From Candidatus Dormiibacterota bacterium (GTDB taxonomy: Bacteria; Chloroflexota; Dormibacteria; Aeolococcales; Bog-877), in assembly GCA_027306885.1 (NCBI GenBank), contig DAHUYV010000041.1, forward strand, positions 1 to 54,328: a stretch of DNA of 54,328 nt. Reading direction: 5' to 3'. Both the position numbers and the translations under genes were made by a program. Positions 1-54,328 of the stretch are shown one piece after another. The stretch's first letter is position 1. Every line of letters begins with the position of its first letter. The notes beneath the pieces were generated by a model. It had not been told where the DNA came from, searched no databases, and worked only from the letters and a program-made list of their open reading frames with translations.

Positions 1-2
1 TG

Positions 3-596
3 GTGGGAGTGGTGGACAGGGCCTCCCGCCGCCCCGACCGGCCTCTCAGCGCTCGCGAGGTTCCGGTGCTCCTGGCCTTCTCCGCCGTCTGGGCAGGGGG
101 CGAGGCGCTGATCTCGGGACCGGGGCTGCCCCTGGCCTCCCACCGTTCCCCCGAAGCGGCAGCGGCCGTGTCCGAGGCGTGTGGCCGGCGGGTGGAGCTG
201 GCAGACCAGGGGGCCCCGGCCTTCGACGACTCCCCGATCCACCTGATCAGCGTTCCGACCCTCCGCCAGCTGCAAGGGGAGCTGGCGGAGGAGGTGGACC
301 CCCGACGGTTCCGGGCCAACGTCTACCTCGATGGTGGCGAGCTGGAGGCCGGCGAGGAGTCGCGCTGGACGGGGCAGGTGCTGGAAGCCGGACGGGCCGC
401 TCTGGTCGTCCTGGGGGACTGTCCGAGGTGCGCTGTGACCACGAGGGAGCCCGGCCATCCGGAGCGGGAGTGGCCCGGACTGCTGCGACATCTGGTTGAG
501 CGCCGGGCCCAGGTCATGGGGGTGTACGCCAAGGTGGGGGCTCCTGGCCCGCTTCACGCGGGAGATCCCGTGCGCGTCATAAGCGGGGTCGCCTGA
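3..596 (+). CDS. MOSC-domain-like protein (start may lie upstream of window)
   Basis: 197 aa ORF; 'RFRANVYLDG' and C-terminal 'GVYAKVGAPGPLHAGDPVRVI' resemble MOSC domains. Confidence 0.7.
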   Translation: MGVVDRASRRPDRPLSAREVPVLLAFSAVWAGGEALISGPGLPLASHRSPEAAAAVSEACGRRVELADQGAPAFDDSPIHLISVPTLRQLQGELAEEVDPRRFRANVYLDGGELEAGEESRWTGQVLEAGRAALVVLGDCPRCAVTTREPGHPEREWPGLLRHLVERRAQVMGVYAKVGAPGPLHAGDPVRVISGVA

Positions 597-645
597 GGCC
601 CTCGCCGCTTCGGCGGCCGATGCTGGCCTCCGTTACCCTCTTCCC

Positions 646-1050
646 ATGAGCATCGGCCTACCCTCGGCCGCCCCGGGGGCCAGCGGCGGTCCCGGGGGCG
701 CGGCCCCTCTCCTCGGCCTGGTCGGGGGCGACCTCTTGGTCCACTCCCGGGTCGCCGGGCTGGCCGCTCAGTTGGGCTGGAGCGCTGTGCCGGTACGCAA
801 CCGGGCCGAGGCCGAGAAGTGTCGGTTGCTCCTCTTCGATCTCAATCGCGAGGTGGGGTCACGGCTGGAGCTCCTCGCCGAGGTGGTGGGCGCCAACCCT
901 TCGCTCTCAACTGTCTGCTTCGGCGCCCATGTCGAGGTGGCGGGCTGGCGACCTCGGGCCCGGGCGCTCGGCGCCGGGGTATGCACCGTCAACAGCCGGC
1001 TGCTGGACGTCCTGCGACGCCAGCTGCCGATCGCGGCGGCGCCGCGGTGA
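646..1050 (+). CDS. Hypothetical protein, receiver-like fold possible
   Basis: 134 aa ORF with 'LLLFDLNREVGSRLELLAEVV' (receiver-like Asp region); 4-nt overlap with next gene. Confidence 0.45.
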   Translation: MSIGLPSAAPGASGGPGGAAPLLGLVGGDLLVHSRVAGLAAQLGWSAVPVRNRAEAEKCRLLLFDLNREVGSRLELLAEVVGANPSLSTVCFGAHVEVAGWRPRARALGAGVCTVNSRLLDVLRRQLPIAAAPR

Positions 1051-2243
1051 GCAGCGTCGACCTGCACCGCCTGGCCCAGGAGATGGGCCCGCAGCTCGTC
1101 GAGGACCGGCGCCACCTGCACCGGCACCCTGACCTCTCGGGCGCGGAGCAGGCCACCGCGGCCTTCATTGGCCAGCGTCTCCGCCGACTTGGCTTGCAGC
1201 CCCGGGAGATGGTGGATGGTCGGGCGGTGGTGGCCGACATCGAGGGCGGCGCGGGCGCCGGACGACGCCTCTTGATTCGAGCCGACATCGACGCCTTGCC
1301 GATCCAGGAGCAGGGTCCGGAGCGGCCCTATCGCTCGGAGGTCCCCGGGGTGATGCACGCCTGCGGGCACGACGCTCATGTTGCGGTGGCCCTGGGGGTC
1401 GCCCGCGCCCTCTGCGAGCTGCGTCCTCAGCTGTCCGGCGGGGTGCGCCTCGTCTTCCAGCCGGCCGAGGAGACGGCGGGAGGTGCTGCCGAGATGATCG
1501 CTTCCGGAGCGATGGACGATCCGGTGGTGGAGGGGGCCCTCGGGCTGCACATCTGGAGCGGGGTTCCAGCCGGCCAGGTGGGGGTGAGGGACGGGGCGAT
1601 CTTCGCGTCGGCCGACGAGTTCTGGGTGGAGGTGAGGGGTCGCGGCGGCCACGGGGCGCTGCCCCACCAGGCGCTGGACCCGGTGCCGATCGCCAGCCTC
1701 CTGGTGCTCGCCCTCCAGACCCTGGTCTCGCGGGAGACCTCCCCGTTCGAGGCGGCGGTAGTTACCATCGGGAAAGTGCAGGGGGGCCAGGCCTTCAACG
1801 TGATCCCGGAGACCGTCCGGCTCACCGGTACTGTCCGGGCGTTCTCCGAGGAGCTGCGACTGCGCCTCCTGCGGCGCATCGGCGAGACTGCCGCCGGGAT
1901 CGCCGGCGCCTTCGGCGCCACGGCGGAGACCGTCCGCGGCGCCGGCTGCCCGCCGGTGGTGTGTGCGCCTGCCATGTCGAATCTGGTGCGCCGGGCGGTC
2001 GAGGCCAGCCCGGGCGCGGAGCTGGTCGAGCCCGACCCGATCACCGTGGGGGATGACTTCTCCCTCTTCCTCGAGCGGGCCCCCGGCTGCTACTTCCTCC
2101 TCGGGGCAGGCAACTCAGCCGCCGGGATCACCGCTCCCCACCACCACCCGGAATTCGATATCGACGAGTCCTGCCTCGCGGTGGGGGTGGAGGTGATGCT
2201 GAGGGCGGCGATGGAGTTCTGCCGGAGCGGCTCGGGGGCCTGA
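1047..2243 (+). CDS. M20-family amidohydrolase/peptidase
   Basis: 'RRHLHRHPDLSG', 'MHACGHDAHVAVALGVARAL', 'VFQPAEE', 'GRGGHGALPHQALDPV'; GTG start in frame with longer ORF 819..2243. Confidence 0.92.
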   Translation: MSSVDLHRLAQEMGPQLVEDRRHLHRHPDLSGAEQATAAFIGQRLRRLGLQPREMVDGRAVVADIEGGAGAGRRLLIRADIDALPIQEQGPERPYRSEVPGVMHACGHDAHVAVALGVARALCELRPQLSGGVRLVFQPAEETAGGAAEMIASGAMDDPVVEGALGLHIWSGVPAGQVGVRDGAIFASADEFWVEVRGRGGHGALPHQALDPVPIASLLVLALQTLVSRETSPFEAAVVTIGKVQGGQAFNVIPETVRLTGTVRAFSEELRLRLLRRIGETAAGIAGAFGATAETVRGAGCPPVVCAPAMSNLVRRAVEASPGAELVEPDPITVGDDFSLFLERAPGCYFLLGAGNSAAGITAPHHHPEFDIDESCLAVGVEVMLRAAMEFCRSGSGA

Positions 2244-2244
2244 G

Positions 2245-2460
2245 ATGCTGTTCAACCCACCGCCGCCAAGCTGCGAACATTGTGGCGACGACCCCGCGAC
2301 CTGGACGACCCTGGAGGGGCCGGACCAGCTCGTCTCCCTGGGTGACGGCCGCCAGGTGACGCGGCGGGGCCGGGGCCACGTCTGCGGGCGATGCGGCCAC
2401 ACGGTTCCGGTCGGCTGTGAGGGGATACACCAGGGGATGCTGGAGCTGAGCACGGGATGA
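2245..2460 (+). CDS. Small zinc-ribbon-like protein
   Basis: 71 aa with two CxxC motifs (CEHC, CGRC); sits between M20 and HemQ genes. Confidence 0.55.
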   Translation: MLFNPPPPSCEHCGDDPATWTTLEGPDQLVSLGDGRQVTRRGRGHVCGRCGHTVPVGCEGIHQGMLELSTG

Positions 2461-3212
2461 CCGAGAGCGCGAGCCGGCCCGAGCGCGAGATTGGGCCGGT
2501 GCGAGTCCGCGACGCCACCCGGCCTTCGCCCCGTCAGCTGGTGCGCTTCGCCTTCTACCGCCTGGACCCGGCCTGGCGCCGACTCGACCCCGCCGAGCGC
2601 GGGGCCCAGCGCGACGAGTTCGCTTCCCGCCTCGCCGAGCACCATCGGCAACTCCTCCTGCGGAGCTACACCCTGGTGGGGACCAGGGGCGACTGCGACC
2701 TCATGCTCTGGGCGGTCAGCGAAGAGGTGGAGCGCCTGCAGGCGCTGTTCGTCGACCTCAACCGCACCAGGCTGGCCGGGTACCTGGAATGCGCTCACAG
2801 CTACACCGCCATGACCAAGCGCTCCAGCTACGTGGACGCTGAGCACCCGCAGCAGGGGGGCACGACCGACCGGCTGGTCCTGGCCCCGGGCTCGCGCCGC
2901 TACCTGTTCGTCTACCCGTTCGTGAAGACCAGGGCTTGGTGGGCGCTCTCCGAGGAGGAGCGGCAGCGGATGATGCAGGAGCACATCCGGGTGGGGCACC
3001 GGTACCCCAGCGTCAAGATCAACACGACCTACTCATTTGGTCTGGACGACCAGGAGTTCGTGGTCGCCTTCGAGACCGACAGCGCCGCGGACTTCCTCGA
3101 CTGCGTCCAGGCGCTGCGCGACACCGAGGCCTCGTCGTACACCCTGCGCGACGTGCCCAGCTTCACCTGCGTCCGAGCCTCGTTCGAAGAGGCGGTGGCG
3201 GCGCTGGGTTGA
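2457..3212 (+). CDS. hemQ: Chlorite dismutase-family protein, likely coproheme decarboxylase HemQ
   Basis: 'YPFVKTRAWWALSEEERQRMMQEHIRVGHRYPSVKINTTYSFGLDDQEFVVAFETD' is typical of HemQ. Confidence 0.9.
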   Translation: MTESASRPEREIGPVRVRDATRPSPRQLVRFAFYRLDPAWRRLDPAERGAQRDEFASRLAEHHRQLLLRSYTLVGTRGDCDLMLWAVSEEVERLQALFVDLNRTRLAGYLECAHSYTAMTKRSSYVDAEHPQQGGTTDRLVLAPGSRRYLFVYPFVKTRAWWALSEEERQRMMQEHIRVGHRYPSVKINTTYSFGLDDQEFVVAFETDSAADFLDCVQALRDTEASSYTLRDVPSFTCVRASFEEAVAALG

Positions 3213-3246
3213 GGCTGGGCGGAAGGTTTTGCCTGGAGCGGGCGCC

Positions 3247-4038
3247 ATGGTGAGAGAAACCGTGCCGGAGGTCTTCCTGCTCTGCCGGCCGCAGATCGAC
3301 CTGGAGGCGATGGCGGGGTACCTGGACGCGGTGGGTGGGAGGTCGTGGCTCGACCGCCGGCTCGAGGAGTCCGCCGGGTCGCCCAACCACGCCGAGCTCC
3401 TGGTGGAGTTCGCCGGCCGAGCCTGCTATCGCAGCTGGGAGCCGGGACTCAACCCCAACGTCAGCAAGGTTCGTCGGGACCAGCGCGCCTACTTCCTCAA
3501 TCTGCTCCAGAGCGGGCACGGCAGCGTGCTGGAGCACGCGAACTACACCTTCGCGCTTCACAACGTGAGCCGGGTGGCGACCCACGAGATCGTCCGCCAC
3601 CGGGCGGGGGCCGCCTACAGCCAGGAGAGCCTGCGCTACGTGCGCCTGGTGGACATCGGCTTCCGGGTGCCCCCGGCGCTGGAGCCGGTGCGGCAGCGCT
3701 GCCTCCAGATCGTGGAGCAGCTGGAGGAGCTCCAGGTGGAGCTGGCGAGCCAGCTGGGGATCGACAAGGACGGCGTGCCCTTCCACGTGAAGAAGGAGGT
3801 GACGTCGGCGCTCCGGCGGCTGGCCCCGATCGGCCTCAGCACCGAGCTGGTGCTGACCATGAACCTGCGCACCCTGCGGCACGTCGTGGAGATGCGCACC
3901 GCGCCGGGAGCCGAGGAGGAGATGCGCCTCATCTTCTCCCGGGTCGCCGAGATCATGGTCACCGAGGCCTCGGGGGTGTTCCAGGACTTCCACCGGCACG
4001 AGGACGGCAGCTGGGTTGCCGACCACCAGAAGGTCTGA
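3247..4038 (+). CDS. thyX: FAD-dependent thymidylate synthase
   Basis: 'ATHEIVRHRAGAAYSQESLRYV' contains the ThyX RHRxxSxNxxSxR-type signature in variant form; ATG at 3247. Confidence 0.93.
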   Translation: MVRETVPEVFLLCRPQIDLEAMAGYLDAVGGRSWLDRRLEESAGSPNHAELLVEFAGRACYRSWEPGLNPNVSKVRRDQRAYFLNLLQSGHGSVLEHANYTFALHNVSRVATHEIVRHRAGAAYSQESLRYVRLVDIGFRVPPALEPVRQRCLQIVEQLEELQVELASQLGIDKDGVPFHVKKEVTSALRRLAPIGLSTELVLTMNLRTLRHVVEMRTAPGAEEEMRLIFSRVAEIMVTEASGVFQDFHRHEDGSWVADHQKV

Positions 4039-4060
4039 GTCCGTGCCGTACGATGCCGGC

Positions 4061-4660
4061 ATGAAGGCTTTCAGACGGCCGCTGGACCCCCGGGTCGCCG
4101 CCGACCCTGGTCGGCTCCCCCCCGGGCAGGTGCTCACCGAGAAGTGGCCGGTGCTGCACTACGGGTCGGTCCCGCACTACGACGTGGGGAGTTGGCGGCT
4201 GCGGGTCCACGGGGCGGTGGAGCGAGAGCTTTCGCTCTCCTACCAGGAGATCCTGGATTCGCCCTCTCGGGAGGTGGTCTGCGACATCCACTGTGTCACC
4301 ACCTGGAGCCGTTTCGACAACCACTTCGTCGGGCTGCCCCTGGCCGACCTGGCGGAGATGGCTGGAGTCCTGCCTTCGGCGCGGTTCGTGGAGTTCCACT
4401 GCCACGCCGGCTTCACCACCTCGGTGCCCCTGGGGTACGCCACCGCCCAGGACGCCCTCGTCGCCTATCAGCACGACGGTGTCCCGCTGGCGCCGGAGCA
4501 CGGCTATCCGCTGCGGGCGGTGCTGCCCCGCAAGTACTTCTGGAAAAGCGCCAAGTGGCTGGAGGGGGTGGAGTTCCTGGAGTCGGACCGGCTGGGCTTC
4601 TGGGAGCGCAACGGCTACAACAACAGCGCCGATCCCTGGAGGGAGGAGCGGTACTGGTGA
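4061..4660 (+). CDS. Molybdopterin-dependent oxidoreductase (sulfite oxidase-like / YedY-like)
   Basis: 'REVVCDIHCVTTWSRFDNHFVGLPLADL', 'GYPLRAVLPRKYFWKSAKWLEGVEFL'. Confidence 0.88.
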   Translation: MKAFRRPLDPRVAADPGRLPPGQVLTEKWPVLHYGSVPHYDVGSWRLRVHGAVERELSLSYQEILDSPSREVVCDIHCVTTWSRFDNHFVGLPLADLAEMAGVLPSARFVEFHCHAGFTTSVPLGYATAQDALVAYQHDGVPLAPEHGYPLRAVLPRKYFWKSAKWLEGVEFLESDRLGFWERNGYNNSADPWREERYW

Positions 4661-4723
4661 CGGGGGCAGGCGCTAGACTGGTGTAGTCGGGCAGGTCCCA
4701 TTCCAGTTCGAGGGAAAGCATCC

Positions 4724-5086
4724 ATGATCAGTGTTTCCGAGCCGGCGGTGAGCCAGCTGAAGGCTCTCTTGGCCCAGCAGGAGAATCCCGAGATGGGGCT
4801 CCGAGTCTACGTGTCCCCGGGAGGTTGCTCGGGCTTCAGCTACGGGATGGGCTTCGATGACTCGCCCGCCGGTGATGACGAGGTCACCGAGCAGGAGGGG
4901 ATCAAGGTCTTCGTTGACCCCTACAGCGCCACCTACCTTGAGGGGGCGGAGATCGACTACGTCGACAGCCTCATGGGGGGTGGCTTCACCGTCCACAACC
5001 CTCAGGCGGTGCGCACCTGCTCCTGCGGCAGCTCGTTCGACGCCGGGGACGGGGCGGGCGCGGCCAAGTCCTGCAGCGCGGTCTGA
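4724..5086 (+). CDS. A-type iron-sulfur carrier (ErpA/IscA family)
   Basis: 'LRVYVSPGGCSGFSYGMGFD' and C-terminal 'TCSCGSSF'. Confidence 0.92.
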   Translation: MISVSEPAVSQLKALLAQQENPEMGLRVYVSPGGCSGFSYGMGFDDSPAGDDEVTEQEGIKVFVDPYSATYLEGAEIDYVDSLMGGGFTVHNPQAVRTCSCGSSFDAGDGAGAAKSCSAV

Positions 5087-5107
5087 TCTGATCGAGGGCC
5101 GGGAGGC

Positions 5108-5470
5108 GTGATCCTGGCCCATCAGAGGCTGGCGTTCGCGCTCATCCTCCTCGGCCTGGTCGGGGCCGGGTGGGGCTTCTGGGGCTGGGGGCGGAAGGGG
5201 GCGATCTCCTCCGCTCTGCGCGCCTTCCTGCTTCTCTGCGAGGCGGTGGTCCTGCTCCAGGGGCTCTTCGGCATGGTGCTCCTGGCCCAGGGCTACCGCC
5301 CCCACAACCTCGGCTTCCACCTGATGTACGGCGTCATCAGCGCCCTCGTGATCCCGGTGGTCTGGGTGCTCAGCTCGCGCCGCAATCCCCGGTCGGAGGC
5401 CCTCTACATGAGCCTTGGGGCCCTGCTCTTCGCCGGGGTGACGTTCCGGGCCCTGGCGGTGGCGGGCTGA
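5108..5470 (+). CDS. Small integral membrane protein of unknown function
   Basis: 120 aa, about four hydrophobic segments. Confidence 0.6.
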   Translation: MILAHQRLAFALILLGLVGAGWGFWGWGRKGAISSALRAFLLLCEAVVLLQGLFGMVLLAQGYRPHNLGFHLMYGVISALVIPVVWVLSSRRNPRSEALYMSLGALLFAGVTFRALAVAG

Positions 5471-5506
5471 CCGTCTCCTTCGGCGGGTGAGGCTGGCCCC
5501 GACTCT

Positions 5507-6469
5507 GTGAGCGATCTACGGCTCACCGTGCTCGCCGGGGGGGTGGGAGCCGCCCGCTTCATCGCTGGCTTGGTGGAGGCGGCCCCCAGGGCCGAGATCA
5601 CCGTCGTGGGCAACACCGGGGACGACTTCCTCGTCCACGGTCTGCACGTCAGCCCCGATCTGGACACCGTCACCTACACCCTTTCCGGCCGCGCCGACGA
5701 GGTCCGCGGCTGGGGACTGGCCGGGGAGACGTGGGCCACCCTCTCACGCCTTCGGGAGCTGGGGGCCGAGACCTGGTTCCAGCTGGGGGACCTGGACCTC
5801 GCCACCCACCTGCGCCGGACGGCCCTGCTGCAGGCGGGATGGCCGCTCTCGGCGGTGACCGCCGAGCTCTGCCAGCGCCTTTCGGTGCCCGTCCGCCTCA
5901 TCCCGATGTCGGACCAACCGGTCACGACCCGGGTCCATCTGGAGGACGGCCGCGACCTGCACCTGCAGGAGTACCTGGTCCGGGAGGAAGCGACGCCGCC
6001 CATCCGCTCGGTGGAGTTCCAAGGGGTGGGGGAGGCCTCGCCCGGGCCGGGAGTGCTGGAGGCGATCTCCGGGGCCGACCTGGTGCTCATCGCCCCCAGC
6101 AACCCCGTGATCTCGATTGGGCCGATCCTGGCAGTCCCCGGGGTGCGCTCCGCGGTGGTGGCGGCCCGCCGGGTGGCCGCGGTCAGCCCGATCATCGCCG
6201 GAAGGGCGATCAAGGGGCCGGCGGTGGCGATGATGCTCGCCGAGGGGCTGCCGGCCTCGGCGCTCGGGGTGGCGCTCGCCTACCGGGAGCTCATCGACCT
6301 GATGGTGATCGACGGGGCGGACTCGGGGCTCGCCGCCGAGATCAGCGCCCTCGGGCCGCGGGTGCACAGCTGCCCCACCCTCATGACCGACCAGGGGGCC
6401 CGACGGCGGCTGGCCACGGAGGTGCTGCGGGCGGCCGGCGTCACACCGGCAGCCGGCGGGAGGGGATGA
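5507..6469 (+). CDS. cofD: 2-phospho-L-lactate transferase (F420 biosynthesis)
   Basis: 'LAGGVGAARFIAGLVEAAP', 'VGNTGDDFLVHGLHVSPDLDTVTYTLSG', 'APSNPVISIGPILAVPGVR'. Confidence 0.95.
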   Translation: MSDLRLTVLAGGVGAARFIAGLVEAAPRAEITVVGNTGDDFLVHGLHVSPDLDTVTYTLSGRADEVRGWGLAGETWATLSRLRELGAETWFQLGDLDLATHLRRTALLQAGWPLSAVTAELCQRLSVPVRLIPMSDQPVTTRVHLEDGRDLHLQEYLVREEATPPIRSVEFQGVGEASPGPGVLEAISGADLVLIAPSNPVISIGPILAVPGVRSAVVAARRVAAVSPIIAGRAIKGPAVAMMLAEGLPASALGVALAYRELIDLMVIDGADSGLAAEISALGPRVHSCPTLMTDQGARRRLATEVLRAAGVTPAAGGRG

Positions 6470-7101
6470 CGGTGGACCCCTGGCTGGTGATCCCGGTGAA
6501 GGCTCCTCTGGGAAGCAAGCAGCGGCTGGCGGCGCGGGTTCCCGAGCACCAGCGCCGGCTGCTCAGCTCGGTGATGGCGCGCAGGGTTGTGCGCACCGCG
6601 GCCGAGGCCTGGCCCCGGGGCGCGCTGGTGGTCGTCACCACCGACCCGGAGCTGGCCGCGCTCTGCCGTCGGCTCGAGGTGGCGGTCCTGCAGGACCCCG
6701 GGTCGGGACAGACGGCCGCCGTCCAGTCCGGCGCGTACCACGCCCTGGAGCGCGGCGCCGAGGTGGTGGCCACCCTGGCCGCCGACCTTCCCCGGCTCAC
6801 GGCGGAGGACCTCCGGGCGCTGCTGGCGGCGGCCCGGCGCATCGCCCCGGGCACCATGGTCCTGATCCCCGACCTAGGCGGCAGCGGCAGCAACGGCATG
6901 GTGGTGCGACCCGGCACCATCCTGCTCCACGCCTTCGGGCCGGACTCTCGGCGCCGCCACCTGGAGCGGGCGCGGGCGCTGGGGCTGCGGGTGAGGGAGC
7001 TCCGCCGGACCGGCCTGGCTCGCGATCTGGACCGCCCCGGAGACCTCCTGGGCCTGGGTGGAGCGGAGGCCGCCCTTGCCGTGGAGCCGGGTGATGGCTG
7101 A
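6466..7101 (+). CDS. cofC: 2-phospho-L-lactate guanylyltransferase (F420 biosynthesis)
   Basis: 'VIPVKAPLGSKQRLA', 'LAADLPRLTAEDL', 'GSGSNGMVVRP'; ATGA overlap with cofD. Confidence 0.9.
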   Translation: MTVDPWLVIPVKAPLGSKQRLAARVPEHQRRLLSSVMARRVVRTAAEAWPRGALVVVTTDPELAALCRRLEVAVLQDPGSGQTAAVQSGAYHALERGAEVVATLAADLPRLTAEDLRALLAAARRIAPGTMVLIPDLGGSGSNGMVVRPGTILLHAFGPDSRRRHLERARALGLRVRELRRTGLARDLDRPGDLLGLGGAEAALAVEPGDG

Positions 7102-7879
7102 GCCGGCCCGGCCGATCGTCCGCGGCCGGCGCCTCCAATGCTGGGCGGTGGGTGGGCTGCCGGAGCTGGACCCCGGCGCCGACCTCGCCGCCCTGGGGGC
7201 GATGTCGCTGGCGGCGGCGGGGGGGCTGGAGCCGTTCGACGTGGTGGTCGTCACCAGCAAGGTGGTCTCAAAGGCCGAGGGGCGGGTCACCCAGCTCAGC
7301 GCGGTGCGGCCCACCTCAAAGGCTCAGGAGGTGGCGGCCCGTACCGGTCACGACCCGAGGATGGTCCAGGTGATCCTGGAGGAGAGCCGCCGGGTGATCC
7401 GGGCCCAGCCGGGCCTGCTGGTCACGGAGACGTCCCAGGGGCTGGTCTGCGCCAACGCCGGCGTGGACCGCAGCAACGTTGCCGGGGGCGAGGCGGTCCT
7501 CCGCCTGCCGCTCGATCCCGACGCCTCGGCGCAACGGCTCCGGGATGCCTGGCTCCACCTGGCCGGGGAGGGGCCGCTGGGGGTCGTGGTCTCGGACACC
7601 TTCGGGCGCCCGTTTCGCGAGGGGGCGGTGAACGTGGCGATCGGGGTCGCGGGCATGCCGGCGCTGTCCGACCACCGGGGCCGACTCGATCCCCGGGGAT
7701 ACCTTCTCCATGCCTCCACGATCGGCACCGCCGACGAGGTCGCCGGCCTTGGCGAGCTGGTGATGGGCAAGCTGGACGGCCTCCCGCTGGCCGTGGTCCG
7801 GGGCCTGCGCTGGGAGGGTGGGGCGACGACCGCGGCCGCGCTGCAACGCGATCCCGCCCGAGACGCGTTCAGATCCTGA
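7094..7879 (+). CDS. cofE: Coenzyme F420-0:L-glutamate ligase
   Basis: 'VVVVTSKVVSKAEGRV', 'QGLVCANAGVDRSNV', 'VVSDTFGRPFREGAVNVAIGVAG'. Confidence 0.94.
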   Translation: MAEPARPIVRGRRLQCWAVGGLPELDPGADLAALGAMSLAAAGGLEPFDVVVVTSKVVSKAEGRVTQLSAVRPTSKAQEVAARTGHDPRMVQVILEESRRVIRAQPGLLVTETSQGLVCANAGVDRSNVAGGEAVLRLPLDPDASAQRLRDAWLHLAGEGPLGVVVSDTFGRPFREGAVNVAIGVAGMPALSDHRGRLDPRGYLLHASTIGTADEVAGLGELVMGKLDGLPLAVVRGLRWEGGATTAAALQRDPARDAFRS

Positions 7880-7914
7880 CCCCGGCGTCCGCCCGCTTGG
7901 TTTAAGTTAGGGCG

Positions 7915-8553
7915 ATGGACACCCTCGCGGTCCGGGTGCTGCTCTTCTCCACCCTGCGCCAGCAGGCGCACGTCGCCGAGCTGGAACTGCAGGTCGCGCC
8001 CGGGGGGACGATCTCCGCCTGCTGGGACGAGCTCTGCCGGCTCCACCCCACCCTCGCGCCCCAGCGAGGCTCGGTGCGCCCAGCGCTCAACCGGGAGTAC
8101 TCGGGCTGGGACCAGGTGGTCGCCTCGGGCGACGAGCTCGCCTTCCTTCCCCCGGTCTCGGGCGGCGCACCCCTGGCCCGGGTGCGAGTGGGGCCGGAGG
8201 AGATCGACGTGGCGGCGATGCAGGCCGAGGTCGGGCTGCGGGGGATGGGCGCGGTGGCCACCTTCGTCGGGGTGGTGCGCGACCCCGATGAGGGCCGCCC
8301 GGTGAGCCACCTCACCTACGAGGCCTACCCGGAGATGGCGGAGGCAGAGCTGGCGCGGATCGCCGATGAGGCCCTGCGCCAGGAGGGGGTGGGAGAGGTG
8401 CTGGTGCACCACCGCACCGGCCGGGTGGAGCGAGGGGTGGCCTCCGTGGCGGTCGTGGTGAGCGCCTCCCATCGGCACCAGGCGCTCTCCGCCTGCACCC
8501 GGGTGATCGACGATCTGAAGGAGCGTGCACCGATATGGAAGGTGGCCGACTGA
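7915..8553 (+). CDS. Molybdopterin synthase, MoaD-MoaE fusion
   Basis: N-terminal MoaD-like domain ends 'FLPPVSGG', followed by MoaE-like 'GAVATFVGVVRDPDEGRPVSHLTYEAYPEMAEAELARIADEA' and 'HRTGRVERGVASVAVVVSASHRHQALSA'. Confidence 0.92.
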   Translation: MDTLAVRVLLFSTLRQQAHVAELELQVAPGGTISACWDELCRLHPTLAPQRGSVRPALNREYSGWDQVVASGDELAFLPPVSGGAPLARVRVGPEEIDVAAMQAEVGLRGMGAVATFVGVVRDPDEGRPVSHLTYEAYPEMAEAELARIADEALRQEGVGEVLVHHRTGRVERGVASVAVVVSASHRHQALSACTRVIDDLKERAPIWKVAD

Positions 8554-8581
8554 TCTCGCGGCACTGGTAGACTCGGAGGCC

Positions 8582-9445
8582 GTGGCCACCACCGAAGCCC
8601 TGAGGGAAGGGGCCCTTGCGTCCCGTCCCCGGGCCCCCCAGTCGGGCCCGGTGGCCCGGCACCTGGAGCTGCTCTGGGAACTGGTCCGAAGGGACGTGCG
8701 CGCCCGCTATCGAGGCTCGGTGCTGGGGATCGGCTGGACGCTGCTCAACCCGCTGGTCTTCATGCTGGTCTACGCCCTGGTCTTCGGCTCTCTGCTCAAG
8801 GTGCAGGGCCCCAGCGGCAAGTCCTACCTCGTCTTCCTGCTCTGTGGGCTCTTGGCCTGGACCTTCTTCCAGCAGGCGCTGGTGATGGCCGCCAGCAGCA
8901 TCATCGCCAACGCCGGGGTGGTCCGCAAGGTGGCCTTCCCCTGGATGCTGCTGACCGTCTCCACGGTGATCGCGGCGTTGGTCAACTTCCTCATCAGCCT
9001 GGTGTTGCTGGTGCCCTTCCTCATCGTCAGCAAGTCGCCGGTTGGGCTGCCCCTTCTGGCCCTCCCCGGTCTGGTGCTGGTGACCTTCGGCCTCTCCCTG
9101 GGCCTGGGATTGATGCTGGCCGCCGGCAGCGTCTACTTCCGCGACCTGCAGTACATCATCAACCTGGCCACCATGGTTTGGTTCTACCTCACCCCGGTGA
9201 TCTGGCCGCTGACCCGCTACCAGGGGTTCTTCGGACACGGCAAGCTGGGGCTCCTCGCCCACGTTGTGATCTACGCCAACCCCATGACCTGGGTGGTGAT
9301 CTCCTTCCAGGACATCTTCGTCTTCAACCGCTGGCCCCAGCACTGGCACGGCCTCATCTACATCACGCTCCTGGCGGCCGGCCTCATCTGGATGGGGGTG
9401 CGGGTGTTCCGGCGGCTGCGCCGGCGCTTCGCCGAGGAGATCTGA
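8582..9445 (+). CDS. ABC-2 type polysaccharide export permease (Wzm/TagG-like)
   Basis: 'ARYRGSVLGIGWTLLNPLVFMLVYALVFG', 'WFYLTPVIWP', 'NPMTWVVISFQD'; GTG start at 8582. Confidence 0.9.
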   Translation: MATTEALREGALASRPRAPQSGPVARHLELLWELVRRDVRARYRGSVLGIGWTLLNPLVFMLVYALVFGSLLKVQGPSGKSYLVFLLCGLLAWTFFQQALVMAASSIIANAGVVRKVAFPWMLLTVSTVIAALVNFLISLVLLVPFLIVSKSPVGLPLLALPGLVLVTFGLSLGLGLMLAAGSVYFRDLQYIINLATMVWFYLTPVIWPLTRYQGFFGHGKLGLLAHVVIYANPMTWVVISFQDIFVFNRWPQHWHGLIYITLLAAGLIWMGVRVFRRLRRRFAEEI

Positions 9446-10671
9446 TGGCCGAGGCCCCCATCCAGGTCCAGAAGCTCAGCAAGCGCTTCCGCATCTATCA
9501 CCAGCGCAGTGAGACGCTGAAGCAGGCCCTGGTCGACCGGCGCCGCTCCCGCTACGAGGAGTTCTGGGCGGTGAAGGATGCCGACTTCCAGGTGACGGAG
9601 GGGGAGACCTTCGGCATCATCGGGGCCAACGGCTCGGGCAAGTCGACCCTGCTCAAGTGCATCGCCGGGATCCTGGTCCCCGATCGCGGCCGGGTGGCGG
9701 TCCGGGGCCGGCTGGCATCCCTGCTGGAGGTGGGCGCCGGCTTCCATCCCGACTACAGCGGGCGGGAGAACATCTTCCTCAACGGGGCGATCCTGGGGCT
9801 GCCGCGGCGCTACATCAACTCCGTTCTCGATGAGATCGTGGCCTTCGCCGAGCTGGAGCAGTTCATCGACAACCCGGTGCGCAACTACAGCTCGGGGATG
9901 TACACCCGACTCGGGTTCTCCATCGCCATCCACATGGATCCCGACATCCTCCTCATCGACGAGGTGCTGGCGGTGGGCGACGAGGCCTTCCAGCGGCGCT
10001 GCATGGACCACATCGAGGAGATGCGCCGCGAGGGCCGCACCCTGATCTTCGTGTCCCACGCCGCGGACACCGTGCGCAAGCTCTGCCACCGCTGCCTCTG
10101 GTTGGAGGCGGGAGCGGAGCGGATGCTGGGGCCGACCGACGCCGTGGTCGACGGGTACATCGAGGAGGTCAACCGGCGGGAGATGGCGGCACTGCAGCAG
10201 GCGGCCGAGGCCACCTCGGGCCCGGGTTGGATGGGGGTGCGCATCACCTCGCTCCGGGTTCTCGGGCCGGACGGCCAGGAGGGGCTGACCGGGACCGGTG
10301 AGCCGCTGCTGGTGCGGATCGGGTACGAGGCCCCGGCGGGCGGCCTGAACCGGGTGCGCTTTCGGGTCTCCTTCCACCCCGCCGACGGGCCGGAGCTGGT
10401 CAGCGTCCAGACCGACGACCGGGAGCTGGGTGAGCGCTCCCTGCCGGGGTCCGGGGAGGTCGCCCTCACCATCCCTGAGCTTCCCTTCCTGGACGGCGTG
10501 TACGGGACCAAGGTGGAGATCGAGGACATCGCCAGTGGCCGACCCTACGTCTCCCTCGACCGGCCCCAGAGCTTCCGCGTCCACGGCCCCGGGCGACGGG
10601 AGCAGGGGATGGCCCTGGTGGGCCACCGATGGGAGCTGCCGGTATCCGACCCCAGCGCGGTCTCGGCCTGA
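9445..10671 (+). CDS. Polysaccharide ABC transporter ATPase (Wzt/TagH-like) with C-terminal Wzt-like domain
   Basis: Walker A 'GANGSGKSTLLKCIAG', signature 'YSSGMYTRLGFSIA', Walker B 'ILLIDEVLAVGD'; C-terminal beta-rich extension. Confidence 0.93.
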   Translation: MAEAPIQVQKLSKRFRIYHQRSETLKQALVDRRRSRYEEFWAVKDADFQVTEGETFGIIGANGSGKSTLLKCIAGILVPDRGRVAVRGRLASLLEVGAGFHPDYSGRENIFLNGAILGLPRRYINSVLDEIVAFAELEQFIDNPVRNYSSGMYTRLGFSIAIHMDPDILLIDEVLAVGDEAFQRRCMDHIEEMRREGRTLIFVSHAADTVRKLCHRCLWLEAGAERMLGPTDAVVDGYIEEVNRREMAALQQAAEATSGPGWMGVRITSLRVLGPDGQEGLTGTGEPLLVRIGYEAPAGGLNRVRFRVSFHPADGPELVSVQTDDRELGERSLPGSGEVALTIPELPFLDGVYGTKVEIEDIASGRPYVSLDRPQSFRVHGPGRREQGMALVGHRWELPVSDPSAVSA

Positions 10672-11903
10672 CGGGGGCCGAGGTCACCGACGCCCCGGAT
10701 CCGGTCGCCTCGGTCAGCGCGATCGTCATCACCTATCGGCCCGACCTTCGGATGCTGGAGCGTTGCCTCACCTCCCTCGTCACCTCCCGACCCCGGCCCC
10801 TCGAGGTCGTCCTCGTGGACAACTCCCCGGAGAGCGAGGAGGTGGAGCGGCTGGCCCGGGCGGCGCTGGCCGGGGAAGGAGCGCCGGAGCTGGTCTTCCT
10901 GGCGCAGGGACGCAACCTCGGGTACGCCGCCGCCACCAACGCGGGGGTCTCGGCCAGCTCCGGTGACCTGGTGCTCCTCCTCAACCCCGACGCCACCCTT
11001 GGCGAGGGCGCCCTCGGCTTAATGGTGGCCGCGGCGGCGGCCAACCCTGAGGCCCTGGGCTTCGCGCCCAAGATCCTGCTCACCTCGCCGGCGTACGCCA
11101 TCGACTCGGTGGGGATGGCGCTCGGGGAGGGAGCCGAGGGCACCCAGCGCGGCCTGGGCCAGGTCGACGCCGGCCAGTACGACCGCCCGGAGCGGGTGGC
11201 CGGGCTCTGCTTCGCCGGGGCGCTCATCCGTCGTCCGGGGTTCTTTGGGGCCAGGGTCGGGCCGCTGGACGAGCGCTACTTCATGTTCTACGAGGACGTG
11301 GACTGGTCGCTGCGGGCGACGGTGCTCGGGGAGTTCTTCCTCACCGTCCCCGCGGCCGTGGTGGTCCACTTTCACTCGGCCAGCACCCGGAGCCTTGGGC
11401 AGGGCTTCAAGATTCGCCTCATCCAGCGCAACCTGATCTGGACGGCGATCAAGAACCTGGAGCTGGAGCCCGCCCTCAGGGTCCTCATCCGGCGCAGCCT
11501 GGCCAACCTCCGGTGGGCCGCTCGCGGCCGGCACCCGGGCGCCTCCATCCGAGCCGTGCTCGAAGCGTGGGCCGGGCTCCCGGAGATGCTCTCAGCCCGG
11601 CGCGAGCTGCAGCGCCGGCGGCGCCGACGCGACCGGGAGGTGCTGGGGCTGGAGGGGCAGGCGAGCTTCTTCGACGTCGACCGGTACGAGCCCGACCTCA
11701 GCGCCGCCGCTCTGGTGGCGGTGATCGGTCGCCTGTACGCGCTCCGGCCCTCGCCGGAGCTGCAGGGGTTGCTGCTGCGACTTCAGAGCGCCGAGAACAC
11801 CGGTCTGGGCCGGGACCGCCGCCTTCTGGCCGCCATGGTGCGGGAGAGCGGCATCGTCCTCGGTCCGGGTCTGACCTGGATGGTGGCGGAACTCGAGCGC
11901 TGA
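10629..11903 (+). CDS. Family 2 glycosyltransferase (rhamnosyltransferase-like)
   Basis: 'SAIVITYRPDLRMLERCLTSL', 'VVLVDNSPES', 'NLGYAAATNAGV', 'LLLNPDATL', 'FYEDVDWSLRA'; start could be ATG 10629 or CTG 10668. Confidence 0.9.
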   Translation: MGAAGIRPQRGLGLTGAEVTDAPDPVASVSAIVITYRPDLRMLERCLTSLVTSRPRPLEVVLVDNSPESEEVERLARAALAGEGAPELVFLAQGRNLGYAAATNAGVSASSGDLVLLLNPDATLGEGALGLMVAAAAANPEALGFAPKILLTSPAYAIDSVGMALGEGAEGTQRGLGQVDAGQYDRPERVAGLCFAGALIRRPGFFGARVGPLDERYFMFYEDVDWSLRATVLGEFFLTVPAAVVVHFHSASTRSLGQGFKIRLIQRNLIWTAIKNLELEPALRVLIRRSLANLRWAARGRHPGASIRAVLEAWAGLPEMLSARRELQRRRRRRDREVLGLEGQASFFDVDRYEPDLSAAALVAVIGRLYALRPSPELQGLLLRLQSAENTGLGRDRRLLAAMVRESGIVLGPGLTWMVAELER

Positions 11904-11945
11904 GGCGGGCGCGGGCCGGGTCGGGGTGGGGCCAACCGGCTCGGA

Positions 11946-12416
11946 TCAGGCGTTGAGGCCCTGGGTTGGCCCGGCGGCGAAGGTCAGGTTGTGGTTGACC
12001 AGGTAGTTCCAGATGGCCGCCAGCCCGATCCCGACCAGGAGGGCCAGGAGGTAGAAGACGTGGAGCAGATCGGCCCCAGCCAGCAGGGCAGCCTCCTGAA
12101 TCCCCATGCCCACGAGGGACACCCCCTCGAAGGTGACCGCCCGGCGCAGCTTCCGGCCATCCCGGCGGTCCCTCCAGGTGACGAGGGAGTTGACGGTGAA
12201 GGTGACGGCGATGGCGGTCTGGATGGCGATCGCCGAGGCCAGCCAGAGGGGCAGGAACAGGACGTGGTGGTAGAGGAGGGCGGTGCCGCCCAGGGTGGTC
12301 GCGGCCCCCAGGACGCCGGCGAATCCAAACGACGCCACCCGCCGTCCGTGCTCGCGGACCACCGAGCCGGCCGTGGTACTGGGAAGCTGCTCCCAGGCCG
12401 ACGATAGCCTTCCCAC
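11946..12416 (-). CDS. GtrA-family membrane protein
   Basis: 'RRVASFGFAGVLGAATTLGGTALLYHHVL', 'FTVNSLVTWRDR', 'IWNYLVNHNLTF'; GTG start inferred at 12416. Confidence 0.82.
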   Translation of the reverse strand: MGRLSSAWEQLPSTTAGSVVREHGRRVASFGFAGVLGAATTLGGTALLYHHVLFLPLWLASAIAIQTAIAVTFTVNSLVTWRDRRDGRKLRRAVTFEGVSLVGMGIQEAALLAGADLLHVFYLLALLVGIGLAAIWNYLVNHNLTFAAGPTQGLNA

Positions 12417-12894
12417 TTCCTCTGAGGTTACCAGAGGGGTCCTCCCCAACCGGGCCGTGACCTCACGGCCCGGTCGCGAACAGCGGGACGCCGATGCCGG
12501 CCGGCCGCGGTGCCGGTGACGGCGTCGACCGTCTCCGTACTGCTCGGTGTGGTGGCCTCGCGGTGCGCGCTGGCCGAGACCCACCAAGGTGGCCTCGACA
12601 GTGTCGGCCAGGGGCCCCTGCGCCTGCTGATCATCGGAGGTGTGGGAGGCGGGGCCCTGTGGGCGCCGCCTTGGAGCAGCCCGCCGCACCTCCAGCGGGA
12701 TCGCATCCGGCCAGCAGGCCTCGGCCCCACCCGAGTTGGAGGCCGCCTTCCACCCACCCGGCCAGATCCCCGCCTCGACCGGTTCCCGGCCGAGCTGAGA
12801 GGGCCAACTCAGGCGGGGCTCAGGGCGGTGCCATACGGTAGATTGCAGAGGCTGGGCTGCGGCCCGGCGCCCCCGTGCTCCATTCGAGGTTGAG

Positions 12895-13959
12895 ATGCTG
12901 AGGTTGTCACGCGCGGCGCGGTTGGCGCTGCCGGTCCTGGCGCTGGCGGTGGCCGGATGCGCGGGCTCTGTCCCCCAGGGCAGTCCCCCCAAGGTCGCCA
13001 AGATACCCAGCACCAAGCTCTCGCCCGACGCGCTCTCGCAGGCTCTTCTGGCGCTCCAGGCCGACTATGTGAACCTCTACAAGGAGGTGGCTCCCTCGGT
13101 GGTGCAGATCTCCACCTCACAGGATCTGGGCTCGGGGATCATCTTCAACACCGAGGGCGACATCGTCACCAACAACCACGTCGCCAACGGCCAGAAGAGC
13201 TTCACGGTCACCCTGTCCAACGGCAAGACCTACACCGGCACCCTGGTCAACACCTTCGCCGGTGATGACCTGGCGGTGATCCGCATCAGCGCCCCCGGGC
13301 TTCACCCCGCCACCTTCGCCGACTCCTCCCAGCTGCAGGTGGGGGACATCGTGATGGCGATCGGCAATCCCCTCGGCTACCAGAGCTCGGCCACCGATGG
13401 GATCGTGTCCGCGGTGGGCCGGACGGTCAGCGAGCCCAACGGGGTCACCCTCCCGGACGTGATCCAGACCTCGGCGCCGATCAACCCCGGCAACAGTGGC
13501 GGCGCCCTGGTGGACCTGCAGGGTCAGGTGGTCGGCATTCCCACCCTGGCGGCGCTGGACCCCCAGCTGGGAAGCTCCCAGGCTCCCGGGATCGGGTTCG
13601 CCATCCCCAGAAACGTGGTCACCAAGATCGCCGGCCAGATCGTTAAGTACGGCAAGGTGGTGAGCTCGGGCCGGGCCTTCATCGGGGTGGATGTGGAGCA
13701 GGTGACCAACAGCCAGGGCCAGCCCGCCGGGGTGCTGGTGGTGAAGGTGACCAGGACCGCCGCCAGCCAGGCGGGACTGAAGGCCCAGGACGTGATCACC
13801 TCGATCAACGGCACGGCCACGCCCTCGGTCCAGGACCTGACCGACGCCCTCGCCGCCCTCAACCCCGGCCAGACCGTGAAGCTGGCGGTGACCGAGCCCA
13901 ACGGGACCAAGATCACCGTCTCCCTGAGCCTGGGCGAGTTGCCCGCCGGGAGTGGCTGA
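12895..13959 (+). CDS. HtrA/DegP-type serine protease with PDZ domain, lipoprotein signal
   Basis: Lipobox 'LAVAGCAGS'; triad motifs 'TNNHV', 'DDLAVIRI', 'GNSGGALV'; C-terminal PDZ. Confidence 0.94.
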   Translation: MLRLSRAARLALPVLALAVAGCAGSVPQGSPPKVAKIPSTKLSPDALSQALLALQADYVNLYKEVAPSVVQISTSQDLGSGIIFNTEGDIVTNNHVANGQKSFTVTLSNGKTYTGTLVNTFAGDDLAVIRISAPGLHPATFADSSQLQVGDIVMAIGNPLGYQSSATDGIVSAVGRTVSEPNGVTLPDVIQTSAPINPGNSGGALVDLQGQVVGIPTLAALDPQLGSSQAPGIGFAIPRNVVTKIAGQIVKYGKVVSSGRAFIGVDVEQVTNSQGQPAGVLVVKVTRTAASQAGLKAQDVITSINGTATPSVQDLTDALAALNPGQTVKLAVTEPNGTKITVSLSLGELPAGSG

Positions 13960-14028
13960 GCCCGAACCGGAACGAAGAGCGCGACCCCGCTCCCGGCTGA
14001 GCGGGCCACCGGCCCCTGGAGGTGAACC

Positions 14029-14379
14029 ATGGACAAGACCCCCGACCTGGAGTCCGCCGGCGAGCAGCAGGTGGCTTGGATCATGACCCCGTATCAGGCA
14101 CCGGTCCTGGACCGGGATGGGAACACCTTCGGGACCACGGCGGCCCTGTTGGGGGATGAGGCGGAGGACATCTTCCACGGGCTGGCGGTGAAGCCCCACA
14201 CGGGTGGCAAGCTGGTCGAGCTGGCGTCCGCCAACGTGGTCCGGATCACCACCCTCGCGGTGCACACCGACCTCAGCGCCGAGGCCGCGGCGGGGCTCCC
14301 GCTGTACCGGGAGGAACGCTGGTACCACCTGGGCCGGGGCGGCCTCTTCCGCAAGCGGCCGGAGTGGCGCGACGGGTGA
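14029..14379 (+). CDS. PRC-barrel-like hypothetical protein
   Basis: 116 aa; 'APVLDRDGNTFGTTAAL' resembles PRC-barrel start. Confidence 0.5.
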   Translation: MDKTPDLESAGEQQVAWIMTPYQAPVLDRDGNTFGTTAALLGDEAEDIFHGLAVKPHTGGKLVELASANVVRITTLAVHTDLSAEAAAGLPLYREERWYHLGRGGLFRKRPEWRDG

Positions 14380-14629
14380 CCGGAGGCAGGCACCCGCGCC
14401 CTGCGGGGCTCCCGGGATCGGCCAGGGTGGCGGACCTGCCGACCTCCAAGCGATCCCTGCCCCACCTCCCCATCCCGCCCCGCGGTAGGCGCGGATCCGC
14501 CGGGCCCCAGCCCTGGCGCTAGCTTTCGGCTCCGGGACCAAGTTGGGCCCGCCCATGCGCGACCCGCCGACGAGGCGGTACCTTGCATCCTTGCGCCCGC
14601 TCTCGGGGCGCCAGGAGCCCAGGAGGGAA

Positions 14630-16069
14630 ATGATGCTGGACAGGCCGATGCCCGGAGCCCAGGTAGCCTTTCCCACCGAGGCCGGGCAGGCCCCTCCCGG
14701 GGCGTCTCCGTACCGGATCCAGCGCACCATGCGGCTGCGCAACCAGAACCGTCCGGGAGTGCTGGGGGAGGTGGCCACCGCCATCGGCGCCGCCGGCGGC
14801 AACATCGGCGACATCCGCACGGTGGAGCGGGGCTCCCGGCACAAGGTGCGGGATATCGATGTCAGCACCACCGACCTGGCGATGCTGGAGGCGGTGCTGA
14901 CATCGGTTCGGGAGCTGCCCCACACCGAGTTGCTCGACGTCCGGGACGAGGTGCTCCGGGTCCACCTCGGGGGCAAGCTTCGGGTCAGCCCGAGGTATCC
15001 GGTGCGGACGGTGACCGACCTCCGCCACGTGTACACCCCCGGGGTGGCCGAGGTCTGCCGACTGATCGAGTCCGACCCCAGGGTGGCCGATAGGTACACC
15101 GGGATCGCCAACTCGGTGGCGGTGGTCACCGACGGCACCGCCGTGCTGGGGCTGGGCAACATCGGGCCGGTGGCGGGGATGCCGGTGATCGAGGGGAAGT
15201 GCGCCCTCCTGGCCCAGATGGTGGGCATCGACGCCCACCCGCTCCTGGTCGAGCCCGGGCCGTCGGACGAGATCGTGGCGGCGCTGACCCGGGTGGCACC
15301 TTCGTTCGGCGCGATCCAGCTGGAGGATTTCGCCGCGCCCCACTGCTTCGAGATCACCCCGGCGCTCCAGGCGCGGGTCGCGATTCCGGTGATGCACGAC
15401 GACCAGCACGGGACCGCCACCGTGGTCCTGGCGGCGGTGCTGCGGGCGGCGTCGATGACTGGTCGCGAGGCCACGGGGCTCACCGCCGGGGTCGTCGGCC
15501 TGGGGGCCGCGGGCTCGGCGATCGCCCAGCTCCTGATGCACTTCCAGGGCCGCCCGGTGTACGGCACCGGGCGCACCCCCGACTCGATCGAGCGGCTGAA
15601 GGCCGAGGGCGGCATCGCCGTGGAGTTGGATGAGCTTCTCGGCCGCTGTGACCTGGTGATCGCTGCAACGGCCCAGCCTGGCCTGATCCGGCCCGATCAG
15701 GTCCGGCCCGGTCAGATCATCTTCGCCATCTCCAACCCAATCCCAGAGATCGAGCCGGAGCGAGCGATGGAGGCGGGCGCCACCCTGGCGGTGGACGGCT
15801 CGGTGGTCAACAACCTGCTCGGCTTTCCGGGGCTGTTCCGCGGGGTGCTGGACACCAGGGCCAGGCGCTTCACCACCGAGATGTACGTGGCCGCGGCGCT
15901 GGCCATCGCCTCCCGGGCGACCCACGACGAGGTGGTGCCGGACTCCCTCGATCCCGGGGTCCACCGGGAGGTGGCCCGAGCGGTGGTGCGGGCCGCCGTG
16001 GCCGGAGGGGTGGCGCGGGCCGAGCCCTCTCTCGAGTACTTCGAGGACTGGCCGAGCTCGGGGGGCTGA
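14630..16069 (+). CDS. NAD(P)-dependent malic enzyme with N-terminal ACT domain
   Basis: ACT-like 'QNRPGVLGEVATAIGAAGGNIGDI'; malic enzyme 'YTPGVAEVCR', 'VTDGTAVLGLGNIGPVAGMPVIEGKCALL', 'HDDQHGTA', 'FAISNPIPEI'. Confidence 0.95.
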   Translation: MMLDRPMPGAQVAFPTEAGQAPPGASPYRIQRTMRLRNQNRPGVLGEVATAIGAAGGNIGDIRTVERGSRHKVRDIDVSTTDLAMLEAVLTSVRELPHTELLDVRDEVLRVHLGGKLRVSPRYPVRTVTDLRHVYTPGVAEVCRLIESDPRVADRYTGIANSVAVVTDGTAVLGLGNIGPVAGMPVIEGKCALLAQMVGIDAHPLLVEPGPSDEIVAALTRVAPSFGAIQLEDFAAPHCFEITPALQARVAIPVMHDDQHGTATVVLAAVLRAASMTGREATGLTAGVVGLGAAGSAIAQLLMHFQGRPVYGTGRTPDSIERLKAEGGIAVELDELLGRCDLVIAATAQPGLIRPDQVRPGQIIFAISNPIPEIEPERAMEAGATLAVDGSVVNNLLGFPGLFRGVLDTRARRFTTEMYVAAALAIASRATHDEVVPDSLDPGVHREVARAVVRAAVAGGVARAEPSLEYFEDWPSSGG

Positions 16070-16095
16070 GTCTGGCGGGGCCGTACGATGAGCGG

Positions 16096-16557
16096 GTGCT
16101 GATCGAGGCCCTCCCCGAGTCCGAGCTGGACTCGATCCGACCACTGCTCCTCGAGCTGCTCATCTCGGACGCCGGTGATCCGGCCAGCCCCGGGCTGCGA
16201 TCCCGGTTGGATGAGGCGCTGCCGCGAACCAGAGCCACCTTCCGGGGCGAGAACCACGTGTTCGCGGCCCGCGAGCAGGGCCGGGTCCTGGCCTTCTGCT
16301 GGTGCGTTGTCTTTGACCCGGGCACCGGCCTGGAGGGAGAGGTGGCCGAGCTTTACGTCCTTCCCGGGGAACGGGGCCGGGGCCTCGCCGGGCGGCTCCT
16401 CGGGGAGGCAACCCGGCTGTTCGCCGAGCGCCGGGTGACCTTCGCCAGCGTCTGGACCGATCCCGGCAACCAGGTGGCCCTCCGGGCCTATCAGACCGCG
16501 GGCTTCACCCCCACCGAGCAGCTTGTGCTCACCTGGAACCCTCCCGATGGCGGCTGA
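16096..16557 (+). CDS. GNAT-family N-acetyltransferase
   Basis: 'VAELYVLPGERGRGLAGRLLGEATRLF', 'NQVALRAYQTAGF'. Confidence 0.88.
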   Translation: MLIEALPESELDSIRPLLLELLISDAGDPASPGLRSRLDEALPRTRATFRGENHVFAAREQGRVLAFCWCVVFDPGTGLEGEVAELYVLPGERGRGLAGRLLGEATRLFAERRVTFASVWTDPGNQVALRAYQTAGFTPTEQLVLTWNPPDGG

Positions 16558-17662
16558 CGCTCAGGACGGCAGGGCCGGCGCCCGACGCCTGGGGGCGGTC
16601 GCCCTGGTGGCGGCCGTGGTGGGGGTGGCCTTCGGCGGGGGAGTGAGCTTCCTCGCCTACCGCCAGCTGGCCAGCCCGGGATCCGCCCCCTTGCCGATTC
16701 GGACGAGCGGCGGCGGGGGCGGCTCCCAGTCGGTATCCCTCAGCTCGGTCGTGGCCGCGGTGGCCCCCTCGGTGGTCGTGGTGGTGCGCCAGCAGAGGGG
16801 TGGGGGGGTCCCCACCGCCGCCGACGCCTCGGACGGTTTCGTGGCCAGCTCCCAGGGCCTCATCGTCACCAGCGAGGGTGCGGTGGCCGGCGCCGCGGGG
16901 GTCGAGGTGGTGCTCGCCAATGGAGACGTCCTCCCGGCGACCATCGCCAGCTCCGATCCCTACACCGGAGTGGTGCTGCTCCAGGTGAGCTCGCCGGCCC
17001 TCCCAGCGCCGCTGAGCTTCGGCTCGCCGCCGGCCCTTGGGTCGACAGCGATCGCCATCTCGCTCGCCCTCGGCGGGTCCGCCAGCGTCGACGTGGGGAC
17101 GGTGAGCGAGCTGGGACTGACCGCCGAGGTGGCCGATCCGGCCGCCCCCTCGGGATCGGCCCTGATCGATGGGATGATGCGCACCGACGTCCCGGCGCCC
17201 CAGGGCAGTTCCGGGGCGCCGCTGGTCAACGCCTCGGGCCAGGTTGTCGGCATCCTCAACGGGGAGCGGATGGCGCCCAGCGGCCAGGGGCCGGGCTACT
17301 TCGCGTTGGACGCCTCGGAGGCCGCCTACCTGGTCACCGCCATCACCACCAACGGCTCGGGCCCGCAGCCTCTCGGAATGGTCAGCCAATACCTCACCCC
17401 AGCCACGGCCGCGGCCCTGCAGCTCGCCTCGGGGGCGGAGATCCTGGTGGTCGACCCCGGTTCCGTGGCCGCCGCCGCCGGCCTGAAGGCCGGTGACGTG
17501 GTGGTCAGCGCGGACGGTAGCCCGGTTCTGGATGCTGGGGCTCCGAGCTTCCCCGCCCTGTCCGACCTGCTCACCTCCTTCGGTCCTGGGGCCAAGGTCA
17601 CGCTGGTTGTGCAGCGCGGTGGGGCGCGCCGGACTCTCACGCTGAGCGTGCCGGTGGCTTGA
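16547..17662 (+). CDS. Membrane-anchored HtrA-like protein with PDZ domain, probably catalytically inactive
   Basis: TM segment, trypsin-like fold motifs and PDZ 'SVAAAAGLKAGDVVVSADGSPV'; His and Asp positions of the triad appear substituted. Confidence 0.82.
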   Translation: MAADAQDGRAGARRLGAVALVAAVVGVAFGGGVSFLAYRQLASPGSAPLPIRTSGGGGGSQSVSLSSVVAAVAPSVVVVVRQQRGGGVPTAADASDGFVASSQGLIVTSEGAVAGAAGVEVVLANGDVLPATIASSDPYTGVVLLQVSSPALPAPLSFGSPPALGSTAIAISLALGGSASVDVGTVSELGLTAEVADPAAPSGSALIDGMMRTDVPAPQGSSGAPLVNASGQVVGILNGERMAPSGQGPGYFALDASEAAYLVTAITTNGSGPQPLGMVSQYLTPATAAALQLASGAEILVVDPGSVAAAAGLKAGDVVVSADGSPVLDAGAPSFPALSDLLTSFGPGAKVTLVVQRGGARRTLTLSVPVA

Positions 17663-17733
17663 GGCGGTCCTGACGGCGCCGAGCGCCGGTCCCGGCAGGT
17701 GGAGTTGGTAACCTTGCCGATTGGAGCGGGCAC

Positions 17734-18366
17734 GTGCGAGGCCGCCGGCCCTGGGTACCCGCGCCCTCGGGAGAGAAGCTGTTGGAGATAGCCTGGCTCG
17801 GCGGCGACGCGCTTCTGCTCCGGGGTAGGGAGGCTCGCGTCCTCCTCGCCCCCAGCTCGGTGCCGGTTCCCTCCGGGGTCGACATAGTGGTCGGCGGCGG
17901 AGGCGACGGCAACCTGCTCCGGCCGGACGGCGGTCCTCAGGTGGTGGCCCGCCCCGGTGAGTACGAGTTGCGCGGCGTCACCGTGCACGGGGTCGCCCTT
18001 CCCACCGGCACCGCTTTCGTCGCCATCGTGGACGAGGTCCCGGTCTGCAACTTCGGGGCCCTGCCTACCGAGTTCCCCGAGGACACCCTTGAGTCCATCG
18101 GCGTCGTGGACGTCCTGGCGGTCTCCCTGGAGGGAGGCGCACCCGGGCGGGCGGTGAGCGCCGCGGCGCTGGTGGGTCGGCTGCAGCCCGCGGTGGTGGT
18201 CCCGATCGGGTTTGAGCCGGTCGAGGGCGGAGTGCCCGAGGCGCTTGCCGCGTTCATCAAGGAGATGGGCGTTGGGGAGGTTCACCCCCAGGCACGGCTC
18301 AGCCTATCGGGCTTCTCCGGAGGTTCCGAGGACACCCGGGTGGTGGTCCTGGAGCCTCGCCGCTGA
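17734..18366 (+). CDS. MBL-fold-like protein without the metal-binding motif
   Basis: 'RPGEYELRGVTVHGV', 'IGVVDVLAVSLEGG', 'LQPAVVVPIGFEP' track UlaG-like MBL proteins; no HxHxDH. Confidence 0.6.
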   Translation: MRGRRPWVPAPSGEKLLEIAWLGGDALLLRGREARVLLAPSSVPVPSGVDIVVGGGGDGNLLRPDGGPQVVARPGEYELRGVTVHGVALPTGTAFVAIVDEVPVCNFGALPTEFPEDTLESIGVVDVLAVSLEGGAPGRAVSAAALVGRLQPAVVVPIGFEPVEGGVPEALAAFIKEMGVGEVHPQARLSLSGFSGGSEDTRVVVLEPRR

Positions 18367-21362
<2,996 letters not shown>

Positions 21363-21374
21363 GCTTGATCTGAG

Positions 21375-21584
21375 ATGAAGGCGAACATACACCCCGAATA
21401 CCATCACGACGCGGTGGTGACCTGCTCCTGCGGGAACACCTTCACCACCGGATCGACCATGACGACCCTGCACACCGAGGTCTGCAGCGTCTGCCATCCG
21501 TTCTTCACCGGGGAGCAGCGCATCGTGGACACCGGCGGCCAGGTCGAGCGCTTCCGGCGCCGCGCCCAGAGAGCCCAGCGCTAG
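21375..21584 (+). CDS. rpmE: 50S ribosomal protein L31, zinc-binding type
   Basis: '[28 protein letters not shown]...[26 protein letters not shown]'. Confidence 0.96.
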
Positions 21585-21620
21585 GAGGCGGCTGGCGCCG
21601 TCCGACGAAGGGATGATCCC

Positions 21621-22724
21621 TTGCTGACGCTGCCGCCGGCGCTTCAGGTGAGGCTGGAGCAGGCGCGTCAGCGCCGCCAGGAGTTGGAGGAACGGCTGCA
21701 GGATCCCGACCTCGATCCGCGGGAGCTGGAGCCGGTGGGCCGAGAGCTGGCCCAGCTGCGGCCGGTCCTGGAGCTGATGGGGCGCATCGAGTCGTCCGAC
21801 CGGGCCGCCGAGGAGGCCCAGGCGATGGCGGCCAGTGAGAGCGACTCGGAGCTGCGCGCATACCTGGAGGGCGAAGCCCGGCGGGAGCGCGCCGCGGCGG
21901 CCGGCGCACTCGCCGAGTTGCGCCTGCAGCTTCTGCCCCAGGACCCTGACGAGGAGCGCGACTCGGTGGTGGAGATCCGGGCCGGCACCGGGGGCGAGGA
22001 GGCGGCCCTCTTCGCCGCCGATCTCCTGCGCATGTACCTTCGGTACGCCGAGCGGGAGCGCTGGCGGGTCGAGATGATCGACAGCTCCCCCAGCGAGGCC
22101 GGGGGACTGAAGGAGGTGGTGCTGGAGGTCCACGGCCGGGGCGCCTACGGCCACCTGAAGTTCGAGAGCGGCGTGCACCGGGTGCAGAGGGTGCCTCAGA
22201 CCGAGTCCCAGGGGCGGGTGCACACCTCAGCCGCCAGCGTGGTGGTGCTGCCGGAGGCTGAGGACCTGGAGGTGGACCTCCGCGAGGAGGACATCAAGGT
22301 GGACGTCTTCCGCTCCACCGGGCCGGGTGGCCAGAGCGTCAACACCACCGACTCCGCGGTTCGGATCACCCACCTTCCGACCGGGCTGGTGGTGACCTGC
22401 CAGGACGAGAAGTCCCAGCACAAGAACCGGGCCAAGGCGATGAGGGTGCTGCGCTCCCGCCTCTACGACCGGATGCGGGCCGAGCAGGAGCGGGAGCTGC
22501 GCCAGACCCGACTCTCCATGGTGGGCCACGGCGACCGGAGCGAGAAGATCCGCACCTACAACTTCCGGGAGAACCGGGTCACCGACCACCGGATCGACCT
22601 CACCCTGTACCAGCTACCCCGGGTTCTGGGCGGTGAGCTGGAGCTGCTGGTGGACCCGCTGCGTCAGGAGGAGCAGGCCCGCAAGCTGGCCGGGGCCGAC
22701 GCCGACCCCAGTCCGCTCGTGTGA
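21621..22724 (+). CDS. prfA: Peptide chain release factor 1
   Basis: '[26 protein letters not shown]' (GGQ), '[19 protein letters not shown]' (PxT); TTG start. Confidence 0.96.
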
Positions 22725-22949
22725 CGAGTTCGTCAGGTCCGGTCGCACAGCGGTTAGCCGGAGTCCCTGGCGCGTTCTTTCTCATGTGAGCAGTGGTATG
22801 CGGATGCCCATCTCCTTCCGGCGCTGGGCGCAGCTGACCATCTGCCACGGCGGCTGCGGCGGGAGTTGAGTGGGCGCCGGGGGCCGATGCCACTCCGACG
22901 GCCGCACCGGGCCGCGGCAGTCTTCAGCAGATCATAGGAGGGAGTTCAG

Positions 22950-24194
22950 ATGAGAGCAGTCGGAAGGACGTGGCGGACGTTGGCGTTCACCGGGGCTGGG
23001 GTGCTGGCGCTGGCCCTCTCGGTTCCCATGGGGGTACTCGCCGCCGGGGGCCAGGCCGCGACGCCCAGCTCCCAGAGCTCCGGAAATTCCAACCAGGAAG
23101 ACGTCTGGGTGGACAACGTCGGCCAGCCGGCCGGCCCTGGGCACGAGATGGACCCCCATCTGGCCTGCGAGAACATCAACCTTTGGGGGGTGAACCTGGC
23201 CGACGCGACGGGGATATACACCGTCGACGGCTGGGCGCCTTCGGGCAGCGGAAGCGGCGACTACGGCCAGCCCGGCTACAAGCAGGACCAGGCTTGGCCC
23301 GGTACCAAGGCCAACCCGAGCACCGCGACCTGGGCCTACTCCCTGGCCTCCGGCGGTGATCAGGTGCTCAGCGTGATCAACGTGAAGACCCTGATCGCGG
23401 ACGCGATCGCCAACGGCGACCTGCCGGTCAACGGCCAGGGTTTCCACTTCAAGCTCCAGTTCGTCCAGGATCCTCAGAAGCACAAGACCTTCTGGGTGGA
23501 CTGCCCTGGTCCGAGCCCGAGCCCGAGCACCAGCCCTTCGGCTAGCCCTAGCAGCAGCCCGAGCTCGAGCCCCAGTTCTAGCCCGAGCTCTAGCCCCAGC
23601 TCTAGCCCCAGTTCTAGCCCGAGCACCAGTCCGAGCTCTAGCCCCAGTTCTAGCCCGAGCACCAGCCCGAGCCCGAGCACGAGCCCCACTTCCGAGGGCC
23701 CCTCGGTCACCGTGGTCAAGACCAACGACGCGGATGGCAGCGGGACCTACTCCCAATCGGAACAGGCGACTTCGGCGGGACAGTCGGTGAGCTTCCACGC
23801 ACTCATCTCCAATGACAGCCAGTCGGCGGAGTCCATCTCCACCATCACCGACACCTACTCGGGCACCACTGTGAGTGAGTGCTCGAGCCTCATCGGAACG
23901 ATGCTGGCTCCGGGGGCCAGCGTGCTCTGCGCCTTCACGATCGCCGGGTACTCGCCGGCGGTCGGCGCCTCCCTGACCGACACCGTGAAGGTCACGGTGA
24001 CCCATGACGGCGTCAGCGCTGCGGACGAGGCAACGTCCACGGTCACGACCCCGGCGGGCGGTGTCCTCGGCGCCTCCACCACCACACCCGGCACCGGCGC
24101 GGCGCTGGAGGTGGGTATCACCATCGCTCTTATGATCCTGGGCCTCACCCTTCTTGGGCTGGGCCGATGGGTCCGGCGTCAACCGATCGGCTGA
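22950..24194 (+). CDS. Secreted/surface protein with Ser/Pro-rich linker and C-terminal membrane anchor
   Basis: Upstream 'aggaggg' RBS; N-terminal signal sequence; S-P-S-S repeat; C-term 'VLGASTTTPGTGAALEVGITIALMILGLTLLGLGRWVRRQ'. Confidence 0.85.
   Translation: MRAVGRTWRTLAFTGAGVLALALSVPMGVLAAGGQAATPSSQSSGNSNQEDVWVDNVGQPAGPGHEMDPHLACENINLWGVNLADATGIYTVDGWAPSGSGSGDYGQPGYKQDQAWPGTKANPSTATWAYSLASGGDQVLSVINVKTLIADAIANGDLPVNGQGFHFKLQFVQDPQKHKTFWVDCPGPSPSPSTSPSASPSSSPSSSPSSSPSSSPSSSPSSSPSTSPSSSPSSSPSTSPSPSTSPTSEGPSVTVVKTNDADGSGTYSQSEQATSAGQSVSFHALISNDSQSAESISTITDTYSGTTVSECSSLIGTMLAPGASVLCAFTIAGYSPAVGASLTDTVKVTVTHDGVSAADEATSTVTTPAGGVLGASTTTPGTGAALEVGITIALMILGLTLLGLGRWVRRQPIG
23504..23693 (+). repeat. 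Degenerate 6/12-bp coding repeat (agcccgagc/tctagcccc units) encoding Ser-Pro linker
   Basis: Direct repetition of 'agccccagttctagcccgagc...' in the 22950 ORF. Confidence 0.9.
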
Positions 24195-24205
24195 AGACGC
24201 CTGGA

Positions 24206-24234
24206 GGCGGCGGTGCCCTGGGCACCGCCGCCTC
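24206..24234. terminator. Strong hairpin, probable transcription terminator
   Basis: aggcggcggtgccc-t-gggcaccgccgcct: 14-bp perfect arms just after the stop at 24194; no clear T tract. Confidence 0.6.
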
Positions 24235-24479
24235 ACCGGCTAGCGCCGCGACTCAACCGGCGGGGAGTCGGGCCGGGGGTCCGAGGTCCGCTGGCCGGTC
24301 CGGCGCGGCGTTTACCAGGTGGGTCCGGCGAAGGGCCGACGCCTTCGGGACGGCCCGCGAGCCGGGGAGGTGCGGCTGGGCCGCCTCTCCGGCTCTAGGC
24401 AGGAGACCTCGGGGCGCGGGCCCGGCGCCGGCCCAAGCCGCGGGGCCCGAGTCTCCAACCCGCCGCGCCGGCACGCTCC

Positions 24480-25463
24480 TCAGGCGCCACCGTCAGCCGA
24501 CGGGGTGACTGCGGGGGTGCCCCGCCGGCGGCGGCCACCCCGATGCCGACGGCGCCGCGTCGGGCCGCCCGGCTCAACCGGCGCCGCGTCGCTCCCCTCA
24601 CGAGCGTGGACTCGGGTCCGCTCCAGAGGGCGGGGCTCCGGGGGCATGCCCACGGCCAGCACGTCGCCGAGGGTGCTCCAGCCACGCTCCCGGATGCCGA
24701 TCTGCACCAGCTCCACCAGGCACTCGGCGGTCGCCTCGGCGTCGGCGAGCGCGAAGTGAGGCTGCCGGTGGGTCACCCCCAGACGGTCGCAGAGCTTCTC
24801 CAGGCCTATGGTGTCGCGCAGCCCGAAGAGGGAACCGGCGATCCGTGAGGTGTCCAGGTGGTACTTGGGCGGCGGCCGGTCCAGCGCCTTGGCCACCAGG
24901 CGGGTGTCGAAGGCGTCGGCGCTGTGCTCGACCGGGATCGCCCCGCGGGCGAAGTGGTGGAAGGTGAGGGCCACCCGGTGGAGGGGCGGCGCGCCCGTGA
25001 GCATCGAGCGAGAGATCCCGTGGACCCGGCGGGCGTACGGATTTATGTGGTCGGTCGTGTGCACCAGGCTCTCCAGGAACTGCCGGGGGGCCTGGCCGTC
25101 AGCGACCGCGCCGAGCTGGAAGCGCACCGCGCCGAGCTCCACCATCCGATGGGGGAAATGCCCGGTCGTCTCGCAGTCGAGCGCCACGAACTGCGCCTCG
25201 GCGAGGGCGAGGTCGGGGGTGATCTGGTGGGGCGTGGCCCCGAGGTCTCCGTCCCGGGGGTCCAGAAGTGGCAGGCGATTGTGGAACGGTTCGAGCTCGG
25301 GCGAGGGCGGCCCCAGCCGGGGCGCCAGCCGGTCTCCGGGTGCTCCCGGGCCCCGCTCCCGCCCCCAGCGAACCCGCTCGGGGCGGGAGCCGTGCTCGGG
25401 TGTCGGTTCGCTTCCCTCGGCCGCGGGGGAACCTCCGGGCGTCACGGTTTGCACGACCTCCAT
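24480..25463 (-). CDS. DnaQ-like 3'-5' exonuclease with basic C-terminal tail
   Basis: ExoI 'FVALDCETTG', ExoII-like 'ADAFDTRLV', ExoIII 'HFALADAEATAE'; tail 'RRRRHRGGRRRRG'. Confidence 0.85.
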   Translation of the reverse strand: MEVVQTVTPGGSPAAEGSEPTPEHGSRPERVRWGRERGPGAPGDRLAPRLGPPSPELEPFHNRLPLLDPRDGDLGATPHQITPDLALAEAQFVALDCETTGHFPHRMVELGAVRFQLGAVADGQAPRQFLESLVHTTDHINPYARRVHGISRSMLTGAPPLHRVALTFHHFARGAIPVEHSADAFDTRLVAKALDRPPPKYHLDTSRIAGSLFGLRDTIGLEKLCDRLGVTHRQPHFALADAEATAECLVELVQIGIRERGWSTLGDVLAVGMPPEPRPLERTRVHAREGSDAAPVEPGGPTRRRRHRGGRRRRGTPAVTPSADGGA

Positions 25464-25559
25464 CCTATCCCGATGGGCCGAAGCGGAGTTGGCGGCATCC
25501 CGAGGCGCCCGCCGGCGGTACCCTTGGCAGGCTCCGATGGCTGTCAGGTTCCTCGCCCC

Positions 25560-26708
25560 ATGACCGCGGCGGCCGACAGTCTGCCCGCCGGCTTCCCGGA
25601 GTGGCGCCAGGGGCCGCCATGGGTCATGGCCGAGATGATCGCCGCGCAGCCCGGCGTGGCCCGGAGGATCCTCCAGGACCGGTCCGGTCAGGCCCGCCTC
25701 GCGGACCTGGTGCGGGCCGCCGTGGCCGCTGGTGAACGGATCGCCCTCGTGGGCTGCGGCACCAGCGAGCACGCCGCGATGGCGATTGCCCTTGAGCTGG
25801 GTTGGGCGCTCCCCGGGGCATCCCGTCTGCTGGTCCCTCGGCAGGCGCTGGAGGCGGCTTTGGACCCCTGGAAGGGTCTGTGCCTTGCGGTCTCCCACGA
25901 AGGGGAGACCGCGGCCGCCGTGGCCGCGCTCCGCTCGGCGGCAGAGCTCGGCGCAGCGACCGCCCTGATCACCGCGGGCCCCACCAGCACCGCCGGGCGC
26001 GCCGCGGGTCACCTGTGCGTCACCCCGCTCGTGGACCGCTCCTGGTGCCACACCGTGGGGTACCTCTCGCCCCTTCTGGTCGGCGCCGGCCTCGCCTCCC
26101 AGCTGGGAGGGCCGAGGGCCGAGGCGAACACGGTTGGCGATTTCCTCGAGCGCTGCCTGGAGCGCATGGGGGCCCAAGCGGAGGCGGCGGCCGTCCAACT
26201 GAGCTCATCCCGCGACGTCACCTGCGTCGGCGGGGGTGGGGACTACGTCGGCGCCCGTGAGCTGGCGCTGAAGCTGGCTGAGGGATCGAGGGTCGCGGGC
26301 CTGAGCCATCAGCTGGAGACCGTCCTTCACGGCCACCTGGCGGCCCTCGACGGGCGGTCGGCGCTCGTCTTGGTCCTGGCCGACCCCAAGGATGGGCCCC
26401 GGCGTCTGGGGCGCGCCGGACAGGTGTTGGCCGCCGCCGAGAGAGTTGGGGCGGCCACGGCCGTCATCTCCGGCCCCTGGGTCCCCTCCAGCCTTCCCAC
26501 TCCGGCGGTCCGCACCGTCCGGATCGACATCCCGGCCAGCCCTGGCCTCGGCGAACCCCTGGTGGCTCTGCTGGGATCGGCCGTGGCGCTTCAGCTGCTG
26601 GCGGTGAGCTCGGCGACGGCCAGGGGCACCTGCCCGGACCTGATCCGCCGTGAGGAGGCGGCGTATCGCGAGGCCGCCGCCCTGACGGAGGGCGAGTTCC
26701 CGCTCTGA
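25560..26708 (+). CDS. SIS-domain protein (sugar isomerase / GlmS C-terminal-like)
   Basis: 'RIALVGCGTSEHAAMAIALELG', 'CLAVSHEGETAAAVAAL', 'ELALKLAEGSRVAGLSHQLETVLHGHLAALD'. Confidence 0.85.
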   Translation: MTAAADSLPAGFPEWRQGPPWVMAEMIAAQPGVARRILQDRSGQARLADLVRAAVAAGERIALVGCGTSEHAAMAIALELGWALPGASRLLVPRQALEAALDPWKGLCLAVSHEGETAAAVAALRSAAELGAATALITAGPTSTAGRAAGHLCVTPLVDRSWCHTVGYLSPLLVGAGLASQLGGPRAEANTVGDFLERCLERMGAQAEAAAVQLSSSRDVTCVGGGGDYVGARELALKLAEGSRVAGLSHQLETVLHGHLAALDGRSALVLVLADPKDGPRRLGRAGQVLAAAERVGAATAVISGPWVPSSLPTPAVRTVRIDIPASPGLGEPLVALLGSAVALQLLAVSSATARGTCPDLIRREEAAYREAAALTEGEFPL

Positions 26709-26761
26709 GCCGGCGCCAAACAGCGGGGCGGCCGACGGCTACCGATATACTCGATCTCAGG

Positions 26762-28024
26762 GTGCCATTCGTCGCCACCGGGATCAGCCACCGTTTGGCG
26801 CCCCTGCCGGTACGGGAGCGGCTCCACCTGGACGAGCGCCAGGTGGTGGAGTCGCTCCAGGCCCTGGTGGGCCACTCGGGACTGGTGGGGGCGGCCTGTC
26901 TCAGCACCTGCAACCGCACTGAGTTCTATCTCCAGACTCGCAACCAGCGGGAGGCCGAGCGCGCCACCCAGCGGTTCTTCCACTACCTCGAGGGGCGGGC
27001 CGAACTGCCGGACCTGGTCCTGAGCCGTACCGGCGTGGAGGCTCTGCGCCACCTGTTTCGGGTGGCCAGCGGGCTGGAGAGCGCGATTCTCGGCGAGGCC
27101 CAGGTGCTGGCTCAGTTCAAGAGGGCCCACAGGCTGGCTCGGGAGGCCGGGACGCTCAGCGGTGAGCTTGACCTGGTCATGCGCCGGGCCATCGAGACCG
27201 CCAAGACCGTGCGCAGCACCACCGGGATCTCCCGCCAGGCGGTGGGGTACGGCCAGGTCGCGGTGGAGGCGGCGCGGCGCCGCCTGGGCCCGCTTCGGGG
27301 CACCGGGGTGCTGATAGTGGGCGGGGGCAGCGTGGGCGGGGCCGCGGCGCGACTTCTGCAGCGGGCCGGCTGCGACCCCATGCTGGTCGCCCGGAGGGGC
27401 CCGCGGGCCGCCGCCCTGGCGGAGTCCGTCGGCGGCCGGCTGGTGGACCTGGAGACCCTCGATGAGCAGAGCGGCAAGGTGGCGCTGGTGGTGTGCAGCA
27501 CCAGCAGCGAGCAGCGGGTGCTCACCGTCGAGGACGTGCGGTCGCTGCGCGGGAGCCAGGAGCGGCTGCTGGTCCTCGATCTCGCCGTGCCTCGGGACGT
27601 GGAGCCGGAGGCGGCAGAGCTGGACGGGGTCCAGCTCCTCGACCTCGACCAGCTGGCCGACGTGGTGGAGGCGAACCTCGGCTCCCGCGAGCTCCACCGC
27701 CCTAAGGCGGACTCGGTGGTGGAGGAGGCGGTCGCGGCCCTCAGCTCCGAGCTGGCGGCCCGCGAGGCGGGGCCGACCATCGCCCGCCTGGTGGACCAGG
27801 CTGAGGTGGTGCGCCGGGGGGAGCTGCGGCGCGCCATGTCGCGGATGCCGGAGTTGGGGGAGGCGGAGCGGCTCCAGCTCGAGCGGCTGACCCAGGCGAT
27901 CGCCGCCAAGTTGATCCACAAGCCGATCACCTTCCTCCGCGAGCACGCCGACGATCCCCAGCGGCGCCGGATCGTGGAGGAGGCGTTCGATCTGGGCGCT
28001 CCCCAGGGCCGGGGAGACTCTTGA
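26762..28024 (+). CDS. hemA: Glutamyl-tRNA reductase
   Basis: 'TGISHRLAPLPVRERL', 'CLSTCNRTEFYL', 'ASGLESAILGEAQVLAQFKRA'. Confidence 0.95.
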   Translation: MPFVATGISHRLAPLPVRERLHLDERQVVESLQALVGHSGLVGAACLSTCNRTEFYLQTRNQREAERATQRFFHYLEGRAELPDLVLSRTGVEALRHLFRVASGLESAILGEAQVLAQFKRAHRLAREAGTLSGELDLVMRRAIETAKTVRSTTGISRQAVGYGQVAVEAARRRLGPLRGTGVLIVGGGSVGGAAARLLQRAGCDPMLVARRGPRAAALAESVGGRLVDLETLDEQSGKVALVVCSTSSEQRVLTVEDVRSLRGSQERLLVLDLAVPRDVEPEAAELDGVQLLDLDQLADVVEANLGSRELHRPKADSVVEEAVAALSSELAAREAGPTIARLVDQAEVVRRGELRRAMSRMPELGEAERLQLERLTQAIAAKLIHKPITFLREHADDPQRRRIVEEAFDLGAPQGRGDS

Positions 28025-28911
28025 TCGTCCTCGGCACCCGGGGAAGCCCTCTGGCCTTGGCCCAGGCCAACCTGGTCGTGCGAGAGCTGCGGCGGCTGGC
28101 CCCGGAAGTTGAGGTGCGGCTGCGGGTCATCGACAGCGAGGGTGACCGCCGGCCCACCGCCCCGCTCAGCGATCCCGGAGTGGATGGATGGTTCACTTCG
28201 CGTCTGCAGGAGGAGCTCAGCCGGGGGGAGGTGGACGCCGCCGTGCACAGCGCCAAGGACCTCCCGACCGAAGCCCCGGCCGGGCTGGCCGTGGTGGCGT
28301 ATCTGGAGAGGGCTGACCCCCGCGATGTGATGGTCACCCACGGTCGCCGGCCCTGGCGGGAGCTCACCCTCGGTGCTCGGGTGGGCACCTCCTCGCCGCG
28401 GCGGGCGGCGCAGCTGACCGACCTGCGGCCCGACCTCCAGACCCTCCCGGTGCGGGGCAACGTTCAGACCCGTTTGCGCAAGGTCGACTCGGGCGAGGTG
28501 GACGCCGTGGTCCTGGCCTCAGCTGGGCTCCAGCGGCTGGGGTTGGACATCGGGGCTGAGGCGCTGGACCCTCGCTCAGAGTGCACACCCGCCCCGGCTC
28601 AGGGCGCGATCGCCGTGGAGGCCACTTCGGGAAGCCCCAGCGGGAAGCTGTTGGAGCAGCTGGACCACCGGCCCACCCGGGCTGCGGTGGAGGCTGAGCG
28701 TCGTCTTCTGAGGGTGATGGGGGGCGGCTGCCGGCTCGCCCTCGGGGCGCTGGCCCAGCCGTGGGGGGAAGAGGGATGGAGGCTCACGGCGGCGTACTGG
28801 TCCGGTGAGGTCCGGTCGGAGCTGCGCCGGTCGACCCTCGAGACCTCCAGCGAGGGAGGGCTGGCGCTGCTGGTCGGAGAGCTGGCCGCCGAGCTGGCTC
28901 TGCCGAGATGA
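28021..28911 (+). CDS. hemC: Porphobilinogen deaminase
   Basis: 'LGTRGSPLALAQANLV', 'DAAVHSAKDLPTEAP', 'GTSSPRRAAQL', 'GGGCRLALGALA' (cofactor Cys); TTG start. Confidence 0.94.
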   Translation: MIVLGTRGSPLALAQANLVVRELRRLAPEVEVRLRVIDSEGDRRPTAPLSDPGVDGWFTSRLQEELSRGEVDAAVHSAKDLPTEAPAGLAVVAYLERADPRDVMVTHGRRPWRELTLGARVGTSSPRRAAQLTDLRPDLQTLPVRGNVQTRLRKVDSGEVDAVVLASAGLQRLGLDIGAEALDPRSECTPAPAQGAIAVEATSGSPSGKLLEQLDHRPTRAAVEAERRLLRVMGGGCRLALGALAQPWGEEGWRLTAAYWSGEVRSELRRSTLETSSEGGLALLVGELAAELALPR

Positions 28912-29687
28912 GGCCGCTGGCCGGGCAGCGGGTCCTGGTGACCCGCCCGCGGGCCGACGCCGAGGAGCTGTGCGCCCTCCTGGTCGCGGAGGGCGCCGAC
29001 CCCGTCTCCATCCCGGTGGTGCGACTGCGATCCCTCAGGACCGAGATCGAGCTCGAGTCCTGGCGGGCCCGGATCCGGGCCGGGGACTTCGATCTCCTCG
29101 TCTTCACCAGCGCCAACGCGGTGCGCCAGCTGGCCGTTCGGCCCCCCGATGGCGGGACGGTCGAGTTGTATGCGATCGGGCCGGGCACCGCTCGGGCCGC
29201 GGCCCACCTGGGCTGGGATCCGCAGCGGACGCCCGACCGATTCATCGCCGAGTCGTTGGCGGATCTTCTGGTCAACTCCGGTGTCTCGGGGCGCCGGGTG
29301 CTGCTGCCCCGGGCCGCCGGGGCCCGAGACGTCCTGCCCCGGACCCTGGAGGCGGAGGGTGCGCGGGTGGAGGTGGTCGAGCTGTACCGGGCCGAACCGG
29401 AGCTGGATTCGGCAAAAGCGCTCCGGGCCGAGCTCGCCGAGGGGCGGCTGGACTGGCTCACCTTCACCAGCTCGAGCACGGTCTCTGCCTTCGCGGAGCT
29501 GGCCGGACCGGCCCTGCTCTCCCCGGGCTGCCGGGTCGCCTGCATCGGCCCTGTGACCGCTCGGACGGCGATGGCCCTGGGTCTCAAGCCGAGCGTGGTG
29601 GCCCCGGTTCACTCCCTCGAGGGGCTGGTGGCCGCGGTGGCCGCCGCCCCAGTGCCCGACAATGGGACGTCGAATGGCCTTCCCTGA
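28908..29687 (+). CDS. hemD: Uroporphyrinogen-III synthase
   Basis: Position in heme operon; 'VLVTRPRADAEELCALL', 'VFTSANAVRQL', 'LTFTSSSTVSAFAEL'. Confidence 0.9.
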   Translation: MRPLAGQRVLVTRPRADAEELCALLVAEGADPVSIPVVRLRSLRTEIELESWRARIRAGDFDLLVFTSANAVRQLAVRPPDGGTVELYAIGPGTARAAAHLGWDPQRTPDRFIAESLADLLVNSGVSGRRVLLPRAAGARDVLPRTLEAEGARVEVVELYRAEPELDSAKALRAELAEGRLDWLTFTSSSTVSAFAELAGPALLSPGCRVACIGPVTARTAMALGLKPSVVAPVHSLEGLVAAVAAAPVPDNGTSNGLP

Positions 29688-30660
29688 CGACCGTCCCCGC
29701 CGCCTGCGGCGCTCGGCGAACCTGCGCCGTCTGGTGCGGGAGGCGAGCCTTCGTGCCGACCACCTGCTGCTTCCCTGCTTTGTGGCTGAGGGGATCCGGG
29801 AGCGCCGGGAGGTGACCACCATGCCCGCGGTCTTCCAGGAGACCGTAGAGAGCCTGCCCCGGCTCGCCACCGAGGCCGTGGAGCTGGGGATCCCCGGACT
29901 TGTCCTGTTCGGCGTCCCGGCCCACAAGGACGCGGTGGGATCGGCGGCCTGGGACGACCAGGGGGTGGTGCAGCAGGCGCTGCGCCGACTGCGCCGCGAG
30001 TTTGGGGACCGGCTGCTGCTGGTGTCCGACGACTGCCTTGACGAGTACACCGATCACGGTCATTGCGGGGTGCTCACGGAAGCCGGGGAGGTGGACAACG
30101 ATCGCACCCTGGAGCTCTACCAGAGGACCGCGATCAGCCAGGCCGCGGCCGGGGCCGACGTGATCGCGCCCTCTGGGATGATGGACGGCCAGGTGGGGGC
30201 GATACGGGAGGCCCTGGATGCCGCCGGCTTCTCCGCAACCGCCATCATGGCCTACTCCGCGAAGTTCGCCTCCTGCTTCTACGGGCCCTTTAGGGACGCC
30301 GCCCTGTGTGCTCCCCAGTTCGGCGATCGCCGCGGCTACCAGATGGATCCCGCCAACCGGCGCGAGGCGATGCGGGAGCTGGAGATGGACCTCCTGGAGG
30401 GAGCCGACGTACTCATGGTGAAGCCGGCGCTCAGCTACCTGGACGTGGTGCGCGAGGCCCGCGATCGTTTCGACGTTCCCCTCGCCTGTTTCTCGGTCTC
30501 CGGTGAGTACGCCATGCTGCGGGCGGCGGCCGCTGCGGGAGCCCTGGACCTCCGGGCCGCGGTCCTGGAGTCCCACCTGTCCATGCGGCGGGCGGGGGCC
30601 GACGTGATCATCACCTACTTCGCGCGTGAGCTGAGCCGGTGGCTCTCGGAGGAGGGCTGA
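29662..30660 (+). CDS. hemB: Delta-aminolevulinic acid dehydratase
   Basis: 'DDCLDEYTDHGHCGVL', 'IAPSGMMDGQV', 'MAYSAKFASCFYGPFRDA', 'MVKPALSYLDV'. Confidence 0.96.
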   Translation: MGRRMAFPDDRPRRLRRSANLRRLVREASLRADHLLLPCFVAEGIRERREVTTMPAVFQETVESLPRLATEAVELGIPGLVLFGVPAHKDAVGSAAWDDQGVVQQALRRLRREFGDRLLLVSDDCLDEYTDHGHCGVLTEAGEVDNDRTLELYQRTAISQAAAGADVIAPSGMMDGQVGAIREALDAAGFSATAIMAYSAKFASCFYGPFRDAALCAPQFGDRRGYQMDPANRREAMRELEMDLLEGADVLMVKPALSYLDVVREARDRFDVPLACFSVSGEYAMLRAAAAAGALDLRAAVLESHLSMRRAGADVIITYFARELSRWLSEEG

Positions 30661-31343
30661 TGCCCAGCCGGCGGCGCTGGCTGGGTGCGGGGGTGGCGGC
30701 CCTGACCATGGCGGCGGTGGGGGCCGCCGCGTTCTTCATCAACGTCGGTGCTCAAAGGGAGGTGCGTCCAGTGTCGCTGGCCAACTGCGATCAGGCTCAG
30801 TTCGGGGCGCCCCTCGGGCCGCTCGACCCACCCGCCAGCCTCCGCCACTATGCGAAGGAGCCGGCGTTCACCATCAACACCCAGCGGCTCTACCAGGCCA
30901 CCATCACGGTTCCCGAGGGTGAGATCGTGGTCTGCCTGGTTCCCGACTGGGCCCCGACCACCGTCAACGTCTTCGTGACCCTCGTCCGCAACGGGTATTT
31001 CGACGGCCTGAAGTGGGCGAGAGACCCCAGCACCGCTCCTGGCGGCCCGGTGATCCAGGGGGGCAGCCCCAACGACAACCTCACCGGCGGCCCGGGATTC
31101 CAGTTCAAGAATGAGAAGGTGGTGTCGCCCGCATACAGCGGCGGGGCCTACCAGCCGGGGGCGGTGGCGATGGCCAACGCCGGGGCCAACACCAACGGCA
31201 GCCAGTTCTTCGTCACCCTCTCGAAGTTCACCCTGCCCCCGGACTACAACCTCTTCGGAGAGGTGGTCTCCGGGCTCCAGGTGGCCCAGCGGGTGAAGCG
31301 CGGGGACCCCATGCGGATCACGGTCCGGGAGCAGCTCCCCTGA
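30660..31343 (+). CDS. Membrane-anchored cyclophilin-type peptidyl-prolyl isomerase
   Basis: N-terminal TM; 'APTTVNVFVTLVRNGYFDGLKWAR', 'GAVAMANAGANTNGSQFFVTL'. Confidence 0.9.
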   Translation: MPSRRRWLGAGVAALTMAAVGAAAFFINVGAQREVRPVSLANCDQAQFGAPLGPLDPPASLRHYAKEPAFTINTQRLYQATITVPEGEIVVCLVPDWAPTTVNVFVTLVRNGYFDGLKWARDPSTAPGGPVIQGGSPNDNLTGGPGFQFKNEKVVSPAYSGGAYQPGAVAMANAGANTNGSQFFVTLSKFTLPPDYNLFGEVVSGLQVAQRVKRGDPMRITVREQLP

Positions 31344-32641
31344 CCGACGGCGGGCTCGACCTCAGCTCCTCCAGGGCGGCGCTGGACCGGGGGCTCAAGG
31401 TGATGCCGGGAGGGGTGAACAGCCCGGTCCGCTCCTTCCGCGGGGTGGGCGGGGATCCGCCGTTCTTCGCCTCGGCGAAGGGCGCGCACCTCACCGACCT
31501 CGACGGGAATCGGTACCTGGACATGGTCCTCGCCTACGGGCCGTTGATCCTCGGCCACCTGGACGAGCGCGTGGTTGCCGCTCTCCGCACCCAACTCGGC
31601 CGTGGGGAGGCGATGGGCGGACCGACCCTTGCCGAGGTGGAGTTGGCGGAGGAGGTGGCACGCCTCATGCCGGCGGTGGAGATGCTGCGTCTCACCAGCA
31701 GCGGCACTGAAGCCGCCATGAGCGCGGTCCGCCTGGCCCGGGGGGTGACGGGCCGCGACCTGATCGTCAAGTTCGACGGCTGCTACCACGGCCACGGCGA
31801 CTCACTGCTGGCGGCGGCCGGGTCAGGGGTTGCCACCCTGGCGATCCCGGGCTCGCCCGGGGTCCCGGCGGGCACCGTCGCCGACACCGTGGTGGTCGCC
31901 TTCAACGACCTCGCCGGGGTGAGGGAGGAGATGGAGCGGCGGGGAGAGAGGGTGGCGGCGGTGATCGTCGAGCCGGTCGCCGGCAACATGGGGGTGGTGC
32001 CGCCCGCCCCCGGGTTCCTGGAGGGGCTTCGCGAGCTGACCACCGCCTCTGGCTCCATCCTGATCCTCGATGAGGTGATGACCGGCTTCCGGGTCTCGAG
32101 GGGTGGGGCCCAGGAGCGGTACGGGCTGGCCCCCGATCTCACCTGCCTTGGCAAGATAATCGGCGGCGGGCTGCCGGTGGGCGCTCTCGGAGGGCGCCGG
32201 GCCCTCATGGAGCAGCTGGCCCCGGCCGGGCCGATCTACCAGGCGGGTACCTTGAGTGGCAGTCCGCTGGCGGTGGCCGCCGGTCTGACCACCCTCCGGG
32301 CCCTGCAGGAGGGCGACCCCTACTCCCGTCTGGAGAGGCTTGGGGCCCGCCTGCAGGCCGGACTGGAGGCGGCTGGCGCCGCCGCCGGGGTGCCCCTGCG
32401 GGTCAACCGGGTGGGGTCGATGCTGACCTTCTTCTTCACCGGCGAGGAGGTCGTCGACTTCCGGTCGGCGCGCACCAGCGACCTCTCCCACTTCTCCCAG
32501 GTGCACCGGAGGCTGCTTCAGGGCGGGGTGTTCTGGCCTCCTTCGCAATTCGAGGCGGGATTCCTCTCGGTCGTCCATCCAGAGGCTGAGCTGGACCGGC
32601 TGGTGGGCCTCTTCTCCCACGCACTGGCCGAGCTCGTCTGA
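31340..32641 (+). CDS. hemL: Glutamate-1-semialdehyde 2,1-aminomutase
   Basis: 'MPGGVNSPVRSFRGVGGDPPFF', 'LTSSGTEAAMSAVRLARG', 'GKIIGGGLPVGALGG'; homology-like residues begin upstream of the tracked ATG 31400, so CTG 31340 proposed. Confidence 0.9.
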   Translation: MTDGGLDLSSSRAALDRGLKVMPGGVNSPVRSFRGVGGDPPFFASAKGAHLTDLDGNRYLDMVLAYGPLILGHLDERVVAALRTQLGRGEAMGGPTLAEVELAEEVARLMPAVEMLRLTSSGTEAAMSAVRLARGVTGRDLIVKFDGCYHGHGDSLLAAAGSGVATLAIPGSPGVPAGTVADTVVVAFNDLAGVREEMERRGERVAAVIVEPVAGNMGVVPPAPGFLEGLRELTTASGSILILDEVMTGFRVSRGGAQERYGLAPDLTCLGKIIGGGLPVGALGGRRALMEQLAPAGPIYQAGTLSGSPLAVAAGLTTLRALQEGDPYSRLERLGARLQAGLEAAGAAAGVPLRVNRVGSMLTFFFTGEEVVDFRSARTSDLSHFSQVHRRLLQGGVFWPPSQFEAGFLSVVHPEAELDRLVGLFSHALAELV

Positions 32642-32730
32642 AGGCGCGGGCCGGGCCGGTTCCCCCGGAGTGAAATTTGGCCGGTGCTATACTCCGGGCG
32701 CTGTTGCGGGCGTTCCCAGAGGAGCAAGAC

Positions 32731-32994
32731 TTGTTGGGAGACCACTGGCCGCTAATCCTCCTGGTCCTCCTGGTGGCCCTGGTGATCTTCGGCCCCAAGC
32801 GGCTGCCGGAGCTGGGCCACTCGCTGGGACGGGCACTGAGCGAGTTCCGCCACGCCTCCCAGTCGGTCGTCGACGACACCAAGGCCGCGGCGGGGGCGCA
32901 GGTGGACGGGGCTTCGGCCGCCGGCACCCCTGGGCAGCCGGGTTCCGACCACCCGGTCGGGGCGGCGCCGGGTAGTTCCGACCGGGCCGGCTGA
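32731..32994 (+). CDS. tatA: Sec-independent translocase TatA/TatB-like
   Basis: 'WPLILLVLLVALVIFGPKRLPELGHSLGRALSEFRHA'; TTG start after 'aggagcaagac' RBS. Confidence 0.88.
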   Translation: MLGDHWPLILLVLLVALVIFGPKRLPELGHSLGRALSEFRHASQSVVDDTKAAAGAQVDGASAAGTPGQPGSDHPVGAAPGSSDRAG

Positions 32995-33009
32995 GCCCGC
33001 TTCCGCCAG

Positions 33010-33807
33010 GTGGCCACCCGCCGGCTCACCGGCTGGCGCTGGGGCGGGCAGCGAGGCTTCCCCGGGGGGCCCGCCGATGACCCTTCTCAGCTCACCCTGG
33101 TTGAGCATCTGGAGGAGTTCCGCCGGGCGCTGATCGTCAGCCTGGTGGCCTGGGGGCTGGCGACGGGGCTGGCCTTCGCCTTCAACCAGCAGCTGATCGC
33201 GGTCCTTGAACGACCCCTGCACCAGGCCCTCCTGCGCACTCACTCGCCGTTCGGCCAGAAGGTGGTGGTCACCAGCCCGATCCAGGGCCTGGCCATCCCC
33301 TTCGAGGTGGCCGCGGTCGCCGGGGTGGTGCTCGCCCTGCCGGTGATCGTCTGGCAGCTCTGGCGGTTCATAGCCCCCGGCCTGCGGGCGAATGAGCGCC
33401 AGCTGGCGTTCCCCTTCGTCGCCGGGACCCTGGTGTTCTTCGCGCTGGGAGGGGTCTTTGCCTACTTCGTCCTGCCGGTGGGGCTGTCCTTCCTCGCCAC
33501 CTTCCTTGGCGCCAACGCCGTCTACCTCCCCGATCTCGGCGCCTACCTCTCCTTCCTCGCCCTCGTGGTGCTGATCTTCGGGATCACCTTTGAGCTCCCG
33601 GTCGCCCTCAGTCTTCTGGCGGCCGTGGGACTGCTGGGCAGCCGCCAACTCTCCCACTGGCGCAAGCCCGGCTACTTCGTCATCATCCTGGTGGCGCTGA
33701 TCGTGACCCCGGGCGCCGATCCGTTCACCCCCACGTTCTTGTCCGTGGCGCTGATCCTGCTCTACGAGGGCAGCATCCTGTTCATCCGCGGCTTCCTGCA
33801 CCGCTGA
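33010..33807 (+). CDS. tatC: Sec-independent translocase TatC
   Basis: 'LTLVEHLEEFRRALIVSL', multi-TM, 'FVAGTLVFFALGGVFAYFVLP', 'IFGITFELPVALSLL'. Confidence 0.95.
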   Translation: MATRRLTGWRWGGQRGFPGGPADDPSQLTLVEHLEEFRRALIVSLVAWGLATGLAFAFNQQLIAVLERPLHQALLRTHSPFGQKVVVTSPIQGLAIPFEVAAVAGVVLALPVIVWQLWRFIAPGLRANERQLAFPFVAGTLVFFALGGVFAYFVLPVGLSFLATFLGANAVYLPDLGAYLSFLALVVLIFGITFELPVALSLLAAVGLLGSRQLSHWRKPGYFVIILVALIVTPGADPFTPTFLSVALILLYEGSILFIRGFLHR

Positions 33808-34523
33808 TGCCCCGACACGACGGGCGAGCGCCGGACCAGCTCCGGAATCTGACCATCGCCACGGCCCTCGGCGGTTGGGCCGAGGGCGAGGCGCTGATCA
33901 CCCTCGGCTCCACCCGGGTGCTCTGCACCGCCACGGTGGAGGAGAGGGTGCCGCCGCACCGCCGGGGCACCCGCGCGGGTTGGGTGACGGCGGAGTACGC
34001 CATGCTGCCGAGGGCGACCCCGGAGCGCACCCAGCGGGAGCGCAATCGAGTTGATGGCCGGTCTCAGGAGATCCAGCGGCTGGTGGCCCGCAGCCTGCGG
34101 GCGGCGGTCGACCTGCGGCGGCTCGGCGAGCGCACGGTGATCGTGGACTGTGACGTGCTCCAGGCCGACGGGGGCACCCGTACGGCTTCGATCACTGGTG
34201 GCTTCGTCGCCCTCGGGATCGCCTGCCGCAAGCTGGTCCAGGCGGGCCTCGTCAACGGCGATCCGGTCCGCCGGCAGGTGGCGGCGGTGAGCGTCGGGGT
34301 GTTGGAGGGGGAGCCGCTCTTGGACCTGGACTACCGGGAGGACAGCCGCGCCGACACCGACATGAACCTGGTGATGACCCAGGACCTCCAGCTGGTGGAG
34401 ATTCAGGGGACCGCCGAGGGGGGGGCGCTGGAGGCCGAGATGCTCGCCCCCTTGCTGCGGCTGGGGGAGGCCGGGGTGCGGATCGTGCTGGAGGTCCAGC
34501 GCGCGGCGCTTGCCGACGCCTAG
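33807..34523 (+). CDS. rph: Ribonuclease PH
   Basis: 'ALITLGSTRVLCTATVEERVPP', 'GWVTAEYAMLPRATPERTQRER', 'DCDVLQADGGTRTASITGG', 'LDLDYREDSRADTDMNLVM'. Confidence 0.96.
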   Translation: MPRHDGRAPDQLRNLTIATALGGWAEGEALITLGSTRVLCTATVEERVPPHRRGTRAGWVTAEYAMLPRATPERTQRERNRVDGRSQEIQRLVARSLRAAVDLRRLGERTVIVDCDVLQADGGTRTASITGGFVALGIACRKLVQAGLVNGDPVRRQVAAVSVGVLEGEPLLDLDYREDSRADTDMNLVMTQDLQLVEIQGTAEGGALEAEMLAPLLRLGEAGVRIVLEVQRAALADA

Positions 34524-35138
34524 GTGATCCCCGAGGCCCTGGTGGTGGCGAGCCGCAACCCCAACAAGGTGGTGGAGTTCGCCCGGCTGTTGGCCCCCGC
34601 CGGATGGGAGGTCGTCGCCCTGGACGATGCCCAGGGGGGTCGGGAGGCGACCTGGGAGGAGGACTCTCCCACATACGTGGGCAACGCGCTCATCAAGGCC
34701 GTCGCCGCCGCCGCCGCGACCGGCCTGCCCGCCCTCGGTGACGACAGCGGAGTGGAGGTGTACGCCCTGGGGGGCTGGCCCGGGCTGCGCACCGCCCGCT
34801 GGCTGGGGGAGGACGCCAGCGCCTCTCAGCTGCGTGAGGCGATGCAGGTCGAGGTGGCCAAGCTTCCCGAGGATCGTCGGCAGGCCGCCTTCGTCTGCGC
34901 CCTGGCGCTGGTCCTGCCCCAGGCCGGGGGCCAGCCCCGGACGATCACCGTGGAGGCTCGACTCGAGGGCAGCCTTCTGGCGGCCCCAAGGGGCGGGGGA
35001 GGGTTCGGCTATGACCCGATCTTCGTGCCCCGCGGTGAGACTCGGACCATGGCGGAGATGCCCCCCGGGGAGAAGGACCGGCGCAGCCATCGGGGGCTCG
35101 CCGTGGCCCAGTTGCTGAGGGTGCTGGCCGCCGCCTGA
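34524..35138 (+). CDS. rdgB: Non-canonical purine NTP pyrophosphatase (RdgB/HAM1)
   Basis: 'VVASRNPNKVVEFARLL', 'PALGDDSGVEVYALGGWPGLRTARW', 'GGGFGYDPIFVP'. Confidence 0.95.
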   Translation: MIPEALVVASRNPNKVVEFARLLAPAGWEVVALDDAQGGREATWEEDSPTYVGNALIKAVAAAAATGLPALGDDSGVEVYALGGWPGLRTARWLGEDASASQLREAMQVEVAKLPEDRRQAAFVCALALVLPQAGGQPRTITVEARLEGSLLAAPRGGGGFGYDPIFVPRGETRTMAEMPPGEKDRRSHRGLAVAQLLRVLAAA

Positions 35139-35201
35139 GAGTCGGCACCGCACCCCCCAGTCGACCCGGCGCCCCGCGGTGCCCCTGATACGCTGACGGC
35201 A

Positions 35202-35273
35202 CGGGGGTTGGCGCAGAGGTAGCGCGCCCGCTTTGGGAGCGGGAGGTCGCCAGTTCGATCCTGGCACCCCCGA
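35202..35273 (+). tRNA. tRNA-Pro (anticodon TGG)
   Basis: Hand fold: CGGGGGT/ACCCCCG acceptor, GCGC D-stem, CCCGC-TTTGGGA-GCGGG anticodon arm, GCCAG-TTCGATC-CTGGC T-arm; CCA not encoded. Confidence 0.95.
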
Positions 35274-35313
35274 CGCCGGCCGTCTGGGCGCCCCCCGGAT
35301 CGGCCGGACGCCC

Positions 35314-36150
35314 TCAGCGCAGGCCGGCGAAGAGGTCGTCCTCGGGGAGCTGGCTCCCGGTTCGGTCGACGGCCCGGATGAAGTGCTCCCGGGCGAGGAA
35401 CCCCATCACCACCTCTTGGGGGAAGCGCAGGAGGAAGGCGTTGTCCGCCTGGCTGGCGTGAGCCCGCAGCGCTGCCAGCTTCGCCTCGACCTCGGCCCCC
35501 ACCTCCACGCTGGTGGTCAGCAGCGAGTCGTCGGTGCCAAAGGGCGGGTTGTCGGGGTCCATGTCCGGCCCGCCGAACTCGCTGAGGTCGATGCCCATCT
35601 CGCGCATCCGGCGCGCCGCCGCCGCCACCGCGGAGCGGGGGATGGCGGTGTAGTACACCTTCTGGGGGATCCCGGTGGCCGCGCAGGCCGCCACCGTCAG
35701 CTGGTGGGTCCGGATGTGGTCGGGATGACCGTAGCCGCCGGTCTCGTCGTAGGTGACCACCACCTGGGGCCGGTGGCGCCGGATCAGCTCGGCCAGCCGA
35801 TCCACCTCCTCCTGCAGAGGGCTGCCCGAGAGCGAGCCGGTACGGCCGTTCTCGCCCCATCCCTCCATCCCGGAGTCCAGGTACCCGAGCCGCTCCAGGT
35901 GCTCCACCTCCAGGACGCGGCAGGACTCCTCCAGCTCCCGCCGCCGGGCCTCTCGCACCTGAGCCTCGTCGTGGCCGGGCTCTCCCGGCTTGACACCGGC
36001 GAGCCCGTCGCCCAGCTCCCCCCCGGTGCAGGTGACCAGAACCGTGTGGATCCCCTCCCGGCGGTACTTGCGCAGCACCCCTCCGGTGGACAGCACCTCG
36101 TCGTCCGGATGGGCGTGCACCGCCATGAAGGTCAACTGGTCGGTCGGCAC
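35314..36150 (-). CDS. PIG-L/LmbE-family deacetylase (Mca/MshB-like)
   Basis: 'MAVHAHPDDEVLSTGGVLRKY', 'VTCTGGELGDG', 'VVTYDETGGYGHPDHIRTH'; GTG start inferred at 36150. Confidence 0.9.
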   Translation of the reverse strand: MPTDQLTFMAVHAHPDDEVLSTGGVLRKYRREGIHTVLVTCTGGELGDGLAGVKPGEPGHDEAQVREARRRELEESCRVLEVEHLERLGYLDSGMEGWGENGRTGSLSGSPLQEEVDRLAELIRRHRPQVVVTYDETGGYGHPDHIRTHQLTVAACAATGIPQKVYYTAIPRSAVAAAARRMREMGIDLSEFGGPDMDPDNPPFGTDDSLLTTSVEVGAEVEAKLAALRAHASQADNAFLLRFPQEVVMGFLAREHFIRAVDRTGSQLPEDDLFAGLR

Positions 36151-36220
36151 GCCCTGAGTCTGCCGACCTGGGGGTGCGCTGCGCCAGCCCAACTTCCCTC
36201 CCCGGCCGGCGCCCCCCAGC

Positions 36221-37171
36221 TCAGGCCTCGCGCCAGCGCCAGTTCAGTCGGCTCCGAGCATGCCCCAGAAGCATCTCGAGCCGCTCCCTCAGCCCCCCTC
36301 CCTGGGCCGCGACGCCGGCAAGGAGCAGGGCCAGCCCCAGCCCGGCGAGCAATCCCAACTGCTGCTCTCCGACCAGGGCAGCCGTGACCAGGGCGAACCC
36401 GGGCTCGGTGGCCATCACCACCGCCGCCGCATCCGTCGAGAGGTGCTTCTGGGCAGCAGCCTGGACCGCGAAGCCGAAGGCGGAAGCCCCGAGAGCGGAG
36501 AAGACCATTGCGCCCGCCACCCCCGGGGTGGGCGTGGGCAGGCCCCCGGCGAACGGGAGCACCGGCATCAGCAACACCGCGACCATGAGGAGCTGGGCGC
36601 CTCCCAGGGCGGTCGCCGACAGCGACTGGCCGAGGCGCCCCACCAGGACCACCTGCAGGGCGAACGCGGCGGCCGAGATGATCTCCAACCCGATCCCCGC
36701 CATCTGGCCGACCTCTCCGACGCTGATCGAAGGCGAGGCCGCGTGGCACACCAGGATCGTCCCGGCGATCGCCAGGGCGGAGCTCACCACCACCCGGCGG
36801 TCGGGGGCACGCCCGGTCATCACCCACTCCCAGGCGGGAGCCAGCACCACCACCAGGCTGGTGAGGGTGGCCGCCACCCCCGCCGAGGCTCCGAGGGCCA
36901 ATCCCAGGGTCTGGGTGACGTACCCCACGGTTAGGGCCGCGCCGACCCCCGCCAGACTGCGCCGGGGGACCCGACGCCACTCCGGCCGGCTGGAGGGCCG
37001 GACGTAGGCGATCGCCATCAGGGCGGCCCCGCCCAGGACGAAGCGGAGGAAGAGGAACCCGACGACCGGGTATGCGGCCACCGCCGCCCGCACCACCACG
37101 AAGCTGGCGCCCCACAGGGCCACCACGAGAAGAAGTGCCGCCGCCGCCGCCTGAGGCCGGCTCGGACGCAT
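36221..37171 (-). CDS. EamA/DMT-family transporter
   Basis: ~10 TM segments; 'ALWGASFVVVRAAVAAYPVVGFLFLRFVLGG'. Confidence 0.88.
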   Translation of the reverse strand: MRPSRPQAAAAALLLVVALWGASFVVVRAAVAAYPVVGFLFLRFVLGGAALMAIAYVRPSSRPEWRRVPRRSLAGVGAALTVGYVTQTLGLALGASAGVAATLTSLVVVLAPAWEWVMTGRAPDRRVVVSSALAIAGTILVCHAASPSISVGEVGQMAGIGLEIISAAAFALQVVLVGRLGQSLSATALGGAQLLMVAVLLMPVLPFAGGLPTPTPGVAGAMVFSALGASAFGFAVQAAAQKHLSTDAAAVVMATEPGFALVTAALVGEQQLGLLAGLGLALLLAGVAAQGGGLRERLEMLLGHARSRLNWRWREA

Positions 37172-37204
37172 TCCAGCTATCCTTCGGGTTGAGAAGGTCC
37201 AGCC

Positions 37205-37214
37205 CCAGATCTGG
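37205..37214. promoter_or_regulatory. CCAGATCTGG palindrome in divergent EamA/Lrp intergenic region, possible operator
   Basis: Perfect 10-bp palindrome between divergently transcribed regulator and transporter. Confidence 0.35.
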
Positions 37215-37252
37215 TTCAGATTCATACCCCATATCTTCACCAGGAGGCGACA

Positions 37253-37756
37253 ATGACGCAAATAGGCCGAAGTAAATTCGGTTCACGGTCAGCGATCGGG
37301 GAGCTGGACGAAAGCGATTCGAAGATCCTGCGGGCCCTGCAGTCCAACGCCCGCACCACGCTGGCGGACGTGGGCCGAGCGGCGGGGCTGGCCCCTTCCT
37401 CGGTCCACGAGCGGCTGCGGCGGTTGCAGCGCGACGGGGTGATCCGGGGCTGGACGCTGGAGTTGGACCCAAGGGAGGTGGGGCGCCCGGTCACGGCGTT
37501 CGTCGGGGTGGAGGCCGATGTGACGGGTGGGAGCCTGGCGGGTCGGCTGCGACAGCGCTGCGAGATCGACGAGTGCCACGACATCGCCGGCGATCTCTCG
37601 TTCTTCCTCAAGGTGAGAGCCGCCGACACCGAGGCGCTCCTGGAGCTGGTCGACTGGATCAGGGAGCTGCCCGGAGTCCGTCAGACCCGCACCACCGTCG
37701 TGCTCAAGACTGAATTCGAGCGCCAGGTGTGGCTCGGTCCAGCCCCGGCCGGGTGA
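37253..37756 (+). CDS. Lrp/AsnC-family transcriptional regulator
   Basis: 'LDESDSKILRALQSNARTTLADVGRAAGLAPSSVHERLRRLQRDGVIRGW'; RBS 'aggaggcgac'. Confidence 0.93.
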   Translation: MTQIGRSKFGSRSAIGELDESDSKILRALQSNARTTLADVGRAAGLAPSSVHERLRRLQRDGVIRGWTLELDPREVGRPVTAFVGVEADVTGGSLAGRLRQRCEIDECHDIAGDLSFFLKVRAADTEALLELVDWIRELPGVRQTRTTVVLKTEFERQVWLGPAPAG

Positions 37757-37769
37757 GCCGGGGCGCCGG

Positions 37770-38588
37770 TCAGCTCCCCTGGAAATGGGGCTGGCGCCTC
37801 TCCCGGAATGCGGCCAGCCCCTCTCGGAAGTCGCTGGTTCGAGCCGCGGCCTGCTGGAAGCGCGCCTCCAGTTCCAGCTGAGCCGTGAGCTCCCGTTCCA
37901 GCCCCCCGTAGATCAGCTCCTTGGTCATCCCCAGCGCCGAGGTCGCCCCGGCCGCCAGCTCCTTTGAGAACCGCCCGACCTCGGCGGCGAAGCTGTCGGC
38001 CGGGGCGACCCTCGTCACCAGACCAGCCCGCAGGGCCTGGTCCGCCGACAGCCGTTCCCCGGTGAGGGCCAGGTGCAGCGCCAACGAGGGGCCGAGGAGG
38101 CGGCCCAGGAAGTACGTGGCGCCGGAGTCCGGCACCAGCCCGATCTGGGCGAAGCCGCAGCTGAACCAGGCGGCATCCGAGCAGATCCGAAGGTCTGCGG
38201 CCAGGGCCAGGGAGAGGCCCGCTCCGGTGGCCAGCCCATTGACCGCCGCCAGCACCGGGATTGGAAGCCGGCGCAGGCCCAGGACCAGCGGGGTGTACCG
38301 CTCCCGGATCAGGCCCTCGATGTCCTCGGGGAGTTGGTCGTCACCACCCTTGCCCAGATACTGCCCGGCGCAGAACGCGCGCCCCGCGCCGGTCAGGACC
38401 AGGCAGCGGCAGCCCGGGTCGGCGGCCACCTCCTCCACCGCCGCGATGAGAGCCAGGCAGAGCTCGCGGTCCAGGGCGTTGAGGCGCTGGGGGCGGTTGA
38501 GCGTCAGGGTGGTGACGCTGCCGGTCTTCAGCCGAAGCAGAGCTGAGCCCTGCTGGCCAGGTGCGCCGGGGTCAGCTGGCGTTGGCAT
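37770..38588 (-). CDS. Enoyl-CoA hydratase/isomerase family protein
   Basis: 'TLTLNRPQRLNALDREL', 'VLTGAGRAFCAGQYLG', 'PVLAAVNGLATGAGLSLALAADLRI'. Confidence 0.93.
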   Translation of the reverse strand: MPTPADPGAPGQQGSALLRLKTGSVTTLTLNRPQRLNALDRELCLALIAAVEEVAADPGCRCLVLTGAGRAFCAGQYLGKGGDDQLPEDIEGLIRERYTPLVLGLRRLPIPVLAAVNGLATGAGLSLALAADLRICSDAAWFSCGFAQIGLVPDSGATYFLGRLLGPSLALHLALTGERLSADQALRAGLVTRVAPADSFAAEVGRFSKELAAGATSALGMTKELIYGGLERELTAQLELEARFQQAAARTSDFREGLAAFRERRQPHFQGS

Positions 38589-38647
38589 CCCGTCATTGTG
38601 GGGCAGGGGGACGGCGCTGGAAACCCTCTCAGTGGCAGAATCGGGCG

Positions 38648-39940
38648 GTGACTCTGGGCACGCCTGAAGAGGAGGCCCTCGGCCTGCTGCGGTTCATCGC
38701 CGCCTCGCCGACGCCCTACCACGCCTGCCGGGAGGCGGCGGAGCGCCTGGCGGCGGTGGGGTTCACCGAGGCGCAGCTCGAATCCGAGTGGGCCGCCGGC
38801 GAGCGCCGCTTCGTGGTCCGAGGTGGCACCCTGATCGCCCTGTGGGTGCCTTCCGGAGCCTCCCCGGACCAAGGGGTCACCGTGGTCGGCGCCCATACCG
38901 ACAGCCCCAACTTGCGGCTCCGGCCGCGCCCGGACCTGGGCCGGGCGGGGTACCGCCAGCTGAGCGTGGAGGTGTACGGAGGGGCGCTGGTCAACTCGTG
39001 GCTGGATCGCGACCTGGGCGTCTCCGGAAGGGCCGTGGTCCGCGGGCCGGAGGGTCCGGAGACCAGGCTCTTCCAGGTCGACCGGCCGCTGGCACGACTG
39101 CCCCAGCTGGCGATCCATCTGGACCGGGAGGTGAACGAGAAGGGGGTCCGGCTCAACCGCCAGACCGAGGTCGTTCCGATCTGGGGCCTGGGAGAGGCCG
39201 CCGACCTGGACTTTGCCGCTTTCGTGGCCGGCGAGGTGGGAGTGGGCGAGGAGGCGGTGCTGGCCTGGGACGCCATGCTCCACCCGCTGGAGGCGCCCGC
39301 CCTCGCCGGCCGTGGTGGCGAGTTCGTGAGCGCTCCCCGCCTGGACAACCTGGGCTCGTCGTACTGCGGCGTGCGAGCGATGGTTGAGGTGGCGGAGTCC
39401 CGTTCAGCCCGCCGGCCGGTGGTGCTGGCGCTCTTCGATCACGAGGAGGTCGGGAGCGTATCGGCGCGGGGAGCCGGAGGAGCGCTGCTCCCCCAGGTGC
39501 TGGAGCAGCTGGGGCTGGGGATGGGGGGCGGCAGGGCGGAGTTCCTACGCTCCCTCGGTCGCACGACGGTCCTCTCGGTGGACATGGCCCACGCCGCCCA
39601 CCCCAACTACCTGGACCACTATGAGCCAGCCCACCTTCTCCAGCTCAACTCGGGTCCGGCGATCAAGACCAACGCCAACCAGCGCTACGCCACCGACGCC
39701 GAGACCGGTGGACGATTCGCCTTGGCCTGTGAGGATGCCGGGGTGCCGTTCCAGTGGTACTCGAGCCGGGGGGATATGCCCTGCGGCTCAACCATCGGGC
39801 CTAGCCTCGCGGCGAGGCTGGGTGCAGCCACGGTGGACGTGGGGATCCCCCAGCTCGCGATGCATTCCGCGCGGGAGATGGCCGGCTCGCAGGACCCTTC
39901 TCACCTGATCCGGGCGATGCTGGCCTTCATCGCCACCTGA
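38648..39940 (+). CDS. M18-family aminopeptidase
   Basis: 'FIAASPTPYHACREAAERL', 'VGAHTDSPNLRLRP', 'ALFDHEEVGSVSARGAGGALL', 'SVDMAHAAHPNYLDHYEP'; GTG start. Confidence 0.94.
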   Translation: MTLGTPEEEALGLLRFIAASPTPYHACREAAERLAAVGFTEAQLESEWAAGERRFVVRGGTLIALWVPSGASPDQGVTVVGAHTDSPNLRLRPRPDLGRAGYRQLSVEVYGGALVNSWLDRDLGVSGRAVVRGPEGPETRLFQVDRPLARLPQLAIHLDREVNEKGVRLNRQTEVVPIWGLGEAADLDFAAFVAGEVGVGEEAVLAWDAMLHPLEAPALAGRGGEFVSAPRLDNLGSSYCGVRAMVEVAESRSARRPVVLALFDHEEVGSVSARGAGGALLPQVLEQLGLGMGGGRAEFLRSLGRTTVLSVDMAHAAHPNYLDHYEPAHLLQLNSGPAIKTNANQRYATDAETGGRFALACEDAGVPFQWYSSRGDMPCGSTIGPSLAARLGAATVDVGIPQLAMHSAREMAGSQDPSHLIRAMLAFIAT

Positions 39941-39950
39941 ACCGCCGCGC

Positions 39951-41390
39951 TCAGGCTCCGGAGACCGCGACCACTCCGCTGTTGGTGCCGACGTACAGGT
40001 CGGGCCCGATGAGGGTGGGGCTCACGAAGTGGGGCACCGAGCCCACCGCGACCGCGGCCCGGGTCGCCCCGCTGCCCTGATCCAGGGCGTACACGGTCCC
40101 GGTTGCGGTGTCGACGCTCCAGACGCAGCCTCCGCCCAGCACCGGCGGCCCGTTCGCCCCCGAGGAGGTTTGCCATCCGACCGACAAGGAGCCGGACGCA
40201 GCCACCGAGATCGACTCCACCCCGTTGGCGCAGGGCAGGAACACGGTGTCGCCGGAGACCGCCGTGCCCCCAAAGGCCATCTGCCCGCCGCAGGTGACGG
40301 CGCTGGCCACCTGGCCGCCAATTCCGCCAAGGCCGGACTGGCGGAGCACGTACCCCTCGCCTCCCTTGCCGGCGATGAAGACCAACCCACCCGGCAGGAG
40401 GGTCGGCGACACCGAGCCGAGGTCGAGATCATTGGCGTTCTCGTACGCCCAGCGGGCGGGGGCGAAGGCGGAGATCAGGGTGAGCGTCGGGGAGAACTCG
40501 AGCACCGAGTCGGTGTGATCCCAGGCGCCCGAGGTGGCGGCGCCGTTCCCGGTGGAGACGTACACGTCCCCTGAGGAGTCCACAACCGGCCCTCCGGTGG
40601 CCCAGACAGCTCCCTCACGGGAGGTGGGGACCACATATTGGAGGGTGGGGCCGTTGCCCCCGGTGGGGACTGCTAAGAGCGCCCCGCGGTACTGGGAGCA
40701 GTCCCCGTCCAGCCCCCCGAAGCCGATGTAGACGAAGCCGTTGGCCACCGCCAGCGCCGGGCGCTGCTGAACTGCGGCGGGATTCTCGGAAGGGATCTGG
40801 ATGTCCACCCGGCGTGACCACCGCACCGCACCGGTGAAGGGGTCCAGTCCGTATAGGACGTGCAGGAAGCCCTGTTGCTCAGCGACCGCGAAGACGGTCT
40901 GGGTCAGGGGATCGTAGGCCGGGGTGCCGGTGATGCCAAGGGGCAGGATGTCGCCGCAGGGGAGGCCCCCGGTGACCGGGGTCGCGAGGTGGCTCCGCCA
41001 GAGCACCGAACCGGTGGACGAGTTCAGGGCGTATAGGCTGTCGTTCTCGGTGGCGACCACGATCTCACCGCCGATGTCCAGGGGCTCGCCGTACACCGCG
41101 CCGTCCAGATGGGAGCGCCAAGCCACCGAGAGGGTGCCGGGGGCGGGGGTGTCGGGCGACACGCCGGTTCGCTGCGGGTTCTGGTGGTACACCGGCCAGA
41201 GGGCGGATACCAGCGGGCTCGCCAAGGGGGAGGGGAGGGGGGCCAGGGAAGCGCTGGGGCTGGGGGCCGCCGGATGGTGGACGGCGGGCTGCCCACAGGC
41301 GGTGATGAGGACTGCCAGCGCCACCGGACCGGCCAGCGTCGCACCTGCACGACCCGACGCCAGCGCTGTCAAGCGGGAACCGAGCTTCAC
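39951..41390 (-). CDS. PQQ-like beta-propeller repeat lipoprotein
   Basis: Lipobox 'AVLITACGQP'; repeated 'VVATENDSLYALNSSTGSVLWRS'-type blades; GTG start inferred at 41390. Confidence 0.82.
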   Translation of the reverse strand: MKLGSRLTALASGRAGATLAGPVALAVLITACGQPAVHHPAAPSPSASLAPLPSPLASPLVSALWPVYHQNPQRTGVSPDTPAPGTLSVAWRSHLDGAVYGEPLDIGGEIVVATENDSLYALNSSTGSVLWRSHLATPVTGGLPCGDILPLGITGTPAYDPLTQTVFAVAEQQGFLHVLYGLDPFTGAVRWSRRVDIQIPSENPAAVQQRPALAVANGFVYIGFGGLDGDCSQYRGALLAVPTGGNGPTLQYVVPTSREGAVWATGGPVVDSSGDVYVSTGNGAATSGAWDHTDSVLEFSPTLTLISAFAPARWAYENANDLDLGSVSPTLLPGGLVFIAGKGGEGYVLRQSGLGGIGGQVASAVTCGGQMAFGGTAVSGDTVFLPCANGVESISVAASGSLSVGWQTSSGANGPPVLGGGCVWSVDTATGTVYALDQGSGATRAAVAVGSVPHFVSPTLIGPDLYVGTNSGVVAVSGA

Positions 41391-41466
41391 CAGGCCCAGT
41401 GTAGGCGTGGGCCGCGAGCGGCTCGGAGGGGCTGGGCGGGCCGGGTACAATGCCCCAGGGGAGCTG

Positions 41467-41540
41467 GGCGACTTAGCCAAGTGGTAAGGCAGCGGTCTGC
41501 AAAACCGCGATCCCGGGTTCAATTCCCGGAGTCGCCTCCA
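41467..41540 (+). tRNA. tRNA-Cys (anticodon GCA), CCA encoded
   Basis: GGCGACT/AGTCGCC acceptor, GCGGT-CTGCAAA-ACCGC anticodon arm, CCGGG-TTCAATT-CCCGG T-arm, discriminator T then CCA. Confidence 0.95.
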
Positions 41541-41626
41541 GCAGATTTGAGATCAGGAAGGCCCATCTGGGGCTCTGGTCAGCATGTGTTTTCCGGTCAT
41601 GACAGCTACCTTGACAGCAACGTGGC

Positions 41627-42784
41627 TCAGCGACTGCCCACCGAGTCACCATCATCCTTCGGTCCCAGGAGCTCCTCGATGGCCCGGGCCGCCTCTTGGT
41701 GCATCGCCTCGGTGCTGTGCGAGTAGAGATCGAGGGTGATCCCCACCGTGGCATGGCCGAGCAGATCGGCTGCCACCTTCGGGTGGACCCCTTGGCTGAG
41801 CATCAGCGTCGCCGCCGTGTGCCGGAGGTCGTGGAAGCGGATTCGGGGAAGGCCGGCTCGAACCAGCAGGGGGTCGAAATTGCGTTTCACCACGTGGTCA
41901 CGCTGGAGGGGCCCGCCCACCACGTTGGTGAACACCAGGTCGGACTCCCGCCACTGGTCTCCGGCCATCTCTCGCTCATGCCTCTGCGCCCTCCGGTGCT
42001 GCTGGAGGGCGGAGACAGCGATGGGTGTAAGGATTACCTGGCGGCGCGATCGAAGGGTCTTCGGCTCGGTGATCGTGAGGCCGGCTCCCCGAATCCGCTG
42101 GAGGCTGCAGGTCACGGCCAGCCTCCCTGTGTCAAGATCCACCTCTCGCCAGTGGAGTCCCAACAGTTCGCCTTGGCGCATGCCCGTGGTCACCGCGAGC
42201 ACCCACACCGCCTCGAGGCGGTCCCCGCGTGCCGTCGCCAGCAGGTTGCGAACTTGTGCTGGGCTGAAGGTCTGCATCTCATGGCGCACCATCCGTGGTG
42301 GGTCAACCAACGCCGCTGGGTTCCGGGCGATGACTCCCCACCGCTCAGCCTGGGCTAATGCCCTGTGAAGGACCGCGTGGAGGTGACTCACGGTGGTGGG
42401 GGACAGCCCCTTCTGGAGGGCTTCTGTAAAGCAGAGCTGGATACGTTCAGGGCCGAGTTGGGCGACCTGGACCCGCCCGAGTGTGGGTAGCGCATGGAGG
42501 CGGATGAGTTCCTCATAACGTTGCCAGGTTCGAGGCCGAAGCTGGGGCCTGACGGTTTCCAGCCATTCCAGGAGATAGGCCTGGGTGGTCCCCGCCAAGC
42601 GGGGAGCACGGTCCCCGTGATCTTGAGACTGGAGCAGTTCTCGAAGCTTGCGAGAGGCCTCCGTTCGGGTCCGGGTATATCGGAACTGGCGGCGGCCATT
42701 GGGCCAAGCGACCTGGGCGACCCAGCGTCCGTCGGACCGCTGGTAGACCGAGCCTTCCCCGTTGGCACGCTTGTGACCAGGCAT
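41627..42784 (-). CDS. Tyrosine recombinase / integrase
   Basis: 'TTGMRQGELLGLHWREVDL', 'HDLRHTAATLMLSQGVHPKVAADLLGHATVGITLDLYSH'; N-terminal 'GSVYQRSDGRWVAQV' arm domain. Confidence 0.96.
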   Translation of the reverse strand: MPGHKRANGEGSVYQRSDGRWVAQVAWPNGRRQFRYTRTRTEASRKLRELLQSQDHGDRAPRLAGTTQAYLLEWLETVRPQLRPRTWQRYEELIRLHALPTLGRVQVAQLGPERIQLCFTEALQKGLSPTTVSHLHAVLHRALAQAERWGVIARNPAALVDPPRMVRHEMQTFSPAQVRNLLATARGDRLEAVWVLAVTTGMRQGELLGLHWREVDLDTGRLAVTCSLQRIRGAGLTITEPKTLRSRRQVILTPIAVSALQQHRRAQRHEREMAGDQWRESDLVFTNVVGGPLQRDHVVKRNFDPLLVRAGLPRIRFHDLRHTAATLMLSQGVHPKVAADLLGHATVGITLDLYSHSTEAMHQEAARAIEELLGPKDDGDSVGSR

Positions 42785-42929
42785 CCTCAAGAGAGTAGAT
42801 CACAGATGCGGCCGTGCGGCCGTGCGGCCCGCAGCCCACAAGGTCGACCGGCATGGCACCACAGCCAGCGGCGACGTCGTCAGCCGATCGATGGCGCTTC
42901 GTGTACCCATCAGAATCGAGATCGCATGG

Positions 42930-43320
42930 CGGCAGCGGTGGCTACATCACCGGCTGCGCCGAGGTCCTCAAGCCGCGGTGGCCAGGACTCAAGGTCTACG
43001 CGGTGGAGCCGACACTCTCCCCGGTCCTCTCCGGCGGGACTCACGGGAACCACCCGATTTAGGTGTGAGGGGCGGGCTTCATCCCGGGAGTCATGCGCCC
43101 GGACCTGCCGGACCGAATCATCCAGGTGGCCCCGGAGGACGCCTTCGCCTACGCCGAGCGGTCAGCGCGCGAGGAGGGAATCCTGGTCGGGGTCTCGTCC
43201 GGCGCGTCGCTGACCGCTGTCGCCTCGCTGGTGCCGGAGATGGCTGATGGCGTCCGGGTCCTCACCTTCGCCTACGACAGTGCCGAGCGATACCTCCCGG
43301 TCGAGGCCCTGGTTGGGTGA
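42930..43320 (+). pseudogene. Cysteine synthase C-terminal fragment with two in-frame stops
   Basis: '[54 protein letters not shown]...EDAFAYAERSAREEGILVGVSSGASLTAVASL...DSAERYL' in one frame. Confidence 0.88.
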
Positions 43321-43741
43321 GGTAGAGGCGCGGCCCCTCCTCCAGAGTGCAACCCCTGCCTTGCGCGGCCAGCCCATCAGCAGCCCGCCTTCCAGCGGCT
43401 CCAGAGGACTTGGTAGAAGGCGCGCACCGGAAATTGAGCGGACCCGGAGCCCAGGGGGCCAGGATCCTGGCTGGTGGCACCTCCGGGCGATCAAACGGTG
43501 ATCGGCGGCCCCGTGTCCGCCGGTCCATCCGGACCTTGGTCGTGCCGCTCGGCAGCCTCGGGGTCTGCCCTCGCCCGGGCCCACTCCTGGCCCACGGACA
43601 GTTGCTCGCGGCGGCACACGACCGAGTCGGGGGACAGCAGCAGCTCCAAATACCGGCCGAGTTGATCGTGACCAATCTCGCACCGCGAGCATAGCGCCCG
43701 CGGACGACGGCCAGTGGCTCCTCCTGCGGCGCGGCCGGGGG

Positions 43742-43912
43742 TTAGCCTTGCACGATCCGGGCCGCTCGCGGCGGACCCCCGCCGTCTCCGGACCGGAATC
43801 CGAGGGCCCGGATCAACGTCCAGGCCACAAATGCGAAGCCGCGGAACATGGCCAGGGGCATCAGGACCGTGAGCGGCCACCGCCAGGAACCCGGCTCGGA
43901 GCCCCACATCAT
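43742..43912 (-). CDS. Small membrane protein
   Basis: 'MMWGSEPGSWRWPLTVLMPLAMFRGFAFVAWTLIRALGF' hydrophobic stretch. Confidence 0.35.
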   Translation of the reverse strand: MMWGSEPGSWRWPLTVLMPLAMFRGFAFVAWTLIRALGFRSGDGGGPPRAARIVQG

Positions 43913-44113
43913 GACCGCAGCCCCCCATTCACCGCCCACCCGACCTTCCCCGGCGCGCCATGTCGGTGGCCGCCGAGCCCTGGCGCCATGCCCGCGGCAT
44001 CGCCACCGGCAGTCACCGCGAACTCCTGCTTCGATCACCTGATCGTCCTCGTCCGACGGCCGCCCAGGACCCGGTTGCGAGCTACACCGGCACGGTAGTA
44101 TCATCCAAAGATC

Positions 44114-44815
44114 GTGCGACCATTAGCTCATATCTGTCAGGCGCCCGACGACCTGGAACGATCCCTCTACGAGCAGTACGCGCGCGTGGCCAGGGCGATG
44201 GCGCACCCTGGCCGCGTCGCCCTGCTGGATGTCCTGTGCCAGGCGGAGCGCGGGGTCGAGGATCTTGCCTCCACGGTGGGCATGGGCTTCAAGAACACCT
44301 CGGCCCAGTTGCGGGAGCTGCGATTGGCGGGGCTGGTGGAGGCCCGGCGGCAGGGCACCCACGTCTACTACCGCGTCGCGGATGAGTCGGTGTACGGCTT
44401 CCTCGCCGGCTTGCGGCAGCTGGCTCGCCGTCGCTTGGCCGAGGTGGACCGGCTGGTCCGAGACTGGATCGAGCCGACCGGCGGCCCGGAGCCGGTGCGC
44501 CGGGCGGAATTGCTGGAGCGCCTGGCAAGGGAGGAGGTGGTCGTGTTCGACGTGCGCCCGCGGGAGGAATACCGGGCCGGCCACATCCCCGGTGCCCGCT
44601 ATGTGCCCCTGGAGGAGCTCGACGCCGGGTTGGCCGGGCTGCCGGACGATGTGGAGGTGGTGGCCTACTGCCGTGGTCCGTTCTGCGTCCTGGCGCCGGA
44701 GGCGGTCAGGGCGTGCCGAGCGCGCGGGCGGCGCGCCAGACAGCTGGAGGACGGTTTCCCAGAGTGGCGCTCGGCTGGACTCCCGGTCGCCATCGGCGCG
44801 GAGGCGGCGGCGTGA
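44114..44815 (+). CDS. ArsR-family HTH regulator fused to rhodanese domain
   Basis: HTH 'MAHPGRVALLDVLCQAERGVEDLASTVGMGFKNTSAQLRELRLAGLVEARRQGTHVYYRV'; rhodanese 'VVVFDVRPREEYRAGHIPGARYVPLEEL', loop 'YCRGPFCVLAPEAV'. Confidence 0.94.
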   Translation: MRPLAHICQAPDDLERSLYEQYARVARAMAHPGRVALLDVLCQAERGVEDLASTVGMGFKNTSAQLRELRLAGLVEARRQGTHVYYRVADESVYGFLAGLRQLARRRLAEVDRLVRDWIEPTGGPEPVRRAELLERLAREEVVVFDVRPREEYRAGHIPGARYVPLEELDAGLAGLPDDVEVVAYCRGPFCVLAPEAVRACRARGRRARQLEDGFPEWRSAGLPVAIGAEAAA

Positions 44816-45165
44816 CCCGGGTGCTGGTGATCTTGAACGATCCCCCATACGGGAGTGAGCGGTCCTGGAACGGACTTCGACTGGCCGGGGAGCTCGCCCG
44901 CACGGAAGGAGTCGAGGTCAAGGTCTTCTGTTTCGGCGACGCCGTCGGTTGCGCGGTGGCCGGGCAGGTGGTCCCCGACGGCTGGTACCACCTCGACCGA
45001 ATGGTCACGGGGATACTCCACCACGGCTCCGAGGTGGGCTGTTGCGGGACCTGCATGGATGCCCGGGCGGTTGGCGCGGATGCGCTGGTCGAGGGGGTCT
45101 GTCGGGCGACCCTGAAGGAGGCGTCCGAGTGGGTGATCTGGGCCGACAGAGTCGTCACCTTCTGA
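44812..45165 (+). CDS. DsrE-family sulfur-relay-like protein
   Basis: 'VLVILNDPPYGSERSWNGLRLA', 'VKVFCFGDAVGCAVAGQ', 'VGCCGTCMDARAVGADALVEG'; GTGA overlap with previous gene. Confidence 0.88.
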   Translation: MTRVLVILNDPPYGSERSWNGLRLAGELARTEGVEVKVFCFGDAVGCAVAGQVVPDGWYHLDRMVTGILHHGSEVGCCGTCMDARAVGADALVEGVCRATLKEASEWVIWADRVVTF

Positions 45166-45223
45166 TGACCGCGGTTCCCTCCGGGCACCCTCCGAAGGCC
45201 TCAAGCGGTCGCAGGCGGGCGTA

Positions 45224-46438
45224 GTGGCAGTCCGGGTTCTGATCCTGGGCGGGTCGTTCGGAGGCCTCACCGCTGCCCGCGAGTTGCGGCGGCGACTGGG
45301 GCCGGAGCGGGTGGAGATCACCCTCATCGCCCGCGACCCGCGCTTCACCTTCATCCCCTCGCTTCCTTGGGTTGCGCTTGGGTCCCGCACCCTGGACCAG
45401 ATCTCCTTCGACCTTGCCAGACCACTACTGGCGGAGCAGAGCACGTTCGCTCACGAGACAGTGCTAGGCATCGATGGCGATCGCAAGGTTGTGTCCACCG
45501 ACCGGGCCGAGCACGCCTACGACTTCTTGGTGGTGGCCACCGGACACCGCAGCGCCAACGAGGCTGTGCCCGGTCTTGGCCCCGGCGACGGCCCCGGTCA
45601 CTCCCCCATGTCCCCACCAGAGACCGAGGAGTTGGCGGCGGCGGTGCGCGGACTCCTGGAGAACCCCGGGCCGGTCGTGGTCGGGGCGGCGCCCGGCGCC
45701 AGCTGCATCGGGCCCGCCTACGAGCTCGCCTTCGGGCTGGACCACCTGCTGCGGCGCCGGAGGCTGCGCCACCTGGTCCCGATCACGTTCGTCACCCCGG
45801 AGCCTTTCCTCGGACACCTCGGCATGGGCGGCGCCGGCAAGATCCGTCAGCTGCTGGAAGGCGCGCTGGAGGAGCGGGACATCGCGTACCGCACCTCCAG
45901 CGCGATCACCAGGATCTCCGCGGCTGCGGTCGAAGTCGAGGGAGTCGGTCCGATCCCCTCGGTCGTCTCGATCGTGATCCCACCCCTCGGAGGGGTGGCT
46001 GCGGTGGCCAGCAGCCCCGGACTGGCAAACCCCAAAGGGTTCGTGGCCGTGGATTCCCTCTACCGCCACCCGCGCCTCGACGGCGTCTACGCGGTGGGAG
46101 TGGCAGTGGCCATGGCGCCCGCCGACGAGACCACCGTTCCGGTCAACTTCCCCAAGACGGGCCACATGACCGAGCAGATGGCGGTGATCGCCGCCCGGGA
46201 CATCGTGGCCCGGGTGGGCGGCCGTGACGGCAAGCCCGCCGAGCTGTCCTCCCACTGTGTCATGGACATGGGCGATCGCGGCGTCTACATGGCAGTCGAC
46301 CCGGTGCGCCCTCCCCGGAACCGGATCCCGGCCGTCAGTGAGGGACGCCGCTGGCGGCTGGTCAAGCTCGGCTTCGAGCGTGCCTACCTCTGGTCCGCCC
46401 GCCACGGTCATCGCCTGCCGACCGCCCTCGGCTGGTGA
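45224..46438 (+). CDS. FAD-dependent oxidoreductase, sulfide:quinone oxidoreductase-like
   Basis: 'VLILGGSFGGLTAARELRRRLG', 'VVVGAAPGASCIGPAYELAFGLD', 'HCVMDMGDRGVYMAVDP', 'FPKTGHMTEQMA'. Confidence 0.88.
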   Translation: MAVRVLILGGSFGGLTAARELRRRLGPERVEITLIARDPRFTFIPSLPWVALGSRTLDQISFDLARPLLAEQSTFAHETVLGIDGDRKVVSTDRAEHAYDFLVVATGHRSANEAVPGLGPGDGPGHSPMSPPETEELAAAVRGLLENPGPVVVGAAPGASCIGPAYELAFGLDHLLRRRRLRHLVPITFVTPEPFLGHLGMGGAGKIRQLLEGALEERDIAYRTSSAITRISAAAVEVEGVGPIPSVVSIVIPPLGGVAAVASSPGLANPKGFVAVDSLYRHPRLDGVYAVGVAVAMAPADETTVPVNFPKTGHMTEQMAVIAARDIVARVGGRDGKPAELSSHCVMDMGDRGVYMAVDPVRPPRNRIPAVSEGRRWRLVKLGFERAYLWSARHGHRLPTALGW

Positions 46439-46592
46439 AGCCAGCGCCCCCCCGGTCACTCGCCATGCTTGAGATGACCGCCCCGGCTGATCCTCCTGGG
46501 GGCAGAGGGGTCCGCGTCCCTCGAGCCGCTGGTGGGCGCTCGGAGCCGCGGCGCAGGGTTGGCGGCCGCTGGGGATCGGGAGCAGAAGGCAG

Positions 46593-47936
46593 TTGAGTTC
46601 CGCCACCTCGCCCGGTTCGCTGGTTCCGTTGGCTCAAGGCGCCACGGTCCACGGCCTTCGCCGGAACTTGGTTCAGTTGAGCCTGCTGGCCCTGCTCACC
46701 CTGTTGGTCGGCGCCACCATGGGGGTGGAGCGGGTGGCGCTGCCGCCGCTGGCCCAGCACGCGTTCGGGGTCACCTCGGTTCTCTACACCGTGTCCTTCA
46801 TCTCCGCTTTCGGGGTCGTGAAGGCCACCATGAACCTCGTCTCCGGGCGGATGTCTGACCGCCGCGGCCGCAGGCTGCTGCTCCTGGCGGGCTGGGCCTT
46901 CGCCGTCCCCTATGCGTTGCTCATCATCTTCGCCCAGAACTGGGCGTGGGTCGTGGTGGCCAACCTGTTCCTCGGGGTCAACCAGGCGCTCACCTGGACC
47001 ATGGCGGTGACCTCCATGATCGACCTGGTCGGCCCGGTGAACCGGGGGATCGCGGTGGGGATCAACGAAGCGGCCGGGTACGTCGGGGTCGGCGCCGGAG
47101 GCTTCGCCGCCGGGGTTCTGGTGACGTCATTCGGGCTGCGGCCGGCCCCTTACGTCCTCGCCTTGGCGGTGGTCGTCCTGGGAGCCACCCTGACGGTCTG
47201 GCCGACTCGGGAGACCCTGGGCTTCGCCCGGGCGGAGGGGGCCGCGGCCTTAGGGGAGCCCAACCAAGGGGTGGGCTCGGCACCGGCACCCGGACTGGGA
47301 ACGCTGGCCGCATACATGAGCTGGCGGGATCGCACCATGGCAGCGGTCTGCCTCGGGGGCTTCCTCAACAAGTTCGTTGACAGCCTGGTGATCGGCTTCT
47401 TCCCCCTGTACTTCCTGCAGCAGGGCCTCTCCCTGCTCCAGGTCGGCCTGCTGGTCGGTGTGTACGCCTGGGTCTGGGGCCTGGGGCAGGTCGCCACCGG
47501 GGCCCTCGCCGACCGCGTGGGCCGGCGGATCCCGATCTTGTCGGGGATCTGCGCGGTTGGGGTCGGGGTGCTGCTGACCCAGTTCACCTCCGGCCTTGGA
47601 CCGTGGGTGGCGGATGCGGCCGTCATCGGAGCCGGCATGGCACTCGTCTATCCCAACTTCATCACGGCTGTGGGCGACGTGGCCGACCCCACCTGGCGTG
47701 GCGGCGCGCTCGGGGTCTACCGCCTGTGGCGCGACGGTGGCTACGCGGTCGGGCCGCTGGTCCTGGGCGGCGTGGCCGAGGTCTTCGGCCTCTCCGCCAC
47801 CTTCTGGACCAGCGCCGGGCTGATGGGCGTTTCCGGCGTGCTGGTGATGATATTCATGACAGAGACACATCCGCGCCGTCGTCCAGAGCCGCCTCTCTGG
47901 GAGCGGCACCCAGAGAGGATAGGCGGACGACAGTGA
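46593..47936 (+). CDS. MFS transporter
   Basis: ~12 TM; 'MSDRRGRRLLLLAGWAF', 'ALADRVGRRIPILSGI'; exact start uncertain. Confidence 0.9.
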   Translation: MSSATSPGSLVPLAQGATVHGLRRNLVQLSLLALLTLLVGATMGVERVALPPLAQHAFGVTSVLYTVSFISAFGVVKATMNLVSGRMSDRRGRRLLLLAGWAFAVPYALLIIFAQNWAWVVVANLFLGVNQALTWTMAVTSMIDLVGPVNRGIAVGINEAAGYVGVGAGGFAAGVLVTSFGLRPAPYVLALAVVVLGATLTVWPTRETLGFARAEGAAALGEPNQGVGSAPAPGLGTLAAYMSWRDRTMAAVCLGGFLNKFVDSLVIGFFPLYFLQQGLSLLQVGLLVGVYAWVWGLGQVATGALADRVGRRIPILSGICAVGVGVLLTQFTSGLGPWVADAAVIGAGMALVYPNFITAVGDVADPTWRGGALGVYRLWRDGGYAVGPLVLGGVAEVFGLSATFWTSAGLMGVSGVLVMIFMTETHPRRRPEPPLWERHPERIGGRQ

Positions 47937-48117
47937 CCCTCGGGGATCCCCTCGACACGAAGGCGGGAGGTCCCTGCTGCGCGCTCCGGCAGTGCAGGCG
48001 AGCGCTGCATCCGCCGTAGGCCTCCCCCGAGGCAACGTAGAGAACCAGCCGCCAATCGAGTGGCCGGTAGTCGCGATACGAGCGCGAAACATGTGTAACG
48101 AACTGAGGAGAGCGATC

Positions 48118-48318
48118 ATGAAGTGTATGCCCGATGCCGAGGCCGGCATCGACAAGGACGCCGTGGCCACCTGCCATGATTGCGGTGCGGGCGTGTGCCT
48201 CGAGCACGCGGTGCAACGCCAGATAACGGAGCCACCGGTCGGCATGGCTGGATCAGGACGGTCGCACATGGTGATCTTGTGCCCAACCTGCCATTCAGCG
48301 TGGCCACTCCCCGAGTAG
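48118..48318 (+). CDS. Small zinc-finger-like protein (DUF2180-like)
   Basis: 'MKCMPDAEAGIDKDAVATCHDCGAGVCLEHAV...ILCPTCHSAW'; RBS 'gaggaga'. Confidence 0.7.
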   Translation: MKCMPDAEAGIDKDAVATCHDCGAGVCLEHAVQRQITEPPVGMAGSGRSHMVILCPTCHSAWPLPE

Positions 48319-48709
48319 TCAATGTCCGTGGCGGGCGCTGGGTCGTAACGGTGAAGGACCCAGTGCCCGCTCTATCCCAGCTCCCATCTGCAGCGCGGTG
48401 AGAGCGGTTGTGGACGGCCATGAGACTCCCTGGCCAGCGGAGGGCCAGTCGGCCGCCCGGTGCCGGCCGCGGGACCGGGGTGGGTGTGGGCGGTACCCCC
48501 TGGGCGCGTTGTGGACCCGGCGGTGCCGGTGAGGCCCACGCCCCGTGATCTCCATTTGAGGTACCCTTCCCGCGCCGTAGCACTCATATCCGGGAGTGTG
48601 TGGTCAGCGACTCGCCCCGGAGGGCCAACGCATTCTCCCTACCGCCACGGTGGTGCCCGAAACCGAGAGCTGAGGGTAAAGAGGGGCGCGCTGGGCCACA
48701 GGAGGAACG

Positions 48710-49306
48710 ATGCCAGAACGGGAGCTTGAGTTGGACGCGAAGCACACGGCTCTGGTCGTGATCGACCTCCAGAGGGGGATCGTGGGGATGCCCGCGGCAC
48801 CGTACGACACCGCCTCAGTGGTCGCCAAAGCAGCCGCGCTCGCAGAGTCTTGCCGAGCCAGGGGAGCCTTCGTGGTTCTCGTCCATGTGGGCCCATCCGC
48901 AGACGTTCGGGACGGGCTGCGCCCGGTGGTCGATCAACCGGCGGCGTGGCAAATCCCGCCTCCAGGGTGGGATCAGATCGTGCCGGAGCTCGGGCCCAGG
49001 GATGGCGACCACGTTGTGCGGAAGCGACAGTGGGGCGCCTTCTACGGCACCGACCTTGACCTGCAGCTCCGGCGGCGCCGGATCACCACCATCATCCTCT
49101 GCGGCATCTCGACGAACTTCGGCGTGGAGAGCACCGCTCGCGACGCCTACGAGCGTGGCTACCAGCAGGTCTTCGTCGAGGACGCCTGTTCGGCGCGAGC
49201 GGCCGACGACCATGCCTTTGTCTTCCGGGCGGTCTTCCCTCGCATCGGACGTGTCCGCCAGGCGGAGGAAGTGATGAGAGCGCTGGCGGGGCCGATGTCG
49301 TCCTGA
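48710..49306 (+). CDS. Isochorismatase-family cysteine hydrolase
   Basis: 'TALVVIDLQRGIVG', 'VVRKRQWGAFYGTDLDLQLRRRRITTIILCGISTNFGVESTARDAYERGYQQVFVEDAC'. Confidence 0.94.
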   Translation: MPERELELDAKHTALVVIDLQRGIVGMPAAPYDTASVVAKAAALAESCRARGAFVVLVHVGPSADVRDGLRPVVDQPAAWQIPPPGWDQIVPELGPRDGDHVVRKRQWGAFYGTDLDLQLRRRRITTIILCGISTNFGVESTARDAYERGYQQVFVEDACSARAADDHAFVFRAVFPRIGRVRQAEEVMRALAGPMSS

Positions 49307-49407
49307 AGGCTGGGGAGGCCAAGGACCGCCCCCGCCCAGTTACTTGCGGACAGTTGCGGCGGAGACGCAGCGGGTGGGCGCAACGTCCCACCCCGCCACT
49401 CGACCGG

Positions 49408-50049
49408 TCAGCGTTTCTGGAGAGCGACCCGAACGCCGAGGCCGATCAACACGCTGCCCGAGACCCTCTCAAGCCAGCGCCGCAGGGGTGCTCTGGTGAG
49501 AGCAAAGCGGCTCCGGGCGATGAGCGAGGTGAGCAGGACGTACCAGGTCGTGTCCACGGCCACCCATACCACACCCAGGAGCAAGGTGGTGGCAAGCACC
49601 GGGGCCCGGGAGGGGACGAACTGGGGCAGGAACGAGAGCGCGAACACCGCTGCCTTCGGATTGCCAAGCTCAGTTGCCAAACCGATCCGAAACGCACCCC
49701 ACCTCGACCACTGCCTGGGCGCCTGGCCCGGCGAGGCGGCTGTTGGGTCCACCGCGGACCCGGACCGACGAGAGCGAAGGAGCGATTGAACCCCGAGGGC
49801 AACGAGCACCAGCGCACCTATGACGCGCATCACGTCATAGGCGACTTGAGATGCCGCGACCACAGCCGAGAGCCCGAAGGCCGTAGCTCCCGACCAGAAG
49901 AGCAACCCTGTCTGGCTTCCCAAGATGGTCGCAAGGGCCGCTTGGCGCCCGGACCGGAGGGTTTGGCGCATCATCACGGCGGTGGTGGGGCCGGGTACGA
50001 TCGCCAGCACAAATGCGGCTGCAGCGAAGGGGAGCAGGATTCGAAGCAT
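49408..50049 (-). CDS. LysE-family translocator
   Basis: 'VLAIVPGPTTAVMMRQTLRSGRQAALATILGSQTGLLFW', 'GLATELGNPKAAVFALSFLPQFV'. Confidence 0.92.
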   Translation of the reverse strand: MLRILLPFAAAAFVLAIVPGPTTAVMMRQTLRSGRQAALATILGSQTGLLFWSGATAFGLSAVVAASQVAYDVMRVIGALVLVALGVQSLLRSRRSGSAVDPTAASPGQAPRQWSRWGAFRIGLATELGNPKAAVFALSFLPQFVPSRAPVLATTLLLGVVWVAVDTTWYVLLTSLIARSRFALTRAPLRRWLERVSGSVLIGLGVRVALQKR

Positions 50050-50095
50050 CCCACCATGCTACCCCGGCCATCTGTGCGTGTGCACTCAGCGCCTG

Positions 50096-50392
50096 TCAGA
50101 CCTGGCGGTAGACCTCGTACCGTACGGAGCCGTTGACGAATCCCAGCTGCTGGCCCACCTCCGCGTACTCCCGGTCGGTCAGGGTGCGGGTCTCGTGCTC
50201 CTCGTACCCGTTGAGGTCCTCGTAGGTGTAGACGAGGCGGACGGTGTTCATCTTGCCGCTCAGCCCGAACAGCACTTGGGGCTCGGCGTACCCGTGCTCG
50301 TGGGCACAGTCGCGGTAGCGCTTCACGACCTCCCTGAAGTCTGCCAGACGTCCTGGCCCGATCTGCCCTTGCACGTGGATCTCCACAGCCAT
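50096..50392 (-). CDS. Small hypothetical protein (NIPSNAP-like alpha/beta barrel possible)
   Basis: 98 aa 'MAVEIHVQGQIGPGRLADFREVVKRYRDCAHEHGYAEPQVLFGLSGKMNTVRLVYTYEDLNGYEEHE'. Confidence 0.6.
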   Translation of the reverse strand: MAVEIHVQGQIGPGRLADFREVVKRYRDCAHEHGYAEPQVLFGLSGKMNTVRLVYTYEDLNGYEEHETRTLTDREYAEVGQQLGFVNGSVRYEVYRQV

Positions 50393-51084
50393 TGCTCTAC
50401 CTCCTGGCCGGACCGAATACCCCCACGAGAGGGATCGTACAGGCCGCGATGAGCACGCCCAACGCCTGCCGCGCGCGGCCACCAGGGCCCACCGATTGCC
50501 AGTTTCCGTACCCTTCCGTCGCCTTGGCGACTGGAGTTATGCAGGTGGCCGACACCTGAGGCGCAGAGAGCATCGGCACTCAGGAATCGCCTACCACACC
50601 CCCGCCAACCTCCATTACGGACGGGCTGGCGGGCTCCAGCGCCAGCGGGCTGCAGCCCTCGACCTGGCCTGCCTCGCCCATCCCGAACGCTTCGTGCGCA
50701 GGCCTCCCGAGCCACCCAGGCTCCCTGGAGCCGCTCGGATCAACCGTCCCACCCAGGAGGTAGCTTGACCACAGACTTCCCTGACGCCGCCTGTCTCGCA
50801 CCATGTTGACACGGAGGGTCACGGCCAGTGCGGCGGAGACGCCAACTGCCTGTGGAGCAGGCAGTAAGCCCGGGCCTCGCCTGGCCGGTGGCCGTGAAGC
50901 AGGAACCGGGATCGCCCCGGAGCCCACTGGCTCGATCGGTGGTCCTCAGACCCGTGTCACATTTGTCAAGGTTTGACGAACGGCGAGACCTCGTCGCAGC
51001 GACAATCTGCGGACCCAGGGAGGGAAGGGGGCTTTTCGCCAGCCCCGGGCGTGGACTGGCTCATCTGAACTGGAGTTGCAATCG

Positions 51085-51120
51085 CTATATCGCTGAGTTA
51101 CTATTGCCTAAGAGATATAT
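51085..51120. promoter_or_regulatory. AT-rich imperfect inverted repeat upstream of padR-like gene, probable operator
   Basis: CTATATCGCTGAG...CTAAGAGATATAT arms, spacer ~9 nt, ~20 bp before the start codon. Confidence 0.55.
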
Positions 51121-51141
51121 CGATAGCAAGGAGAGCAGCCG

Positions 51142-51756
51142 ATGAAGATTGGATTCAGATCTGAGCAAGGTCCGTCCGATCGGGGAGGCGCCCCCAACTC
51201 CGGCGGCTGGCGCCGCTGGCGGCTCGGGCCCTTGGTCGAGGGCGACATACGGCACGCCCTACGAGGTGGCTTCGGTGGCGGCAGGGTCCCCAGAGGCAAC
51301 GTGCGCGCGGCGATTCTGCTTTTGCTGTCGGAGCAGCCCCGAAACGGCTACCAGATCATGGAGGAGATCTCCCAGCGGAGCAAAGGAGTCTGGCGACCCA
51401 GTCCGGGTTCCGTTTACCCGGCCCTGCAACTGCTGGAGGACGAGGGCATGGTACGGACCGAGGAGACTGATGGGCAGCGTCTGCTCACCCTCACCGCCGC
51501 GGGACTGGCCCACACCAGCGAGCACCGCGGGGAGTTCGGGTCGCCCTGGGACGATGTCTCGGGCGCCATCGGTGATGACATCCATGAGCTCTTCGCGCTG
51601 ATGCGCCAGACGGCCGGCGCGCTGGTGCAAGTGGTCCACACCGGCGACCAGGCTCAGGTGGGCAGGGCCGCCCACCTGTTGCGCGAGACCAAGCACGGCC
51701 TCTACAGGATCCTGGCCGAGGACGAGGCGGCCGACGCCGACAGCCCCGGGCGGTGA
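51142..51756 (+). CDS. PadR-family transcriptional regulator
   Basis: 'GNVRAAILLLLSEQPRNGYQIMEEISQRSKGVWRPSPGSVYPALQLLEDEGMVRTEE'. Confidence 0.94.
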   Translation: MKIGFRSEQGPSDRGGAPNSGGWRRWRLGPLVEGDIRHALRGGFGGGRVPRGNVRAAILLLLSEQPRNGYQIMEEISQRSKGVWRPSPGSVYPALQLLEDEGMVRTEETDGQRLLTLTAAGLAHTSEHRGEFGSPWDDVSGAIGDDIHELFALMRQTAGALVQVVHTGDQAQVGRAAHLLRETKHGLYRILAEDEAADADSPGR

Positions 51757-52721
51757 GTGCCCCTGCCGTCTTGGCGAAGCACCTCTCCCGCTCGTTCGGC
51801 GCCACTCGAGCACTGGTGGACGTCAGCTTCGAGGTTCGCGGGGGTACCGTGTGCGCGCTCCTGGGCCGCAATGGCGCTGGCAAGACCACGGCGGTCCGCA
51901 TCCTCACCACCCTGCTCCGGGCGGATGGCGGCAGCGCCTTGGTCGATGGTTTCGATGTCTCCACCCAGGCGCACCAGGTCCGGACCAGGATTGGCGTGAC
52001 CGGGCAGAGCGCAACCATGGATGAGCTGCTCACCGGGTCCGAGAACCTTGAGACCATCGGGCGCTTCTGCCACCTGGGGGCAGGTGCCGCGCGTCGGCGT
52101 GCGGATGAGCTGCTCCGACAGTTCGATCTCCTCAACGCCGGCAATAGGCTGGTGAAGCGATATTCCGGTGGGATGCGTCGGCGTCTCGACCTCGCGGCCA
52201 GCCTGATCGCGGAGCCCAACATGCTGTTCCTGGACGAGCCCACCACGGGTTTGGACCCAGTCAGCCGCGGCGAGATGTGGGCATACATCCGGGGTTTGGT
52301 CTCAGCCGGTACCACGGTGCTGCTGACGACACAGTACCTCGACGAGGCCGACCGGCTGGCCGACACCATCGTGGTCATCGACCGTGGCCTGGTCGTGGCC
52401 CGGGGAACACCTGAGCAGCTCAAGTCGTCGATCGGGCGACCATTTCTACGGGTCACCCTGCCCGACGCCAGCGGCGCGGCCACGGATCAGGTGAGGCAGC
52501 TTCTCGGCGACGAGGCCGAGGTCCAAGGGCGGTCTGTGAGCGCGCCGGCCGCCGACGGCTTGACCACCCTCAGTGAGGTCGTCGGGCAGCTCCGCCGCCT
52601 GGGAATAGCAACTCATGAGGTCGGCCTAGAGCTGCCCAGCCTGGACGAGGTCTTCAGCTCCGTCACTGACCACTCTGCCGGCCCGGAGCCGTCACCGACT
52701 CCGGTGGGTGGCGAGGCGTGA
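51753..52721 (+). CDS. ABC transporter ATP-binding protein (DrrA-like)
   Basis: 'LLGRNGAGKTTAVRILTTLLRADGG', 'YSGGMRRRLDLAASLI', 'LFLDEPTTGLDP'; GTG overlaps padR stop. Confidence 0.95.
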   Translation: MSAPAVLAKHLSRSFGATRALVDVSFEVRGGTVCALLGRNGAGKTTAVRILTTLLRADGGSALVDGFDVSTQAHQVRTRIGVTGQSATMDELLTGSENLETIGRFCHLGAGAARRRADELLRQFDLLNAGNRLVKRYSGGMRRRLDLAASLIAEPNMLFLDEPTTGLDPVSRGEMWAYIRGLVSAGTTVLLTTQYLDEADRLADTIVVIDRGLVVARGTPEQLKSSIGRPFLRVTLPDASGAATDQVRQLLGDEAEVQGRSVSAPAADGLTTLSEVVGQLRRLGIATHEVGLELPSLDEVFSSVTDHSAGPEPSPTPVGGEA

Positions 52722-53539
52722 GCCAGCCATCGCTCCCAACCCGCAGTCGGCTGGGAGGCGGCGTCCGCGATGCCTACACCGCCACCCGGCGATTCCTGAT
52801 CCGGGGGAGGCGCCAGCCCGACGTCATCTTCGGCAGCGTCCTGATCCCCGTCATCTTCGTGGTGCTCTTCGGCTACGTCTTCGGCAGTTCGATCAGCATC
52901 CCGGGCGGGAACTATCGCGCCTACCTGATGCCTGGGCTCTTCGCGATGTCCATCTTGTTCAACTCGAACAACGTCGCCGTGGCGGTGGCGACCGACATGA
53001 GTGAGGGCGTCGTGGACCGGTTTCGGACGCTCCCGATCGCACGCTCGGCGATCGGTGTCGGCCGCTCGGTCTCCAGCCTGCTGCTGGGCGTTCCGGTGCT
53101 GATGGTGATGATCCTTTGTGGGCTGGCAGTGGGCTGGCGGGTTGAGGACGGCCTGGGCAACGCGGTGCTCGCGTTCCTGCTTTTCGAACTGTTCGGATTT
53201 GCCATCGGCTGGCTCGGGATCCTAGTGGGGCTGCTGGCGGGCTCGGCACAGGCGGCGGATGTGATCATCTCCATCCCCACGTTCCTGCTCGGGTTCATCT
53301 CCAGCGTCTTCGTCGACCCGTCGAAGATGCCCACCTGGCTGCGGCTGATTGCCTATTGGAACCCGATGTCTGCGGTCGTGACCGCCGGGCGCCAGCTCTT
53401 CGGCAACACCATAGGGCCCCCTCCGTCCGGAGTTTGGTCGCTGGACCACCCGATCGTCACCACCGTCGGGCTCGCGCTCCTGATCGTCCTGATCGTGGTT
53501 CCGATCTGCGTGCGCCTTTACAGCCGAAGCACGCGCTGA
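52718..53539 (+). CDS. ABC-2 type permease (DrrB-like)
   Basis: 'YLMPGLFAMSILFNSNNVAVAVATDMSEGVVDRFRTLPIARSAIGVGR', multi-TM; GTGA overlap with ATPase gene. Confidence 0.94.
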   Translation: MSQPSLPTRSRLGGGVRDAYTATRRFLIRGRRQPDVIFGSVLIPVIFVVLFGYVFGSSISIPGGNYRAYLMPGLFAMSILFNSNNVAVAVATDMSEGVVDRFRTLPIARSAIGVGRSVSSLLLGVPVLMVMILCGLAVGWRVEDGLGNAVLAFLLFELFGFAIGWLGILVGLLAGSAQAADVIISIPTFLLGFISSVFVDPSKMPTWLRLIAYWNPMSAVVTAGRQLFGNTIGPPPSGVWSLDHPIVTTVGLALLIVLIVVPICVRLYSRSTR

Positions 53540-53580
53540 GGGGGGCCTGGCGCACGACACCAAGGGAACCTAAAACGGAA

Positions 53581-53597
53581 CGGCCCCGACGGGGCCG
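53581..53597. terminator. Hairpin after ABC operon, possible terminator
   Basis: CGGCCCC-GAC-GGGGCCG, followed by 'gtgttgtgg'; ~40 bp after stop at 53539. Confidence 0.5.
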
Positions 53598-53852
53598 GTG
53601 TTGTGGCTCGGTGGCCGATCCTGGCGGCTCGCGCGAACTCAAGAGGCGGCGGGGCTGGGTCTTGGCGGTTCGCGTTTGCCACCAGCACTGAGACGAACCC
53701 GGCCGAGGCCGCCCGGGTCCTCCCGTTCTCGCAGCCAGTGGTGGCGGCGATGGCGTCGAGAGCGCGCGCCAGATACCGGCAAGATGGCTCGGCGAAAAAG
53801 CTGGTCCCGGGCGGACGTCCCGCCGCGGCGCTCTGGCGATGGCGAGCCGACC

Positions 53853-54089
53853 TCAGCTACCCACTTCGCGCACCCGCATCGCCGCCACCGCGCCGCCCAG
53901 GCCGACAGCGACGATCGCCACCATTATCCAAAGGCCGGTCCAGTAGAGGCCCGAGGTGAGTGGCTGGCCGTAGAGGTGGAAGAGCGAGATGTTTAGGGTC
54001 CCGCTGGGCCAGTTGAGCAGGGGGGCCAGGAGGGGAATGTAGATGGAAACCGCGGGGATGGCAGCGAGCAAGGGCACCGTTCCCGCCAC
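53853..54089 (-). pseudogene. Possible C-terminal remnant of an ABC-2-like permease
   Basis: 78 aa with two TM segments; 'LNISLFHLYGQPLTSGLYWTGLWIMVAIVAVGLGGAVAAMRVREVGS' resembles permease C-termini. Confidence 0.35.
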
Positions 54090-54328
54090 CGATCTGCTGC
54101 CCGGCGCCCATCGCGCAACTCACTGGGATCTGCGCAGCGTGGAGACTGGATCACATAACGGGGACCACACAAGTCACTGGAGACCCGCGCCTCGCCCTCG
54201 CGCGCGGACGCATGAGAACCCGAAAGTATGCGGGCCTCTCGGTGACAACTCACTGACGAAACTGTAAGAGGGTCATCTTCTCTGAGTCGCAATTGGGTCG
54301 CGGGCCCGGTCCTTCGTACTGGGCCCTG

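Follow-up and report, generated by a model that had tools for sequence, protein, structure and literature searches.

An ArsR-rhodanese fusion heads a putative autoregulated sulfide-oxidation and persulfide-handling operon in a Dormibacteria-like genome

Five open reading frames on the + strand of the DNA analysed here (54,328 nucleotides; "the window") lie inside positions 44,114-48,318 and probably constitute an autoregulated operon for sulfide oxidation and persulfide handling, in which the regulator would act as a derepressing persulfide sensor. The window is a contig (G000:C84) of a 2.26-Mb draft, a Dormibacteria-like metagenome-assembled genome (MAG), and its closest named relatives include a Candidatus Dormiibacterota MAG (L004). 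The coordinates and order of the genes were as originally predicted, and Pfam assigned HTH_5 plus Rhodanese, DsrE, Pyr_redox_2, MFS_1 and DUF2180 to the five products, each above its curated cut-off. Also as predicted, the first two genes overlap, by 4 bp (GTGA, 44,812-44,815), and the motifs CRGPFC, CCGTC, GASCIGPAYE and HCVMDMGD are all present. The gaps that follow are 58 bp between the DsrE and sulfide:quinone oxidoreductase (SQR) genes, 154 bp between SQR and the MFS gene, and 154 bp between MFS and DUF2180 if the longer possible start of the latter is used.

In the mechanism that we propose, H2S would be oxidised by SQR, with electrons passing to quinone and formation of sulfane sulfur, which the YchN-type DsrE protein would most likely take up and relay. 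When sulfane sulfur was abundant, C186 in the CRGPFC loop of the regulator would acquire a persulfide and then form a bridge with C191, the residue that stands where the last residue of a usual rhodanese loop would be. The bridged rhodanese domain would change shape, the ArsR repressor would be released from an operator that overlaps its own promoter, and expression of the operon would follow. Through the sulfur-carrying enzyme domain fused to it, the repressor can probably detect what the SQR under its control produces. A self-regulated, persulfide-handling module had been the original prediction, and it is still the best reading: the SQR is nearest to those of A. ferrooxidans and Aquifex, with both redox cysteines and H198 invariant, its association with the regulator and DsrE is kept in several phyla with two SQR types, and the other recurrent neighbours are sulfur genes, while conserved cysteines and gene context point to sensing.

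The oxidoreductase (45,224-46,438, + strand; 404 residues) is, by sequence, an SQR. It matched the A. ferrooxidans and Aquifex SQRs over the whole length (E ~1e-70), aligned with SQR at 241 bits across residues 3-395, and gave E values of 1e-23 with the A. ambivalens enzyme and 1e-13 with flavocytochrome c. An NDH-2 identity was ruled out on scores, the match being confined to N-terminal residues 5-118 (46 bits, ~1e-11). Two cysteines had been predicted at the SQR redox positions, and we found that C161 (45,704-45,706) and C345 (46,256-46,258), the equivalents of C160 and C356 in the type I SQR of A. ferrooxidans (3T31, 3SZ0), are invariant in 18/18 sequences, as is H198. The third classical SQR cysteine is, however, absent. 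Where A. ferrooxidans SQR has C128, which functions in product release, His132, whose role has also been described (PMC6335251), and Phe357, alignment places Met, Glu and Val in the window's enzyme, and these replacements count against the module reading. Because C161 and C345 are kept while the positions of C128 and His132 hold Met and Glu, the aligned residues indicate a two-cysteine SQR that is nearest to type I without having every active-site feature of that type.

The gene preceding SQR (44,812-45,165, + strand; 117 residues) encodes, as expected, a DsrE-family protein with a CCGTC motif. It is of the type of E. coli YchN (1JX7; E = 1.3e-17), with which it shares its length and a conserved Cys-x2-Cys region, although YchN is a stand-alone protein, whereas the DsrE gene in the window overlaps that of the regulator. 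Within CGTC, C78 (45,043-45,045) and C81 (45,052-45,054) are both invariant in 35/35 relatives. Assignment to the TusD/DsrE subunit of the DsrEFH/TusBCD complex was rejected, the NCBIfam equivalog model giving 17.5 bits where its cut-off is 89.

The regulator (44,114-44,815, + strand; 233 residues) contains a winged helix (residues 11-118) followed by a rhodanese domain (128-228), the fusion that the original prediction had described. A single-sequence AlphaFold model was poor (pLDDT 39) and was discarded, but AF2 supplied with 59 aligned relatives gave a confident two-domain model (pLDDT 91.9, pTM 0.85). Foldseek searches of the PDB with the regulator returned matches to single domains only (the Mb0332 fragment 1-100, SmtB, SqrR at 26-28% identity and single rhodaneses) and no two-domain ArsR-rhodanese structure. 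Membership of the rhodanese family was indicated by Pfam (2.5e-15) and by alignment of C186 (44,669-44,671) with the loop cysteine of 3TP9; since CRTGGR in 3TP9 is matched to CRGPFC, the second cysteine, C191 (44,684-44,686), takes the place of the terminal loop arginine.

Across 85 regulators, both cysteines of the CRGPxC loop are invariant, whereas C8 and C42 of the ArsR domain are not conserved, C42 being replaced by Ala in 63 of the 85. For this reason the sensor pair appears to be located in the rhodanese active site, unlike that of SqrR and BigR, with C186 the presumed persulfide acceptor and C191 its partner. Membership of the SqrR/BigR family itself was ruled out by the cysteine positions, there being no conserved pair within the ArsR domain. 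We would give about an even chance that the CRGPxC ArsR-rhodaneses form a separate class of persulfide sensors, in which a sulfurtransferase active site serves as receiver and a resolving cysteine has arisen at the sixth position of the loop. Such a class would have its own operator, ATTC-N12-GAAT with variants in some lineages, and its regulon, present in many phyla, would cover sulfide oxidation, sulfur transfer and sulfite export.

The ArsR region also matches HTH_metalloreg, and RefSeq names the relatives of the regulator only "metalloregulator", as might be expected of a metal sensor or of a general redox sensor that responded to thiol oxidation through a simple C186-C191 disulfide, which a Cys-x4-Cys loop could form, the sulfur genes being one of several outputs. 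Some ArsR-rhodanese copies without nearby sulfur genes would also fit such a sensor. We nevertheless regard it as unlikely: the invariant columns of the regulator alignment include no metal-binding Cys or His from the ArsR domain, the domain fused to it belongs to the rhodaneses, which are persulfide carriers, and the neighbours are mostly sulfur-transfer and sulfur-oxidation genes. Still less probable is that the rhodanese domain acts as an enzyme and not as a sensor, which would make the fusion a bifunctional sulfurtransferase and constitutive regulator with C191 required solely to pass sulfur to DsrE; the overlap of the two genes, the rhodanese-DsrE-TusA relays established in sulfur oxidisers (PMC6335251) and two TusA genes located away from the cluster in the window's genome would suit this, but the fusion to a DNA-binding domain, needless for a pure enzyme, is kept in 85/85 relatives across many phyla, and many ArsR-rhodanese copies have no DsrE nearby.

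The linkage on which the persulfide-sensor reading draws was examined in two samples. A search of 79 non-redundant ArsR-rhodanese loci, up to 5 kb from the regulator, found DsrE homologues in 33, SQR in 16, the window's MFS subfamily in 17 and both DsrE and SQR in 14. Flanking DNA further from the regulator at the same loci (473 kb) had none of the cluster homologues at E<1e-10, so that the clustering goes beyond chance. The best 30 ArsR-rhodanese loci from 400 same-phylum genomes, with flanks of 1.5 kb only, contained SQR in 15 cases, DsrE in 16 and MFS in 10. Conservation of gene neighbourhood had been proposed as a check on the original prediction, and these families do co-occur widely across phyla. 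The triad of ArsR-rhodanese, YchN-type DsrE and SQR recurs in Chloroflexota, Actinomycetota and Nitrospirota in the same order, often with the same 4-bp overlap between the first two genes, and in these comparisons it is the conserved core. The SQRs linked to the regulator are of two types, type I-like (as in the window) and type III-like (L009, L049), and the association was not a single ancestral event, because the regulator tree forces at least five changes in SQR linkage.

A second regulator-DsrE-SQR triad lies on another contig of the same genome (C7; L083, 40-2866), with an SQR 84% and a regulator 80% identical to those of the window. Both triads are intact, but in the second copy the MFS gene has decayed, having lost an internal segment and acquired a stop. 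The MFS protein is therefore not essential to the module, an observation that goes against the five-gene reading and again marks the triad as the core. Of the module originally proposed, the first three genes stand as a conserved unit, while MFS (46,593-47,936, + strand) and DUF2180 (48,118-48,318, + strand), which encodes a small cysteine-rich protein of 66 residues (Pfam 2.8e-10), are only accessory to it. The MFS protein had only weak matches in the PDB, to drug and amine transporters; its gene linkage makes a sulfur compound or product its probable cargo. Loci of two flavours were seen, regulator-DsrE-SQR and regulator-MFS, and the window appears to have merged the two. In two loci (L105, L107) both flavours stand side by side with separate regulators and with DUF2180, which is also found beside the cluster in L106.

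Other recurrent neighbours were TauE sulfite exporters, metallo-beta-lactamases (MBL), VTT-rhodaneses, Cys/Met PLP enzymes, DsrE2, TusA and DsrC. TauE was sought in the window's own genome and not found, and homologues of persulfide-dioxygenase-like MBL there were weak only. In some genomes the fusion adjoins non-sulfur genes, which also weighs against the module reading. At eight loci (L030, L041, L043, L046, L058, L069, L070, L075) a fatty acid hydroxylase/sterol desaturase gene adjoins ArsR-rhodanese and is preceded by ATTC-N12-GAAT. At four others (L037, L045, L071, L074) a Cys/Met PLP enzyme and a class II glutamine amidotransferase, joined in three of the four by a class V aminotransferase, lie beside ArsR-rhodanese and TauE, possibly representing an undescribed sulfur-compound pathway.

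In 1.33 Mb of related loci, ATTC-N12-GAAT occurred 47 times, compared with 6-19 copies (about 12) for every other spacing between 2 and 21, although these counts are not fully independent because some of the loci are close relatives. ATTC-N8-GAAT, the form reported for SqrR sites (PMC9774250), was at background (13 copies). Many copies of the N12 motif precede ArsR-rhodanese, TauE, fatty acid hydroxylase, MBL and DsrE genes, and it is a likely operator around the window's relatives. Among the relatives that have it is the cultivable Paraburkholderia podalyriae (L048). The motif had no match anywhere in the window, where we found a weak candidate operator dyad, TCATCCAAAGATCGTGCGACCA (44,101-44,122, + strand), which overlaps a promoter-like region and the GTG start and was aligned with stronger dyads of relatives. 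It has 5/10 pairs, with up to 6/10 at other centres. Both the missing motif and the weak dyad are points against the module reading. Dyads of Dormibacteria relatives reach 7/10 (L103, L104), and in Actinomycetota there are strong dyads with a GATC centre near the gene start (9/10 in L008, 8/10 in L014). Dyad symmetry upstream of the regulator exceeds that upstream of other genes (Mann-Whitney p=0.006), and several Dormibacteria promoters look leaderless, with TAATCT and 7 nt followed by GTG. Since the window's own dyad is weak and those of its relatives are stronger, it is from the latter that we infer autoregulation in the window.

Directly upstream of the cluster (42,814-43,320, + strand) lies a relic of cysK (cysteine synthase), in which two pieces match positions 172-214 and 229-295 with two stops between them, and the N-terminal half is missing. 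Further upstream (41,467-42,790), a tRNA-Cys(GCA) gene is followed by a tyrosine integrase of the phage type, which lies on the opposite strand (41,627-42,790), an arrangement suggesting that the sulfur cluster adjoins an old site of integration. Because of this arrangement we considered whether a mobile element carried the cluster, but set the idea aside: elsewhere in the window no repeat of the tRNA region exceeds 13 bp, and the triads in L102 and L103 have no recognised adjoining integrase.

Beyond the original prediction, the analysis identifies the triad as the core, points to the cysteine pair of the rhodanese loop as the probable sensor and reports the N12 site of the relatives. The persulfide-sensing ArsR repressors that we found in the open-access literature have their sensing cysteines in the DNA-binding domain; in the same literature we found no ArsR-rhodanese persulfide sensor, no experiment on the family of the window's regulator and no description of the regulator-DsrE-SQR gene set. 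If the proposal is right, there is a widespread family with a fused sulfurtransferase as sensor, in which a sulfur-trafficking enzyme reports its own loading state to a promoter. The CRGPxC tag and the candidate operator could then be used to predict sulfide-responsive regulons in Dormibacteria and other uncultivated lineages, whose genes of this kind currently bear the label "metalloregulator".

The best structural match of the N-terminal domain of the regulator is Mb0332 of M. bovis (3GW2/2KKO; 41-44% identity), whose structure covers fragment 1-100 only. We take Mb0332 to be the orthologue of M. tuberculosis Rv0324, presumably an ArsR-rhodanese fusion too. Rv0324, taken here as the nearest studied relative, comes up in the literature in connection with tolerance to bedaquiline rather than with sulfur sensing (PMC9480834). 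The rhd-tusA-dsrE clusters of Acidithiobacillus (PMC6335251) likewise place rhodanese and DsrE families with sulfur oxidation genes, but their partner is Hdr, whereas in the window it is SQR, the rhodanese is fused to ArsR, the DsrE is YchN-type and TusA is encoded elsewhere in the genome.

The closest parallels in regulation are SqrR, BigR, SoxR, sHdrR and YgaV, sulfane-sulfur-responsive ArsR repressors with two cysteines in the ArsR domain that are linked to sqr, pdo, rhd and transport genes (PMC10451225; PMC12423496). With these the window's regulator shares the ArsR repressor fold, a two-cysteine logic and the company of sqr, rhodanese, DsrE, PDO and TauE-type genes, and its relatives share ATTC/GAAT half-sites with SqrR-type repressors. 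It differs in its low identity to SqrR, in the N12 rather than N8 operator spacing of its relatives, and in the placing of its cysteine pair, which lies in the C-terminal rhodanese loop instead of the ArsR domain.
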